64,000 nt of DNA, from positions 1 through 64,000 of the forward strand of contig PKCN01000076.1 of the NCBI GenBank assembly GCA_002862205.1, written 5' to 3'. Positions 1-64,000 of this stretch are shown piece by piece. Each line of letters opens with the position of its first letter. Position 1 is the stretch's first letter. The DNA is from Planctomycetaceae bacterium. GTDB taxonomy: Bacteria; Planctomycetota; Planctomycetia; Pirellulales; Pirellulaceae. Position numbers and translations under genes: made by a program. Below the pieces are notes generated by a model. That model had not been told where the DNA came from. It made no database searches and saw only the letters and a program-made list of their open reading frames with translations.

Positions 1-946
1 GCTGCGTAACTTCCGCCCCGCCTTGAATCGGGTCCATACATTTCGAAGGTCGACTCCGGCTCGTCGCTGACATCGGTCAAATCCGGAACGCTGGCCTGCA
101 TTCGATACGCCATTTCATACTGTTGAATTCGCGCCGCAATCTCGAGGTCGCCTGTCTGCTGTTGCCGGATAGAATTGATCTCATTAAGCCCATTGAGCAT
201 CCCTCGCCGAAGTTCTCTGGGCAGTCCCTCTGGATCGTTCAGATAAAGGACTGGATCCTTCGCACTTCGCAACTTGACCCCCTGATATTCAGAGGGAAGA
301 AATCCGCTGCCCCAATAGTGGTCATAGAGGGGCTGATCACTACCCCGCTTCATTTTGGAGAGCAGCACGAGATAGTCGGGCAAGTCACGATTCTCACTAC
401 CCAATCCGTAGCTGAACCAACAGCCCATGCTCGGCCGTCCCGTGAGGTGATGCCCTGTGAGAAACTTTGTCATTGCGGGGGCATGGTTGATCTGATCCGT
501 CACCATTGACTTTACAAAACACAGTTCATCAGCGATGTCCGCAATGTGCGGTAACCAATTACTGACCGTTGCACCGGACTCACCACGCCTCTTGAACACG
601 GAGTGCGCGGGCATGACCAATTGTGGTTTCCCCTTGGTCATATCGGAGAGTCGTTGCCCATTACGAACGCTATCGGGTAATTTTTCGCCGGCAAGTTTCG
701 CCAATCCAGGTTTGTGGTCGTACAATTCCAACTGCGACGGCCCGCCCGACTGCGTCAAGAAGATCACACGTTTTGCTTTGGGCGCGAAATGGGGCACCGT
801 ATTTGAAGAAATCACTTCCGATGCGTTGGCTCGGCCAGCCAAAAGACCCTCCAATGCCATCGCGCCGACGCCCACCCCAGCGCCACGCCCAAGGAAATAA
901 CGTCTTGTTACGGAAAGAGGGTCCGTTTCTCGCTCTGTCATCTCAT
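1..946 (-). CDS. DUF1501 family protein, C-terminus outside window
   Basis: About 315 N-terminal residues are visible; the gene runs off the left edge. The start overlaps the stop of the upstream PSCyt1 gene in an ATGA arrangement (943-946), which implies translational coupling. The N-terminus carries a twin-arginine signal (TRRYFLGRGAGVGVGAMAL, residues about 12-30), so export in folded form is expected. This is followed by FLTQSGGPSQLELYDHKP, the family's N-terminal sulfatase/phosphatase-fold signature, and later an NHAPAMTKFLTGH segment. DUF1501 proteins belong to the alkaline-phosphatase-like superfamily and are typically encoded next to PSCyt1/DUF1549 proteins in planctomycetes. Substrate unknown. 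Confidence 0.93.
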
Positions 947-3900
947 TCATGGGAGATACTCTCATCCAGATTCAAAATCAAACTCGCCATCAACATATCA
1001 GCGGCTAAATCACCCACGCGCACCCCACGCACCTCTGGCAATTGGCCGACTGAAAGCAGAGCCTTTGCCGCGTCACGCTCGCGACGATAGTACGAACGTG
1101 CCTTCTGGTGCTCTCGCTGTAGTATATCCATCTCAGAAGCACTCGGTGTTCGGCTCAATACAGACTGAAACATCCCACTCAAGCGCACATCAACACTCGC
1201 ATCCAAATCGTCTCCCCAAGCCTTCTCAGCCAAGCTTCGCGCTGACTCCAATGCCGTCACATCATTCAACAGTGTCAGTGCATGCAGTGGTGTATTGGTT
1301 CGGCGAGGCACCACTTCACAAGTGCGTCTCATCGCCGAATCAAACAGAAAAGTCGGTGCACTACTCCGCCGCCAGAACGTGTACAAGGTCCGTCGATATT
1401 GCCCCGGTCCCAACGTCGGTTCATAGGTAAAGCGGCCCATGAACTGATCCTGCCAAACGCCCACCGGCTGGTAGGCAAAGATTGGCGGACCTCCGACGGT
1501 TCGGTTCAACAAGCCACTGGCAGCCAGCGAAGCATCGCGAATCATCCAGCTTGGCAAGCGGAACCGGGCTCCTCGTGCCAAAAGCCGATTCTCTGGATCC
1601 TTCTCAAGCAACTCTTTGGATACGCTGCTTTCCTGACGGTAGGTTTCACTGGTCACGATCCGCCTGATGAGATGCTTGAGATCCCATCCATGCTCCATGA
1701 AATCAACCGCCAACCAATCCAGCAATTGGGGATGAGTCGGCATTTCCCCCTGGGCACCGAAATCGCTTGGAGTCCGCACCAAACCGGCACCGAAGAACAA
1801 TTGCCAGACATGATTCACCATGACTCTTGCTGTCAATGGATTGTTTCGTGACACGATCCAGCGGCCAAGTTCGAGGCGATCGTCGATCGCCTCGTCTGGC
1901 TCTCGCATGACCACAGGCAAAGGCCCGGGCTCGACTTCATCGCCGTGGGCATTCCACACCCCCCTGACCAGCACATGCGTTTTACGTCTTTCAGCTCGCT
2001 CCTTCAAAACCGTCACCTTCAGGTTTCCGGACGCCCCTTTTGCGGCGTTCAATTGCCGCGATGCTTTCGCATGTTTCTTCGCTGCAAGCTTCCAAGGTGC
2101 GTGATCGGCAAGGAATTGATCCATCAGCTTTTTCTTCAAGCCTTCCGACACATCCTCAACCGTGAATGGTCCTTCCACTTCTGATCGCGTCTTCGTTGCA
2201 ATGGCCTCTGACAATTCCTGAAGTGGCATCGGCTTGAGCGAGCGAACTGCATTGCCACGTTGATCGGTGACACTGAGGCGAAACTTTGCCATCAATTCAC
2301 CTGGTGCTAGCGAACGTTGTAATAATGCAATCTCCACCACGCCATCATTGGATGGCGCCAGCGGCTCGCTTAACTCAAAGACAACCATCTGGACTGGCTC
2401 AACAGGTTTAGTGCGAGTGGTCCAACCCGTGCGCGGGTCATCGTCCAACGTACCCGAAGCTCGGCCATATTTACTATCCGCACCTTTTCCTTCAACGCTC
2501 GCGGACGCACGACTTAGCGGAACCTCGGTCACCGATCCGTTATCGCGACTTCTCACTTGCAATTTTACATTCGTCAGAATGAATTCACCCGTCTCAGCGA
2601 ATGAATATTTCTCAGCGTGGTGGGCCATATCAGAGAACACTTCGAGTCGAATGCCGGTGATCCGCTCAAGCTTGTCATCAGTCACCTCGACAAAATAATC
2701 ATCCTGCACGACTTTGCTGTCGTTTGCCGTAATCACACCATCGGAATGTGCTGTGAGCACAGTGCCCTCAGTGGTTCTCATTGCATCAGGTTTCAGAACG
2801 ACCCAAGGCTCATACGGAGGCTGGGCTCGTTCGATCATGCGAGCCAGCTCTACTGCAAAGGCTTCCTCCGCATCCGCTTTCACTTGATCAAGGTTTGCTT
2901 TCATCTGGTTCAGCACCTGCTGACTCTCTTCAATCGCTGGTTGGACAAGCGATGATTTGTAGGCAAGAAACGGCTTCGCTCCCCCGCCCGCTCTTCCGTC
3001 TTCATCGATGCTGTTGAAGAATGCCGTCAGACTGTAGTAATCTCGCTGCGAGATGGGATCGAACTTATGGTCATGACACTGGGCACATCCGAGCGTAAGG
3101 CCGAGCCAGAGTGTGCCCATGGTGTTCGTCCTGTCCAGCACATAATCAACCCTTGATTCTGCGGGGTCGCGTCCCCCTTCGCCGTTGTGCATGTGGTTAC
3201 GGTGAAAACAGGTTGCCAATCGCTGTTCATCGGTGGCGTCAGGCAGAAGGTCACCTGCGAACTGTTCAACGGTGAATTGGTCAAACGGCATGTTGTCATT
3301 GAACGCGGAGACGACCCAATCCCGCCATGGCCAGTTTTGTCGTGTTGCATCAGCTTGGAACCCATCTGTATCACTGTAGCGGGCGCCATCGAGCCACCAC
3401 ATCGCCATCCGCTCACCGTAGTGTGGCGAAGCAAGGAGTGCGTCCGCCCATTTTGTCCACTCCGATTCGTCGGGAGTTTCGCCAAGTGCTGTCACCTCGG
3501 AACCCGCCGGAGACAATCCTGTCAGATCGAACGACATGCGGCGTGCGAGCGTGTGCGTGGCAGCTCGTCTCGAGATGGTCAGACCCTGCTTCTGCAACTG
3601 TTTCATCACGAAGTAGTCAATCGGATGAATCTCGTTGTCGCCCTTAGGAATCGCAACCGCGACAGGGGGCTCAAACGACCAATGCTCACCCCATTCCGCG
3701 CCCTCAGCAATCCAACGGGTGATGGTTGCTATCGCCTCAGCTGAAAGAGGTCTCTTATGAGAATCCGCAGGCGGCATCAACTCCACACCATCCACACCAC
3801 GAAGCCGATCCAGAAGCACACTCTGTTCTGGTTTTCCAGGAACCACTGCGGCGTAACCGCCGAGATCGGCAAGCGCCCCCTCACGTGTATCCAGACGAAG

Positions 3901-4152
3901 CTCAGTCGAACGCGATCCTTCATCAAACCCGTGGCAAGCCAAACAGTTATTCGACAGCAATGGCCTCACCTGCCGATTGAAATCAACCGGTTCGACCGCA
4001 TGAACGCACACACCTGATCCATATCCCCAGAACGTCACCAGCAGAGCAAAAGCCGGAGCCATCAACCAACGGCACCCCTCTCGCACTCGATAAAAGAACA
4101 CCGATTCATTTGAACAAAATAACGACATAAATCTACTGCCAAGTGTCAACAT
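943..4152 (-). CDS. PSCyt1/DUF1549/DUF1553 domain protein
   Basis: 1069 residues, exported. A hydrophobic segment at about 31-50 follows basic residues and acts as a signal peptide or anchor; the true start could be one of the internal Met codons before it. A c-type haem motif CLACH lies at residues 70-74 (PSCyt1). DUF1549 follows, with MWWLDGARYSDTDGF and CAQCHDHKFDP (a second CxxCH). DUF1553 is C-terminal, with NNPLTARVMVNHVWQLFFG and RRTNTPLHALTLLND. This is the planctomycete cytochrome architecture, probably periplasmic or surface located and linked to polymer degradation. The exact reaction is not established. It is translationally coupled to the downstream DUF1501 gene. Confidence 0.95.
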   Translation of the reverse strand: MLTLGSRFMSLFCSNESVFFYRVREGCRWLMAPAFALLVTFWGYGSGVCVHAVEPVDFNRQVRPLLSNNCLACHGFDEGSRSTELRLDTREGALADLGGYAAVVPGKPEQSVLLDRLRGVDGVELMPPADSHKRPLSAEAIATITRWIAEGAEWGEHWSFEPPVAVAIPKGDNEIHPIDYFVMKQLQKQGLTISRRAATHTLARRMSFDLTGLSPAGSEVTALGETPDESEWTKWADALLASPHYGERMAMWWLDGARYSDTDGFQADATRQNWPWRDWVVSAFNDNMPFDQFTVEQFAGDLLPDATDEQRLATCFHRNHMHNGEGGRDPAESRVDYVLDRTNTMGTLWLGLTLGCAQCHDHKFDPISQRDYYSLTAFFNSIDEDGRAGGGAKPFLAYKSSLVQPAIEESQQVLNQMKANLDQVKADAEEAFAVELARMIERAQPPYEPWVVLKPDAMRTTEGTVLTAHSDGVITANDSKVVQDDYFVEVTDDKLERITGIRLEVFSDMAHHAEKYSFAETGEFILTNVKLQVRSRDNGSVTEVPLSRASASVEGKGADSKYGRASGTLDDDPRTGWTTRTKPVEPVQMVVFELSEPLAPSNDGVVEIALLQRSLAPGELMAKFRLSVTDQRGNAVRSLKPMPLQELSEAIATKTRSEVEGPFTVEDVSEGLKKKLMDQFLADHAPWKLAAKKHAKASRQLNAAKGASGNLKVTVLKERAERRKTHVLVRGVWNAHGDEVEPGPLPVVMREPDEAIDDRLELGRWIVSRNNPLTARVMVNHVWQLFFGAGLVRTPSDFGAQGEMPTHPQLLDWLAVDFMEHGWDLKHLIRRIVTSETYRQESSVSKELLEKDPENRLLARGARFRLPSWMIRDASLAASGLLNRTVGGPPIFAYQPVGVWQDQFMGRFTYEPTLGPGQYRRTLYTFWRRSSAPTFLFDSAMRRTCEVVPRRTNTPLHALTLLNDVTALESARSLAEKAWGDDLDASVDVRLSGMFQSVLSRTPSASEMDILQREHQKARSYYRRERDAAKALLSVGQLPEVRGVRVGDLAADMLMASLILNLDESISHE

Positions 4153-4824
4153 CCACGACTTCGCATACCAGCACTTATTTTAACGACAGTAAGCCATACC
4201 GTCTTGGATAGACAACTCATGATTTTGCATAAATCACGCATTGCTGCTGAATCGCAAGCAAACGTCACCAGCGGAATACGGTTCTATGCATCGATTCGCG
4301 GCATATGACTCCTAAAACCCTCATTCTGTGATTACGGAATTCTGGTGAGAACTGAGGCCGATGCTGGATTTCAACGCGGCTTTTGTCTTCAGGACGGCAC
4401 AATCTCTCAAAGTACTGGAGGTCTTTGAATGATGGTGATTGGTTCACGCCAACACCCGCTTCATCATGAACACCAGCATCATCATGGCCACCAGCATCGT
4501 GCCACGCGTCCCATTTCACGCTTTCCATCACCCCCTCTTCATCACCCCCTCTTCATCACCCCGTTTCCATCACACAATGACGAATCGTGTCTTACGTGAT
4601 TTGTACCATTCCACGGCTCCTTCACGTGTGATTCCGAGAAAGGGCAGTCCGTCCATGTTCATCAAATATGTACTCTCATCGGGCTCAACGACACACGATG
4701 GAAACAAGATTACAATCCTCGTGCCGCCAAGCGAACCGTTGGAGCTCGATCGAGCCCCATCGCCGCGAGGAATAGCGGCACCCTACTGAGCCCGATTTCT
4801 CTCAACCCTACACCAGTCTCGCCA
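4153..4824. other. Intergenic region between divergent genes
   Basis: About 670 bases separating the divergent PSCyt1 and FAD-oxidoreductase genes. Both promoters must lie here, but no convincing -35/-10 pair was seen. It contains an approximate repeat of CATCATG-ACCAG (about 4462-4500) and a 14-bp tandem repeat (4526-4573). A weak reading frame on the minus strand (4265-4531) lacks any recognisable domain and is not called. Confidence 0.6.
4526..4573. repeat. 14-bp tandem repeat, 3.4 copies
   Basis: Unit CATCACCCCCTCTT at 4526-4539 and 4540-4553, a slightly diverged third copy at 4554-4567, then a partial copy. It lies upstream of the FAD oxidoreductase and is not part of a supported gene. 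Confidence 0.85.
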
Positions 4825-6579
4825 ATGTCATTGCCCCACTCGCTTGCTTGCGTCCACGCAGTCTGCAATCCACGGTTGGAATTGCGAACCAAACCAGGAT
4901 CGTGGGCCCTGTTAAGTGCATTCCTGCTTGCAAACTTGATCACATCGGACAGTCGAGCCGAAGAAGCCCCCTTGTACGATCTCGTCATCTATGGGGGAAC
5001 CTCGGCGGGGATTGTGGCTGCTGTCCAAGCAAGCCGAATGGGAGCATCGGTTGTTGTGCTTGAGCCTTCCAATCGGATCGGCGGCTTGACCACCAGCGGG
5101 CTCGGGCAAACCGACATAGGAAACAAAGCTGCCATCGGGGGAATTTCGAGAGAATTTTATCGGCGAATCCGCGATCACTACCAACACGAATCAAACTGGA
5201 AGTGGGAGTCACGAGCGTCCTACCGCAGCGGTGGACAAAGTCGCACCAACGCGAATGAGGACACCATGTGGACTTTCGAACCTTCAGCGGCTCTGAAGGT
5301 CATGCAGGATTTCGTCGACGAGCACAGAATCAAGCTAGTTCGCAATGCAAAAATCGACCGGACTCCGCTCAAGGGAAAAGGAAAGCGCGTCCAGGGCGTT
5401 GTGATGCAAGACGCGCGTATTCGCGCCATTATCACTGAGGACAAAACAGAATACCGAGCGAAACGCTTCATTGACGCGAGCTACGAGGGCGACTTATTAG
5501 CCGGTGCGGGGGTTTCCTACAGCGTAGGCCGCGAGAGTTCCCAAACGTATGGCGAATCGCTCAACGGAGTCCAAACAAGACGCGCTCTGCATCACCAGAT
5601 TCACCCCGGCGTTGACCCGTTCCGCGTGGCCGGTGATCCCAACAGCGGCTTACTTCCCGGCATCGACAAAGCTGGTCCGGGTATTGAGCAACAAGCCGAC
5701 CACCGGGTGCAAGCATTCTGTTTTCGTATGTGTTTAACCGACCAGCCAGCGAATCGCCTCAAAATTCTCAAACCAGCCAATTACGATCCGCTTGATTACG
5801 AGCTTCTGTTTCGAAACTTCGAAGCGGGTGCCAAGACACTTCCGTGGTCCTTCTCTTTGATGCCCAACCGAAAGACTGACATCAACAACAATCGAGGTGT
5901 GTCAACCGATTTTATTGGTGAGAGCTATCACTACCCTGAAGCCAGCTATGAAGATCGCGAAGCGACGGTGGCCAAGCACCTTCATTACCAGCAAGGGTTG
6001 CTGTGGACGCTCGCCCACCATCCTCGGGTTCCTCGCTCAATGAGGCAACAAGTCTCACAGTGGGGCCCCTGCCGGGACGAGTTCGCAAGCCCTGACGGAT
6101 GGCAACGGCAACTGTATATTCGAGAAGCGCGCCGCATGACAGGCGCGATTGTCATGACGCAAAATCACTGCCAAGGGAGTCTTGTCGCAAAACAGCCCGT
6201 GGGTCTTGCTGCTTATACGATGGACTCACACCATGTCCAACGCTACGTCGACGCAAAAGGCCAGGTCCAGAACGAAGGTGATGTCCAGGTAGGTGGTTTC
6301 TCACCCTATGGAATCGATTACGGCTCACTCACCCCGAAAGCGACGGAGTGCGTCAATTTGCTCGTGCCAGTCTGTCTGAGCGCATCACACATCGCATTTG
6401 GATCCATACGCATGGAACCTGTCTTCATGGTCTTGGGGCAAACTGCTGCAACCGCAGCAATCCACTCCATTCGCGACAAACAAACAGTACAAAACATTGA
6501 CTACGACAAACTGCGTGGGCAGCTGATACATGACAAACAAGTGCTTTCGTGGTCACAACCCAAACACGAATCCCCATAG
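4825..6579 (+). CDS. FAD-dependent oxidoreductase, truncated by in-frame TAG
   Basis: 584 residues to the first stop. It has an N-terminal signal peptide (hydrophobic stretch ending near SRAEEA, about 27-46). A Rossmann dinucleotide-binding motif follows, [19 protein letters not shown] then [17 protein letters not shown] (about 55-91), characteristic of the FAD_oxidored family (PF12831) common in planctomycetes. The conserved C-terminal FAD contact region ([18 protein letters not shown]) is present, so the catalytic domain is complete. Family members often end in a golvesin/Xly-like beta domain. Here that domain lies in the same frame just past the TAG at 6577-6579. The protein is probably exported and acts on a sugar or polymer-derived substrate, but this is inference. 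Confidence 0.88.
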
Positions 6580-7014
6580 AGCACAGACCTTAAAACATTT
6601 TCCGGCATGGTCATGGATGACGACCAAAGCGATCGCGTTGGATTTGATTCCAGCAGTCAGTCGACCGGCCCATTCCTGGGTTCACATTACCGCCACGACA
6701 GCAATGCTGGCAAAGGTCTTCAGCAAGCCAGTTATACCTTCAAGATCACAAAAGCTGGAAAATACAAGTTGCAAATTGCCTGGACAGCACACTCCAATCG
6801 CGCGACAAATGTGCCCATCCACCTTGCCACGCAAGCCGGCAAACGAACGATTGTCCTCAATCAACGACAAAAACCACAACAACCACCGTTTGGAACATTA
6901 GGAATCTTCGATTTTGCCCCTGGCCTTGTCACCGTTGAGATTGATAACTCATCCACGGACGGCTACGTCATTCTTGATGGTGCGCGAATCGTGGCAGTTG
7001 CCCCTGCGCCCTAA
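6580..7014 (+). pseudogene. Golvesin/Xly-CBD-like C-terminal domain cut off by amber codon
   Basis: The frame continues unchanged after the TAG that ends the FAD oxidoreductase. After nine codons it reads GMVMDDDQSD, then SHYRHDSNAGKGLQQASYTF, NRATNVPIHLATQ and STDGYVILDGARIV. These are the expected blocks of the golvesin C-terminal-like domain that closes many planctomycete FAD-oxidoreductases. An ATG at 6607 could in principle start it separately, but no Shine-Dalgarno sequence or signal peptide precedes it. Best read as the C-terminus of one gene interrupted by a nonsense change. Alternatives are sequencing error or amber readthrough. Confidence 0.75.
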
Positions 7015-7233
7015 ACCCCTGGCAGCAAACATGTGATTTGGTTTGGCAACTAAAACTTTAAAAATCACTCGACAAGAAAGGACGCAGCCCGTGCGACCGA
7101 AGCGATTGTCAAATTCGGCTTTGCAAAGGCAAAGAATTCCTGCTCAAGCTTCAGGTAAATCTGAAACTTTCAGCCTGATTTTGTTATTCTAGAGATACTT
7201 GCACACACCATTCAGAACGACAGGTACACGCCA

Positions 7234-9999
7234 TTGACAGGTTTGCGGAAACAAACAATACGTACCTTCTTACCGCTCGGTAATCGAGCCTCGATTCTGT
7301 GCGCAACATTCTTGTTCGTGATACTGGCGAGTCCGCTGCAGCTCAAGGGCCGGGAATTTTCCGAGGGCGAAAAACTGTTCGCTCTGCAGTTGAAGCGACT
7401 TTTCGCAGACAAGTGCATCGCCTGTCATGGGGCGGACCCTGATGATCTGGGCGGCAGCTTTGACATGCGTAGCCGGAACGCGATGCTCAAAGGCGGTGAT
7501 TCATACGGTGAAGAAGTTCTGATTCCGGAAGCGGGTCGCGACAGTTTTCTTTATGTGGCAACGACGCGAAAGGAAGCTGGGTATGAAATGCCTCCCAAGG
7601 AATCGGAAAGCCTCACGAGCGAGGAGTCAAACTGGATCAGACAGTGGATTGATCTGGGTGCACCTTGGCCAACCGACACGGTTGTCCAACAAATACGCGA
7701 AGCGTATGCCCAAGGCGTGGTGGTTCAAACCTCAGGCGGTCTCGCCGATGACTGGAGCAACCGGCGGTACGATGCTTCTGGCTTGTGGGCATACCAACCC
7801 CTGAGATTTGTAGAACCACCCCGTGACACCAATCCGGTTGACTGGTTCATCAACCGAAAATTAAAGGAACAGGGGATCCCCGCAGCGCCTTCGGCAACGG
7901 CTCATCAATTGGTGAGACGCCTGACATTTGGCTTGACCGGTCTGCCGCCGGAATCCCAACCCAACTGGCCCAAAGCGGCCGAATTCTCCGACGCGTATCT
8001 GGCAGACCCACAAACGGCAATCGAAGGATTAGTTGCACAGTTGATGAGTTACCCACAGTATGGAGAAAAGTTGGGGCAACAGTGGCTTGACGTTGCGCGG
8101 TACGCCGACACCGCAGGCTTTGCCAATGATTACTCGCGTCCCAACGCGTGGCGGTATCGTGATTATGTGATTCGCTCGTTCAATCAGGACAAACCCTATT
8201 CAGAATTTGTCAGGGAGCAAGTTGCCGGTGATGAGTTGAATCCAGAATCGATCGATCACCGAATTGCTACCGGCTTTCTTCGAATGGGACCTTGGGAACA
8301 GACAGGTATGAGTGTGTTTCGCATCACGCGTCAACAATGGCTCGATGATGTAACCGACTCGGTCGGCCAAACCTTCCTTGGACACGCGCTGCAGTGTGCA
8401 AAATGCCATGACCACAAGTTTGATCCGATTCCGACGCGCGATTACTACCGCCTGATGGCAGTTTTCTCGACAACCCAATTTACTGAGAAAGATACACCGT
8501 TTCTGCCATCCGAAAACCAACAGGGATTCACCGCCACGAGCCAATGGCTGAACAACAAAATCGGTGCCTACGAAAAACAGCGGAACAGCCTTCAACAGAA
8601 AATCAACCAAAGAAAAGTTTCAGAAACTGGGGAAACCCAAGTTGGAGACAACGGTCTGGATCCGGGTGACGAAAACTCTCTCGCCCGTATCAAGAAGAAC
8701 ATTTCACGACACAACCTTGAGCGGGACAAGACTAACCCCATTGCCCTGACCGTCTACACAGGGAAAACGATCCAACGTAAATCTGTCAATTCACGTTTAC
8801 GTGCTCCAGCGGAACCATGGGAAAAGGGGATCCTGGAGACCGACACCATTTTGATCAATGGCGACGCGTATTCTGCGGGTGACGCTGTCACCCCCGGAGC
8901 GCTGAGTGCTGCAGAGACACTCGGGGAAATGAAGCCCACTGCGTTTCCGGGTAAGCAAGGTGCAAGGCGACTCGCTCTGGCAAACTGGCTGACGGCGACT
9001 GATAATCCTCTGACTGCAAGAGTGATGGTCAATCGGGTTTGGGCTTGGCATTTTGGCAAGGGTTTGGCAGGAAATCCAAACAATCTGGGAAGCACAGGGA
9101 AAACGCCCTCGCACCCCGAATTACTTGATTTCCTCGCAGACTGGTTTACCAAACACAATGGGTCTGTGAAGCAGCTCAGTCACTTGCTACTCACCTCCAA
9201 CGCGTATCGCAGGAGCTCTCGCCATCCTGAACGAAAGCTGATTGCCGAAAAGGATCCAGACAATCGCTTCTACGCGAGGTTCTCGCCACGGAGGCTCACT
9301 GCTGAGGAATTTCGCGACTCGATGCTTGCTGTCAGCGGCGAGTTGAACGCATCAGTAGGCGGTGTGCCCTGCCGACCAGACATCAATTACGAGGTCGCGA
9401 TGCAACCCCGACAGATCATGGGGGGGACTGCATCGGTCTATGAACCTGATTCCCTCCCCGAACAACGCAACCGACGTACCATTTACGCCGAGAAGATCCG
9501 AGGCCTTCGGGACCCGTTCATGGAGCTATTCAACCAACCTGGACCCGACAAGTCGTGTGAACTTCGACAGACATCTACGGTTGCCCCTCAAGCGTTAACC
9601 TTGATGAATGCGGAGGAGATTCAGGATCGGTCACTTGCATTCGCGGCCATGCTGATTCGGAAACACAAATCCGATGCAGAAGTCATTCAATCAGCCTTTT
9701 CACGAGCACTTGGGCGTCCACCAACCGCAGTAGAAACCCGGCAATGCCTCGCGCACTGGAAGCGGTGCACCGCAGATGAATCCGATTTGCAGCACCAACC
9801 GCAATCCTATCCTGCCAGCACGTTGCGCACGGTGATGGCGGAAAAGACAGGAGAGCCCTACCAGTTCATCGAACACATGCCAACGTACGAGTCCTATGTC
9901 CCAGATCTACAGCCGCATCAGACGAATGCACGCACTCGTGGATTGGCTCAGGTCTGCCTGGTGATCCTGAACTTGAACGAGTTCGCATACCTTGACTGA
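7234..9999 (+). CDS. PSCyt1/DUF1549/DUF1553 domain protein
   Basis: 921 residues from a TTG start. The signal segment lies at about 17-38 (ILCATFLFVILASPLQ). A haem motif CIACH lies at 61-65. The DUF1549 blocks QWLDVARYADTAGFANDY and CAKCHDHKFDPIPTRDYY follow, then DUF1553 with DNPLTARVMVNRVWAWHFGK and SCELRQTSTVAPQALTLMNA. It is the first gene of a probable operon with DUF1501 and UbiA. Its stop overlaps the longest possible DUF1501 reading frame by 8 bases. Compared with the other two PSCyt1 proteins here, the stretch between DUF1549 and DUF1553 is shorter and lysine/glutamine rich. Exported cytochrome-like protein, precise reaction unknown. Confidence 0.94.
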   Translation: MTGLRKQTIRTFLPLGNRASILCATFLFVILASPLQLKGREFSEGEKLFALQLKRLFADKCIACHGADPDDLGGSFDMRSRNAMLKGGDSYGEEVLIPEAGRDSFLYVATTRKEAGYEMPPKESESLTSEESNWIRQWIDLGAPWPTDTVVQQIREAYAQGVVVQTSGGLADDWSNRRYDASGLWAYQPLRFVEPPRDTNPVDWFINRKLKEQGIPAAPSATAHQLVRRLTFGLTGLPPESQPNWPKAAEFSDAYLADPQTAIEGLVAQLMSYPQYGEKLGQQWLDVARYADTAGFANDYSRPNAWRYRDYVIRSFNQDKPYSEFVREQVAGDELNPESIDHRIATGFLRMGPWEQTGMSVFRITRQQWLDDVTDSVGQTFLGHALQCAKCHDHKFDPIPTRDYYRLMAVFSTTQFTEKDTPFLPSENQQGFTATSQWLNNKIGAYEKQRNSLQQKINQRKVSETGETQVGDNGLDPGDENSLARIKKNISRHNLERDKTNPIALTVYTGKTIQRKSVNSRLRAPAEPWEKGILETDTILINGDAYSAGDAVTPGALSAAETLGEMKPTAFPGKQGARRLALANWLTATDNPLTARVMVNRVWAWHFGKGLAGNPNNLGSTGKTPSHPELLDFLADWFTKHNGSVKQLSHLLLTSNAYRRSSRHPERKLIAEKDPDNRFYARFSPRRLTAEEFRDSMLAVSGELNASVGGVPCRPDINYEVAMQPRQIMGGTASVYEPDSLPEQRNRRTIYAEKIRGLRDPFMELFNQPGPDKSCELRQTSTVAPQALTLMNAEEIQDRSLAFAAMLIRKHKSDAEVIQSAFSRALGRPPTAVETRQCLAHWKRCTADESDLQHQPQSYPASTLRTVMAEKTGEPYQFIEHMPTYESYVPDLQPHQTNARTRGLAQVCLVILNLNEFAYLD

Positions 10000-10075
10000 T
10001 TCAACGCGACACGGTGCTGATTCGGAATTGTCTCCGCACTGCCTACCACTCAAAGCATTATCAAGAAGACAGTCC

Positions 10076-11500
10076 ATGCAGCCCCTATCAACCGAGCATT
10101 CGCACGCTGTTCCAAGCCGCCGAGAGGTTCTGTATGGATTTGGAGCCGGGTTAGGTTCGATTGCCCTGAGTTCCCTGCTGCAGGCCGACGCCCCAACCTC
10201 AGCCGACGCGTCCGATTCAGCCAAAACGCACCACCCCCCTCGAGCGAAGCGTTGCATTTTCCTGATGATGGAGGGCGGCCCTTCACACTTGGACACATTC
10301 GACCCCAAGCCTGAATTGAATAACAGGCATTTGCAGGAGTTCACTCGCTCCGGTAAAGAACAGAGTGCGATGTCCTCTGGAAAACGCTACTTTGTGAAAA
10401 GTCCGTTCGACTTCAAACGTGCCGGTCAATGCGGTGCCGACATCAGTACAGAGTTCGAACATTTGCAAACGTGTGTTGACGACATCTGTTTTTATCGGGG
10501 AGCGTACGTTGAATCCGTCAACCATCCGACAGCCTGTTACCACGTGAACACGGGCAACCGCTTTGGCGGCGATCCGGCGTTGGGCGCCTGGGTGACTTAT
10601 GGGTTGGGAACCGAAAACCAGAATCTGCCTGGCTTTGTCGTGCTGCCCCGCACAAGTTACCCGCAGGGTGGAGCGGGAAACTGGAGCAATGGATTTTTCC
10701 CCGCGGAATACCAGGGAACACCGCTGAGGGCTGAAGGTAGTCCGATTCTCGACCTGAACCCTCCGGCGCGCATCACCCGGGAACGCCAGCGAGCGAACCT
10801 TGATCTGCTGGCTGCTCTGAATCGCGATCACTTGGCAACGCGTCCCGGTCGTAGCGAACTGGATGCCCGACTGAATTCGTACGAACTCGCTTACCGAATG
10901 CAGACCGAGGTACCCGAAGTACTTGAATTCAACACTGAATCAGAATCAACGCTGCAGATGTACGGCATCAATCAGCCCAAGACCGAGACATTTGGGCGAA
11001 AATGTCTGTTAGCGCGTCGTTTGATCGAAAAAGGCGTACGTTTCGTCCAAATCTATTCCGGCAACTGGGACAGCCATGACTACATCCATCGTGCCCATGG
11101 CTCACTGATCAAAGCAGTGGACCAGCCGATCGCTGCGTTACTGAAGGACCTCAAGCAACGCGGTCTGCTAAAGGACACTCTCGTGGTCTGTTGTGGAGAG
11201 TTTGGGCGGACTCCGGACAACGGCCAACGCAGCGGGGGAAAAGCGTATGGTCGAGACCACAACGCCAATGCCATGGCAATGTGGTTTGCCGGCGGTGGTA
11301 CCAAAGCAGGTCACACCATTGGGGCTACCGACGAGATCGGCGGGAAAGCTGTCGAGTGCGCGCATCACATTCGAGATGTCCACGTGACCCTACTGCACCT
11401 GCTTGGACTTGACGACAATCGGCTGACGTTCTATCACGCTGGTAGATTCAAACAGCTCAGTCAATTTGGCGGCCAAGTGATTAACGAACTACTCGGCTGA
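10076..11500 (+). CDS. DUF1501 family protein, Tat-exported
   Basis: The frame opens at TTG 9992, overlapping the preceding gene, but ATG 10076 gives a compact twin-arginine signal (SRREVLYGFGAGLGSIALSS) and is preferred. About 474 residues. Family blocks seen: CIFLMMEGGPSHLDTFDPKP near the N-terminus, YHVNTGNRFGGDPALGAW, FVQIYSGNWDSHDYIH and CCGEFGRTPDNGQRSGGKAY, then GRDHNANAMAMWFAGGG. The last blocks carry the metal-site-like Asp/His residues of the alkaline-phosphatase-like fold. It follows the PSCyt1 gene in the same operon, the usual pairing in planctomycetes. Function unknown; probably periplasmic. Confidence 0.93.
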   Translation: MQPLSTEHSHAVPSRREVLYGFGAGLGSIALSSLLQADAPTSADASDSAKTHHPPRAKRCIFLMMEGGPSHLDTFDPKPELNNRHLQEFTRSGKEQSAMSSGKRYFVKSPFDFKRAGQCGADISTEFEHLQTCVDDICFYRGAYVESVNHPTACYHVNTGNRFGGDPALGAWVTYGLGTENQNLPGFVVLPRTSYPQGGAGNWSNGFFPAEYQGTPLRAEGSPILDLNPPARITRERQRANLDLLAALNRDHLATRPGRSELDARLNSYELAYRMQTEVPEVLEFNTESESTLQMYGINQPKTETFGRKCLLARRLIEKGVRFVQIYSGNWDSHDYIHRAHGSLIKAVDQPIAALLKDLKQRGLLKDTLVVCCGEFGRTPDNGQRSGGKAYGRDHNANAMAMWFAGGGTKAGHTIGATDEIGGKAVECAHHIRDVHVTLLHLLGLDDNRLTFYHAGRFKQLSQFGGQVINELLG

Positions 11501-11503
11501 GCG

Positions 11504-12403
11504 GTGGCACCAGCTGGCAGAACACCTGCGAACATGCGGTTCCCTATGCAGCACCCCAGTACCTTCGCAGAAATCATCAAAACGGCGCGGCCAGGCTTTT
11601 GGCCGACCCATCTTTGGTTCTACATGCTTCCCTTCGCAGGTCGGGACATGTTCGGATCACTGCCTTTCTGGGTAGGTGCAGTCTATGTCTGCTTCCCGCT
11701 TGGCCTCTTCACTTACGGCTGGAATGACCTTGGCGATAACGAAACCGACCGGGTCAACCCGCGAAAGAACAGCTGGCTGTTTGGTGCACTGCCCAACGCA
11801 AAGCTGAGGAAACGGCTTCCCTGGATCATCCTCGCAACCCAGTTACCGTTTGTGTTCATATTCACGTGGGTGGCAGGTCCAAAGATGATTGGTTGGTTCG
11901 CAGCACTGATCACTATGAACGCGTGCTACAACACGATCGGTTTTAAACGTCTGCCGGTATTCGATCTGTTGAATCAAGTCGGTTACGTCCTGATTTTCAT
12001 ACTGGCAAGTTGGCTTTGCAGTGTGCCGCAACTCAATGCACCCGCCATGATTTTTGGTGCGATCTTTGCGATGCAAAGCCATTTGTTCGGGCAACTGATG
12101 GACCTCGATGAGGACAAAAAGGCCGGCCGCAAGTCGACAGCGGTGGTCATTGGAGTGATCCCGGCAAAACTGCTGCTAGTCACCATCATGGTGGCTTTGG
12201 CACTGATCGCCTACCGCTATTTTCAAATCCCTGTTGTCGCCATTTTCATGACGTTGGGGGCCATGTTCTTTTTCATGGACATGTGCTTCGGACCACGCCG
12301 CTACCCCGTCTGGTTTAGCACATCTTTTTTCATCGCGTGGAACGTAGTCGTGATCCTATCGATGCACTTCGTCTGGCGGTATGGGATTTTTCTAACAACC
12401 TGA
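11504..12403 (+). CDS. UbiA family prenyltransferase
   Basis: 299 residues from a GTG three bases after the DUF1501 stop; ATG 11534 or 11546 are alternatives. It is an integral membrane protein with about eight helices. The first Asp-rich motif is NDLGDNETDRVNPRKN (about 76-91), matching NDxxDxxxD. The second is DLDEDKKAGRKS (about 200-211). Both bind Mg-prenyl-diphosphate in UbiA enzymes. The family attaches isoprenoid chains to quinone, haem, chlorophyll or lipid acceptors; the acceptor cannot be told from sequence. Placement directly behind a PSCyt1-DUF1501 pair is unusual and may be only operon sharing. Confidence 0.9.
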   Translation: MAPAGRTPANMRFPMQHPSTFAEIIKTARPGFWPTHLWFYMLPFAGRDMFGSLPFWVGAVYVCFPLGLFTYGWNDLGDNETDRVNPRKNSWLFGALPNAKLRKRLPWIILATQLPFVFIFTWVAGPKMIGWFAALITMNACYNTIGFKRLPVFDLLNQVGYVLIFILASWLCSVPQLNAPAMIFGAIFAMQSHLFGQLMDLDEDKKAGRKSTAVVIGVIPAKLLLVTIMVALALIAYRYFQIPVVAIFMTLGAMFFFMDMCFGPRRYPVWFSTSFFIAWNVVVILSMHFVWRYGIFLTT

Positions 12404-12554
12404 CGCCACCCCATTCACCCCCACACCGGCAATGCGATTCTCAATCCCCAGTCGCCAACCACCAAAATTGACCACCATCTGAGTCAAGCTGGCAATTGCC
12501 CCGCTGGTGAGGGTCCAGGGCCCGCTTCATCACGCGGCCGCACCAGCAGTGGGC

Positions 12555-13793
12555 TTACCACTGATCAGGGACGCATTGCCGCCCGCAACCGCCGCGACGG
12601 AAACGCCACGATACACCAAAGCCCACCCAATAGGCCTCGAGGTCGACCGTTGTCGCTCCGAAAGATTCGCTTTCTTTGAACATGCCACCTGCGAATAAGT
12701 CGAGATCGATTCCTGGAAGGACATTGGGCACTCCAATTCCCGCACTGATACGATTCTGGCTGATGTTTGGAAACAAAGCGCGAATGTAATCAACACTGGT
12801 TTGGGGCGTGATTCCTCCGATGGATCCAACCGCAGAAGTCTTGGATGCATTTTCAACAAACGTGTAACCACCGCGAAGCCGGATTCCACGATCGGTTGTG
12901 TACTGGACACCCGTTTGCACCGCTAACTGATCGTCCCACAGGCTCCCCCAAAAGTCAGTATCTGCCCACATCATGTACTGCAGGTCCACAGCAACGAGAA
13001 GCTTTCCATTACATAAACTTTCGTCCGCAATTCCAATCCCGAAAATGTTGGGCAGTTCCATATCCAAATCAAGGTAGTTTGAGGTTAAAGGCACTCGCAG
13101 AAAGTTCTCGAACACATGCTTTTCTTTGGTCAGCCAAAAGGCCCCAATCGTGGTCCTGTCGAACAGATCATAAGTCAGCCCAAGATTCCCGCGAACGCCA
13201 TAGTCAGGCGTTGAGGCAGATTGCCCTGCGAATACACCATCCATTTGAGCGGTTGAAATATTCAGTCCAGCGCCAAAGGACACTCGATCCGTTAATTGCA
13301 CCCCAAGTGCTGAGGCTGTGCTCAACACCATGAATTCCGCGGATGTGCCATTACTTCCCGAAGCTTCCCGGTAGTCAACACCCAAGCCAGAAGCGGTGAT
13401 CAAGCCGAGACCTGTGGTGACAGGTAAACCAAGGGCAGTAAAGTCCTGCGTCGCCACAATGTTTCCAATCAGCGAACCAGGGCGTTTCGACTTTTGCTTG
13501 AAAGGCCCGACGGGACCAATCGTCGCCTCATTCTCGAGGTTGAAAGTGGGCTCAATCCACGCCGCCGAGAAACTGAAGTTCGTCCCTTTCTGCTGAGTCA
13601 ACGTCGCAGTATTCAGCACCATCGAACTCTGCACGTCCTGAGGTCTAGCAATCCCAGTGCCCGCCATGCCTCCGGCCGCTGGTAATGCGTTGGCCCGTAA
13701 TTCGACCCCAAATACCTGAGCATGACTTTCGCTCTGGATCAAACAGGTACCGAGCATTCCGGCCACAACAACCCACCACGTGTGCTTCAACAT
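12555..13793 (-). CDS. OmpP1/FadL/TodX family outer-membrane transporter
   Basis: 412 residues from ATG 13793, chosen because it begins a clean signal peptide (hydrophobic core VVVAGMLGTCLIQ, cleavage after SHAQ); an upstream in-frame ATG at 13844 would add 17 residues. The mature N-terminus FGVELRANALPAAGGMAGTG matches the FadL N-terminal hatch region. Alternating beta-strand pattern follows (14-stranded barrel expected). The usual aromatic barrel end (VGFGVSWRF) is followed by about 14 extra Cys/Arg-rich residues, an odd tail. Likely outer-membrane uptake of long-chain fatty acids or other hydrophobic compounds. It is convergent with the UbiA operon. Confidence 0.85.
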   Translation of the reverse strand: MLKHTWWVVVAGMLGTCLIQSESHAQVFGVELRANALPAAGGMAGTGIARPQDVQSSMVLNTATLTQQKGTNFSFSAAWIEPTFNLENEATIGPVGPFKQKSKRPGSLIGNIVATQDFTALGLPVTTGLGLITASGLGVDYREASGSNGTSAEFMVLSTASALGVQLTDRVSFGAGLNISTAQMDGVFAGQSASTPDYGVRGNLGLTYDLFDRTTIGAFWLTKEKHVFENFLRVPLTSNYLDLDMELPNIFGIGIADESLCNGKLLVAVDLQYMMWADTDFWGSLWDDQLAVQTGVQYTTDRGIRLRGGYTFVENASKTSAVGSIGGITPQTSVDYIRALFPNISQNRISAGIGVPNVLPGIDLDLFAGGMFKESESFGATTVDLEAYWVGFGVSWRFRRGGCGRQCVPDQW

Positions 13794-14583
13794 CCTTAGC
13801 GACTCCAGTTCTGGTTCTTTCCTTAGAATAACGTCGCCCCCCACTGACGTGAAAAGATGATGAGCAAGGTCGCGACCTAAGCTGAATCGGCCTACAAACC
13901 CTCGTCAATACAATCTACCCGATGCACAAACATGTTTTCTAAACATCCTCTGCCACACGATAGTCAACCTCTGTGCAAACCTTACGTCCGGAAAAAACCG
14001 CAAGGGTGTTATCTGTCGTCGCCTTACACGCTCGACCACCGGAAGTAACAACCACGCGTTCGATGCCGAGTCCTTCTGTTACGAACTGTTCCTGACCGAA
14101 ATGCTGTGTGTCGAAATACTATGTGCCGAACCGTGTCAGTCCCAAGGCAGCGGGTGAACATTTCTAGTGCTAGTGCCAAGCAATTGTCTCAATCCTTGCT
14201 AAGCCATTGACTCAGCACGGGAAACCAAACACACCACGGATCGCATGCCATCCAGACAGATTTGCCACAGCAATCACACTCAAAACAAGACTACCGATTT
14301 GCCTGCGTTCGAATACAAACAGCAGCGTTGAAGTCAGCAGTGTGAAAGACGAGGCTTTGGCCAGACGGCGTGTAGCATCTGGATCGTGCATGAAGACAAG
14401 TGACACGACAAACAGGATGCGTACACTCCGAAAGGACAGCAACATCAACAGAACGAGTGTAATCCGCTTGGTCAGCCTGATCGTTCAACCAATGGTTTTT
14501 CGATTTTTTCTTCCCAGACCTGCCGATAACAACCATTCCACGGTTGGACTCACAATAATTAGCACGGATGTTTCATCATCTAC
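13794..14583. other. Intergenic region, no supported gene
   Basis: About 790 bases between the FadL-like gene (-) and a small lipoprotein gene (+). It holds the palindrome at 13932-13946 and a degenerate repetition around 14095-14145 (three passes of roughly CGAAAT-CT-TGTG). Reading frames of 78-136 codons on both strands overlap each other here and show no domain or signal peptide. Confidence 0.5.
13932..13946. promoter_or_regulatory. 15-bp palindrome upstream of FadL-like gene
   Basis: ATGTTT-TCT-AAACAT is a perfect 6-3-6 inverted repeat about 140 bases upstream of the preferred FadL start. It has the size and symmetry of a dimeric repressor operator. No cognate regulator is in the window, so the role is inferred. 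Confidence 0.35.
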
Positions 14584-14588
14584 GGAGG
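14584..14588 (+). promoter_or_regulatory. Strong Shine-Dalgarno sequence deciding a GTG start
   Basis: GGAGG sits seven bases before GTG 14596, fixing the start of the small lipoprotein gene. Such clear ribosome-binding sites are uncommon among the other genes of the window. Confidence 0.75.
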
Positions 14589-14595
14589 AAAATCC

Positions 14596-14790
14596 GTGCG
14601 TAAACTGTTCCCCTTGATTCTGATTGTTGTTGCTGGCTGCGGTTCAAGTGGCCGCAACCTATTCCGACCTGCCACCAACGCTGGCTGTGCAGCGGCCCCG
14701 TGTGACGCATCTTGCGGCTGCAATGAGCCCACTGGTGACGTGATACTCAATGAGTACCCGGTCATAGAGACACCTGTCATCAGTGAGTGA
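14596..14790 (+). CDS. Small cysteine-rich lipoprotein, function unknown
   Basis: 64 residues with GTG start and a strong GGAGG site. N-terminal basic residues are followed by the hydrophobic stretch LFPLILIVVAGC, a lipoprotein signal with lipobox VAGC (Cys 15). The mature part is about 50 residues with further cysteines (CAAAPCDASCGC) and ends in VIETPVISE. Short Cys/Gly-rich lipoproteins of this kind recur in planctomycete genomes without known role. A predicted membrane-anchored small protein. Confidence 0.7.
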   Translation: MRKLFPLILIVVAGCGSSGRNLFRPATNAGCAAAPCDASCGCNEPTGDVILNEYPVIETPVISE

Positions 14791-15253
14791 GCACATGAAA
14801 GAGAACGAGCTGTTTGGGAAATAATTTCGTTTCCTACTGCCCTGGCTGGTGGTCTTTGCTGCGCAGAGCCCAAGCAAGTGCGATCAGGAACCCTTGGTCG
14901 CTCTTTGCCGAGATCAAGTAGCTCACATAACAAGGTGATGAGATCGCCTTGGCAGTCCGCTTACTGACCATTGCGTTACCGTCAAAACCGATACTCAGAA
15001 TCCTGAATCGGCAGAGCAGCATGTTCCCCAGCGAAGGACATCACGCCGTTAGAAGATCAACATGATTTGCTGAGTAAAAAGAAGGTGCGTTTTGGGACCT
15101 AACGCGGTCCCGCCTACCTGCTTGAGTTGCCTGCTTGGGTGGACCCTAAAGCGGCTTCCACTTGAACCAACATTGCAACTGTTTCGGATCTTGAAAACAC
15201 GGCCCCCGCACCGGCAACCGGACACGGGGTTACAGAAGAACGTTCAATTCAGT
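14791..15253. other. Intergenic region with terminator of tat genes
   Basis: About 460 bases. Apart from the hairpin/T-run after the tatA-type genes (15193-15229), nothing convincing was seen. A 62-codon frame on the minus strand (14834-15022) is unassigned and not called. Confidence 0.5.
15193..15229 (-). terminator. Probable rho-independent terminator of tatA-type pair
   Basis: Read on the minus strand, a GC-rich stem (CCCCG opposite CGGGG, extended by wobble pairs, 8-nt loop) is followed after a few bases by TGTTTT, 25 bases downstream of the tat stop codon. Confidence 0.5.
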
Positions 15254-15526
15254 TCAAGAAGGTGGTTTGAATTTGGGAGCCACAGGCTCCGGCGGTTCGT
15301 CCTCAATCGCTTCACTGGTGCCTGTAGGCACGGAGTCATCGCCAAGGAAAGTGTTCTTGGCTTCTCGCTCGGCAGTTTTAAACTGCTGCTGAACATCGTT
15401 GAGGCCTTTACGGAATTCGCGATAACTTCCTCCAAACTTCCGTGCCACCTCAGGGAGGTTACTACCGAAGAGGAGAACCGCAATGACACCGATCACCACC
15501 ATCTCAAAGGGACCAAGCCCAAACAT
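15254..15526 (-). CDS. tatA: TatA/TatE family twin-arginine translocase subunit
   Basis: 90 residues. The N-terminal membrane helix (FEMVVIGVIAVLLFGSNLPE) contains the family FG-x-LP hinge, followed by an amphipathic helix (KFGGSYREFRKGLNDVQQQF) and an acidic, proline-rich tail (EDEPPEPVAP). It begins two bases after the stop of the preceding TatA-type gene, so the two are surely co-transcribed. The longer tail could indicate a TatB-like role, but the helix resembles TatA. It serves export of folded Tat substrates, several of which are encoded in this window. Confidence 0.88.
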   Translation of the reverse strand: MFGLGPFEMVVIGVIAVLLFGSNLPEVARKFGGSYREFRKGLNDVQQQFKTAEREAKNTFLGDDSVPTGTSEAIEDEPPEPVAPKFKPPS

Positions 15527-15528
15527 CG

Positions 15529-15738
15529 CTAATTCGACTCGTCAGAGGAGGCTGGCTGGTCTTCTTGTTCGACGGTCTCGGTCATACCGCGTTTGAACTC
15601 GTTGGTACTGCGACCGAGATTTCGCATCAAGCTTGGGAGCTTTGAGCCACCAAATAACAGCAAAATGATTCCGGCGATGATTGCCAGTTCCAGCGGCCCA
15701 GGTGCGCCGAAGCCCAACAACAGGCTATTCATGATCAT
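15529..15738 (-). CDS. tatA: TatA/TatE family twin-arginine translocase subunit
   Basis: 69 residues. It has the short periplasmic start GPLELAIIAGIILLLFGGSK, the FGGSKLP hinge, the amphipathic helix LMRNLGRSTNEFKRGM and a short acidic tail, the typical layout and length of TatA. An ATG at 15732 is an alternative start two codons in. It is first of a two-gene tat operon on the minus strand. No tatC is visible nearby, so the core receptor subunit is encoded elsewhere. Confidence 0.9.
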   Translation of the reverse strand: MIMNSLLLGFGAPGPLELAIIAGIILLLFGGSKLPSLMRNLGRSTNEFKRGMTETVEQEDQPASSDESN

Positions 15739-16199
15739 GGTTCACTCTCGCAAAGAGGTTCTAGTAGGAGAACCCCAACGCTGACCGGCGAAAGCGGGTA
15801 GGTCGATCGCTCGAGTCTCCCCGAAGCGAACACCTCCTGAACCGACGTGTCGGGGGCGTTAAAAACATGAGGATTGCTCCACAGAATCTATTGTATTGTA
15901 AAAATCGCCGTAGTCAAAGGCACAATTGGGCCTGACCGCAGCGGTATGCAAGATTGCTCCCGTAGCCTGGTGAGCCCCAGCTTCCATTGACTCAAGGGCA
16001 TTGACAGCGGTTCGCGTGGCAAAATCATCGGCTTATGAGGATCAGGCAAACTTTGAGCCACAATTCGGCCAAAAACCGCCCGACCTTTGACCAATCAAGC
16101 AACCCTTCGCACCAGCCACCATAAAAATCTTTGGTTGCTGATCGCATTTGCAGGGCGAGTCAGCGGGATCCATTTTGAAGCCACTTTTCAATTCAGTGC
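15739..16199. other. Intergenic region, no supported gene
   Basis: About 460 bases between the tat operon start and the end of the metal ABC operon. It contains a small hairpin (GGTTCT / AGAACC, about 15759-15776) in the tat leader. A 68-codon minus-strand frame (15888-16094) has no recognisable features. Confidence 0.5.
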
Positions 16200-17291
16200 T
16201 CAGGACTGGAGTTGGTCGATCATAGCGGCCAACTTTTTTCTGCCCGGAAAGGTAAGTCGATACCCGTCCGCGTGCTTCTCAACCAGTGAATCATTGAGCA
16301 AACGCTTCAAAGCCAGGTCCCAGCTTGATCGTCGACCGAGTTTTCCCGGCATCAAGAACGGGTCCAACTTGACACCATCTTCGATCCACTGGAGCACCAA
16401 GCAATCAAGACTTTCGCGATTCCGCCGCCAAAGCAACCACCGGTTCGCCAATAAACCATTTCTGGGTGAGAACAGAAGAATGAATAAAAAGACGAGCCCC
16501 GCCGCTGATGCGATGGGTCCGGTTGGAGCGACATCCAATGAAAGTGCTCCATAAAAACCCGTGATCGCAGACACGATCCCAACCCCCACTGAGACGACCA
16601 AAAAGCTGTGCAACCGATTGGTCACCAGATATGCCGCTGCCGGAGGCGCAATCATGAGACCGACAATCAAAACTGACCCAGCAACGTTAAATGCTGCCAC
16701 GGTCGTCAACGAGACAATCGTCAACCAACCCAATTGAAACATTTGCGGCCTCAAGCCGAAGCGGTTTCCCAACTCCGGGTCGAACAAGGCAACCTTGAGC
16801 TCTTTGTAGCAGACAAGAATGAACAGCAGTTGTGCGATCAGAATCGCCAGCATGACAACCCAGGAAAATGGGCCCAAATCCCAACCTGCAATTTCAAAAC
16901 GATCCAGCGCGGCAATGGCCAGGTTCCCATCGAGAATGCAGTCCGCATGAAAGTGTGTCTGTTTCAGAAAATTACTGATGAACAGAATCCCCAAACTGAA
17001 CATGCCCGCGAATACTAACCCCAGCGCCGCGTCAGAGTCCAGCAATCCGGTACGCTGGAGCAATTCAGTGCACCACACCATGAACAACCCACTCGCTGCA
17101 GCGGAAACGATCAGCAAGGGCGAGTTGTAATCGCCCAGATACCAGAATGCGACAGCCAGACCAGGAAGCACGGCGTGACTCAAACCTTCACTCACCAACG
17201 CTTTTCCATTGACGAGCAACAGACAGCCACAAAGGGCACAGGACATGGCGGTGACAATGCCGATCACAAGGGTCCAAAGTTCAAGCGACAA
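16200..17291 (-). CDS. Metal ABC transporter permease (ABC-3) with C-terminal winged-helix-like tail
   Basis: About 363 residues from TTG 17291, chosen because AGGAGG lies seven bases upstream. Longer in-frame starts inside the preceding gene give a non-membrane N-terminus. The ABC-3 blocks are present: LVSEGLSHAVLPGLAVAF, LDSDAALGLVFAGMFSLG and VAGSVLIVGLMIAPPAAAYL. The permease core ends near residue 275. The remaining 85 residues (LVLQWIEDGVKLDPF to GYRLTFPGRKKL) look like a winged-helix module, as found fused to some Mn/Zn permeases related to DtxR/MntR. Its start overlaps the previous permease stop by 11 bases. Inner-membrane channel of a zinc/manganese importer. Confidence 0.9.
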   Translation of the reverse strand: MSLELWTLVIGIVTAMSCALCGCLLLVNGKALVSEGLSHAVLPGLAVAFWYLGDYNSPLLIVSAAASGLFMVWCTELLQRTGLLDSDAALGLVFAGMFSLGILFISNFLKQTHFHADCILDGNLAIAALDRFEIAGWDLGPFSWVVMLAILIAQLLFILVCYKELKVALFDPELGNRFGLRPQMFQLGWLTIVSLTTVAAFNVAGSVLIVGLMIAPPAAAYLVTNRLHSFLVVSVGVGIVSAITGFYGALSLDVAPTGPIASAAGLVFLFILLFSPRNGLLANRWLLWRRNRESLDCLVLQWIEDGVKLDPFLMPGKLGRRSSWDLALKRLLNDSLVEKHADGYRLTFPGRKKLAAMIDQLQS

Positions 17292-18168
17292 GTTTACGCC
17301 TCCTGGACAACACACCTCGTCCCGGACCAAACAGAATTGAAAACCCAACCACGAAACAAAGAAAGACGACAATCACAGGTCCTGTAGGCAAACCCTTGCC
17401 GGCCGCACTTACCAATGCGCCACCTCCCGCACACATGGATCCAATCACGGCTGCCAACCCAACCATTTTACCCAGTGTATTGGTCCACTGCCTTGCGGCG
17501 CTTGCAGGTGCGATCAGCATCGCTACCATCAAAACAACACCGACGATCTGAATCCCAATGACGATCCCAATGACGAGCAATGAGAGCATGAGCAATTCCC
17601 ATCTTCCGACGGCCAATCCCAAGCCTGTCGCGTACTGCACATCAAAAGTCAACACTTTGAATCTCGACCAGCAGATTACCAACAGGAGCAGTGAGCAAAC
17701 CGCTAGTCCAGCAACCATCCACAGATCAGCAAGCGTCATGGCAGCAGCCATCCCGAACAGATAATCTTCAAGGCCAGCTTGCCCGGGTATCGGCGTCGCT
17801 GAGCGCTGAATCCAACGTAGCATCGTCATGCCCGAGCCAAAAAACAGCGCAAGCACAACGCCAAGACTGGCATCTGGTTTTATTTTCGTAGAATTTGCAA
17901 TCCATTGCATCAGGATCATAGCGCCAATGGCTGCTACTATCGCTCCCGGAATCAGTAGCCAAAGAGACTTGCTTCCTTCACCTGTCAAGGCAAACCATAC
18001 CCAAAACACAACGACGATGCCCAGCAAGGTGGAATGTGAGATCACGTCGCCGATAAGGCCCTGTTTTCGCAGGTAGGCAAAACACCCCAGAGCCCCACTG
18101 GTGGCTCCAGTGATCGCGCTGCCAGCGACCACCAACTGAACGGTGTAATCACTAAAAAACTCAATCAT
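17281..18168 (-). CDS. Metal ABC transporter permease (ABC-3 family)
   Basis: 295 residues, multi-spanning. ABC-3 hallmarks: LIGDVISHSTLLGIVVVFWV near the N-terminus, KPDASLGVVLALFFGSGMTM, and VGVVLMVAMLIAPASAARQW. It overlaps the ATPase gene by 8 bases upstream and the second permease by 11 downstream, giving a tightly coupled operon. The two permeases probably form a heterodimer, as in MntCD/TroCD-type systems. Metal specificity is not resolved by sequence. Confidence 0.92.
   Translation of the reverse strand: MIEFFSDYTVQLVVAGSAITGATSGALGCFAYLRKQGLIGDVISHSTLLGIVVVFWVWFALTGEGSKSLWLLIPGAIVAAIGAMILMQWIANSTKIKPDASLGVVLALFFGSGMTMLRWIQRSATPIPGQAGLEDYLFGMAAAMTLADLWMVAGLAVCSLLLLVICWSRFKVLTFDVQYATGLGLAVGRWELLMLSLLVIGIVIGIQIVGVVLMVAMLIAPASAARQWTNTLGKMVGLAAVIGSMCAGGGALVSAAGKGLPTGPVIVVFLCFVVGFSILFGPGRGVLSRRRKLVA
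17299..17304 (-). promoter_or_regulatory. Shine-Dalgarno AGGAGG deciding a TTG start
   Basis: Located inside the 3' end of the upstream permease gene, seven bases before TTG 17291. It supports the short form of the second permease. Confidence 0.7.
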
Positions 18169-18943
18169 GGCAGTGACCGTTCGACATTTGGCCCCACATC
18201 ATTCCGTCGATACCATAGGTCGCCTGAATATTTTCGGCAGTGAACGTGGTTTGCGTGGTTCCCGCCGCCACAAGTTGCCGGTTCAACAAAGTGACGTGGT
18301 CAAAATAGTTAGCAACTGTGGTCAGGTCATGGTGAACCATCACTATCGTGTCACCTTGATCCCGCAGCCTGTGCAGGATTTCCACGATCATCTTTTCAGT
18401 TTTCGCGTCCACGCCCGCAAACGGCTCATCCAATAAATAGATCTTCGCCTTCTGGACAAATGCCCGTGCCAGAAAAACGCGTTGTTGCTGGCCACCAGAG
18501 AGCTGCCCAATCTGTCGGTCCGCGTACTCTCGCATTTGAACTTGTTCCAAAGCCTCAAACGCATCCTCTCGCTCTTTTTTCCCAGGACGTTGAAACCATT
18601 TCAGTCGCCCGTAAGTTCCCATCAGCACGAGATCGAGCACGGTGATCGGAAAATCCCAATCGACGGCAGATCGCTGGGGAACATACCCAATCCTTGACGC
18701 TTTTCCCCCGGCTGATTGTTCGCCCACCAAGGCAGCATCATTCACTATCACCTCACCCGACAATACCGGCACCACTCCGAGAATGGCTTTCAGCAGAGTA
18801 CTCTTGCCAGCGCCATTCGGGCCGACGATCGCAGAGATACGCCGCATTGGTATCTGCAACGACACGTTCCAAAGTGCCGTTGTGGCGGCATAAGCAACCG
18901 TCAACTGGCGCGTCTCGATCGCGGTTTGTATGGTTTCACCCAA
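18161..18943 (-). CDS. Metal ABC transporter ATP-binding protein
   Basis: 260 residues. Walker A GPNGAGKSTLLKAILG (about 39-54), Q-loop GYVPQR, signature LSGGQQQRVFLARA (about 144-157), Walker B YLLDEPFAGVD (about 169-179), and switch histidine in VMVHHDL. The family is the ATPase of zinc/manganese importers (MntB/TroB/ZnuC type). It starts five bases after the substrate-binding protein stop and overlaps the first permease. Confidence 0.95.
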   Translation of the reverse strand: MGETIQTAIETRQLTVAYAATTALWNVSLQIPMRRISAIVGPNGAGKSTLLKAILGVVPVLSGEVIVNDAALVGEQSAGGKASRIGYVPQRSAVDWDFPITVLDLVLMGTYGRLKWFQRPGKKEREDAFEALEQVQMREYADRQIGQLSGGQQQRVFLARAFVQKAKIYLLDEPFAGVDAKTEKMIVEILHRLRDQGDTIVMVHHDLTTVANYFDHVTLLNRQLVAAGTTQTTFTAENIQATYGIDGMMWGQMSNGHCHD

Positions 18944-18948
18944 GGGAT

Positions 18949-19926
18949 CTAATCCGCTATTTTTTCCGAGAGGGATTCGGTGATCAAATCCACGTTGTGG
19001 TTGAAAGTGCCAAGAAACGTATCCAACGGAGGATCCACGCCCAGATCGTCAGAATACAGAGGTTTCTCGGCAATCCGCACCTCCCAACCCTTCGCCTGGC
19101 ACGCTTCTTGGAGAGCAGCAGTTACCTTGGGATTGGTGATATTCTCTATGAAAATTGCTGGCACTTTTTTCTCGCAAACCGTGACAGCGACTTCGCGAAT
19201 CGTTTTCACGTCCGCTTCGGCATCATTACCGATTCCAAGTACCGCAATGGGTTCAAAGTCATAAACAGCTGCAAAATAGTTGAACGCGTCATGTGCGCTC
19301 ACCAAAACACGTTGGTTTTCTGAGAGCGTCGAAAACTTTTCAACTGCTGCTTCATGAGCCGTCGTAATCTCGTCAACGTAAACATCACCTCGAGTTTGAT
19401 ATTCAGCAGCGTTATCAGGATCCAACTCACACAGCTTGGCCGTCAGCCCTTTGACACATTCACTCCAGCCTGGCAGATGATTCCAGATGTGAGGATCGAA
19501 CGGTGCTTCGGGATCAACTTTTCCCTCCTCCACCCAGTCCAATCTTGCCTCAGGTGGAAAGGCCGATGCCATCGCCCAGCACTTATCGGCAAATTTGTCT
19601 TCCAGAACATCGTGCAACCTCGCCTCTAAATGAAACCCGTTGAAGAAGACTGCCTTCGCGTCCGAAATCGCCTGAACATCCTTCGTGCTTGCACTGTACG
19701 AATGCGGATCAACCCCGGGTCCACAAAGCTGGACAATTTCATGGTTATCTGTGATACGACGCAACGCATCGGCAATATGCCCTGTCGTCGCTACCAATAT
19801 TTCTTTTTCTCCCAACGCTGGACTGAGCTTACTTTGCTTATCCGATTGCCCGCAACCAGCGGTCAACAAACCAACGGTCAACAAAACACCGCTCAACACA
19901 ACAGCGAACGAAAACTTAATACGCAC
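18949..19926 (-). CDS. Zinc/manganese ABC transporter substrate-binding lipoprotein (TroA/ZnuA-like)
   Basis: 325 residues from GTG 19926, chosen because it gives a standard lipoprotein signal ending in the lipobox LTAGC (Cys 25). ATG 19989 would add 21 residues before the same signal. TroA-type metal ligands are visible at H75 (GVDPHSY), H146 (DPHIWN), H212 (SAHDAF) and Asp in YSDDLG. The long His/Asp-rich loop common in strict ZnuA is absent, which leaves manganese possible. First gene of the importer operon. A candidate metalloregulator site lies about 210 bases upstream. Confidence 0.9.
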   Translation of the reverse strand: MRIKFSFAVVLSGVLLTVGLLTAGCGQSDKQSKLSPALGEKEILVATTGHIADALRRITDNHEIVQLCGPGVDPHSYSASTKDVQAISDAKAVFFNGFHLEARLHDVLEDKFADKCWAMASAFPPEARLDWVEEGKVDPEAPFDPHIWNHLPGWSECVKGLTAKLCELDPDNAAEYQTRGDVYVDEITTAHEAAVEKFSTLSENQRVLVSAHDAFNYFAAVYDFEPIAVLGIGNDAEADVKTIREVAVTVCEKKVPAIFIENITNPKVTAALQEACQAKGWEVRIAEKPLYSDDLGVDPPLDTFLGTFNHNVDLITESLSEKIAD

Positions 19927-20137
19927 TACACTTTTCCCAATGATGACTATGGAACTTCTGTTTCCTGCCCGACGTAAAGATCGCAGCATCGCACTACAAT
20001 CACTTTGGCTAGCTCGGCAGAGTTCGCTCCGGAACTTCGTAGCTTGCGTTTACAAACATGTCGGCGCGGGTACCAATGAACCAACCTTGCGGCTTTGAAC
20101 TTGCCACGAGCACCTCATGTTATTTCGGCACCGACCT

Positions 20138-20159
20138 TGATAATGCAATGATAATGCAA
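20138..20159. promoter_or_regulatory. Candidate Fur/Mur/Zur-type operator of metal importer
   Basis: TGATAATGCAA occurs twice in direct tandem. Inside it, TGCAATGATAATGCA (20144-20158) is an imperfect 15-bp palindrome resembling the alphaproteobacterial Fur/Mur box, and GATAAT hexamers recall Fur sites. Position upstream of the zinc/manganese importer operon supports metalloregulation. Binding protein unknown. Confidence 0.45.
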
Positions 20160-20212
20160 GTCAATCGCAACAGCCAATCCCACCTCCCCGATAATTTATC
20201 GCTTTAGTTGTC

Positions 20213-20239
20213 CATCAGTCCCTCATCAGTCCCACATCA
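20213..20239. repeat. 11-bp tandem repeat, about 2.5 copies
   Basis: CATCAGTCCCT at 20213-20223, CATCAGTCCCA at 20224-20234, then a partial copy. Intergenic. Confidence 0.6.
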
Positions 20240-20655
20240 GGCAATCACATCCATTGGCCTGCACGTTAGCTCTCGCATCTGGCCTACCGAGGCCGTGACA
20301 TCATGGGATCTCGACCACTTGAGCACCAAAACAGCGAACAAACCCCGAAAAACAGCGACCATGATTGGCGTTATTTCCAGGCAACCCAACGTCACCGGCC
20401 ATGCGTTGCCCCAGACAATCTATAGTTTTTGCAAAGAAAGACCCCGTGTCTGAATTGGCAACCAGCACGAAGCGAGCTTCTTTCTTCATGAGCCCCTGCC
20501 CAACTTGCCCACGGCAGTGATTGTATTTTACGAGAAACAGGGCAACGGCGGATCGCAGGAACAGCCGATCGCAAAACATTAAACTGGCCCACTGAGCAGC
20601 CAATCAACTAACCAAATCACATTAACATTCAAAGCTCGTTTGATGGACACTGGTT

Positions 20656-20687
20656 CCAGTCCCCTGCCCCAGTCCCCTGCCCAAGTC
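20656..20687. repeat. 13-bp tandem repeat, about 2.4 copies
   Basis: CCAGTCCCCTGCC at 20656-20668 and 20669-20681, then a partial copy, just upstream of the YihY-like gene. Confidence 0.65.
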
Positions 20688-20722
20688 AACGAGCGAAAAA
20701 TCAAGACTTCCCGACAGCCCAA

Positions 20723-22450
20723 ATGATCACTCGTTTAGCCCAATATCTACTCGACACACTGCGTAGCCCCCGAGAGCAGCTTTCACGGGGGCAAAAGTTC
20801 TTGCGCAAGAGTTATGAACTTGTCGTGTATTGCTACCGGCAACTGAAACATCAGCGTGCCGATGGGATGGCTGCTGAATTGACCTACCGCACCATCTTTG
20901 CCTTGATTCCGGTTGTGGTTCTGGGCTTGGTGATGTTCAGGGTCGTGGGAGGTCTGGAGGATGTTCAGGCAAAGGTTGAGAACCAATTGTTCTCATTTTT
21001 TGGCGTTCCTGACATCACGACGGGCTACAGCCCGCTGACCGCACCTGACTCCGAGCAACCTGAACCCTCTCTGCCCCAATCTCAAATCGATCCGACACCG
21101 GACCTTACGCTGCAAGCACCCCGCACGGTGTTACCAGAAATTTCCCCATCGGCAACAAACCGCGTGGACGCCAATGGCGTTAATGATGTTGCCAAAACAT
21201 CAAACTCATTGGCTGAGCCAAGCGGCGCCGAGTCGGTCTCCCCCAATGCAAGTGACCCGCAGTCGCCAGTCAATGACTCGAACCAAACGCCGTTGGTTGT
21301 TCCCACTCGAGAGCCCCTCCCCTCGGCCCGGCTGAGCCGCTCGCCTGATTCCAATCGAACCTCCCCCACTGATTCCCAACTCACTGAGAATGCAGCTCTG
21401 CAGGATGCTGCGCTGCAGGATGCCGCTCAACAGGATGCAGCGCTGCAGGCACGAACCAGCATCCGCCGCACGCTCCACGATCTGGCAGACAAGGTAACCT
21501 CGGTTGATTTCGCTTCCATCGGCGTCTTTGGATTGTTGCTTTTCACGTATGCAGCAGTTGCGTTGGCAAACGCGGCAGAGCATCTCTTCAACCGCATCTA
21601 CGAAGCACCTTCCAAACGCCCGGCCCATCTACGGCTTGCGATTCACTGGTCGATTTTAACGCTTGGTGGAGGGCTTCTGGCGATGAGCCTTTACCTTTCT
21701 GGCCAAGTGGTAGAATGGTTTGGCAACATGGAGGGCAGTGCGACCCTGAAACCATTCCTGACGCACTGCGTGTCACTCTTGGCCAGCTGGGTCCTGTTAT
21801 TTCTTGTGTACGCATTGATGCCCAATACGAGGGTTTCTGTTCGCGCCGCAGCGATTGGCTCAGCAGTCAGCGCCGTTTTGTGGGAGATTGCAAAATACGG
21901 TTTCCAAATCTATCTATCTGAAGCCGTCCCGTATTCACTGTATGGATCATTGGGTTTGATTCCCCTGTTTCTATTCTGGATCTACCTGACATGGCTACTC
22001 GTCCTCTTTGGGCTTATTCTCACATATACGTTACAGGCGTTGGGTGGTCATTTGCCGGACCGGTTCGATGCGGAGCAGTCACAAAGCATTGAGGGAGACC
22101 CGGATTGGATGTTGCCCATCATGTGTGAAGTCGGAAACTCATTTGGCGAGGGTGAGACCCTTGATCACCAGACGTTATCCGATCGAATCGGATTATCTTC
22201 ACGCAGTGTCCACGAGTTGACAGCACACCTGCTGGATGCCGACCTTCTTTTGCAAGTGACGCGTAGTGACGCTCAAGATGGGCTTACGCTTGCCCGCCCC
22301 GCGGACAAAATCACCCTTGTCGAGATCCTCGATCTTGCACATCGCATACGTCCTCCCCACCGGCACCCTGCATGGAAAGCCTTTTCAATTTTGAAGGAGG
22401 CAGAACGGCAGGCAGCGCAGGGCAAGACACTTGCAGACGCCGAGTTTTAG
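20723..22450 (+). CDS. YihY/BrkB family inner-membrane protein with long insert
   Basis: 575 residues. The N-terminal YihY block (GMAAELTYRTIFALIPVVVL, about 48-67) and the C-terminal blocks (ALMPNTRVSVRAAAIGSAVS, YSLYGSLGLIPLFLFWIYLT) match the UPF0761/RNase BN-like family, an integral membrane family of uncertain role. Between the first helix and the next, residues about 95-245 form a Pro/Ser/Asp/Gln-rich low-complexity insert absent from ordinary family members. It contains a 15-bp coding tandem repeat (AALQD). The C-terminal 130 residues are soluble with a winged-helix look (LDHQTLSDRIGLSSRSVHEL). Start ATG 20723. Confidence 0.85.
   Translation: MITRLAQYLLDTLRSPREQLSRGQKFLRKSYELVVYCYRQLKHQRADGMAAELTYRTIFALIPVVVLGLVMFRVVGGLEDVQAKVENQLFSFFGVPDITTGYSPLTAPDSEQPEPSLPQSQIDPTPDLTLQAPRTVLPEISPSATNRVDANGVNDVAKTSNSLAEPSGAESVSPNASDPQSPVNDSNQTPLVVPTREPLPSARLSRSPDSNRTSPTDSQLTENAALQDAALQDAAQQDAALQARTSIRRTLHDLADKVTSVDFASIGVFGLLLFTYAAVALANAAEHLFNRIYEAPSKRPAHLRLAIHWSILTLGGGLLAMSLYLSGQVVEWFGNMEGSATLKPFLTHCVSLLASWVLLFLVYALMPNTRVSVRAAAIGSAVSAVLWEIAKYGFQIYLSEAVPYSLYGSLGLIPLFLFWIYLTWLLVLFGLILTYTLQALGGHLPDRFDAEQSQSIEGDPDWMLPIMCEVGNSFGEGETLDHQTLSDRIGLSSRSVHELTAHLLDADLLLQVTRSDAQDGLTLARPADKITLVEILDLAHRIRPPHRHPAWKAFSILKEAERQAAQGKTLADAEF
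21392..21448 (+). repeat. 15-bp coding tandem repeat in YihY-like gene
   Basis: Four in-frame copies of a unit like GCTGCGCTGCAGGAT encode AALQD-AALQD-AAQQD-AALQ within the low-complexity insert. Confidence 0.75.
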
Positions 22451-22495
22451 CATTCACACCGGGGGGTAAACACATCACCGGCGCGACCGTGAGCC

Positions 22496-25400
22496 TCACG
22501 CATCCCGTTTTCTGAGCGTATTTTCCTCCGCTTCCGAATCGAGCTCACTACGTCCTGCTTGCAGCACCCCAATGAGCTCATCAGCAGCCGTACACAGATC
22601 CAGCAAAGCGACTCGGGCCAGCGCCAGATCACCCTGCTGGATCGCTTGCTCGATCTTCTCAACGATCTCTACGGCACGCCTTGCACCAACCACCCGCGCG
22701 GTACCCTTGAGAGTATGAGCGTGACGCTCCACATCTGACTTCGCCCCCACCTGCATCGCCCCACTCAATTTCTCAAGCAATTGTGGAATTTCATCCATCG
22801 CAGACGCCTTGACCACTTCGAACAACTCTTCATCATTGGAAACATTCGCATACGCCTCTATCCAATCAACCACAACGGCAGCCTCCTTGTCCTGCGGTTC
22901 ATTTCCAACGTCAGGAAGCGAAGCGGTCTCACTACGTTCATGCAAACGCGGCGTGGCCCTGGTGTCTCTTTTCACTTGATCACCTGAGTACTCAAGCAAC
23001 ATTCGTTGCAGTTCGCGTCTCCGTACCGGCTTGGCGAGATAATCATCCATCCCCGCCTCAATGCACCTGGTACGATCGCCCTTCATTGCATGTGCCGTCA
23101 TCGCGATGACCGGAATATGCGTGCCCCGTCCAGCCTCAATATCACGGATTCTTCTGGTTGCTTCAAAGCCATTGAGAATTGGCATTTGGATGTCCATCAG
23201 CACGATGTCAAACTCCTGCTGAGTGAACAACTCCACCGCCCGATCGCCGTTGTCCGCAACAACGATCTCATGATTGAGTTGTGACAGCAATCCCAAAGCC
23301 ACTTTCTGATTCGCAACACCATCCTCCGCCAAAAGGATTCTAAGGCTCTTCATGCCAGCTTGCTGCGCAACGGCTCGTTCTCCCACCAGAGACATGGTCG
23401 TCAGCTGTCGCTTGCAACGCATCAATGCAGCTAGAAGCTCAGCAACCACAAGTGGTTTTTTCAAACAGGAGTTCATTTGCATGGCTTTGCTGCGCATCAG
23501 ACCGCCATGAACATCCTCTGACGCGAGCCGGATCACCGGTATCTGCTTGAGCAAAGAATTCCAGTCCGAGTGCGTTGCCATTTTCTCAGCGCTCATCCCT
23601 TCCACTTCGGCACTCGTCAACAGGACTGGCAGCAGTGCGTCCCGTTGAGCCAATTTCTTCACCAGGTTGATGGCCGGTTTCTGTTGATTTGTACGATGCG
23701 TTTCCATTCCCCATTTCTCAAGGAGTGCACATAGTTTATTCGCTTCGCGGTGATCGCGTTCAACGATAACACCAGTAAGATCCGAGAGGTCGGGTGATTC
23801 TGCATCGAGTTCTTCAGCCTTTTGGGAGACGCCAAACAGCAAGGTAAAGTGGAAGGTGCTACCGACCCCCGCTTTGCTCTCCACCCAGATCTCACCGTTC
23901 ATTGCCTCGACAATCTTCCGGGTAATGGCAAGGCCCAGACCGGTTCCTCCAAACTCTCGTGTGGTCGAAGTATCGGCCTGTTCAAATGCGGTGAAGATTT
24001 TTGTGTGCATCTTTCGCGGGATCCCGATACCCGTGTCCTTGACCAGGAAGTGCAAGGTGACTGTCTGATCATTGACCGTGTCCACCAGCACATCGACACT
24101 CACGCTACCCTCGTCGGTGAACTTGATCGCGTTGCCGACCAAATTGACAAGGATCTGCCTCAAACGCGTTGAGTCTCCACGAACGTAACTCGGTGTTCCG
24201 GGCGTGACGTGCCACGTGAGATCCAATTTCTTGGATTGGGCCCGAATGCCAACAGGCTTCATAGCAGCCGCCACTTCTTCGCGAAGATCAAAGTCCCTCA
24301 TTTCAAGATCAAGTCTTCCGGCCTCAATTTTTGAAAAGTCCAGAATCTCGTTGATGATCTCAAGCAAAAGGTCGGCTGACTCTCGTACCACATGCAGATA
24401 ATCGGTCTTAGATCGCTCGTCTCCTGCTTCCAAGGCCAAATCAGTCATCCCGATGATGGCATTCATTGGTGTCCTGATTTCGTGGCTCATGTTGGCGAGG
24501 AAATCGCTTTTGGCGGTGTTTGCAGCCTCAGCTGCATCCTGCGCGATTTTGTAATCCGTGATGTCACGTGCCACCCCGAACAGCCCAACAATGTTTCCGT
24601 CTTCGGTGCGCAACGGAGCCTTGGTGGTTGACACCCAGACCAGCTTTCCCTCGGGCGTGTACTGCCGCTCTTCTTTTCCGATAATCGGAATGCCAGTGGT
24701 GATGATCTGATGTTCATCAGCAAGATATTCACCTGACTGCTCCGGGCCATACAGCTCGCTGTCTGATTTACTAATCAACGCCGCCGAATCTTCATAACCA
24801 AGATGTCTCGCCATCGCAGCACTGGCCCGCACAAATTTGCAATCTGCATCTTTAAAATAGATCAAGTCAGGCGAGTGTTCGAGCAGGGTGTTCAACAGAA
24901 AGTGTTCAACAGCAAACTTGTCTTTTGCATTGTTCAATTCGCGTGTTCTTAATTGAATCATCTGCTCAATATCAGCGGTACGATCGCTGATCGTTCTCGT
25001 GTAGCCGGCAAGGATTACCGAGATCAATGCACCGAGGATCAGGATCGTCAGTGGCAAACGCGATGAGTTTGCCGCAATGAAAGCAGGTGTCAGGATCGTT
25101 GTGAGCGTCCAGTCATCAAACGGAGCCGCCAAGGTGGCAGCCTTTTTCTGGTACTTTTCGCCATACAGCAGCGATGGATTTCTGATTTCCCGGAATACAG
25201 TTCTGGGGATATCCCAGGCGTAGAGTGCAACCGTGCGCGGTTTCTGATCCAGATGCGAATGTTGGAAATAGATATCCACGTTTCCCTCACCACTCAACAT
25301 TGCATCATCCAGCATTCCTCCGATATCAATGAGAATGGCATACACACCGGTCAAGCACGTTGCACGCTCTTCTGGAGTTGAGGCATCATCGACATAGAAG

Positions 25401-26131
25401 CGTTGCCTTTCGCTGCGCAGCAGATCACGTCTTGCCGCCACATTGCCCCCCACATCAGCGAGCAACTGGGGGTCGAGCCCAGCTTTTACGTCGTACACGG
25501 GTCGCAAAACTGCGGTCACAAATTTGGGCTTGCCTCCGATTTCGGGGACTTGAAACGGGCGGCTCATACAGTAGGGAAGCGCGTCATCCACGATCGAATC
25601 AATGCACTCGCGGCATGCCGGAATGCTCGCGAAATTCATTCCAGCCAAGAACTTCCTGTCCATATTTTTTTTTGACAGGAAAGCCGGATAAATATCAGAA
25701 TCGGGCTGAACAAGTTTCTGGTAGCCGACAGGGGCCCAAATGCTGTAGTCAGCATCAAGCTCCTTCATCCGTCTCTGCATTTCATCAGCTTCCGCAGCAT
25801 TGATTCTGGGTAGCCAACATGCATACAGCACTGACTCATCCTCAGTTACCTGCGTTTCAAACCGATCATGGAAATCGTCCAGAATGTTTTCATAGGAATT
25901 CGCTGGCCGACTACCGAGCCAACTCCGTCCTGCCACCGCTGCCCGAAAAGCATTCTCAACCACACGACAGCGAAGATTGCTGACAGCAGCCCCACGTTCC
26001 AAGGTCAGCTTGGCTTCATTATTACGCACCAGGACGTATGCAACGAAGGTCGCTGCCAAACCAAGAAAAAGAACAGTGAGCATTCCGAGATGGGGGAATT
26101 TCCTGCGTGTAATCGGAATTTCTTCAGACAT
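22496..26131 (-). CDS. CHASE-PAS hybrid histidine kinase with receiver and HPt domains
   Basis: 1211 residues. Start ATG 26131 has GGAGG five bases upstream. Order: membrane helix (about 17-36), periplasmic CHASE-like sensor (about 45-350), second helix (360-377), PAS (about 415-530), HisKA with phosphoacceptor H550 (NMSHEIRTPMNAI), HATPase with GNAIKF, DTGIGIP and GGTGLGLA (about 655-765). A degenerate receiver follows (about 785-905; the expected phospho-Asp is replaced in LLPVLLTSAE). Then a complete receiver (about 930-1045, D980 in IVLMDIQMP, K in LAKP) and HPt with H1139 (HAHTLKGTA). A full phosphorelay in one inner-membrane protein; no separate partner is adjacent, so the output is unknown. 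Confidence 0.93.
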   Translation of the reverse strand: MSEEIPITRRKFPHLGMLTVLFLGLAATFVAYVLVRNNEAKLTLERGAAVSNLRCRVVENAFRAAVAGRSWLGSRPANSYENILDDFHDRFETQVTEDESVLYACWLPRINAAEADEMQRRMKELDADYSIWAPVGYQKLVQPDSDIYPAFLSKKNMDRKFLAGMNFASIPACRECIDSIVDDALPYCMSRPFQVPEIGGKPKFVTAVLRPVYDVKAGLDPQLLADVGGNVAARRDLLRSERQRFYVDDASTPEERATCLTGVYAILIDIGGMLDDAMLSGEGNVDIYFQHSHLDQKPRTVALYAWDIPRTVFREIRNPSLLYGEKYQKKAATLAAPFDDWTLTTILTPAFIAANSSRLPLTILILGALISVILAGYTRTISDRTADIEQMIQLRTRELNNAKDKFAVEHFLLNTLLEHSPDLIYFKDADCKFVRASAAMARHLGYEDSAALISKSDSELYGPEQSGEYLADEHQIITTGIPIIGKEERQYTPEGKLVWVSTTKAPLRTEDGNIVGLFGVARDITDYKIAQDAAEAANTAKSDFLANMSHEIRTPMNAIIGMTDLALEAGDERSKTDYLHVVRESADLLLEIINEILDFSKIEAGRLDLEMRDFDLREEVAAAMKPVGIRAQSKKLDLTWHVTPGTPSYVRGDSTRLRQILVNLVGNAIKFTDEGSVSVDVLVDTVNDQTVTLHFLVKDTGIGIPRKMHTKIFTAFEQADTSTTREFGGTGLGLAITRKIVEAMNGEIWVESKAGVGSTFHFTLLFGVSQKAEELDAESPDLSDLTGVIVERDHREANKLCALLEKWGMETHRTNQQKPAINLVKKLAQRDALLPVLLTSAEVEGMSAEKMATHSDWNSLLKQIPVIRLASEDVHGGLMRSKAMQMNSCLKKPLVVAELLAALMRCKRQLTTMSLVGERAVAQQAGMKSLRILLAEDGVANQKVALGLLSQLNHEIVVADNGDRAVELFTQQEFDIVLMDIQMPILNGFEATRRIRDIEAGRGTHIPVIAMTAHAMKGDRTRCIEAGMDDYLAKPVRRRELQRMLLEYSGDQVKRDTRATPRLHERSETASLPDVGNEPQDKEAAVVVDWIEAYANVSNDEELFEVVKASAMDEIPQLLEKLSGAMQVGAKSDVERHAHTLKGTARVVGARRAVEIVEKIEQAIQQGDLALARVALLDLCTAADELIGVLQAGRSELDSEAEENTLRKRDA

Positions 26132-26422
26132 TCAACCCTCCAACGGACGTCCACCAGATCTGGCATCGGAAACACCCACCCAGTCCCGACTACGCTCAAC
26201 CAAAGACAAGAACATGAACAAATTCCCGTCTCGGCATGCCAAACGTGCAAACTTACCAGACACCCTAGATATCGAGGCAGTCTGGCTGGACAATCCGCGT
26301 TTTCCTCAGCAAAGGACAAAGGTCATGCTGCTATTTTTGATATTGCTGGTTTAACCGTTCTATCCTGCCCCTCGAAGTGTGCAATGGATCAGCCAAACGG
26401 TCAGAAGCCGGTTTGACTGAAA

Positions 26423-29236
26423 CTAGTGCGCTTCGAGCCAATTTCGCCCCACGCCCAATTCCACTTCAATGGGCACCTGCATGGGAAGCGTCGCTTTCAT
26501 GCTCGCCTCAATCACGGGCATGACCCGTTCCTGTTCTGAAATTGCCATGTCAAAGACAATTTCATCGTGGACGGTCAGGACCATTTTGGTGGAGAATCCC
26601 CCGTCTTTCAGTGCTTTGTGGGTGCGGATCATCGCAATTTTCAACATATCAGCAGCCGTGCCTTGGATCGGACTATTCATAGCAAGACGTTCTGCTGCGT
26701 TGACAACATTCCGGCTCTTTGAATTGATATCACGGATATACCTGCGTCTCCCCGTGCTCGTCGCCACAAACCCATTCTCTTTTGCAAATGCGATGGTTGA
26801 ATCGATATACGCCTGCACCCCCGGGTACTTCTCAAAATAGCTCTCAATCAATTCACTTGCCTCATGCCGGGGGATGTTCAGTCTCTGTTGCAAGCCAAAG
26901 GCAGAGATCCCATAGATGATGCCAAAGTTCACCGTCTTCGCCTTGTCACGCATTTCACGTGTCACTTCATCAACTTCAACTTTGTAGACCTTCGAAGCGG
27001 TGATCGTATGAATATCCTCACCGCTCTGAAATGCTTCCAACATTCCCTCATCGCCACTCAATTCGGCCATCACCCTCAATTCAATCTGGGAATAGTCGGC
27101 ACTCAGGATCAAGTGCTGGTCATCGCGTGCCACGAACGCGGCGCGAATATCTCTGCCCCGCTCTTTCCTGACCGGGATCGTTTGCAAATTGGGGTCGTTG
27201 GACTGAATGCGACCTGTTGCGGTCCACACCTGGCTGTAATGGGTATGCACACGTCCTGTTTGCGAATTCACGGCCAAGGGAAGTTGATCAACGTAAACCG
27301 ACTTCAGTTTCCTGGCATTTCGGTAATCGAGCACATCGGCAATCACTTGATGCTTGTGCGAAAGTCTTTCCAGTTCAGCTTCACGTGTTGAGTACTGTCC
27401 CGTAGCGGTCTTTTTTGGATTCTCCTCCAGTTCCAATTCATCGTACAGGACGACACCCAACTGTTTTGGAGAGTCAATATTGAATTCGTGCCCTGCAGCC
27501 TCAAAAATCTTTCCTTGCAACATCTCGATTTCATCAGCCAGTTTTTTGGAAAAGATCGCCAACGCCTCAGTATCGAGGCGGATCCCTTCATGTTCCATAT
27601 CCACAAGCACAGGAATCAGGGGACACTCCACGTCATTGCAAACCTGGCTGGTACCCTGTGCATCGATTTCCGGCCTGATCAGATTGGCGATTTGAAGAGT
27701 GACATCGGCGTCCTCGCAGGCATACTCTGCCAACCTTTCCACCGGCACTTCGCTCATGCACTTCTGCTCCTTGCCTTTTTCGCCAATCAGTTCGCTCGTC
27801 GCGATTGGCACGTAACCCAAGTAAAGTTTGGCAAGGTAATCCAATCCATGCCTCATTTCCGGCTCCTTCATGGAGTGAGCCAACATGGTGTCAAAAATTT
27901 CCCCGTTTACCTCAATCCCATTCCACTTCAGCAGCGTCAGATCGTACTTCAGGTTATGTCCAACTTTGGCGATCGCTGCGTTCTCAAACAGCTGCCTGAA
28001 TTCTTCCAGTACCTTGCTAGCAGCCTCTGTTTCTGTGGGAATCACCACATAATAGGCTTCCGCAGCTCGAATACTGAATGACAACCCAAGCGGTTTCGCC
28101 GTACGAGGATCCAACCCGGTTGTCTCACTGTCAAAACAAAAGGTTTTCTGCTTTGACAACAATTCAATCAACTCAGCACGTTCCTTCGGATCGGTGAGCG
28201 TGTGGTACTGATGCGGAACATCCTTGATTGTTTTCTCATCAACGGGCTCATCGAACAGGGTTGCCTGAATTTCGGTTTCACGCTTTTCGCGGATAACTTT
28301 GGCCCGGCTACTTGCTGAGGAAAATGATTTGCCAAGCAGTTTTTTTCCGAGGGTATCAAACTCAAGTTCCATGAGTAGTTCTTTTAACTTTGCCTTATCC
28401 CATGGCTCGCATTTCAGTTCCGGGAACTCAACATTGTGAGGTACATCCAACTGGATGGTGACCAGTTTCCTTGACAATCTTGCCATGTCAGCCTGATCTT
28501 CCACACGTTCCTTCTGTTTGCCCTTCAATTCCGAACTATGACTAAGAAGATTTTCGATACTGCCATACTGGGCAATCAGTTTCTGCGCCGTTTTCGGCCC
28601 GATACCAGCAACACCGGGAATATTGTCGCTCGCGTCACCCATCAAGCCGAGGATATCAATCACCTGATCAACTCGCTCAATTCCCCACTTCTCAAGCACT
28701 TCTTTGACACCAAAGATTTCGGGATCTGCCCCACGCCGACCAGGTTTATAGATCACTATGTCATCGGTCACTAACTGTTCGTAGTCCTTATCGGGGGTCA
28801 CCATCCAGATGCGATAGCCTTGCTCACTGGCTTGTTTCGCGAGCGTCCCTATGACATCGTCCGCTTCATACCCCGGCCGACGTATCACATGAATATTCAG
28901 CGCATCCAGTAGCCGATCAATATACGGCAACTGGGTCGCGATATCCTCTGGCATTGCATCACGCTGTGCCTTGTAAGCTGGAAACTCAATGTGCCGCTGC
29001 GTCGGTTCAGAAGTATCAAAGGCCACCGAAAGATGGGTTGGTTCTTCCCGTTTCAGAATATCCAAAACCGTGTTCGCCATCCCGAATACAGCCGAGGTGC
29101 AGAGTCCCCCCGATGTAAAACGCGGACTACGAACCAAAGCAAAGTGCGCACGATACGTTAACGCCATGCCATCCAGCAGAAACAGCTTCTGGTTATCCGG
29201 AAACAGCTCAGTCGGTTTTGCTGCCACAACAAGCAC
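26423..29236 (-). CDS. polA: DNA polymerase I
   Basis: 937 residues from GTG 29236. The N-terminal 5'-3' exonuclease has YEADDVIGTL and helix-hairpin-helix GIGPKTAQKLIAQYGS (about 20-300). The 3'-5' proofreading domain is intact: ExoI FDSETTG (D369, E371), ExoII HNLKYD (D432) and ExoIII YACED (Y505, D509). The polymerase domain shows motif A DYSQIELRVMAEL, motif B RDKAKTVNFGIIYG, and motif C VHDEIVF. Length matches full three-domain PolA. Acts in Okazaki fragment processing and repair. It stands alone between the histidine kinase and an LRR gene. The 5' leader holds a 9-bp inverted repeat (29259-29267 / 29325-29333). Confidence 0.97.
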   Translation of the reverse strand: MLVVAAKPTELFPDNQKLFLLDGMALTYRAHFALVRSPRFTSGGLCTSAVFGMANTVLDILKREEPTHLSVAFDTSEPTQRHIEFPAYKAQRDAMPEDIATQLPYIDRLLDALNIHVIRRPGYEADDVIGTLAKQASEQGYRIWMVTPDKDYEQLVTDDIVIYKPGRRGADPEIFGVKEVLEKWGIERVDQVIDILGLMGDASDNIPGVAGIGPKTAQKLIAQYGSIENLLSHSSELKGKQKERVEDQADMARLSRKLVTIQLDVPHNVEFPELKCEPWDKAKLKELLMELEFDTLGKKLLGKSFSSASSRAKVIREKRETEIQATLFDEPVDEKTIKDVPHQYHTLTDPKERAELIELLSKQKTFCFDSETTGLDPRTAKPLGLSFSIRAAEAYYVVIPTETEAASKVLEEFRQLFENAAIAKVGHNLKYDLTLLKWNGIEVNGEIFDTMLAHSMKEPEMRHGLDYLAKLYLGYVPIATSELIGEKGKEQKCMSEVPVERLAEYACEDADVTLQIANLIRPEIDAQGTSQVCNDVECPLIPVLVDMEHEGIRLDTEALAIFSKKLADEIEMLQGKIFEAAGHEFNIDSPKQLGVVLYDELELEENPKKTATGQYSTREAELERLSHKHQVIADVLDYRNARKLKSVYVDQLPLAVNSQTGRVHTHYSQVWTATGRIQSNDPNLQTIPVRKERGRDIRAAFVARDDQHLILSADYSQIELRVMAELSGDEGMLEAFQSGEDIHTITASKVYKVEVDEVTREMRDKAKTVNFGIIYGISAFGLQQRLNIPRHEASELIESYFEKYPGVQAYIDSTIAFAKENGFVATSTGRRRYIRDINSKSRNVVNAAERLAMNSPIQGTAADMLKIAMIRTHKALKDGGFSTKMVLTVHDEIVFDMAISEQERVMPVIEASMKATLPMQVPIEVELGVGRNWLEAH

Positions 29237-29529
29237 CTGCCATTGAAGAATTCAGAAGAAGGGGGGATCGCTTCCATGAACCGCAGCGTCCCAGTCAAAC
29301 CCCGCCGGACAATCTAACGAGTGTTCCCCCCTTGCTGCTAGCTGCCTGAATCAAGGGCATCTACAGCACCCGGGCGTTGGCTGCAAAAGTCAGCCAATCA
29401 TGCCTCCGCCCAACCGTTGGTGCGGCGATCCAAACAACGCATGAGCTCATCGCAACCAAAATCCAGCTGAATTTTGTTGGCAGGCTGGTTCACAGTTCAG
29501 AGGATAAACATCGGCCCTCATGACAGACG

Positions 29530-30657
29530 TCACTGACCTTCGATGTATTCCAACTGAATACTCGCATTGGGCAGGGCTTTCGCAAGCTCAGCAACCCCAT
29601 CCTTGGTGACCGCCGTCCGCGTCACTTTCAGGTCCCTCAGCTTGGTCAATCCATTCAAGGCACCCAAACCCTCATCCGTAATTTGAGTGGATCCCAGGTG
29701 TAGAAAGGTCAGATTCTTCAAGTTGCTCAAAAAAGGCAGGCCCGCATCACTCAACCGCGTATTGTCCAGATTAAGTGATTCCATCGCTGCCAGGTTCTGC
29801 AAGGGTTCGATCCCATCATCCGAGATATTGAGCCGCCACAAATTCAGTTTTTTGAGGTTTTTCAATTCAGCCAATGGTGGCATCGCATCGTCAAAGAGCT
29901 GGACGCATTCACTCAGGTCGAGCTCCTGGAGGCCCGTTAACTTGGATAGTCCGGCGACGCCCACTGCATCAATTTGATTCCTTGCCAACCTCAGTTTTTT
30001 CAGTTTGGGGAACATCGCAAACAGTTCCACAGCCTCGTTACCGATGGTTGTCTCTGCCATGTAGAGTTCTTGGAGGTTATCGAGTCCCACAATTGTTTGA
30101 ACACCATCCTCGCTGATCCACAGATAATCAACCGCCAGCAGTTTCAAGTTTTTCAGTTTCGCAACATGCACCATGCCATCATCACTGACACTGCACGCCC
30201 CACTTTTGCCAGAGAGTCGCAGCGCTTTTAATCGTTTGAGCCCGACCAGATGAGCAAGTCCATCATCGCTGATCCCACAGTCCCTCAAATCAAGATCTTC
30301 CAGGCTGGCAATTCCTGCAATGGTTTTCATGCCCTCATCGGTCACGGCCGTGCCCCCCAAACGCACAGCCCTGAGACGCGGTAACTGAATCAAGGGCAGC
30401 AACTCCTCGTCACTGATGTCGAGCCCTCGAAAATCAACGTCGATGATGTTCCCAGCAGCATCGCGTCGCACTTTATCGGTCACAGCTTCGATCGCTAGCA
30501 CCGCATCCTCGGGATCTACCGGCGTTGCCTCAGCAATTGCTGCCCCACCGGCAGCACCCTGAGATGCAGGATCTACTGCGGCAACATCGACCGGTTCACG
30601 GGTGCAACCGACGGCGATAACGAGACCAACCACAATGACATACAAACGTGCAAACAT
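29530..30657 (-). CDS. Leucine-rich-repeat lipoprotein
   Basis: 375 residues from ATG 30657 (an ATG five codons upstream is possible). The lipoprotein signal ends in lipobox IAVGC. After an Ala/Pro linker come about ten repeats of 23-26 residues of the form LxxLxLxxTxIsDeGlxxLxxL (for example LEDLDLRDCGISDDGL and LKKLNLWRLNISDDGIEPL), the RNI/GALA-type LRR common in planctomycetes. LRRs mediate protein-protein contact; the partner is unknown. Membrane anchored, probably facing the periplasm. Confidence 0.88.
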   Translation of the reverse strand: MFARLYVIVVGLVIAVGCTREPVDVAAVDPASQGAAGGAAIAEATPVDPEDAVLAIEAVTDKVRRDAAGNIIDVDFRGLDISDEELLPLIQLPRLRAVRLGGTAVTDEGMKTIAGIASLEDLDLRDCGISDDGLAHLVGLKRLKALRLSGKSGACSVSDDGMVHVAKLKNLKLLAVDYLWISEDGVQTIVGLDNLQELYMAETTIGNEAVELFAMFPKLKKLRLARNQIDAVGVAGLSKLTGLQELDLSECVQLFDDAMPPLAELKNLKKLNLWRLNISDDGIEPLQNLAAMESLNLDNTRLSDAGLPFLSNLKNLTFLHLGSTQITDEGLGALNGLTKLRDLKVTRTAVTKDGVAELAKALPNASIQLEYIEGQ

Positions 30658-30767
30658 GGGATTCCAAAGCATCGAAAAACGGGATTGAAGGAGTCAACGT
30701 AACCGGCCACTAGCTCTGACAATTGGCACCTGCCGGCAATCAAGACCTCAGAGTCGGGTTCCGATCT

Positions 30768-30809
30768 AATTCGTAGACGGAACGGGTAAATTCATGGACG
30801 GAACGGGGA
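30768..30809. repeat. 21-bp tandem repeat, 2 copies
   Basis: AATTCGTAGACGGAACGGGTA (30768-30788) is followed by a near copy (30789-30809), between the Gfo/Idh and LRR genes. Confidence 0.6.
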
Positions 30810-30831
30810 TGAACTGTTCGCAAGTGTCGAT

Positions 30832-32157
30832 TCAGCCTTCGAACTCGACTTCCCAACCGGGGCGATATTCCTTGCGGAGATATTTGTCAGCCTCAGGACA
30901 ATTGGTGGCTTTGAAATTCTCGCCATCCCAATCAATCTGCTTCCCGGTTCGATAAGCCACATTCCCCAACAGAACGGCCTCCGTCAGGGCACCCGAGTAA
31001 TCGAAATTACAGGTAGTGGGAGAACCATCCTTGCACGCCTTGATCCACTCCGCATGGTGTCCAATCGACTTTGGAATGGTTTGCGCTGGCGGCACGAAGT
31101 CCGTAAACTTCTCTTTGGGGAACAGCTTGTAATTGCTGTAGGAGGCAAACATATTTCCTTCCGTTCCGACAAACATGACCCCACTTCCAGGTACTTTTTC
31201 GTCAGCCACTTCACGTGGTGTCTTATTGCCGTCGTACCACGTAAAATCGAGACCGGGCTTATCGCCTCGGGCCGGGAATTTGTATTTCACCACCAACCCT
31301 AACGGGCATGTCTCGGGGTGCACCTCGGGGCCTTCAGCCTCAATGGAGATTGGGTACCGCAGGTCGAGTGCCCAGAAGGGCAAATCCATGTAGTGACACC
31401 CCATGTCCCCGAGTGTTCCCTGTCCAAAGTCCCACCAGCGTCTCCATTGCGCGGGGTGGTATCGCCCGGCTGCAAAGGGGCGTTCTGGGGCAGGTCCCAA
31501 CCATAGATCCCAACTCAAGTTAGCTGGCGGCTCGACTCCCTTTTCCGGCCGATCTCCGCCTCCCCAACTTTTTCCGACCCAGACGTGGACTTCCGTCACG
31601 TCACCGATTGTTCCAGCCTGAATGATTTCTACGACACGTCGGTAGTTATCAGTGGCATGAATTTGGGTTCCCATCTGAGTCGCAACTCCCTTCGCCTTCG
31701 CTGCCGCAGCGATTTTCCTTGCCTCCTCAACCGTGTGCGTCAATGGTTTTTCGCAGTAGCAGTGCAACCCCGCATTGATCCCGCGAATTGCAGCCGGTGC
31801 GTGGTTATGGTCGGTTGTTGCCACCACAATAGCATCCGCCTTATCGGACTCAGTCGCGATCATCTCACGGTAATCTTTATACAACCGCGCGTCGGGAAAC
31901 CTCTTCGCAGCCTTGTCCAGATAGTTCTGATCAATATCGCAGAGCCCGATAATATTCTCCCCTTGCACACCATTGATATCGGCCGAAGCACGATTCGCGG
32001 TTCCAACGCAAAGGACTTTCAACTTTTCATTAGGAGAAGTCGACTCTTGGGCCGGAACCTCGCTCCACACGCCCATGGCCAACGCGCTGGCCCCGGTGGC
32101 CTGGAGGAATTGGCGTCGTTGCACGGTGCTACCTGATTTGGGAGTTTCGCTCTGCAT
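30832..32157 (-). CDS. Gfo/Idh/MocA family oxidoreductase, Tat-exported
   Basis: 441 residues from ATG 32157, the start that best precedes the twin-arginine signal QRRQFLQATGASALAMGVW; ATG 32247 would add 30 hydrophilic residues. The dinucleotide-binding N-domain follows (KLKVLCVGTANRASADINGV; the usual GxGxxG is altered), then the family signature CEKPLTHTVEEA. The C-terminal substrate domain has WDFGQGTLGDMGCHYMDLPF with the expected His. The family performs NAD(P)-dependent redox chemistry on sugars. Exported, Tat-signal-bearing members are typical of planctomycetes and may carry pre-bound cofactor. Substrate unknown. Confidence 0.92.
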   Translation of the reverse strand: MQSETPKSGSTVQRRQFLQATGASALAMGVWSEVPAQESTSPNEKLKVLCVGTANRASADINGVQGENIIGLCDIDQNYLDKAAKRFPDARLYKDYREMIATESDKADAIVVATTDHNHAPAAIRGINAGLHCYCEKPLTHTVEEARKIAAAAKAKGVATQMGTQIHATDNYRRVVEIIQAGTIGDVTEVHVWVGKSWGGGDRPEKGVEPPANLSWDLWLGPAPERPFAAGRYHPAQWRRWWDFGQGTLGDMGCHYMDLPFWALDLRYPISIEAEGPEVHPETCPLGLVVKYKFPARGDKPGLDFTWYDGNKTPREVADEKVPGSGVMFVGTEGNMFASYSNYKLFPKEKFTDFVPPAQTIPKSIGHHAEWIKACKDGSPTTCNFDYSGALTEAVLLGNVAYRTGKQIDWDGENFKATNCPEADKYLRKEYRPGWEVEFEG

Positions 32158-32536
32158 CTGATTTTGTCCGGCTGGTAGTTGGGAGGCGGGAGAAGCTTCA
32201 TCTTGGGTTTGGCTCGTCTGCACATTGCCTGGCACTGATTCACCCACACGAAACCTAAGTCACGATCTTTCTGCAGTTTAACATAGGGTGCCCGGTAGCG
32301 GGGGAGTGAAAGCCCGCCACTGTGACGTGGAAATCCTTCATCCAACCGTGTTTGTTTGCCGCAGGCTCAATATATTGACCCATCAAAAATCAGCGGCAAA
32401 CCCACCGCCCCGCCTGCCGTGACTCATCCGACTGTGCAGCCACAAACCAGCCACAAACCAGCCACAAACCAGCCACAAACCAGCCACAACCCAGCCATCC
32501 AGCCTGTTGTTGAAGAATCAGGCGTTGCTGGTTCCC
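32158..32536. other. Intergenic region with 11-bp repeat and riboswitch-like fragment
   Basis: About 380 bases between the Gfo/Idh start and the end of efpL. It contains five copies of an 11-bp repeat (32438-32492). On the plus strand near 32286-32330 it has CCGGTAGCGG and CCCGCCACTGTGAC, faintly like a cobalamin riboswitch core, but no B12 box and no downstream plus-strand gene. Confidence 0.5.
32438..32492. repeat. 11-bp tandem repeat, 5 copies
   Basis: Unit AGCCACAAACC four times exactly (32438-32481), then AGCCACAACCC (32482-32492), lying just downstream of efpL. Confidence 0.9.
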
Positions 32537-33100
32537 TCAAGCACGTGAGAGATACTCACCAGTGCGTGTATCAATTTTCAGCTTTTCACCTTGCTTGATG
32601 TATTCAGGCACCTGCACCACGAGTCCGGTTTCCAGCGTGGCCGGTTTCGTTCGGGAGGTCGCAGAATTTCCTTTGACACCTGGATCACACTCCGTGATCA
32701 ACAGCTCGACCGACGCAGGAACTTCCAGCCCAACGCAGGCATCGTTGTAGATCATGGCACGCATGCCCTCGAGCCCCTCGGTGATATAGGGCAATTGGTC
32801 CTCGAGATCCTCAAGCGGCAGCTCATACTGTTGATAATCGTCCTGATCCATCAAAAACATGCTCGTCGCATCCGAGTACATCAACTGAACATTGCGGCGC
32901 GAGAAATCGGCTTCCCCCAGTGACTCAGTACCTTTCAGAGTCAAATCCACTTTATTTCCTGTGACCACATTCCGAGCTCTGAATTTGTAGAGCGTGGCGG
33001 CACCTCTGGCTGATGGAGAATGGACAGAAATCCCCTGAATGATGACGGGATTTCCGTTGTGCACCACCACGGTACCGGTCTTGATATCTTTTGCTTGCAC
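32537..33100 (-). CDS. efpL: Elongation factor P-like protein EfpL (YeiP)
   Basis: About 187 residues from GTG 33100, preceded by CAGGA at nine bases. Upstream in-frame starts add a non-homologous extension. The KOW-like N-domain carries the loop SPSARGAATLYKF, which matches the EfpL/YeiP tip (SPTARGAATLYK) rather than the modified-lysine loop of EF-P. The C-terminus GNSATSRTKPATLETGLVVQ matches the OB domains of the family. EfpL relieves ribosome stalling at difficult motifs including polyproline. It closes a minus-strand run with M24 peptidase, accB and accC, where canonical efp often resides. Confidence 0.9.
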   Translation of the reverse strand: MQAKDIKTGTVVVHNGNPVIIQGISVHSPSARGAATLYKFRARNVVTGNKVDLTLKGTESLGEADFSRRNVQLMYSDATSMFLMDQDDYQQYELPLEDLEDQLPYITEGLEGMRAMIYNDACVGLEVPASVELLITECDPGVKGNSATSRTKPATLETGLVVQVPEYIKQGEKLKIDTRTGEYLSRA

Positions 33101-33168
33101 GTTGCAAATTCCTGAGGATTGTAGAATGAATTGGTTAGAGAGGAGCCGGGTCGCTGTGTTTGGCGTGA

Positions 33169-33846
33169 TCAGCGCCATAACCAATCCCGAAACCCCTGAA
33201 CCAACAGTTCCTGATTAGCGAAGCTCTGGCTGATGAGCACGCCGCAGAGGCAAAAAGCGAAGAACAGCATTGCAAACCCCCGACGTGGCAGTGGCGGTAC
33301 TTGCCCCTGAACCTGACCGCGCGTGGCAGCAAGCAGCATGCTCCAAAATTTAAACGAGACATTGGGTTCAAAAGCAACAATCTGGGCATAATCAATTCCC
33401 CTGTGCCCATCAATTCTGAGATGAATGCCCGACCCGGGCAAGGTCACCTGCAACAGTTGGGCATCCCCGGCGGCGTTAGCATCGATTGTTTTGGCTGCCG
33501 CCAACAACGGCGGATACAGTTCTTCGGCGGTGCGTCCGTAAACAGAGATACGAGGCGGAAAACTCAGAGCGATCAAAGAGACACTGAGCCCGTAGAACAC
33601 AGCCAGGGCAAACCACACCGCGGGTCCAAACATCGTCGCAGCAGCGGTAGGGAAGAACAGCTCCGCGGGCCCAACCGCTAAAAATCCCGAGATAGCCAAT
33701 GCCAGGGCGGCGATATCCCGCCCGCCTGTGGTGACGAGCGCGCGGCCTGACAATCTCACCGCGCTGATCACCATCAAATAGGCGATCAGCGGGGCCAATG
33801 CCAGTAGGACAGTGAACGGGTCGACGGAATCAAGGACGTTGAACAT
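33169..33846 (-). CDS. Conserved hypothetical membrane protein
   Basis: 225 residues. Three hydrophobic segments lie in the first 105 residues (for example VLLALAPLIAYLMVISAVRL), then a soluble part with YGRTAEELYPPLLAAA and IHLRIDGHRGIDYAQIVAFE, and one more helix near the C-terminus (FAMLFFAFCLCGVLISQ). No known domain recognised. It starts nine bases after the accC stop, so it is probably in the same operon, which may suggest a membrane-linked housekeeping role. Confidence 0.75.
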   Translation of the reverse strand: MFNVLDSVDPFTVLLALAPLIAYLMVISAVRLSGRALVTTGGRDIAALALAISGFLAVGPAELFFPTAAATMFGPAVWFALAVFYGLSVSLIALSFPPRISVYGRTAEELYPPLLAAAKTIDANAAGDAQLLQVTLPGSGIHLRIDGHRGIDYAQIVAFEPNVSFKFWSMLLAATRGQVQGQVPPLPRRGFAMLFFAFCLCGVLISQSFANQELLVQGFRDWLWR

Positions 33847-33855
33847 AGTCAGGAA

Positions 33856-35199
33856 TCAATCCATGAACTCGCGTTCAACGAACTTGGTGTTGTGCCGTCC
33901 CTCAACGAATTCAGGGTGCTGCAGCACGCGATCGTGAAAGGCCGCGGTTGTCGCAATGCCCTCAACCAGCAATTCATCAAGCGCCCGTCGCATGGTCGCG
34001 ATTGCCGCCTCACGAGTGGGCATGTAGACGATCAGCTTTCCGATCATTGAATCGTAGTGCGGCGGTACCAGATACCCACCATACACGTGTGAATCGAAAC
34101 GCACGCCCAGTCCACCGGGCGTGAACAGTTTGGTAATTCTCCCCGGGTTTGGCTGAAAATTTCGATCCGGATTTTCAGCATTGATGCGGCACTCAATCGA
34201 GTGACCTTTACACTGGACATCGCTTTGCGTCATCGTCAGTGGCTCATTGGCCGCAACCATGATTTGAGCCTTGATCAGGTCCACACCGGTAATCATCTCA
34301 GAGACGGGGTGTTCAACCTGGATTCGAGCGTTGACTTCGATAAAGAAGAAGTCATCGTTCTCGTCGACGATAAATTCAACGGTCCCGGCGTTGCTGTAAT
34401 CTGCCCCGCGGATCATTCGCACCGCAGCATCGCAGATTTGTTTTCGTTGAGCTTCGGGAAGATTCGGACTCGGTGCTTCTTCGATCAACTTCTGGTGCCT
34501 TCTCTGCACGCTGCAGTCCCGCTCGTAGAGGTGCAAGACATTGCCGTGATGATCGGCGATCACCTGCACCTCGATATGACGAGGATTTCCGACGTACCGT
34601 TCCAAATACACGCCACCGTTGCCAAAGGCTGCTTGCGCTTCAGTCCGCGCCTGATTCACCGCCGAGATCAACATTTCCTCTGTTTCTGCGACACGCATGC
34701 CTTTACCACCACCACCGGCAGTAGCCTTGATCAACACGGGGTATCCGATTCCCCTGGCAGTCTCAAGCGCTTGCTGATCGTCCTCGACAAGCCCGTCGCT
34801 ACCGGGCACCACGGGAACACCACTGGCCACTGCCATCGCTCTGGCGGTATTCTTGTCGCCAAGTTTCTCCATTGCCTCCGGGCTGGGGCCGATGAATTCA
34901 AACCCACTTGAACGACAAACCTCGTTGAAGTGTGAATTTTCGGCAAGGAAGCCGTAGCCGGGATGGATTGCATCGACGTCCGCTACCTCAGCGGCAGCAA
35001 TGATCTGATCAATCTTCAGGTAACTGTCGATGCTTCGAGCAGGCCCGACGCAGTAGGCTTCATCTGCCAACTGGACGTGCATCGAATCAACGTCCGCTTC
35101 ACTGTAGACAGCCACGGATTGAATTCCCATCTCTCGACAGGCACGAATGATGCGTAACGCAATTTCGCCACGATTGGCTATCAGTATCTTTTTGAACAC
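33856..35199 (-). CDS. accC: Acetyl-CoA carboxylase, biotin carboxylase subunit
   Basis: 447 residues from GTG 35199. The N-terminus [20 protein letters not shown] is diagnostic. ATP-grasp glycine-rich loop [14 protein letters not shown] (about 158-171) and active-site block [20 protein letters not shown] (about 283-302) are intact. It carboxylates biotin on AccB using ATP and bicarbonate, the first half of the acetyl-CoA carboxylase reaction in fatty-acid synthesis. It lies 151 bases downstream of accB on the same strand. Length matches the family. Confidence 0.97.
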
Positions 35200-35350
35200 G
35201 GATAAACGCTAGAAAGGAATCGCAGTTGATGGAAAGAAAAAATCGACCGGGGTCCGACTCAAAGAGCCCGACTTCCAAGTGATCGCAACGGGGTGACGTC
35301 CCCGCGTTTGTACAAAGCCGCTCGAACGCGACACTCTCATTATTCTCGAA

Positions 35351-35815
35351 TCAGTTTGGCTCAATCCGGAACATTGGCTTACCAAAGTCGATTGCTTCCT
35401 GATCTTTCACCAAGACCTCAACAATCTTGCCACTGCACTCAGCCGGAATTTCGTTAAATACCTTCATGGCCTCAACGATACACACGATTGTCTCGTCAGA
35501 AACAACATCGCCAACTTTGACGAATGAATCTGACTCCGGGTTTGCACGGGCATAGAACGTTCCGACCATGGGTGCGTTGATGGTGACCGTACCAGCATCG
35601 GCATGATCATCTGCATCTGCACCCGCCACGGGAATCGCCGCAGCGACGGGTGCCGGTGCGGAATAAACGGGTGCGACCCCGCCACGATTCAGCTTGATCT
35701 TCTCATCGCCCTGCTGGAGGTCGACCGCACTGAGATCGTGCTCCTCCATCAACTCGATGATCTCGCGAATTCGCTGAACGTCGAAAATATCCTTTGGCTG
35801 TTGGCCTTTAGTCAT
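35351..35815 (-). CDS. accB: Biotin carboxyl carrier protein of acetyl-CoA carboxylase
   Basis: 154 residues. The N-terminal helix region (DIFDVQRIREIIELMEEHDL) is followed by an Ala/Pro/Val-rich linker (about 48-72) and the C-terminal biotinyl domain with the biotin-accepting lysine in VEAMKVFNEIPAE (lysine near residue 118). The protruding thumb sequence (TFYARANPESDSFVKVGD) is present. It carries carboxybiotin from AccC to the carboxyltransferase. Directly upstream of accC. Confidence 0.97.
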   Translation of the reverse strand: MTKGQQPKDIFDVQRIREIIELMEEHDLSAVDLQQGDEKIKLNRGGVAPVYSAPAPVAAAIPVAGADADDHADAGTVTINAPMVGTFYARANPESDSFVKVGDVVSDETIVCIVEAMKVFNEIPAECSGKIVEVLVKDQEAIDFGKPMFRIEPN

Positions 35816-35944
35816 ACCTGCTTCGCCATCAATAATATTTGGAATGAGACAACCAGTTCTCTGGGACAGATAGGCGGTTTAGGAAAGAAGCTTGGTAATC
35901 CCATGGCTGATTTCCCGAATGCACCCACCTCAATTTTCAAGGTT

Positions 35945-37039
35945 TTACAGGATGAATCGGCAATCATCGAGGCCCTTTGGCAAACTACTTAGTACCTCGT
36001 GGCCAGAATCAGTCACCAAAACGTCATCTTCGATCCTAATTCCGAAGTCTCCATCATAATAAACCCCCGGTTCCACAGTAATGATCATTCCACTGGCGAG
36101 GATTTCATCGCTAATGGGTGACATACGTGGCATTTCGTGAATTTGGAGTCCCGTCCCATGGCCCAGCCCATGACTGAAAGCCTCAAGAATCCCGTGTCGC
36201 TGCAGGGCGGCGCGAGCCGCAGCATCGATTTCCCTGACCGGCATGCCCGGTTTAATCAACTCAATCGCTGCAAGCTGGGCTTCCAGAACTCCCTCGTAGG
36301 CTCGTTTGAACTTATCCCCCACATCATGCTGGTGCAGGGTGCGAGTCAAGTCACTGGCGTAGCCTTCAAATTTGGCTCCCCAGTCGATCAGCAGTGATTT
36401 GTGATTTGCGAAGGGCACATTTTTGGGCTGATAGTGCGGCAACGCACCTCCTGGGCCAGCGGCAACGATGGGCGGAAAACTGCAACCTTCCGCTCCCAAT
36501 CCTCGCAAACGGTGCTCCATTTCATGCGCAACCTCGATCTCTGTGTGCTCGCTGGTGAAGGTGGGCACCAGTTCTTGGAACACGCGCTGGGCGATTTCGA
36601 CTGCCGTCCGCGTTGCTGTGATTTCGGCTTCGTCTTTGATCATTCGCAGCTTCTCAACAACGCCTCCTGTTGCGACCAACTCGATTTCCTCACAACCGTC
36701 ATCCAGGAATCGGAATTCAGCGAGCGTCATGTGATCGGCTTCAACCCCGACCCGCTTAGCACCACATTCTCGCACTACCTCCCCGATCAGATCTCTCGAC
36801 ACTTGCCTGGAGTTACGAATTCGTGTGGCGATCCCATTGCATTGCTGTGCAATCTGAGCCGAGTAACGACCATCACTCAAGATCGTTGTCTCGGCTGACG
36901 TAACAACCAAAGAACTACTGTCCCCTGTGAATCCGGAAAGATACCGCACGTTGATTTCATCAGTCACCAACATCGCATCAAGTTCCAGCTCTTGGAGCGA
37001 ATCAGCCAGATGCTGCAAACGGGTCGGGAGTGCGGACAT
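35945..37039 (-). CDS. M24 family Xaa-Pro peptidase
   Basis: 364 residues. The N-terminal creatinase-like domain (INVRYLSGFTGDSSSLVVT) precedes a pita-bread catalytic domain with the five metal ligands in expected places: D in LLIDWGAKFEG, D in YASDLTRTLH, H in FSHGLGHGTGL, E in ITVEPGVYY, and E in GIRIEDDVLV. Probably a dinuclear metal cytosolic aminopeptidase or dipeptidase cleaving before proline. The gene opens a minus-strand run with accB, accC and efpL, reproducing the pepP/pepQ-efp-accBC neighbourhood widespread in bacteria. Confidence 0.92.
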   Translation of the reverse strand: MSALPTRLQHLADSLQELELDAMLVTDEINVRYLSGFTGDSSSLVVTSAETTILSDGRYSAQIAQQCNGIATRIRNSRQVSRDLIGEVVRECGAKRVGVEADHMTLAEFRFLDDGCEEIELVATGGVVEKLRMIKDEAEITATRTAVEIAQRVFQELVPTFTSEHTEIEVAHEMEHRLRGLGAEGCSFPPIVAAGPGGALPHYQPKNVPFANHKSLLIDWGAKFEGYASDLTRTLHQHDVGDKFKRAYEGVLEAQLAAIELIKPGMPVREIDAAARAALQRHGILEAFSHGLGHGTGLQIHEMPRMSPISDEILASGMIITVEPGVYYDGDFGIRIEDDVLVTDSGHEVLSSLPKGLDDCRFIL

Positions 37040-37349
37040 TGCTACCTTTTACGTGTCTATTAGTATTACGTTGACGAATTCGGCTCAGGCCTGTCTTTGC
37101 ACAAATTCCCTATCTCAATCAGCTGTACCCTATCTCAATCAGCTGTACCCTATCTCAATCAGCTGTACCCTCACTCCAACCTGTACCATATTCGATCCAC
37201 CCCGCGATCGTGACTGACGGAAGGTCATGGTTGGCACATGCAAAGCGCCGATGATTCTACTCGACTCATCAGTCATTTGGCTCTCAACTGACCCATTATC
37301 TTCAAACCCGGATTAATCGTCCCGACCCTGAAGGTTGATTCTGAGTTTT
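37040..37349. other. Intergenic region with 20-bp tandem repeat
   Basis: 310 bases upstream of the M24 peptidase and downstream of the isomerase-like gene. Three exact 20-bp repeats at 37110-37169 dominate. Nothing else supported. Confidence 0.6.
37110..37169. repeat. 20-bp perfect tandem repeat, 3 copies
   Basis: CTATCTCAATCAGCTGTACC at 37110-37129, 37130-37149 and 37150-37169, with no spacers. About 70 bases upstream of the M24 peptidase start. Confidence 0.95.
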
Positions 37350-38117
37350 TCAACTCTCGAACCACTTTGCGATTTCCCGCAGTCCCGTTGCTGCATCGTT
37401 AAGAGGCCAATATTCGAGCCCAACATACCCGTCATAGTCGCATTCCTGAATTGCATCGAAGATTGAGGGATAGTGCAATTCTCCGCAAGTGAGTTCATTG
37501 CGGCCCGGATTTCCAGCAGCATGAAAGTGCGCAATCTTTTCAATGTTATTCCTGATATTGGCAATCAACTGTCCTTCACTGATCTGTTGGTGATAGATGT
37601 CAAACACAACTTTCACATTCGGAGAGTCAACCTCATCGATGATTTGGAACGCTTCATCACTACGAACCAGATAATAACCTTGATGATCAATCAATTCGTT
37701 GAGCGGTTCGATCACAAGCGTGACCTGGCCCGCCTCCAGCATTGGCACTGCCTCGCGCAATCCCTCTACCAGAGCGGCATGTTGATCAGCACGACTTACG
37801 CCAGGCAGTGCATCACCGACCTGACTAATCAATGTCTGGCAATTGAGTCTCTGCGCCGCCTGGATCGATGCCTCCAATCCTGCAAGATATTGACCTCTCA
37901 AACTTGCATCAACGAGGCTGATGAATTTGGTGCAACACGCGGAAATTTCCATGCCAGCCTTATTTCTGGCCGCCTCAATCTCAGCCAGATCCCTGTCCCA
38001 CCAACCCCAGAACTCAATCGCAGAAATACCCGCCTCTTTGACTAGTTCGATCGCATCGCCGGGAGCTAACCCTTCAAAAACAGCATCAATACAAACGGAC
38101 GGTCGCAGTTGATTCAT
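37350..38117 (-). CDS. Hydroxypyruvate isomerase-like TIM-barrel protein
   Basis: 255 residues from ATG 38117 (longer frame to 38159 adds 14 basic residues). The TIM-barrel family of xylose isomerase/AP endonuclease 2: GISAIEFWGWWDRDLAEIEA, VIEPLNELIDHQGYYL with metal-ligand Glu, VFDIYHQQISEGQ with Asp/His, and HFHAAGNPGRNEL and GLEYWPL with the last His and Glu. The EPLN and DxYH blocks are those of hydroxypyruvate isomerase (Hyi). It interconverts hydroxypyruvate and tartronate semialdehyde, or a related ketose pair. Cytosolic. Not clearly in an operon. Confidence 0.85.
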   Translation of the reverse strand: MNQLRPSVCIDAVFEGLAPGDAIELVKEAGISAIEFWGWWDRDLAEIEAARNKAGMEISACCTKFISLVDASLRGQYLAGLEASIQAAQRLNCQTLISQVGDALPGVSRADQHAALVEGLREAVPMLEAGQVTLVIEPLNELIDHQGYYLVRSDEAFQIIDEVDSPNVKVVFDIYHQQISEGQLIANIRNNIEKIAHFHAAGNPGRNELTCGELHYPSIFDAIQECDYDGYVGLEYWPLNDAATGLREIAKWFES

Positions 38118-38690
38118 TCGAAAACGCCTTCTCGGCAACAGTGTGCAGGGCAATTCCATTGGCAGGCCGCGCCCATCAAGTGAGGCATAAGGATATACCG
38201 ATTAGGGCCCACGTTGCCAGAACACGGATGGCATTGGAACCCTGCGGACCGCGTCAGCCTGCCCGAAACCCCAACGCCAGCCGATCAACCCACCACCGCG
38301 GTCCCCGTGCTCCAGCGTCTCGTATCATCCGGCTTTTCCCAACAGAACGAAAAAAAACAAACCTCAGCGGACCCTTGTCGGTGAGGATTGTTGGTGCGGT
38401 AGCCCCCACCAGCCACCGCTTGATGCTCCGTTTCACAAAAAACGGCTGATACGGCAATTTCCACGCCAAAACCCCGCTTTCCGTGATCCTGACCGTCGAC
38501 ACAGCTGCCTCAATGAACACCCAAATACACATCTTTTCCGGGCCTCATTACTCCGTTGCCGAAATCACAGCAGGCGCCTCTCCGGAGAGACTTTTGATCG
38601 CCCATCACACTCCAGCCAAACTGTGATTAGAATCGGGATCGAATTCGGTCCTTTCACGCACTTCTTGATTCACCCACAGGTTACCCCGTC
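38118..38690. other. Intergenic region, no supported gene
   Basis: About 570 bases between divergent genes. A 12-bp perfect palindrome CTCTCCGGAGAG lies near 38579. Overlapping frames on both strands (for example 38254-38532, -) show no domain, signal or ribosome-binding site and are not called. Confidence 0.5.
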
Positions 38691-39977
38691 ATGCGTTCCC
38701 TCGCCGTCAGTTTCATTCTGTCATGCATTTTTCTGGTCGTCACTCTCACCGCTCCCACCACAGCGCGAGCCGAAGGCGAACCCAACTCAGCTAGCGATTC
38801 AAATGGTGGGGCAACGAAGCTCAACGGCGTCATTGAGGCCGTTGTGTCGGACGAGATCAGCGCTGACACCGAGCAAATCACGACCTACACGATCGAACGA
38901 CTCGTGCCTCACGGTACGACAATCAAAGCGGGAGAAAACGTGGTCTGGTTTGATAGCGAACCGATCACAGACATGATGAAAGCAGCCGAAATCGGGATGC
39001 GGCTGGCGACCATCGGCATGGAAGAAGAAGAGTTCAACCACAACCAATTTGTCGCAAGTCAAAAGCTGGATCGTGCCGCAGCTGAACGAACCTGGCGAGC
39101 TGCCCAACAGGCCTACAACAACTTCGTCAAAGTGGATCGTGAACGCAGCATCAAGACACAGGCGAATTCACTCAAAGGATCACTGGCATCGTTGGAAAAC
39201 GTGAAAGAGGAGTTGGAACAACTGCAACAGATGTACGACGCCGATGAGCTGACAGAGGAATCAGAGGAAATCGTGCTCAAACGTGCTAAACGTGCAGTCG
39301 AGTCTGCCGAATTCCGACATCGCAATACGGAGATCGCTGCGGACCGTGCTATCAAACAAACGCTGCCGCGTACCATCGCTGAGCAAGAGGCAACGTTCAC
39401 ACGCGCCGAACATGCCCATGCCAAGGCTGTTCGGGATATCAGTGTCGCCTCTACCCGCGCACAGATTGAGATTTCAAAAAAACGTGATGCTCATAAAAAA
39501 GCTCAGAAGAAACATGAAGAACTGAAGGCAGAACGTAAAAAGGTGGCACTCGCCTCTCCGATTGCTGGAATCGTGATTCATGGAAAATTGACACGCGGCA
39601 AACTCAGCGATAAACCATCCCTTTTGAAAAAGGGCAGTTCCGTGACAGGCAGCCAAGTACTCGCTACCATTCTCGCTCCCGGAAAATTGCAAATCCGACT
39701 GGATCTGAGTCAAAAAGATCTGCCCAACGTTACTCAAGGCAGTCAATGCACGGTCACCGTACCAGGCGTTCCTGATTTCAAAGCCGTTGGCACCGTCAAG
39801 TCCGTCTCATCCATTCCCTATGCAGGCACGCGTTATGACTGTGTTGTAAGCTTCTCGGCTGGCAAACAAAAACTCGCTCCCACCATGGCCTGCCAGTTAG
39901 CTTTCCAAACGGCTGAACCTGCCGCAGCCAAGGAAAAGAAAACAGCGAAACCGGCCGCAGCAGAGAAGAAGGAATGA
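38691..39977 (+). CDS. HlyD-like periplasmic adaptor / membrane fusion protein
   Basis: 428 residues. A signal peptide (hydrophobic FILSCIFLVVTLTA, cleavage near ARAEG) is followed by a split lipoyl-like domain (LVPHGTTIKAGENVVWFDSE and VALASPIAGIVIHGKLTRGK). It flanks a long coiled coil (about 95-270, rich in Glu/Lys/Ala). A beta-barrel part follows (LQIRLDLSQKDLPNVTQGSQ) and a Lys/Ala/Glu-rich tail. This is the adaptor architecture of tripartite efflux or type I secretion, but no transporter or TolC partner is adjacent. The following terpene-cyclase-fold gene is 67 bases downstream on the same strand. Confidence 0.82.
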   Translation: MRSLAVSFILSCIFLVVTLTAPTTARAEGEPNSASDSNGGATKLNGVIEAVVSDEISADTEQITTYTIERLVPHGTTIKAGENVVWFDSEPITDMMKAAEIGMRLATIGMEEEEFNHNQFVASQKLDRAAAERTWRAAQQAYNNFVKVDRERSIKTQANSLKGSLASLENVKEELEQLQQMYDADELTEESEEIVLKRAKRAVESAEFRHRNTEIAADRAIKQTLPRTIAEQEATFTRAEHAHAKAVRDISVASTRAQIEISKKRDAHKKAQKKHEELKAERKKVALASPIAGIVIHGKLTRGKLSDKPSLLKKGSSVTGSQVLATILAPGKLQIRLDLSQKDLPNVTQGSQCTVTVPGVPDFKAVGTVKSVSSIPYAGTRYDCVVSFSAGKQKLAPTMACQLAFQTAEPAAAKEKKTAKPAAAEKKE

Positions 39978-40044
39978 GCCCCTTATCGTAACGTTTTCGC
40001 GAGAACCCAATCCAACTCCACTGCACGCAAGGTCCTTCTCTGAG

Positions 40045-41277
40045 ATGCGCCGAATACTAGCTGCCCTCATTGCATGTCTGATCATTTCGGTCCCATGCTC
40101 AACCAAAGAACCGGACGCGGCGTCTGGAATTCTGGCCAATGCGCTGGATTTCAGCAAACCACCGGTTCTACCCAAGGTTGAGTCCCTGAGCCCCGAGATG
40201 ATCGAAAGTTCGATCAAGCGTGGGATAGATTTCTTAATCGAAGACCAGAACCCGAACGGCTCCTGGGGTTCTCCGACTCGCACCAAATCGCTCAACATTT
40301 ACGCCCCCGTACCGGGAGCCCACCACGCGTTCCGAACTGCCACGACTGCTCTCTGTATTTCGGCCCTGATCGAAACGCAATCAGCCGACCCGGCGGCAGT
40401 CAAAGCACTCGAACGGGGAGAGCAATGGCTGCTTGAGAACCTAGCCCAACTGCGGCGGGCCAGCGGTGATGCGCTGTACAACGTTTGGGGCCACGCCTAT
40501 TCCATCCAGGCATTGGTTCGCATGCACAAGCGGCATGAAAGCGACAACGAACTGAAAAAACAGATCGTCAACTTGATCGAGATGCAATACGACAAGTTGA
40601 CTCGATATGAGTCGGTGGACGGCGGTTGGGGTTATTACGACTTTCGCTACGAGGCTCGTAAACCCACCTCTTCCTCGATCAGTTTTGTGAACGGGACCGT
40701 ACTGATCGCGTTTGCAGAAGCCAAGGCTATTGGAGTCCCTCCCCCCGAACGAATTGTGAAGCGGGCAATCGCTGCACTGATGCGTCAGCAGAAACCAGAC
40801 TTCACTTACTTGTACGGCGAGTATCTTCAATATCAACCAATGCGAGGGATCAACCGCCCGGGAGGTTCATTGGGCCGATCGCAGTGCTGCAATTGCGCCT
40901 TGCGATATTGGGGCGACAAGCAGATCACTGATAACGTCGTCAAAAACTGGCTCTACCGACTTTACGTTCGTAATGGTTGGCTCGATATCGGTCGCAAGCG
41001 TCCTGTCCCCCACGAGTCTTGGATGCAAGTTGCGGGCTACTTTTACTACTATGGCCATTACTACGCAGGCCTGAGCCTGAAGTTGCTGCCAGATGATCAG
41101 CAAGCGCCCTATCAGACGATGCTTGCCGAGCTAATGCTCGATCGACAGGAAAAAGACGGGTCGTGGTGGGATTACCCGCTGTACGATTATCATCAGCCTT
41201 ATGGAACCGGATTCGCCCTGATGACACTACAACGCTGCCTGCCCAATCCCAGCCCACTCACTGAGAAAGAAAATTGA
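40045..41277 (+). CDS. Exported prenyltransferase/squalene-oxidase-repeat protein
   Basis: 410 residues with an N-terminal signal peptide (ILAALIACLIISVPC; possible lipobox-like SVPC). Repeats of the terpene cyclase/prenyltransferase alpha-alpha barrel: FLIEDQNPNGSWG, SVDGGWGYYDFRY, and LDRQEKDGSWWDYP. The DxDD motif of true squalene-hopene cyclases is not seen, and export argues against terpene chemistry. Such proteins are abundant and unassigned in planctomycetes. It may be co-transcribed with the HlyD-like gene. Confidence 0.82.
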   Translation: MRRILAALIACLIISVPCSTKEPDAASGILANALDFSKPPVLPKVESLSPEMIESSIKRGIDFLIEDQNPNGSWGSPTRTKSLNIYAPVPGAHHAFRTATTALCISALIETQSADPAAVKALERGEQWLLENLAQLRRASGDALYNVWGHAYSIQALVRMHKRHESDNELKKQIVNLIEMQYDKLTRYESVDGGWGYYDFRYEARKPTSSSISFVNGTVLIAFAEAKAIGVPPPERIVKRAIAALMRQQKPDFTYLYGEYLQYQPMRGINRPGGSLGRSQCCNCALRYWGDKQITDNVVKNWLYRLYVRNGWLDIGRKRPVPHESWMQVAGYFYYYGHYYAGLSLKLLPDDQQAPYQTMLAELMLDRQEKDGSWWDYPLYDYHQPYGTGFALMTLQRCLPNPSPLTEKEN

Positions 41278-41534
41278 GATACGTTCCCTAACGCAAGTCG
41301 CCGCTCTGGTAACGCCCCTTGTTTGCGGCATGCTAATCGGAATACGCAGCGGGACATACTTTGCTCTCTCCCCTCGCTTCACGTGCAACCGCTTCCCTGA
41401 AACAGAATCCTTGCCGACCATGATCGGATAGGCGCTGGTAGTATTTTGCGACTGCCTGATACGTTCCAAGAACTCCCCGGGCATGGCCTCGTCGTCGGCC
41501 GCCCTATTGCTCCAGAGACTCTTCACTGAACGGG

Positions 41535-42030
41535 TCATGCAGGCCAGTCGATCGCAAGAGGAAGCAACTGTGCAAGCAACGGATCGTGCAACTGTGCAAG
41601 CAACGGATCGTGCAACTGTGCAAGCAACGGATCGTGCAACGCCTTGCCGACACGTTGATAAGACTTCGCAAAGCTCTTGATTGCGGATTCGTCCCACGCC
41701 CAGTCAATGGTTCACAGATCGCAAGCCTGTTGCAAACGCTCACGGAAACGACGTTCAAATGCAGCAACATCACTCAACTGACCTCCACTCTGCAAAAGAG
41801 GCTATTGCAATGTAGGTTCTCCGTCGACGTTACCATCACGTCCCACTGCTCAGCGGTAGCTTTAGATGTAGCGGTCCGATTTTGACGGAGAGATTGGACA
41901 TGTGCACGAAACCTGATGAACTTCACAACGCTGTCGCGCATGATCACGCCAAAACGTGCCCCAACCGCCAAATGCCACCGCGGCCAAGACCGTCAACGGC
42001 AAACCCGCCCGCCGTTTGATTCTCAGCTTG
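41535..42030 (-). pseudogene. Decayed gene with frameshifts and nonsense codon
   Basis: Read on the minus strand, coherent protein-like segments continue across frames. First a basic plus hydrophobic start (LRIKRRAGLPLTVLAAVAFG), then FIRFRAHVQSLRQNRTATSK in another frame. Next comes LSDVAAFERRFRERLQQACD, a TGA at 41712-41714, and WAWDESAIKSFAKSYQRVGK in the same frame. It closes with three HDPLLAQL repeats encoded by the 24-bp tandem array, ending at TGA 41535. This pattern suggests a small membrane-anchored protein gene broken by at least two frameshifts. The original family is not recognised. Confidence 0.4.
41564..41640. repeat. 24-bp perfect tandem repeat, 3.2 copies
   Basis: Unit begins GCAACTGTGCAAGCAACGGA and ends TCGT; copies at 41564-41587, 41588-41611 and 41612-41635 plus five bases. 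Being a multiple of three, it stays open in the minus-strand frame of the decayed gene. Confidence 0.95.
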
Positions 42031-42300
42031 TTTGCTGATGTCCTTCAGGGGAAATTTCGAACCCCTTCATTCACACGCAAACCAACCTCTCACAGTTCCA
42101 AACACATCGTAACTTGTCCTGCCAGGGTATGCGTGGCAGCAGCAGCAACCTCGCATTCTTGCTCCTGCTTGAGTCTCAGTCTGCCAACAACCGTCTTAGC
42201 GATTGGCTTGAGAATGGCTGGATCACTCCCAGGGGAGGAGTTCCGAGCGACCTGCAGCGAGGTTTAATGCTCATCGAACCGGGACATTTCTCATCTCAAC

Positions 42301-42654
42301 TCAACCGCCAAAGACCTCCTCATAGAGGTCCTCGTTGAAGCCGACGATCACCTTTTTCCCGACAACCAAAGTGGGGGCTCGCAAATTCCCGGTCGGACCG
42401 AGCATCATTCCAACCAAAGCCGCGTCCTCAGGACGATCCTTACGCAAATCAACTTTCGTAACCTTCTTGCCTTTGGCGACAAGCAGAGTGGACTTGCCCT
42501 CCACTAATTCCAACGCATCTGAGTCACCGTAGCGAACTTTTCTGGCGTCGATCTCCTCAGTCACCTTCACATTCCGAGGCGCAAGAAACTCTTGCGCACG
42601 AGTGCAGGACGTTCAGCCCTTGCGGTGGTAACTCCACCCAATCGTCTTCGTCAT
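42301..42654 (-). CDS. ArsC-family selenoprotein (in-frame UGA = selenocysteine)
   Basis: 117 residues from ATG 42654 when TGA 42613-42615 is read through. The N-terminus is MTKTIGWSYHRKG, then the UGA (residue 14), TSC (Cys 17), TRAQEFLAPRNVKV, and later GPTGNLRAPTLVVGKK and VGFNEDLYEEV. This matches the planctomycete ArsC-family (seleno)protein, a thioredoxin-fold arsenate-reductase relative whose active site is C/U-x-x-C. A frame opening at GTG 42570 gives only 89 residues and lacks the active site, so the longer reading is preferred. A hairpin that fits bacterial SECIS rules follows the UGA. Redox function inferred; substrate unknown. It lies 235 bases downstream of the LarA-type gene. 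Confidence 0.88.
42579..42597 (-). promoter_or_regulatory. Putative bacterial SECIS hairpin
   Basis: In the mRNA, GCGCAAGA-GUU-UCUUGCGC forms a perfect 8-bp stem with a three-base loop beginning with G. The loop begins 23 nt after the UGA, within the 16-37 nt range and with the early loop G used to recognise bacterial SECIS elements bound by SelB. Confidence 0.8.
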
Positions 42655-42889
42655 CGTTCATTCATCCCAAATCGTGATCAACCGTTGTAAGCGTTCGATT
42701 GTAGCATCGTGAATAGGGTGGGGAATGCCACACAAAAGCAGATACTCAGTGGCGATAAAACATGACGCGATCGACGCGCTTCCGAGCTCAACACCGCAAG
42801 TACTCACGAGTACCGTCCGCGTTGGTATTCAGTGGATTTTTCCGCCGCACTGATTCAGCCGTTTTCAATCGTTGATGGAAAGCGGCCGT

Positions 42890-44257
42890 TCAGACGCAGG
42901 GCTGCACTGACGGTTCCACATAGGGACCCTCCGGGATCACCGCGATCACGGAGTCGCCTTGCCGTTCCACACTTTCGCTGATCGCCCGACCAACCGAATC
43001 AATTCGCTCTACTCCTGTGAGGCTCCACTCCTGTTCGGTCAATTGAGGACAGTAGAGCTGAATGTTCCCAACCGCCATTGGCTTCAACTGCATTTGACTT
43101 TGCCACTCGTCGATATCCGCATGGGACTTTTTCAACAGGCTCTGCAGGAAGGCACTGGGTCCCAAATCAGCCAACCGACGCTGCGAATCAACGAACTCAG
43201 CAGACCCAAAACCCTCACTGCACTCCGATGCAATGATCAGATCCCCACCTGGCTCAAGGATATTCATCGCACCTACCATTCCTTTGATGGTTTGATAATA
43301 GGTTTTATCGAGGGGATAGCCAGAAGCGGTGGTTACCACGGTTTTGTACCTTCTTGGAACTGCAACCTCACAGTACTGCCGCACGTAGTCAACCGCTTGT
43401 TCGTGAGCAGCAATGATTTCGCCAAAGTTGATAAACGAAAGCTGGCGATTCTCGTCGATGACCGTATTCAATCCCATCGCCCCACCAATCAACTTGACAA
43501 TTTCAAGCTGCTCTTCATGCAACGGGTTGTTCACCAGGTTGCAACTTCTTGCAGCCGGGTCAGCCATGAATCTTGAACTGTGAAACGTCGTGATGGTTTC
43601 GGCATGCGCAACCCCGGGCGCAATCACCTTTCTCCCACCCGAGTAACCCGCCATGAAGTGGGGCTCGACCAGTCCCGTGGCGATTCTCAAATCGGCCTGC
43701 ACCAACGCCCGATCCAGTCTCACGACAGTCCCACGAGTTGAGGTCTTACCGACCAACACGTGCTCAGCATCGTTCCTTGCATCATGGTTCTTGACTTGAA
43801 TATTTTCCAACACCCAGGAATCCCCCACCAACTCCTCCAGCTCCTTGCCTTCATTGGGTCGGTGCAACCCTGTCGCAACCAGCACGGTAATGTCCTGCCT
43901 GGCCATTCCCTTGTCCAACAACACCTCAATGATCGGCCGCAGAAACAAATGGTTTGGAACGGGGCGTGTGATGTCACAAATCGCGATACACGCGGATTTA
44001 CAATCGTTCGCCCAACCGAATCTGTCGGTGGCAGAAGTCGCATCTGCCAGGGAATCATCTTGGGGCTCCTGATGGTGGTCTGCTGGGTGGACGCGTTTTG
44101 GTGCATCGCGGCCAGTATTAGCAGACAGCGCGTCCACAACGGCCGCTTGCGGGTCCGCCAGCACAGGCATGGTGGGCTTTCGCACGACATCGGCCCTAAC
44201 CCCGCTGGGAAGCGTGATCTCCAATCCTCCACGACCGTAATTGAGTGTGATGTTCAC
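42890..44257 (-). CDS. larA: LarA-type nickel-dependent racemase family protein (DUF2088)
   Basis: 455 residues from GTG 44257. LarA blocks are present: ICDITRPVPNH, LVATGLHRPN with cofactor-site His, VKNHDARND, and VEPHFMAGYSGGRKVIAPG holding the Lys/His residues that bind the pyridinium-dithiocarboxylate mononucleotide nickel pincer cofactor. An extra hydrophilic insert (about residues 40-75) splits the N-domain relative to short homologues. The family racemises lactate or other 2-hydroxyacids. larB/C/E cofactor genes are not in the window, so activity depends on genes elsewhere. Confidence 0.85.
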   Translation of the reverse strand: MNITLNYGRGGLEITLPSGVRADVVRKPTMPVLADPQAAVVDALSANTGRDAPKRVHPADHHQEPQDDSLADATSATDRFGWANDCKSACIAICDITRPVPNHLFLRPIIEVLLDKGMARQDITVLVATGLHRPNEGKELEELVGDSWVLENIQVKNHDARNDAEHVLVGKTSTRGTVVRLDRALVQADLRIATGLVEPHFMAGYSGGRKVIAPGVAHAETITTFHSSRFMADPAARSCNLVNNPLHEEQLEIVKLIGGAMGLNTVIDENRQLSFINFGEIIAAHEQAVDYVRQYCEVAVPRRYKTVVTTASGYPLDKTYYQTIKGMVGAMNILEPGGDLIIASECSEGFGSAEFVDSQRRLADLGPSAFLQSLLKKSHADIDEWQSQMQLKPMAVGNIQLYCPQLTEQEWSLTGVERIDSVGRAISESVERQGDSVIAVIPEGPYVEPSVQPCV

Positions 44258-44561
44258 GTCACCTGCCTGTTAGATTCGAAAATTCACCCAGCCAATGCGA
44301 CTCATGCCTGCCGGGGTGCATGATGTCAGGGGGCCGTCAGAGACGGTGGTATGAAGCGTCCACGGCCCACCATAGCGAGCTACGCCGTATGCCCCAGCGA
44401 GCTACGCCGTATGCCCCAGAGAGCTACGTCGTATAGCCCAGCGACCTACGCCGCACTGTTGTCTAAGCCTCCTGTATCAATCATAATGTGTTATCCAGAA
44501 CGCGTCATCGACGGCGTTCCTATGTCCCCCCCTTTCTCGAAACCCTGCCGGAACCCAACCC
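44258..44561. other. Intergenic region with 22-bp repeat
   Basis: About 300 bases between the divergent larA-type and DUF1080-GSDH genes. Filled largely by four diverging 22-bp repeats (44374-44461). No promoter elements confidently placed. Confidence 0.6.
44374..44461. repeat. 22-bp tandem repeat, 4 copies decaying
   Basis: AGCGAGCTACGCCGTATGCC plus CC at 44374-44395 and 44396-44417 exactly, then increasingly diverged copies at 44418-44439 and 44440-44461. Confidence 0.85.
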
Positions 44562-46448
44562 ATGAAGCTTCTGCCTTTTGCATTGGCGTTGATGCTGATG
44601 CCCCACGCACTAGCGGAAACGCTTAACGAACTGACAGATTCAGAGAAGCGAAGCGGCTGGACCTTACTGTTCGACGGCGAGTCAACCGATGGCTGGCGGA
44701 ACTACAAGAAAGACAATGTGTCCAACGGCTGGAAGATCATTGATGGTGCGTTGGTGCGTTCGGCCGGAGGTGCGGGTGACATCATGACTTCAGGTAAATA
44801 CGACGCTTTCGAGTTGTCGCTGGAGTACAAAATCAGCAAGGGTGGCAACAGCGGCGTGATGTTCCATGTGGTCGAGGGCGATGGGCCACCATGGCGCACA
44901 GGACCGGAAATCCAGGTCCAGGACAATGTAGACGGACATGATCCTCAGAAAGCCGGGTGGCTGTATCAGCTTCACCAACCCACCGTTCCCAAATGGGCCA
45001 CCAACAAGGAGCCAGTTGATGCCACACGACCCGCAGGTCAATGGAATCAGCTTTACGTCAGAATCAACAAAGACGACTGCGAAGTCTGCATGAACGGGGT
45101 CAGGTACTACCGATTCAAGCTCGACAATGCGGACTGGAAAAATCGAATTTCCAAGAGCAAATTTGCCAAATTTGATGGATTTGGCACGGCTGGCAACGGT
45201 CATATCTGCCTGCAAGACCATGGCAACGAAGTCGCCTATCGCAACATCAAACTCCGCGAATTCAAAGATGACGGAACCGTTCCCCAGCCCATCGACGGCT
45301 CTTTGAACCTCAAGGGCGAGCTTGCATTCCCGAACCTGAAATGGGATCAATGGGAACCGGTCAACGATGCCGGCAAAGTGAGACCACTACGACTGATGGA
45401 ACTCACGCATGCCAACGACGGTACCAATCGACTGTTCGCAGCTTCACAGTTCGGAGAAATCTGGACGTTTGACAACGATCACAAAGTTGAGAAATCCACT
45501 CTCTTCCTTGACCTCCGAGACAAAGTCAAAGACTTCTCGGACCGAGGCTCCAATGAACAGGGGTTGCTTGGCTTGGCCATGCACCCCAACTTCAAGAAGA
45601 ACGGACAGTTCTTCGTCTACTACTCTCACCCCACTGAGCCCAAATCGATCGTATCGCGATTCAGCGTCTCAAAAGATGACGCCAACAAAGCCGACCCGGA
45701 CTCGGAAGTGGTTGTGATGGAAATCGAACAACCCTATCAGAACCACAACGGTGGCGCGATCGAATTCGGACCTGACGGGTTCCTGTATGTGGCTCTCGGT
45801 GACGGCGGAGACCGAAATGACCCACACGGAAACGGGCAGAATCTTGGGACTCTGCTTGGTTCGATTCTCAGAATTGATGTCGACCACCCCACAGATGGCC
45901 TCCAGTACGGAATCCCATCCGACAATCCATTTATTGGCGTCGACGGTGCTCGCCCCGAAATTTACGCACACGGCATCCGCAACCCCTGGAGAATCGCCTT
46001 CAACAAGAAGGATGGAAACCTCTGGGTGGGTGACGTCGGCCAGGAACTCTGGGAAGAAGTGATCGTCGTCAAAAAGGGAGGTAACTACGGATGGAGCGGA
46101 CGCGAAGGCTCACATGCATTCGGGAATCGCGAAGCCGCCAAAAATGTCTCCAAACAACTCGAGCCAGTCTGGGAATATGATCATCAGATCGGGAAATCGA
46201 TCACAGGAGGCCGCGTTTACAATGCCTCACGTGTCCCGCAACTTACCGGCAAGTATCTCTACGCCGACTACGTCACTGGATCAATCTGGGCACTTCATTA
46301 CGATGCCGAAAATGACAAACTCATCAGCAACGAACAGGTCGTTCCCGAGAGCGTCGCGGTCTTGGCATTCGGTGAAGACCAGCATGGTGAAGTTTACTAC
46401 CTGACCAACAGTAGTCGTGGCGAGAGCATCTATCGATTTGCGAAATAG
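44562..46448 (+). CDS. DUF1080 - glucose/sorbosone dehydrogenase fusion, exported
   Basis: 628 residues with signal peptide (LLPFALALMLMPHALA). The N-terminal DUF1080 / 3-keto-disaccharide hydrolase domain (about 30-230) has GWTLLFDGESTDGWRNYKK, GGNSGVMFHV and GHICLQDHGNEVAYRNIKLR. The C-terminal PQQ-type glucose/sorbosone dehydrogenase propeller (about 260-627) has EQGLLGLAMHPNFKKNGQFF, NHNGGAIEFGPDGFLYVALG and HGIRNPWRIAF with the catalytic-type His/Arg. It probably acts on sugars or glycan fragments outside the cytoplasm. Strong terminator follows. Domain order binds a lectin-like/hydrolase module to an oxidase module in one chain. Confidence 0.92.
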   Translation: MKLLPFALALMLMPHALAETLNELTDSEKRSGWTLLFDGESTDGWRNYKKDNVSNGWKIIDGALVRSAGGAGDIMTSGKYDAFELSLEYKISKGGNSGVMFHVVEGDGPPWRTGPEIQVQDNVDGHDPQKAGWLYQLHQPTVPKWATNKEPVDATRPAGQWNQLYVRINKDDCEVCMNGVRYYRFKLDNADWKNRISKSKFAKFDGFGTAGNGHICLQDHGNEVAYRNIKLREFKDDGTVPQPIDGSLNLKGELAFPNLKWDQWEPVNDAGKVRPLRLMELTHANDGTNRLFAASQFGEIWTFDNDHKVEKSTLFLDLRDKVKDFSDRGSNEQGLLGLAMHPNFKKNGQFFVYYSHPTEPKSIVSRFSVSKDDANKADPDSEVVVMEIEQPYQNHNGGAIEFGPDGFLYVALGDGGDRNDPHGNGQNLGTLLGSILRIDVDHPTDGLQYGIPSDNPFIGVDGARPEIYAHGIRNPWRIAFNKKDGNLWVGDVGQELWEEVIVVKKGGNYGWSGREGSHAFGNREAAKNVSKQLEPVWEYDHQIGKSITGGRVYNASRVPQLTGKYLYADYVTGSIWALHYDAENDKLISNEQVVPESVAVLAFGEDQHGEVYYLTNSSRGESIYRFAK

Positions 46449-46536
46449 CATCGTTGGTTTTTCCACTGCCCTGCTTAGCTGAAGCAAACGGCAGTGTCCA
46501 AACAACGACCGGTATTCACGTGCCCCTTCATCAACG

Positions 46537-46566
46537 CGGCCCGCAGGACTCCTGTGGGCCGTTTCT
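46537..46566 (+). terminator. Rho-independent terminator
   Basis: CGGCCCGCAGG-ACT-CCTGTGGGCCG, an 11-bp stem with one G-T pair, followed by TTTCT; 90 bases after the DUF1080-GSDH stop. Confidence 0.8.
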
Positions 46567-46648
46567 GTTGCCATGCGGCGATAAAACGTCACACTGGCAT
46601 GGCACCGAGACAGCCAAGGTCAGCATCGTTTTCCAGTCACATCGCACC

Positions 46649-47074
46649 TCAAGCCTCGGGAGGTTGATAAGCGTTGCCCGTTTCCAACGCGGCGGATTGA
46701 GCATCAGCGTGCTGACTCTGCTCGACAAGAATCGGTTGCAGCACCCTGGGCTTCCAAAGCACGAGCCTGACCAGCCAAGACAACCCAAACCAGCAAAAAC
46801 CGTAAGCCACCCCGGGAATCCAGCCGGCAATCAAGGCGCCAGATGGCGATGCATCACTGTATGCCGCATCGGGTGGATTTGGCATTGCCTGCCACGCCCG
46901 ATATCCAAGATCCAAACCTAAAAACAAGGAGATCCAGAAACATAACACACTCAGACAAAACAGGACCAACGGTAATAACCATCCCGACAGCCGCCCAGCA
47001 ATGAATGCCAGCAAGGCTGAGAACACAGCGCCCCCGCCAAATATCGTAATGAACATTTCCTGCAGCGGTGTCAT
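46649..47074 (-). CDS. Small membrane protein, function unknown
   Basis: 141 residues from ATG 47074 (frame open to 47113). Three hydrophobic segments: FITIFGGGAVFSALLAFIAG, LLPLVLFCLSVLCFWISLFL, and a third around VAYGFCWFGLSWLVRLVLW. Short hydrophilic tail ending NAYQPPEA, resembling the N-x-YQ-P-P ending common on planctomycete membrane proteins of unknown function. Convergent with the DUF1080-GSDH gene. Confidence 0.7.
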   Translation of the reverse strand: MTPLQEMFITIFGGGAVFSALLAFIAGRLSGWLLPLVLFCLSVLCFWISLFLGLDLGYRAWQAMPNPPDAAYSDASPSGALIAGWIPGVAYGFCWFGLSWLVRLVLWKPRVLQPILVEQSQHADAQSAALETGNAYQPPEA

Positions 47075-47567
47075 GTCATTGCCTTCCATCATGCTTTTTA
47101 CTTTGCAACACAAAGCTTAGATGACTTATCCAGTGATTGGAATACGCAAAAGGCACGAATCCTCACATCGACCACTCCCCCTAAGCGTGCAGACCTCAAT
47201 CCATTACGACGGCTTTCCGGCACCTTGCGATTACCTGCCAGCACCTTGCGATTACCTGCCAGCACCTTGCGATTACACACGAGCACCTTGCGATTACCTG
47301 CCTGAACAGGTCACTCAATCGGCTCCTTCACCAGCACACGTGCCCCGGACCGAGACTCAACTGCACCTTCCAGTCGTGGCCCATCGGCACTTCTCCGTCC
47401 AGCACATACGAACTTGAAAATGCGATACAGAACCATCAGGGGTCCAATTTGATGAGGCAAATGCATTCAACCTAGATGACCCAACAGTGGCGCATTGGCG
47501 ACTAGAAGTTCGGCGTTTCCCAGACCAGTGACTGATAGTTTGTCGTGAGCAGAGCTGAAGTCTGGCA
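47075..47567. other. Intergenic region with 21-bp repeat
   Basis: About 490 bases. Four 21-bp repeats at 47221-47304 lie in the middle. No additional gene is supported; frames at 47121-47417 (+) are translations of the repeat. Confidence 0.55.
47221..47304. repeat. 21-bp tandem repeat, 4 copies
   Basis: CACCTTGCGATTACCTGCCA plus G at 47221-47241 and 47242-47262, a diverged third copy (47263-47283) and a fourth (47284-47304). Confidence 0.9.
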
Positions 47568-48794
47568 TCACTCACTGAGCAGATAGAGATTGCTTTTACT
47601 TCGCAGAATCAGGTCGTCTCCGACGACGGCAGGTGAAGCCATGAAGCCATCACCGAGTTGGGTCTGCTGCAGAAGTTTGAATTCACGTCCGGGCAGGATA
47701 GTGACAACTTCGCCCCGTGTTCCGAAGAAATAGATTTTTCCATCCGCGAAAATCGGTGACGCTGCAAACTCTTTCGCAAGTCTCTTTTGCCACAGAACCT
47801 CACCAGTGGCCGGTTCTCTGCACGATACGATTCCATCATCACTATTCATGTAGAACAGTCCATCGACCATCAATTGCGATGACTTTTTTGCAACACCTTT
47901 GCGATCTGACCAGGCGATATGCGTCCCAGTCACATCACCTTCACCATCGGGCCGCACGGCAACCATCGATCCGCTACCATTGGTGATGAACACTAATCCG
48001 TCTTCATACAGCGGTCTGGCTGATGCATTCATGCCAGCGTGATAAACGGTCCACAGTTGCTCACCCGTTTCTGGTTCATAGGCGATGGTGGCAGCTGCCG
48101 AGGGGTAGATCAATTGTTCTTTTCCGTTGACATCGATCACTTGCGCGGTGCAGTACGCTTTCATGCGATCACCATTATCCGTCCCATAGTCGATCTGGCG
48201 ATTCTTTTTCCACACGGTTGAGCCGTTATCGGCGTCAAAAGCGACAACGTATTGAACATCGAAGCCATCGTAGGCAACAAACAGTTTTCCTTTGTGCAGA
48301 ATCGGTGATGACGCGGGTCCTCGATGGTGGTCGCATGCCAAGTCCCGGCGAGCCCATATTTCCTCGCAGGTGCTGGTATTCAGACAAGTTGTCAGGTAGG
48401 TGCCAAAATGCACGTAAACCCTGCCTTCCTCGACCACAGGCGTGGGCGTGGCATAACTATTCATCGGATGGCAGAACGCCGGTGACTTGTTCTCGACGAG
48501 AACCCGATCATGAATCACGTTCCCGCTGGTACGATCAATGCAGACCACCGACAGTTTCGATCCATCTTCGGTAGCCGTGGTCAGCCAGATCTGGTTGCCC
48601 CACACCACGGGCGATGACCAACCCTTGCCATGGATCGCGGTCTTCCATTTCACCGCCGCCTGATCGATCTTATCGGGCAAATCAGCTCCCGTCGCATGTC
48701 CATCTCCTGCCGGTCCTCGATACTCAGGCCAATTTTCGCCAGCAAATACTGGGGCTGACATCAACAAAACGAGCAGAGTGCTACAAACTTTCAT
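47568..48794 (-). CDS. Exported PQQ-like beta-propeller protein
   Basis: 408 residues with signal peptide (CSTLLVLLMSAPVFA). Mature start ENWPEYRGPAGDGHATG is the W-x-x-(F/Y)RGP-x-G start of planctomycete BamB-like propellers. About seven blades follow with recurrent W motifs (for example LVWGNQIWLTTATEDG-like, YEPETGEQLWTVYHAGMNAS, CREPATGEVLWQKRLAKEF). The PQQ-ligand pattern is not clear, so it may be a scaffold rather than an enzyme. Periplasmic or surface. Divergent from the ferritin-like gene. Confidence 0.88.
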   Translation of the reverse strand: MKVCSTLLVLLMSAPVFAGENWPEYRGPAGDGHATGADLPDKIDQAAVKWKTAIHGKGWSSPVVWGNQIWLTTATEDGSKLSVVCIDRTSGNVIHDRVLVENKSPAFCHPMNSYATPTPVVEEGRVYVHFGTYLTTCLNTSTCEEIWARRDLACDHHRGPASSPILHKGKLFVAYDGFDVQYVVAFDADNGSTVWKKNRQIDYGTDNGDRMKAYCTAQVIDVNGKEQLIYPSAAATIAYEPETGEQLWTVYHAGMNASARPLYEDGLVFITNGSGSMVAVRPDGEGDVTGTHIAWSDRKGVAKKSSQLMVDGLFYMNSDDGIVSCREPATGEVLWQKRLAKEFAASPIFADGKIYFFGTRGEVVTILPGREFKLLQQTQLGDGFMASPAVVGDDLILRSKSNLYLLSE

Positions 48795-49279
48795 GGAACT
48801 TCAGTGGGGAAAAGGTGGGAGCGACGGGTGGGAAAAGAGCAGAACCGAAAGAAACGGCCGAGCATTCATCGATGCCAGCGACCTGATAGCCCGGGGAGCC
48901 ATTTTCTCTCCAGGATTATACCTGATTCCCGCAATCAAGGCACGATTCACCTGTGCGGCGAATGCGTCGCGTCAGACCATGCTCAGGCGTTCTTCTTTTG
49001 AACGTCGACAGAGGCATTGTTTTTGAGTCTTTGAATCTGCACTTAAATTCGTTCACTCAGCCTGCCAGCGTCATCCAGAAAGGTCACCTGGTAATAACGC
49101 GATAACCACATTCTCTTGCAACGCAACCACCGGCGCTCAGGCAATCTGATCATCTGTGAAGCACAGGCCTCGCTATCCCGACTCAGAGGATCCGAACTGT
49201 TCCACCGGGCAGAACAGGCTAGAATCATGAATCAGCACGACGGGCTGACAATAATGCACATTGACGGGATGAATAAGCC
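48795..49279. other. Intergenic region between divergent genes
   Basis: About 485 bases between the propeller (-) and ferritin-like (+) genes. A 61-codon minus-strand frame (49043-49228) ends in ERRWLRCKRMWLSRYY and is unassigned. No promoter was fixed. Confidence 0.45.
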
Positions 49280-50704
49280 ATGAAGCCAATCGACGAGTAT
49301 CAAACCTACCGGAATCTTCCTCCCCTTGCAGGTTTGTGCAGCATGAAGCGAGCCATCGATTCCGACTGGTCACTCGACGAAAGCGTGGCGCGACTGAAAC
49401 GCATTCACTATGTTTTTCGACGGGTTCATGAATCGCTCATCTCGCGGATTCCGGGCGAGCCCATTTACGAGCTAAAAACACTCTACAGCCACCATGCATA
49501 CCTTTGCGCCGAGCAGATCGATTTGATCCGAAAGCGTGTCAGCGAAATGCGTGAGCCTCCCCTGGGGCTCGACAAAGTGCCCGACTTGAATCTGGAACTT
49601 GCCCTCGATGAACTCTCACGCTGCCCTGACACCGTTCATTTCCTCGCCGGTCTTTATCGAACCATTCTTCCCGAGTGCGTCATTGCCTGCGAACGGCTGC
49701 AAACCGACGCACATCCGCTCGCCGATGCTCCGACCGTACGCATCTCAAAACTCATGGCATTTGAAATCCGGGATGTGTACAGCACAGGCCAAGCCTGCCT
49801 CGACTGCCTGTTGTCCGACGAGGATCATTCCTCTGTTCTCGAGTGGCAAAGTCATTTACAGGCATATATTTCTTCCGCCGGGTCGATCGATGGCACTTCC
49901 GACCCGACACCCGCACCGCTATCACGTCGTTACGAAACGGAAGATGTGATTTATCAGCGTGAACCAGAACGCGACGAACGCTTCCGTGACCCTTACAATG
50001 CCGGCGTCAATCCGGAGGCGTTTTTGTATAACGAGCAATACGCGGCCAAAGACAAAACCTTGATGATCTATTACAAGCGACTCCGGGAAATAGATGTTCC
50101 AGAGGTGATGGCAACGATTTTGATCGACCTTCGTCACGAGGAACCGTGGGACTTCCACATGGAGATGTCGCGTCAGATGTGGGATGAAGCTCGGCACGCG
50201 ATGATGGGTGAAGTTGGATTCGCTTCGCAAGACATCGACTGGACCGAAATCCCCATCAACTTCACTTGGTCCAGAAATCTCAATACGCAACTGAGCCCGC
50301 GTGAGCGGCACGGTGTGCTGTTTTTCATCGAGCAAGGGTTGATGCCAAAAACGGGAAAGCGTTATGAATGGGAAATTGCGTCCGAGAGTGGGGACACGTT
50401 AGCCAAACTGTTCCAGGATTTTGACTGGGCCGACGAAGTGTTGCACGCGCAAATCGGGCGTCGCTGGTACGTCCCACGCTACAACTCGCTTGGCGAAGCG
50501 ATGGCTTATGGCGACAAGTGCTGGACACGTGTCCTGAGCAAATGGCAGGAGTATCAAGATCAAGGCCTCACCGAACACCGCAATTGGTGGCCGGAACTGT
50601 ACACCAAGGTCTGTTCTCAACGCGGTACGATTCCAGACCCCGAAACCTTGGCCTTCAGCCAAACCTACCAGGAGCAACGGGCTGACTTGGAAACCTTGGA
50701 ATGA
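49280..50704 (+). CDS. Ferritin-like di-iron-type protein (DUF455-like), function uncertain
   Basis: 474 residues, no signal peptide. The C-terminal half is helical and has ILIDLRHEEPWDFHMEMSRQ followed by MWDEARHAMMGEVGF and later FDWADEVLHAQIGRRWY. The E-x-R-H and E-x-x-H pairs spaced this way are typical metal ligands of four-helix ferritin-like folds such as DUF455. The N-terminal half (LYSHHAYLCAEQIDLIRKRV, MAFEIRDVYSTGQACLDCLL) resembles a second degenerate helical bundle. Cytosolic. Substrate unknown; oxidative or tRNA-modifying chemistry is known in relatives. Confidence 0.7.
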   Translation: MKPIDEYQTYRNLPPLAGLCSMKRAIDSDWSLDESVARLKRIHYVFRRVHESLISRIPGEPIYELKTLYSHHAYLCAEQIDLIRKRVSEMREPPLGLDKVPDLNLELALDELSRCPDTVHFLAGLYRTILPECVIACERLQTDAHPLADAPTVRISKLMAFEIRDVYSTGQACLDCLLSDEDHSSVLEWQSHLQAYISSAGSIDGTSDPTPAPLSRRYETEDVIYQREPERDERFRDPYNAGVNPEAFLYNEQYAAKDKTLMIYYKRLREIDVPEVMATILIDLRHEEPWDFHMEMSRQMWDEARHAMMGEVGFASQDIDWTEIPINFTWSRNLNTQLSPRERHGVLFFIEQGLMPKTGKRYEWEIASESGDTLAKLFQDFDWADEVLHAQIGRRWYVPRYNSLGEAMAYGDKCWTRVLSKWQEYQDQGLTEHRNWWPELYTKVCSQRGTIPDPETLAFSQTYQEQRADLETLE

Positions 50705-50725
50705 GCCATGAACTGGCAGAAACTT

Positions 50726-53155
50726 TCAGCGTCTTTCCGGCCATTGCAGATGGTGATGAAGAAATTGATAGGTACCTTTGCCGTTAATCGTGTGGGGTCC
50801 ATTAAAAAACTCGATCTCGGTCGCATCTCCGATGCCTAATTTATTGTAGTGCCGTCTCACTTTTGCGAATTCCCACGCAACCCATTCGTCGATCCCGACA
50901 CCATCATCATGTCCACGCTCGACCATGAACGGGCGGGGCGTCATCAACATGGACAGTTCTGCATAATTCGCCACATGTCCCATATTCCACTCAAAAATCT
51001 CGTATTCACCGGTCCACAGATAGCTGAACGGTGCATCTACGGACGCATTCTTTGCCACCCAATCGTTGTAGTCGGCGCTACAGATTGAAAGACAGTAGCC
51101 TGGTTCATCTGCGGTTGGCGGCAGCATCGGCGGGACCCTGACAGCGGTCTTACCTCCATAGGACAAACCGTAGAAACCAATTCTGGCAGGATCGACAGAT
51201 GGCAACTCACTCAACCATCGCAAAGTGACCAGGTGTTGGGGAATGATGTAACTGAATAGGGACCTTCCCAACACATTTGATTTTCGTTGCAGCGTGCGAA
51301 ACCGGTCGCCACCCCGATACGGGTTTTGCGGGGCATAGACAATGAAGCCCCTCCGACACAACTCGGCGGCAAATGATTTGTAGGCCCGATAGCCGCGTGA
51401 TTCTGGACCACTGATTGTATCCATCGGCACACCTTCAAGACCGTGCTGGCAGACAACCACCGGACGCTTCTCTCCCTCCCGCAAATCTTTTGGCAATAAA
51501 AGGATCCCGGACGCAATCACATCCTGATAGACATCCAGCACCACTTCATAACCTCGCATTTCATTATCATCGAGCACAAGCCGTGTCCTCGGGTCAGCAT
51601 CCATGCTGGGTACGGGCAAGCGCCCAAACAGCTCCCCATGAATGCGTTCACGCTCTGTTTGAGCGGACCGATCAAACGCCTCGGCTGATGTGCGGTCCAA
51701 TTTCGAAAATCGCGCATCACGCACGCGGAAGGCCTTCCGCACAAGTTGCTGTGTGAAGTCAACCATCTGATTGATTTGCGACCGTTGCCTTTTGAGTTCC
51801 TGAAAATGGGCACGTTGTTCCTCCAGCCTTCCGGAATGGTCGACTGCTTCGAGCTGCACAGAACAGATTTGCTCCAAACATCGCCTCACGGATTCACTTG
51901 AAAGCGGCTCGGAACCAGCCGGGCCTGTTTGTTCCACCACGCGAACAACCTCGCCAGCAAGTTCCTGCGGTAGCAAACCCCGCGCTCGTTTGACCTCTGC
52001 CAACACTGATTCTGTTTTCGGAGAGACAATGATTCCCGGCGCTGCGATGTTCCTACGCGCCTTGGCTGGTCCGTTAACTTCAGGAATCGCTGGCGACGCT
52101 TCGATAAACAATTGCCGGGGCGCAATCAGTGCTGCAAGCTCAGCATCACCACATTGGTTCAACAATCCCCAGACGTTCCTGTAGATCGGCTCCTGCCAAA
52201 CAGCGTCCCGTTGGTTGAAATATCCACTGACAATTGCTGCATCGATCCTTGTATCAATCGCTGCGCTATACAACGCAAGCAAGCCGCCTTCACTCACACC
52301 CGCCACAATGAGCGGCACATCTGCGGCTTCGTTCCTCAACACAAACTGGTCGATTGCAGCAAGAATTTTCTGAACTTCAAATCCAATCACGTGGCGTCCC
52401 ATCTCAAACGCCTGCCGATAAATGAACTCACGATGGGACAGATTTGTGGACCGCCCAATCTCGTCGTTACGACTAAACTCTGTACCCCGGCTGATCACAA
52501 CTGGAACGAGTACCTCACATCCCATCATTGCGAAGTCCAGGGCATAGCGTGTGGTGCAACCCCGCTCAACGTTGGAGTCATCCGTCCCCGCTGCCGTGGA
52601 AGGGTTGCCCGCCTGACGCATGTCAGGTGCAACGACTCCTGCAATCATTTCGGGTGTCCAGTCGGCATCTGGAATGGCCACCACCCGCGCCAACACACCC
52701 CGATTCATGGGCCTGATTAACAAACCTGTGGCGTCGATCCCAGGCAGTACTTTCCAACGCACCGCCACGATCTGAACCTGCCCGTTCTCGGCCACGATTC
52801 CGTCATCATCCAGACTGGCAATCACCTCAATCCCGACCGGTGGTATCCTTTCATCCACGACCCCTATCGACTCGGAAAAATCCCTCCGCATCTCGGAGGC
52901 AATTTCTCGTGATTCCGCCGTACCAAATGATTTACCTGCATGCTGATCCCGACGCTTTTCAGCCGCTGCCTGGATTGACCTCAATGCAAAACGGTCAATT
53001 CCCGCCACCATCACTTCATCCAACGGCATTGCCTCACTCAGCAACCGTGTTCCCGCCAATGATTCAGAGGACACTCGTTGGGGTACTTGCCCCGAAACAG
53101 TTATCGATCCAAAAAAAAGCAAGCCGCAAATGCACTGAAACCGCGACAACGCCAT
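50726..53155 (-). CDS. Exported protein with two alpha/beta-hydrolase domains
   Basis: 809 residues from ATG 53155 (frame open to 53203), with signal peptide (FQCICGLLFFGSITVSGQ). First domain nucleophile elbow GVSEGG (about 286-291). A middle helical linker follows, then a second domain with PYRGGDRF, nucleophile GLSYGG (about 663-668), Asp near GHDDGVG and catalytic His in NGPHTING. The second domain resembles acetyl-xylan/dienelactone-type hydrolases common in planctomycetes. Likely esterase or deacetylase acting on extracellular polysaccharides. Both nucleophile elbows are retained, so both domains may be active. 22 bases from the convergent ferritin-like gene. Confidence 0.8.
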   Translation of the reverse strand: MALSRFQCICGLLFFGSITVSGQVPQRVSSESLAGTRLLSEAMPLDEVMVAGIDRFALRSIQAAAEKRRDQHAGKSFGTAESREIASEMRRDFSESIGVVDERIPPVGIEVIASLDDDGIVAENGQVQIVAVRWKVLPGIDATGLLIRPMNRGVLARVVAIPDADWTPEMIAGVVAPDMRQAGNPSTAAGTDDSNVERGCTTRYALDFAMMGCEVLVPVVISRGTEFSRNDEIGRSTNLSHREFIYRQAFEMGRHVIGFEVQKILAAIDQFVLRNEAADVPLIVAGVSEGGLLALYSAAIDTRIDAAIVSGYFNQRDAVWQEPIYRNVWGLLNQCGDAELAALIAPRQLFIEASPAIPEVNGPAKARRNIAAPGIIVSPKTESVLAEVKRARGLLPQELAGEVVRVVEQTGPAGSEPLSSESVRRCLEQICSVQLEAVDHSGRLEEQRAHFQELKRQRSQINQMVDFTQQLVRKAFRVRDARFSKLDRTSAEAFDRSAQTERERIHGELFGRLPVPSMDADPRTRLVLDDNEMRGYEVVLDVYQDVIASGILLLPKDLREGEKRPVVVCQHGLEGVPMDTISGPESRGYRAYKSFAAELCRRGFIVYAPQNPYRGGDRFRTLQRKSNVLGRSLFSYIIPQHLVTLRWLSELPSVDPARIGFYGLSYGGKTAVRVPPMLPPTADEPGYCLSICSADYNDWVAKNASVDAPFSYLWTGEYEIFEWNMGHVANYAELSMLMTPRPFMVERGHDDGVGIDEWVAWEFAKVRRHYNKLGIGDATEIEFFNGPHTINGKGTYQFLHHHLQWPERR

Positions 53156-53385
53156 AAGAACACCAGCTTTCTTAAAAAATGGAGAATTTGAGCGAGAACC
53201 CATTTTGGTTGCCCCTTGGCCACCGCCATCATCTTACCCGCTCGGACCTACAGCAACGCCAGAATCAAACAGACCTCTGCCCACCACCACGAGCACATTC
53301 TGAGACCTGGAACGCCGCGAAAAAACCGGAACACCGAGCCGGCAATGGTCACTCACCAAGTCCCTTGCGGGACAACGTTCCCAGC

Positions 53386-53490
53386 GCGGACGCAGGTGTT
53401 ATCAACGCGGACGCAGGTGTTATCAACGCGGACGCAGGTGTTATCAACGCGGACGCAGGTGTTATCAACGCGGACGCAGGAGTTCCAATC
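53386..53490. repeat. 21-bp tandem repeat, 4 perfect plus 1 diverged copy
   Basis: GCGGACGCAGGTGTTATCAA plus C at 53386-53406, 53407-53427, 53428-53448 and 53449-53469; a decayed copy at 53470-53490. No spacers. Confidence 0.95.
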
Positions 53491-53557
53491 GTGGACGCTC
53501 CGCGAAACCGGGTTTTCTGGACCGTCGACGGACGCTCCTTCTGCGTGTTTTGTTGGT

Positions 53558-53577
53558 GTGAGATTTTACGATCTCAC
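53558..53577 (-). terminator. Hairpin downstream of DUF502 gene
   Basis: GTGAGAT / ATCTCAC with a six-base loop, 39 bases past the DUF502 stop. No T-run follows on the minus strand, so it may be an RNA-stabilising stem rather than an intrinsic terminator. Confidence 0.4.
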
Positions 53578-53615
53578 AATTCGTACAGCGGCAGCCCGAA
53601 GTTGGCCGCCTGAGT

Positions 53616-54398
53616 TCAAGCATCAGCGTCCGTGGTGTCCCCGGAATCTTCGGTCTCGGGACTTCCCGCACTTGAGTTCGCAATACCTTTTTTGGCTGCA
53701 GTAGCTTGGTGTTCCGCGACAATTGCCTTTGCCTTAGCCAGATCTGATTCTTCCATCATGCCTGGAGCAGTCACCCCCATCGAGACATAGATCGACATCA
53801 GAGCCTCGACGGACATGTCGACTCTTTCGACCGCTTCAACGGGCATGAATAGCAATCCGCCACCAATTGGAACAGGCGACTGGGGTACCAGCACGACGCA
53901 AAACTCTTTCCCGTTGATGGTGATCGCTTCAGGGGTGGGCAACAACGCCAACACGCCAACCCCACCTTTTTCTCCAAAATTACAATACACCACCCCCATG
54001 CCTTTGAGCTTGTCGTCACCACCGGAGTCCAACATATCGACCAACTGTTTCGACGTGTCGTACACCTTTCCAACCAGCGGCAATCGTTTTGCAATCGCTT
54101 CGGTGACCTTGGAAAAGAGACCTCGCATCCCAGATTCCACAAGGAACCCAAGGATCAAGGTACCGATACAAATTCCAATCCAACCAATGGCATACGCCAC
54201 GATCGGATTTCGCACAAAATTGAGTCCGATCTTGCTCAACTGATTTCCAAGAAACGTTTCCGGCCCAACCAATTGGCCGAGAAAACCTAAAGTCCACGTG
54301 ATTGCGATCACCGTGATCAGTAGAGGCAAAATCGCGAACAACCCAGCGAGAAAATAACGCACTATCCGGTTCACACCACCGCTCTTTTTCTTACTCAT
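53616..54398 (-). CDS. DUF502 family membrane protein
   Basis: 260 residues from ATG 54398 (frame open to 54434). The N-terminus MSKKKSGGVNRIVRYFLAGL leads to one helix (FAILPLLITVIAITW), and a second helix is AYAIGWIGICIGTLILGFLV. Then the DUF502 signature: RLPLVGKVYDTSKQLVDML, VLVPQSPVPIGGGLLFMPVE, and AVERVDMSVEALMSIYVSMG. The C-terminal 40 residues are Ala/Asp/Ser-rich. Inner-membrane protein of unknown function, widely conserved. Independent transcription unit. Confidence 0.9.
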   Translation of the reverse strand: MSKKKSGGVNRIVRYFLAGLFAILPLLITVIAITWTLGFLGQLVGPETFLGNQLSKIGLNFVRNPIVAYAIGWIGICIGTLILGFLVESGMRGLFSKVTEAIAKRLPLVGKVYDTSKQLVDMLDSGGDDKLKGMGVVYCNFGEKGGVGVLALLPTPEAITINGKEFCVVLVPQSPVPIGGGLLFMPVEAVERVDMSVEALMSIYVSMGVTAPGMMEESDLAKAKAIVAEHQATAAKKGIANSSAGSPETEDSGDTTDADA

Positions 54399-54511
54399 TT
54401 CATTCCTACTGGGTATTTCCGTCGGTATGACCAACGGCAGTCCTTAAAAATCTCTACTCTATCTTTCAATCAACAACGCCTGTCGCAGTGCAACGAGAGT
54501 TTGTGCATGAT

Positions 54512-55789
54512 TCAGTTACGTTTGCCACGCAGACAAACCAACCTCTCACCAACACGTAGCAGGACGCTTCCATCGACCACTGCTGGAGTCGCGCCAACGG
54601 GCCCACCAAGCGAGAATTTTCCCAATTCCTTGTATTGATCGCCCGCATGAAGCACAGTCGCTTGTCCATCCAAATTGATCAGCAGCAGGCGTTCTCCAAC
54701 GACCACCGGCGAGGCGCTGAAATTACCGCCAACGCGTTTGGCCCAGATCACTTCACCCGAGTCAGCCTTCAGGCAAGTCGCGATGCCCTTGTCATCTACC
54801 AGGAATAATCGATTTCCCTTGAGCACAGGTGTTGGCACATAGGGTGCTCCGCGATCGAGCCGATAGACCTGTTGAGGTTGTTCATTGGAATTTTTCGGGA
54901 TACGCACTGCAACGAGGTGATTCCCTCCGCCGCCGCTTCCGCTGGATGCTATCGCAAGATCGCCGACAATCACAGGCGTGCTGCAGCAGCGCATTTCGAA
55001 TACTTTCAGGCTCCACAGCATTCGCCCTGTCTTAGCATCCAGACCAAACATCCCATTTCCGGTGTTCGCATCAATGAGTTGCGAGGTTCCCTGCCCCTGA
55101 TACATCGCTGGCACCCCATAACAGGACCGGGTGGTGTCCAAATCCGTTTGCCACTGCGTTTGGCCGGTTTTACGATCGACCGCGATCATCCGACTCACGC
55201 CTGCAACTTGGCCTGGCTTGAGTTGATCGGCCTGCTGCGAGTTAAACAAAACCACAGAATCACCGTAGACCACGGGTGACGTCCCAAATCCATGTTGGGA
55301 TTGCCATCTGCCAAAATCTCGTGACCAGACTTCGACGCCTGCATGGTCAAAACACTTCAGATAAGTGTGTTCCGGTTCCGACCAAGCGACAAACACGAAC
55401 GCTTCATCAACAAAGGGCGTGCTTGAGGCGAACGTATTGCGTTTATGTAGAGGATGCGACGTCTGCTCAAACTTTCTGGTCCATCGCAGATTTCCACTAT
55501 CCAGATCAATGGACTGCACCCCGATGCGGTTCTCCGCTGGAAAAGAGAGCAGATAAAACACCTTTCCACCGAACACCACGGGCGACCCCACATCGCGTGA
55601 CCCGAGATCACGGGTCCAGGCATAATCCGCCGCAGTCCAAGATACCGGCAAGATTGTGTCGTCGGATACGCCCTGCCCCTTCAACCCATGAAAACGCGAC
55701 CAGGGTTCGGCAGCCATCGACTCGGAGATTGACTCCAGGGAACTCACACAACAACATGCCAGCAAAAGGGGAACGATGGTGTATTTCAT
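54512..55789 (-). CDS. Exported PQQ-like beta-propeller protein
   Basis: 425 residues from ATG 55789, which starts a signal peptide (YTIVPLLLACCCVSSLES); the frame is open to 56011 but that extension looks unlike a leader. The mature part starts EPWSRFHGLKGQGVSDD, similar to other planctomycete propellers. Blades show W motifs (DSGNLRWTRKFEQ, KTGQTQWQTDLDTTRS, AKTGRMLWSLKVF, DSGEVIWAKRVGGNFSASP). BamB/PQQ-dehydrogenase-like fold. No obvious PQQ ligand set. Paralogous in layout to the gene at 47568-48794. Confidence 0.87.
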   Translation of the reverse strand: MKYTIVPLLLACCCVSSLESISESMAAEPWSRFHGLKGQGVSDDTILPVSWTAADYAWTRDLGSRDVGSPVVFGGKVFYLLSFPAENRIGVQSIDLDSGNLRWTRKFEQTSHPLHKRNTFASSTPFVDEAFVFVAWSEPEHTYLKCFDHAGVEVWSRDFGRWQSQHGFGTSPVVYGDSVVLFNSQQADQLKPGQVAGVSRMIAVDRKTGQTQWQTDLDTTRSCYGVPAMYQGQGTSQLIDANTGNGMFGLDAKTGRMLWSLKVFEMRCCSTPVIVGDLAIASSGSGGGGNHLVAVRIPKNSNEQPQQVYRLDRGAPYVPTPVLKGNRLFLVDDKGIATCLKADSGEVIWAKRVGGNFSASPVVVGERLLLINLDGQATVLHAGDQYKELGKFSLGGPVGATPAVVDGSVLLRVGERLVCLRGKRN

Positions 55790-56282
55790 GATTCGAACCG
55801 AACAAGGCGGAGGAGTGAGGGGACGTAAATTTGCAACCTGAAACCGTCTCAATGTTGGGTGAATCGCAGACCGAATGAGGCTGTTGGGTACGCATTGTAG
55901 ATCAACCGCGATGCTACGGGGGTACAGTGGGCTCATTCTTTTCCCGCCTGCCCCTGATGCACCTCCTGCCATCATGACCATGACGATAGCAATCACGAGG
56001 CCCAAGCCCATCGGTTTCCGCTTTTATTGACCGGTGGGGATTTCTCCCCTTTCCCCAAACGGTATCCCAGTTGGACATTCAACCCACACATCTGCTTTCC
56101 GAGCATCGTGAGGTGATTGAGGCGTCCACCAGTCCGCTATGACCGTCACGCCTGAAGTACAAATCGTTTTCGCGAATCGACTCCCGAGCCATGCCTGATT
56201 CGCGTGTTCATAACACGACATTGATGAGATAACCCAACTCCTCGTTCAGATCATCAGAGGTCGTAACCGTCACTGACAACTT
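55790..56282. other. Intergenic region, no supported gene
   Basis: About 490 bases between the propeller gene start and the sigma-factor remnant. A short stem (GGGGA / TCCCC near 56036-56049) was noticed. No gene supported. Confidence 0.5.
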
Positions 56283-56588
56283 CTACTGAATCACGATGCG
56301 AAAGCTCTTGCATAACTGATGAATCGCTACCGTCACAGCATTACTGGAGAGATCAAGTTGTGCGTCGGCAGAAGCCGCCGACAAATCCGTTGAATCACCC
56401 ATTAACCAGCGTTTCAACACATCGAACTGCTCTGCTTTCCCAGATTTTTCGCACGACATCTCAACCTTGAGCAGGCCACCCTCGATCAACGCAAGCGCCC
56501 AAGCTCGATCAAACAAAGCATCGGGATCAGGTTGTGCGGGGATCAGCGATCTGCAACCCAGGAGACGTGCCGCAGCCACTCGAATCAA
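56283..56588 (-). pseudogene. C-terminal remnant of ECF-like sigma factor
   Basis: About 101 codons. The segment FDRAWALALIEGGLLKVEMS then GKAEQFDVLKRWLMGD and SNAVTVAIHQLCKSFRIVI aligns in order with the end of planctomycete ECF-like RNA polymerase sigma factors (DREWAL, AGKAELFE-LKP, EGAVKVAVHRLRRRFRELL). The upstream half, including region 2 with its core- and -10-binding residues, is missing. Region 4 has lost conserved Arg/Met residues (KVAVHRLRRRF has become TVAIHQLCKSF). Preceding bases (56589-56781) do not restore an N-terminus in any frame. Best read as a decaying fragment. Confidence 0.6.
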
Positions 56589-56781
56589 TCGAGTTTATTT
56601 CGACTTCTCCCCGCATGAGTCTGTCAAGCCGTCGCACGACATTGTCTCGGGCACCGGTACGACCGAGCAGACCGCCTGGAAACAAGAAAATTGCGCCCCT
56701 GTTCGTGCTCCCGATTCACATGCCGACGCAGTAGCATGCACGTCAAAGCCCTCGTCTACTTTCCACTGTTCATCCTCATCA

Positions 56782-59688
56782 TCAATACAACAAGATGGCA
56801 ACGTCACTGGCCAACACCGTTGTCACCAACTGTGCCCAAACCGCTAGCTCGATGGGCGGGTGGGTGCCGGCAACCTTCGCTTCACCAACGGCAAGCAACC
56901 GCTCTGCATCCTCGGGTTCGCCAGTATATCGCGTACGAAGCTGCTGAATGAGTTTGGAGCAGGCGTTTTGTTCCAGCTCCGACGCATTGCGGCAGGCGAG
57001 TAATTGGAACAGATGATTGATCCGATCTTGTTTGGTTCCAGCCTTATCCAGTAAAAGCGACGCCAACCCGCGTCCCATTTCGACTCGCTGTGTTTCGTTG
57101 AGCATCCCCAAGGATTGCAACGGCGTGTTGGTTCGAGAACGCCGCACACAACTCGACTCACGGTCGGGTGCATCAAAGAGTGTCATCATGGGGTGGGGAC
57201 TCGTTCTTTTCCAGTAAACGTACAAGCTCCGTCGATACAACGGCGTTCCTTTGTCCGCTACATACTTTTTGGTGTTGCTTCCCGGATGCGCCAACGCCAA
57301 CCACATTCCCGGCGGCTGATACGGCTTGACCCCTTCCCCGCCCATGTGTCGATCCAGCAAGCCACTTGCCCATAAACCAATATCACGAAGCACCTCTGCA
57401 TCCAAACGATAGCTGGACGCTCTTGCAAACAGGCGATTTTCCGGGTCATCGATCTCTGCACGCCAAGCCGATGATTGCCGAAACGCCTTGGTCAATACCA
57501 TGGACCGAAGTAAGGCCTTCAAATCCCAACCGTTCTCTTGAAAATCAACCGCCAGCCAGTCCAGCAACTCAGGGTGTGTTGGCTGCTCACCCTGCAGCCC
57601 GAAGTCTTCGGGAGTACGCACAAGTGCATGGCCAAACGTCCGCTGCCAGACGCGATTGATAAACACACGCGCAACCAGGGGGTGCTCGGCCGATGTCAAC
57701 CAGTTGGCCAAGCCCATCCGGTTTTTCGGCGCGTCTTTTGGCAAAGTTCCCATCACAGCAAGCGTTCCCGGTTGCACCGCATCGCCAATGGGGAGGTTGT
57801 ATTCACCGCGTCTGAGGACAAAGGTCTTTCGAGGCGAGGGCAATTCTGTGGTCACCAAGGTCGTCGTGAATTGCGCCTCGGCTTGCAACAATTCCGCCGA
57901 CAACTGTTTTGCCGGATCATCGAGGCGCGATTTCAGAGGACTCGCCTTACTGGCCAACATTCGCAGTTGGTCGGACAAGTGGCATGCATCCCAATCTTTG
58001 GTTTTCCCGAGGGAATCCCAGGGATTCTCAAGCTGGACCCTTAGCTCTGAATTTCCGACAAGCCCATGAATCACAACCGAAACCAGATGTGTACCGGGCT
58101 CGAATGTGAGGGGCACCACCATGTTCCCGGATTTCGTTTTTTCAGCCGCAGGCACATCATCTTGGTCAACACTGACGCTGGACCCAACGCCACCAGCCAG
58201 CGTCAACTGCAAAGTTTGGGTTTGCGGTACCGTCACCTCGAACGTGATGCACACCTTCTGTTTCTCGTTAGGTGCCTTGCCCCGCGCGGCACGCCCGACC
58301 AGTGCACCAGGAAATCCGTTCAAATCCGCCCAACCCGCTTTCGGATCATCGGCATCCGGCACGCCACCCTGTTGAATCGGTAGCGGCTTGGTCGCTTTCC
58401 AATTCAGTGTCTTCCAACCCAGCCGCGCGACCGCATAATCAATCAACGTCTTCCGCTCTTGATCCCCCACTTTTGCAGTCGCGATCAGCTCATTGGCATC
58501 CCGCTGCAATTGTTGCCAACGCAACCATGCCTGTTGATCCTGCGGAACTTTGACGGTCGGTCCGTACTCGTACGCGTTGCGATCCATCGACGGCTCGGCC
58601 GTGTTATTAAAAAAGGCAAGCAGTTGGTAATATTCGGACTGTGGAATGGGATCGTATTTGTGCGTGTGGCACCTTGCGCAAGTCAAGGACATTCCCAGAA
58701 ACACGGTTCCCAGAGTTTCCACGCGATCAAAATTGTTCTTCATTTGGAATTCATCAGGAATCGCGCCACCCTCGCCAGTGGTTGGATTGAGCCTCACGTA
58801 TCCCGTCGCGATGCGTTGCTCGAGAGTCGGCTTGTCCAACAAATCGCCTGCCAGTTGCCATCGGAAAAAATCATCCATCGGCAGGTTCTGATTCATGGCT
58901 CGCACCACCCAATCGCGATAGGGGTAAATCCCACGTCGATTATCCAGATGAAGCCCATGGGTATCACCATACCGGACTGCGTCGAGCCAGTACCTCGCTT
59001 GATGCTCTCCATATTTGGCATCATCGAGCAATCGATCCACAAAAATCTCATACGCTTCCTGCGTGGGATTCTGCAGGAACTCTTCGCGGATTTCCGGAGT
59101 GGGCGGAAGCCCGGTCAAGACAAGCGCCACTCGACGTGCCAGCACCTCAGGAGGAGCTTCAGGGGCGAATTCCAGTTTCCGCTTCTTCAAACGAGATGCC
59201 AACGATTGATCAATGGCCGACGTTGCATTCTCGAAGGCGTTCCGTTTTTCCGGTTTTACAAATGCCCAATGGCGGGCGTACTCGCCACCCTGCTCGACCC
59301 AACGTTTCAACACGGACTGTTCCTGCTCGGTCAATTGCCTCTCAGCATCGGCAGGCGGCATCGGGTCATCTTTGGAAAAGATACGTGCCAATAATTCACT
59401 TTGATCGAGTGCGTCAGGATCAATGGCCCGATACCCACCAAGATCAGATGTCGCAGCAGCAAATGAATCCAGCTTGAGCTCTGTATCCTCATGACTATCG
59501 GGGCCGTGGCACACGAAACAATTATCGGAGAGCACTGGCAGCACCTCGCGGGCAAAATCCACTGGTGGCAAGGCATCAACCGGAGAGCCGGTCAGATCGG
59601 CCGCAAAGCCACTCAATCCAGCAGTCGCGTTGGCAAGAACAAGCACGGGCAACAACATCCTGCTGCAGTGAGACATCGCATGAAGCAT
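56782..59688 (-). CDS. PSCyt1/DUF1549/DUF1553 domain protein
   Basis: 968 residues from ATG 59688 (frame open to 59766; the shorter start begins the signal peptide LLPVLVLANATAGLSGFAA). Haem motif CFVCH (residues 57-61 of this form). Between DUF1549 (YWLDAVRYGDTHGLHLDN, CARCHTHKYDPIPQSEYY) and DUF1553 (EHPLVARVFINRVWQRTFGH, RRSRTNTPLQSLGMLNE), a beta-rich insert of about 150 residues (LQLTLAGGVGSSVSVDQD) looks like a carbohydrate-binding-type module. Unlike the other two PSCyt1 genes here it has no DUF1501 partner; the next sequence downstream is the sigma-factor remnant. Exported; reaction unknown. Confidence 0.94.
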   Translation of the reverse strand: MLHAMSHCSRMLLPVLVLANATAGLSGFAADLTGSPVDALPPVDFAREVLPVLSDNCFVCHGPDSHEDTELKLDSFAAATSDLGGYRAIDPDALDQSELLARIFSKDDPMPPADAERQLTEQEQSVLKRWVEQGGEYARHWAFVKPEKRNAFENATSAIDQSLASRLKKRKLEFAPEAPPEVLARRVALVLTGLPPTPEIREEFLQNPTQEAYEIFVDRLLDDAKYGEHQARYWLDAVRYGDTHGLHLDNRRGIYPYRDWVVRAMNQNLPMDDFFRWQLAGDLLDKPTLEQRIATGYVRLNPTTGEGGAIPDEFQMKNNFDRVETLGTVFLGMSLTCARCHTHKYDPIPQSEYYQLLAFFNNTAEPSMDRNAYEYGPTVKVPQDQQAWLRWQQLQRDANELIATAKVGDQERKTLIDYAVARLGWKTLNWKATKPLPIQQGGVPDADDPKAGWADLNGFPGALVGRAARGKAPNEKQKVCITFEVTVPQTQTLQLTLAGGVGSSVSVDQDDVPAAEKTKSGNMVVPLTFEPGTHLVSVVIHGLVGNSELRVQLENPWDSLGKTKDWDACHLSDQLRMLASKASPLKSRLDDPAKQLSAELLQAEAQFTTTLVTTELPSPRKTFVLRRGEYNLPIGDAVQPGTLAVMGTLPKDAPKNRMGLANWLTSAEHPLVARVFINRVWQRTFGHALVRTPEDFGLQGEQPTHPELLDWLAVDFQENGWDLKALLRSMVLTKAFRQSSAWRAEIDDPENRLFARASSYRLDAEVLRDIGLWASGLLDRHMGGEGVKPYQPPGMWLALAHPGSNTKKYVADKGTPLYRRSLYVYWKRTSPHPMMTLFDAPDRESSCVRRSRTNTPLQSLGMLNETQRVEMGRGLASLLLDKAGTKQDRINHLFQLLACRNASELEQNACSKLIQQLRTRYTGEPEDAERLLAVGEAKVAGTHPPIELAVWAQLVTTVLASDVAILLY

Positions 59689-59905
59689 GCAATCCGTCAA
59701 ATTGGTTGTCACGGCGGGGGCTATCGTTGGTGGCTTTGAAATGGTGAAGCGGTCCGGATGACTCATTGAATATTGTACAGGATCAGGGCACCCGCCCCTC
59801 CCAACCAGCCCCTGCGGGTAGCATTTTTGCCAACCTCAGTTTTCTGCGTGAATTACGCTCGCTTGGGCGACCGTCCCAACAATGCCTGAAAGTACAGATC
59901 CCAAT

Positions 59906-59956
59906 GTCCATCCGCCCACCGGGTCCATCCGCCCACCGGGTCCATCCGCCCACCGG
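59906..59956. repeat. 17-bp perfect tandem repeat, 3 copies
   Basis: GTCCATCCGCCCACCGG at 59906-59922, 59923-59939 and 59940-59956. Confidence 0.92.
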
Positions 59957-60121
59957 TCTGCCCAACCGCTACGCCTTCACAACCACCGACGGGGCAGATC
60001 GACGCCAGAGGCTAAAAATTGCCTTTTAGCCCAATGACTTGCTCTCACATCTCACCTAATATGGGAAATGTCGCAGGAAAGCAGGGGATCCTCAGTTTCT
60101 GAGGGTCTGGGTTTTGTGGTT

Positions 60122-60160
60122 ACTGTTGGGTGTGGGTACTGTTGGGCACTGTTGGGCACT
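60122..60160. repeat. 10-bp tandem repeat
   Basis: ACTGTTGGGC at 60138-60147 and 60148-60157, with a related ACTGTTGGG at 60122-60130 separated by GTGGGT-like sequence. Confidence 0.6.
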
Positions 60161-60318
60161 GATCTCGAGGATTTCAGCTTTGGCTGGTTCCCGTTGTGAT
60201 TGCTACGGGCTCACGTCAGCGGGATCATGAGGCTCAGCTAACGCTGAGAAGCAATTGACCGAACCGGATCCAGCGAAGGTTGGCCCTGATGCAACCCGCG
60301 GACAGGCAACTCCACCAC

Positions 60319-60349
60319 TCGATAGATCAGCCTCGATAGATCAGCCTCG
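60319..60349. repeat. 14-bp tandem repeat, about 2.2 copies
   Basis: TCGATAGATCAGCC at 60319-60332 and 60333-60346, then TCGA. 120 bases upstream of gcvP. Confidence 0.65.
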
Positions 60350-60465
60350 AAATATCAGACGCGAGCTAACCGACCTGTTTTATAAGACAGCAAGTATCCA
60401 ACGATTGCAGCGTGCTTCCAACCGAATCAACCGGATTGCGAGAGCCACAAACGAGCAAGCAACCC

Positions 60466-63400
60466 ATGAGCAAAGAATCCATGACTCAAACCGTCTCCGA
60501 TCTGGCGAACCACAGCCATGCTGACCGCAATCAAGCAGCGGGCAAACGTTCCGTTCTCGACTACGCTGACGCGTTTGCTGGCCGACATCTCGGACCAACC
60601 GAAGCAGACATTCAAAGCATGCTTGGGTCACTTGGATTCGAGCATCTTGAAGCCCTGACCAACGCCACCATTCCGAAGGACATTCAACTTGACCGCGACC
60701 TGGACATTCCCGACCCACGTGGCGAGCATGAATTCCTGAACGGGCTGGCGACAATCGCCTCGAAAAACAAGGTATACCGGTCCTGCATTGGCATGGGCTA
60801 CACGGGTACAGTGACACCCCCGGTGATCTTGCGGAACGTTCTGGAAAATCCCGGCTGGTACACTCAGTACACGCCCTATCAGGCCGAAATTGCACAAGGC
60901 AGGCTGGAAGCCCTGCTGAACTTCCAGACCATGGTCGCAGACCTCACCGCCCTTCCATTGGCTGGTGCAAGCCTGCTTGATGAGTCGACTGCTGCAGCCG
61001 AAGCAATGACCATGTGCAGCGCTGTTTCGGGACACCGCAAAAAAGCATTTTATGCCAGCGACGCTTGTCACCCTCAAACGCTTGCATTACTACAAACCCG
61101 CGCGGACGGCTTGGGTATCGATCTACGGGTTGGTCCCACCAGCGAAATCGACTTTTCATACGGTGAAGGTGGTCTTTGTGGGATCCTGCTGCAATACCCC
61201 ACCACTGATGGCAGCATCCATGACTATTCAGCATTGACACAGGAAGCGAAGCAACACAAATGCATGACAGTTGTGGCAACCGACCTGCTGTCACTAACCC
61301 TACTGAAGCCGCCCGGTGAATGGGGAGCGGATGTTTGTGTAGGCAGTGCACAACGATTTGGTGTTCCGATGGGCTTAGGGGGACCGCACGCCGCGTTCAT
61401 TGCAACTGATCAGAAACACGCTCGCAAACTACCGGGCCGGATCATCGGTGTCTCGAAAGATTCGCATGGAAACCCTGCACTTCGCATGGCCATGCAAACG
61501 CGTGAACAACACATACGCCGTGACAAAGCCACCAGCAACATTTGCACAGCACAGGCCTTACTGGCGATCATCAACTCCTTTTATGGTGTCTATCACGGTC
61601 CCAAAGGATTGACAGCCATTGCCCAGCGGACACAGGCCTACACATGTGCATTGATTCGCGGGTTAGCGCGTTTGGGCCACCACACACTTAGTTCCGGCCC
61701 GGTCTTTGACACATTGCGGATCCGGTTGGGAAAAGGCCGGACTCATGCAGCACGTCAGGTTTCCGATGCTGCGCGTGAGCGGGGCATCAACCTCCGCGAG
61801 TACGCAGATGGAACGCTGGGCGTGACCCTCGATGAGACGGCGGACCGAAGCTTGATTGCGGATTTACTGGCCGCGTTCAATTTTGGACATTTCACCAGTT
61901 TTGATGTCGATCAGCTGCTTGCCGAAGCACAAGACGAGGGCATGCTGGACTTGGACCAGTTCGAACGAACCAGTTCCTTCATGACCCATGAGGTGTTCAA
62001 CTCGTACCACAGTGAGACCGAACTACTGAGGTACATTTTCAGACTGATGGGCCGCGACCTTTCGCTGGCGCACTCCATGATCCCTCTGGGATCGTGCACC
62101 ATGAAGCTCAATGCGACAAGTGAAATGATTCCCGTCACTTGGCCAGAGTTTTCCAATATTCACCCGTTCGCACCTGACACTCAGTGGCGTGGATACACGC
62201 ACATTTTCCGAGAGCTTGAAGCATGGCTTTGTGAGGTAACCGGCTTCGCGGCGGTCAGCCTGCAACCCAACGCTGGAGCACAGGGCGAGTACGCTGGCCT
62301 ACTTGTGATTCGGGCATACCATGAACATGTGGCGCGCACCGAAGGACGCGAGAATGCTCGAGACATCTGTCTGATTCCTACGTCCGCACACGGAACCAAC
62401 CCAGCTTCTGCAGTGATGGCAGGCATGAAGGTAGTCGCGATCAAGTGCGATGAACGCGGTGACATCGATATGGACGACCTGCGTCAGAAGGCTTCCACCC
62501 ACGCCGAACACCTATCGGCGTTGATGATCACCTACCCATCAACGCATGGCGTGTTCGAGTCCACCATACGCGAAGTATGCGAGATCATTCACGACAATGG
62601 CGGTCAAGTCTACATGGACGGGGCCAACATGAATGCTCAGGTGGGTCTGACCAGTCCGGGCCGCTGCGGCGCCGATGTCTGCCATTTGAATCTGCATAAA
62701 ACGTTCTGTATCCCTCACGGCGGCGGCGGTCCAGGCATGGGCCCCATCGGGGTCGCACCACAGTTGGTACCGTTCCTGCCTGCACACCCAGTGGAACGAC
62801 CCGATACCGCTGGTGAGTTTGCCATCGGTCCGGTTTCAGCCGCTCCTTACGGCAGTCCCAGCATTCTCACCATCAGCTATGTTTACATCGGCTTGATGGG
62901 TGGTGTCGGACTGAAACAGGCCACCCAAGTAGCGATCCTCAACGCCAACTACATGGCTAAGCGACTCCAAGGTGAGTACGACATTCTGTACACCGATAGC
63001 CAAGGTTATGTCGCTCACGAGTTCATTGTTGACTGCCGTGGATTCGAAAAATCCGCGGGTGTCAGCATCGACGACATTGCCAAACGTCTGATTGACTACG
63101 GATTCCACGGGCCAACAATGTCGTGGCCTGTTCCCGGCACGCTGATGATTGAGCCAACCGAAAGTGAATCCAAAGCTGAGCTTGACCGCTTCTGTGATGC
63201 AATGCTGTCCATCAGAAGCGAGATCCGGGCGATCGAAAACGGAGAAATGGATCGCAATGACAACCCGTTAAGCAACGCCCCGCACACGATGCAGGAGATC
63301 GGGAGCGACGACTGGAATCACCCCTATTCCAGAGCTCAGGCCGCCTGGCCAGCAAACTGGCTGCGGAGTTCCAAGTTCTGGCCTGCTGTGGGACGAATCG

Positions 63401-63474
63401 ATAACACTTATGGTGACCGAAATCTAATCTGCAGTTGCCCACCCATGAGCGACTACTGCGATACAGAAGAATGA
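60466..63474 (+). CDS. gcvP: Glycine dehydrogenase (decarboxylating), P-protein
   Basis: 1002 residues from ATG 60466; GTG 60412 and ATG 60481 are alternatives. Full-length single-chain P-protein with both halves: [60 protein letters not shown], and the PLP-binding lysine in [19 protein letters not shown] (K745 of this form). It decarboxylates glycine and passes the aminomethyl group to the H-protein lipoyl arm in the mitochondrial-type glycine cleavage system. gcvT/gcvH are not in the window. Convergent with the sulfatase. Confidence 0.97.
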
Positions 63475-63550
63475 TCCACCCGCCGCACTGCAAACGCGTG
63501 GGCGACTGGATCCCCCGGTTCACCTGGGAGCCACGCCCTGCGGTGGTGAC

Positions 63551-64000
63551 TCACTGCTTTTTCTTCTTACTTTCGTTTCGTTTTTTTCGCAGAAACTCAT
63601 ACATATTGAAGCGTTCGGGAAACGCAACCTGATTTTGAGTAGCCCATGTTTCCCACATGCTCACCATCTCATTTCTTTTGCCTCTCTTGACTCCACTAAG
63701 GTCTCTCAATTCCGTTCGATCTTGTGAGATGTCATAGAGTTCCCACGGCTTGTTGTACTCGCGAACCAGTTTCCAGTTTCCCCAACGCATGGCAGCATTT
63801 CCCTCATGCTCCCAATAAATGGGTTCAACGTGAATCGCCTTCTGCCCGCCAGTGATTGTGTCCAACATTGATTGGCCGACACATGCTGGTAAGTCACCCG
63901 AATATTTTGCTCCGGACAATTCAAGACAGGTCGCCATGATATCTGGCAAATAGGCGGGCTGTCGCACAAAGCCACCGCGTTTGACCTGCTGCATCGCGGC
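63551..64000 (-). CDS. Sulfatase, C-terminal part, N-terminus outside window
   Basis: About 149 C-terminal codons; the frame is open to the right edge. RQPAYLPDIMATCLELSGAK and YWEHEGNAAMRWGNWKLVRE then ELYDISQDRTELRDLS match the C-terminal region of formylglycine sulfatases (arylsulfatase A type). The catalytic Cys/Ser motif lies upstream and is not visible. The C-terminus is Lys-rich. Planctomycetes carry many sulfatases for sulfated algal polysaccharides; substrate unknown. Confidence 0.9.
   Translation of the reverse strand, partial: AAMQQVKRGGFVRQPAYLPDIMATCLELSGAKYSGDLPACVGQSMLDTITGGQKAIHVEPIYWEHEGNAAMRWGNWKLVREYNKPWELYDISQDRTELRDLSGVKRGKRNEMVSMWETWATQNQVAFPERFNMYEFLRKKRNESKKKKQ

Follow-up and report, generated by a model that had tools for sequence, protein, structure and literature searches.

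Does an in-frame TGA on the minus strand of a planctomycete contig end an open reading frame, or does it encode selenocysteine (Sec) in the active site of a small ArsC-like protein? The question concerns the DNA stretch analyzed here (the window), which comprises 64,000 nucleotides of contig PKCN01000076.1 from a Planctomycetaceae bacterium. A sequence-only reading of the window had proposed that a minus-strand frame runs without shift through the TGA into a thioredoxin/ArsC-like protein. This is borne out by a single frame from 42654 to 42301, MTKTIGWSYHRKG-TGA-TSC-TRAQEF..., which contains one internal TGA and no other stop. The gene and its elements are as follows.

42301..42654, minus strand: CDS, stop codon included, of the predicted ArsC-family selenoprotein (117 residues, Sec14)
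42658..42660, minus strand: in-frame TGA forming the upstream ORF boundary, two codons before the ATG
42654, minus strand: start ATG
42613..42615, minus strand: in-frame TGA read, from comparison of homologues, as Sec14, the first residue of a U-x-x-C active site
42604..42606, minus strand: codon of Cys17, the presumed resolving cysteine, invariant in 40/40 aligned proteins
42579..42597, minus strand: putative SECIS hairpin with a perfect 8-bp stem and a GUU loop at 42589-42587
42373..42384, minus strand: invariant LRAP motif, Leu91-Pro94, from the 40-row alignment and the Spx alignment
42303-42301, minus strand: terminal stop TGA
42301..42570, minus strand: GTG-started truncated ORF of 89 aa without the active site, from a mechanical ORF list

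Read through the TGA, the protein matches the NCBIfam model NF041106, "ArsC family (seleno)protein", over the entire profile (positions 1-107 of 107) with 133.9 bits against a cut-off of 85, and a whole-genome profile search recovers the same match at 126.4 bits. The U/C-x-x-C motif tested for in this family is present as UTSC, and Pfam ArsC is also matched (32.5 bits, cut-off 24). The NF041106 cut-off was reached in none of 14 control genomes. Sequence comparison thereby places the protein in NF041106, as a full-length UxxC member carrying Sec where some members have Cys; beyond this, only ordinary divergence was seen. The label "ArsC-family" is correct at the level of the Pfam and NCBIfam models and does not imply arsenate reductase activity.

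This selenoprotein family is already catalogued and in print, and the window gene is a further member. The accessible part of a 2026 review (PMC13188914), the sole paper found in a literature search by family name, lists NF041106 as "Arsenate reductase-like protein", a selenoprotein family with a UxxC motif, and an entry of the same name with UxxC stands under COG1393 in the accessible part of PMC9312934. The portion seen of the 2008 Global Ocean Sampling survey (PMC2398784) describes "Arsenate reductase 2" (cd03032, UxxC, 42 sequences), which has UxxC and the ArsC/Spx-type superfamily in common with the window protein, the two being compared by description only. Reference 61, given for NF041106 in the accessible part of the review, is probably this survey, because it is placed just before reference 62. 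In its accessible part, a further paper (PMC4807772) discusses planctomycete selenoproteins in general terms.

The identity of the site codon was compared across homologues. In the taxonomic family of the bacterium, 42/149 genomes contain an NF041106 match, 40 of them over cut-off; the two left out are a fragment (G076) and a match at 27 bits (G142). The site codon is TGA in 36 of these 40 homologues and TGC or TGT in the other 4, which agrees with the earlier proposal that the TGA takes the place of the first active-site Cys to give U-x-x-C. Of 553 confirmed candidates, the 80 best named loci comprise 76 with TGA and 4 with Cys. Across 120 rows of homologues, 112 carry TGA (98 distinct after 14 duplicates were merged) and 8 TGC or TGT. 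A phylum-wide sample yielded 65 matches over cut-off in 64/294 genomes, 55 of them with one TGA anywhere inside and 10 stop-free. One genome (G193) holds both forms, a TGA-containing and a stop-free copy, at C5:56898-57212 and C12:140623-140940.

These comparisons bear on the reading of the TGA as an ordinary stop codon or as an error in the assembly, by which the locus would be either a pseudogene or a gene starting at GTG 42570. The sequence-only reading had expected standard gene calling to choose that start and to lose the active site; the mechanical ORF list, which is not a gene caller, indeed contains the resulting 89-aa ORF, and this, together with the draft state of the genome (451 contigs), speaks for an ordinary stop or an error. 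Against it stand the presence of TGA at the same codon in 112/120 rows, with TGC or TGT in the other 8, and the pattern of codon changes 3′ of the TGA, among which synonymous ones predominate in comparisons with each of four close relatives (50/12, 35/15, 44/21, and 40/24 synonymous/non-synonymous). The truncated ORF would also lack the invariant U14 and C17, and Trp7 and Arg11, which precede the TGA, are invariant in 40/40 proteins. Codon changes 5′ of the TGA relative to the four relatives are few (8 synonymous and 5 non-synonymous) and therefore say little about selection on that segment. As judged from conservation, the pseudogene or ordinary-stop reading is already contradicted, and we give it almost no credence. 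Reading through the TGA thus restores the complete gene, of which the mechanical ORF list keeps 89 residues and loses the active site.

Decoding of the TGA as Sec would require dedicated machinery, and the sequence-only reading had predicted selA, selB, selD, and tRNA-Sec elsewhere in the genome, naming the absence of selB or tRNA-Sec as grounds for abandoning the idea. All four are present over cut-off. The tRNA-Sec gene lies at C282:273-365 (70.3 bits, cut-off 47) and is assigned the anticodon tca by ARAGORN, while selB, selA, and selD stand in a row on contig C86 with 303.4, 502.2, and 268.4 bits, respectively. No tRNA genes were found within the 64-kb window itself. In the 14 control genomes, tRNA-Sec exceeded its cut-off in 5, selB in 2, selA in 1, and selD in 2. 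On the evidence of these sequence matches, the genome decodes Sec. SelD is fused, as the C-terminal portion of a protein of 717 residues, to a preceding pyridine nucleotide-disulfide oxidoreductase domain (358.4 bits with TIGR03169). The fusion gene (L064:2109-4262, minus strand, on C86 of the same genome) directly follows selB and selA; the fusion model TIGR04369 scores below its cut-off on this protein (458.5 of 700), and the selD model scores over its own.

Across the taxonomic family, TGA forms occur in 33/86 genomes with selA over cut-off vs. 3/63 genomes without (Fisher p = 7e-7). The three TGA-form genomes without selA or selB over cut-off are G002, G063, and G102; tRNA-Sec is over cut-off in the first two and not in G102. 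Since all three are drafts (completeness 99%, 82%, and 91%, respectively), assembly gaps are the simplest reading of the missing sel genes. All four family genomes with the Cys form have selA and selB over cut-off, and three of the four have tRNA-Sec. Among same-genus genomes, G142 has selA, selB, and tRNA-Sec all under cut-off and only the 27-bit family match; G116 has all three over cut-off and no family match. Sec decoding of the TGA at 42615-42613 is, on these sequence comparisons, well supported, not proven.

The next question is whether the RNA downstream of the TGA could direct its decoding. A perfect 8-bp hairpin with a GUU loop had been described as beginning 15 nt after the UGA, with its loop 23 nt after, and as satisfying published bacterial SECIS rules. 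The coordinates confirm both distances, and the stem-loop alone has a predicted energy of -10.8 kcal/mol. The accessible part of the review (PMC13188914) gives as limits a loop of 3-9 nt, an upper stem of 4-16 bp, an energy of at most -7.5, a G in loop positions 1-2, and a spacing of 16-37 nt, and the window hairpin lies within all of them. Hairpins of equal or greater stability in the allowed geometry follow 15/2698 TGA triplets of the window, and 8/5000 synonymous rewritings of the window peptide yield such a hairpin; because of these chance rates, the hairpin by itself is suggestive, not decisive. A 91-nt fold showed no excess stability over shuffles (z = -0.32), and no Rfam matches at E <= 10 were obtained in 42400-42800.

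It is conservation among homologues that lifts the hairpin above chance. In the 36 Sec forms of the taxonomic family, codons +6 to +11 after the TGA show strong synonymous bias and flanking codons mostly little, as measured by p values that ignore relatedness among rows. Codon +6 is ACG or GCG in 34/36 of these forms. It is followed by CAA for Gln at +7 (29/36, background 0.47), GAG for Glu at +8 (35/35, background 0.38), TTT for Phe at +9 (30/33, background 0.41), CTT for Leu at +10 (35/35, background 0.11), and GCG for Ala at +11 (24/36, background 0.26).

In the larger comparison, the GUU loop is present in 92/98 distinct Sec rows, and the six central stem pairs are complete in 67/98 Sec rows vs. 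0/8 Cys rows. The other finding that the sequence-only reading had said would undermine it, homologues with an unrelated codon at the site and no conserved hairpin, was thus not what emerged: the site codon is TGA or Cys throughout, and the hairpin is conserved in most of the TGA forms and absent from all 8 Cys forms. Pair 21-35 is GC in 67 of the 98 Sec rows, CG in 12, UA in 9, UG in 4, AU in 1, and other in 5, and pair 26-30 is AU in 61, GC in 21, and other in 16. The outer pairs are often open, 19-37 being unpaired in 60/98 and 20-36 in 29/98 Sec rows. Doubly changed stem cells number 53 in the 98 Sec rows vs. 18.0 after shuffling (0/500 shuffles as high), and the covariation score is 0.257 vs. 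0.137 shuffled, with slid registers reaching at most 0.179. No excess was found in the number of pairs with a double change (4 vs. 3.4 shuffled) or in the number of pair types (12 vs. 12.7).

With its energy limit of -7.5, the published rule selects 44/98 Sec rows, 395/9800 synonymous rewritings, and 1/8 Cys rows; at an energy of at most -5, the numbers are 90/98, 1265/9800, and 2/8, respectively. The Cys-row hairpins that pass the energy rule sit elsewhere, with the loop at 32 nt. Tests of the whole fold gave less. An RNAalifold consensus of all 98 Sec rows contained no base pair, and only 7/36 Sec forms and 1/4 Cys forms folded better than synonymous rewritings at p <= 0.05 (mean z = -0.61 for the 36 Sec forms). 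We take these tests to be insensitive to so short a stem, the register of which shifts in distant forms; nevertheless, the whole-fold and RNAalifold nulls stand as evidence against the hairpin. One clade (L118, L152, L157, and L163) has TGA at the site without the standard hairpin at +15. Within it, L152, L157, and L163 have weaker hairpins only, with loops about 30-32 nt downstream, and L118 has none. A locus in a MAG labelled Melainabacteria (L129:3031-3090) carries a 19-nt hairpin identical to that of the window, the proteins being 48% identical.

In the 8 Cys rows, the constraint on the peptide following the active site (QEF and similar) and on its codons is lifted. The comparative set of 98 distinct Sec rows and 8 Cys rows offers a view of an intra-coding SECIS that would constrain codons and perhaps amino acids.

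The closest named relatives among the matches listed, from which records very near the window's genome may be absent, are from Rhodopirellula sp. MAGs (88% and 85% identity), and the nearest among the best 80 of the 553 candidates are from Rhodopirellula and Rubripirellula MAGs. The gene is also present on the complete chromosome of a cultured isolate, strain K23_9 (L089). A few of these 80 are labelled Acidobacteria, KSB1, Zixiibacteriota, FCB group, Melainabacteria, or Actinomycetota, labels to be read with the knowledge that bins can hold foreign contigs. A midpoint-rooted tree was built from 81 rows, the window and the 80 nearest named loci, a set that is Sec-rich by choice. The 4 Cys rows are nested among Sec rows, implying at least two changes, in a tree with few columns and many weak forks. 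We tentatively suggest, giving the idea somewhat less than an even chance, that NF041106 comprises selenium-dependent redox enzymes acting on a substrate other than arsenate, that Sec is ancestral and Cys was derived more than once, and that the need for a SECIS dictates part of the peptide following the active site.

What the protein might do was approached through its invariant residues and structural relatives. With U counted as C, the 40-row alignment is invariant at W7, R11, U14, C17, G62, G86, G89, L91, R92, A93, P94, G105, and F106. A profile search against the PDB returned 12 distinct sequences at E <= 0.01. The top match is Spx (1z3e and 6ghb, listed as Spx regulators; E = 4.7e-9 over profile positions 8-113 of 115), followed by the putative arsenate reductase 2m46 (E = 1e-8) and, more weakly, by 3gkx (8.8e-5) and 2kok (9.6e-5), whose names are arsenate reductase or ArsC-related, and by YffB entries. 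Arg92 and Pro94 of the LRAP motif correspond to the first Arg and the Pro of the Spx LRRP motif; we take Pro94 to be the cis-Pro of the thioredoxin fold.

With Spx as the best PDB match, aligned nearly over its full length and with its C-x-x-C on the U-x-x-C so that both redox positions are kept, the protein could be a Sec version of this transcription regulator, a redox switch on RNA polymerase. The loop containing Spx Gly52, presumably the contact to the RNA polymerase alpha subunit, has, however, nothing to match it in the profile and aligns as an insertion. The window protein also has Ala in place of the second LRRP Arg, besides Sec where Spx has its first Cys, and it scores 26.4 bits with TIGR01617 vs. 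a cut-off of 75.05. A regulator of this kind is very improbable.

An enzyme that truly reduces arsenate, with selenium at its catalytic position, would be in keeping with the Pfam ArsC match and the name of NF041106, with the invariance of Arg92 (40/40), which aligns with the conserved Spx Arg, and with the score of 2m46, which nearly equals that of Spx (1e-8 vs. 4.7e-9). Yet TIGR00014 is absent from the six model matches at E <= 1e-3, and 3gkx and 2kok are weaker. Selenium-containing arsenate reductases as first described in the literature (PF03960; TIGR00014 in the table of the review PMC13188914) share the ArsC superfamily by Pfam and have a U-x-x-S motif, with Ser as the fourth residue where the window protein has Cys. 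We consider arsenate reduction an unlikely function.

The reading we favor, and hold with high confidence from the sequence comparisons, is that the gene product is a small oxidoreductase of NF041106, ArsC/Spx-like and with a predicted thioredoxin fold, in which UGA codon 14 is decoded as Sec under the direction of a SECIS and the U-x-x-C probably forms the redox center. An arrangement in which a Sec selenolate is followed three residues later by a resolving Cys, with an Arg and a Pro close by, is typical of thioredoxin-fold oxidoreductases. By this model, SelB and tRNA-Sec would insert Sec at codon 14, directed by the hairpin immediately downstream, and the U-x-x-C pair would most likely be the redox center. 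The Sec selenolate would attack a disulfide or another oxidized substrate, Cys17 would resolve the adduct as a selenenylsulfide, and the cellular thiol system would restore the reduced state, with the invariant Arg92 and Pro94 placed beside the redox site. The overall picture of selenoprotein biology is unchanged by this member of NF041106, which would be a worthwhile biochemical target.

The gene neighborhood was examined for hints to a substrate. In 110 loci including the window (some genomes are represented twice, e.g., L051 and L086), ORFs of at least 90 aa in roughly 3 to 5 kb of flanking sequence were clustered and the 20 largest clusters considered. In the largest, present at 35 loci, the nearest examples are antisense ORFs that overlap the gene itself. 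Beyond these no widely shared neighbor was found among the 110 loci, the next cluster covering 13. A family scan of the window's own neighbors and the clustering of the 110 loci found no neighbor pointing to a substrate. Counting the window, its LarA-like, HlyD-like, and squalene-cyclase-like neighbors recur at 7, 8, and 9 of the 110 loci, respectively, and its 3-keto-disaccharide-hydrolase/GSDH-like neighbor at 11/110.

Upstream of the selenoprotein gene, at 42890-44257 on the minus strand, lies a relative of the LarA-like nickel-dependent racemases, which matches Lar_N and LarA_C and falls short of the cut-off for the LarA equivalog. A perfect tandem array of 3.2 copies of a 24-bp unit lies at 41564-41640, about 0.7 kb downstream of the selenoprotein gene, and one relative (L053) carries a perfect 18-bp array at 4866-4918.
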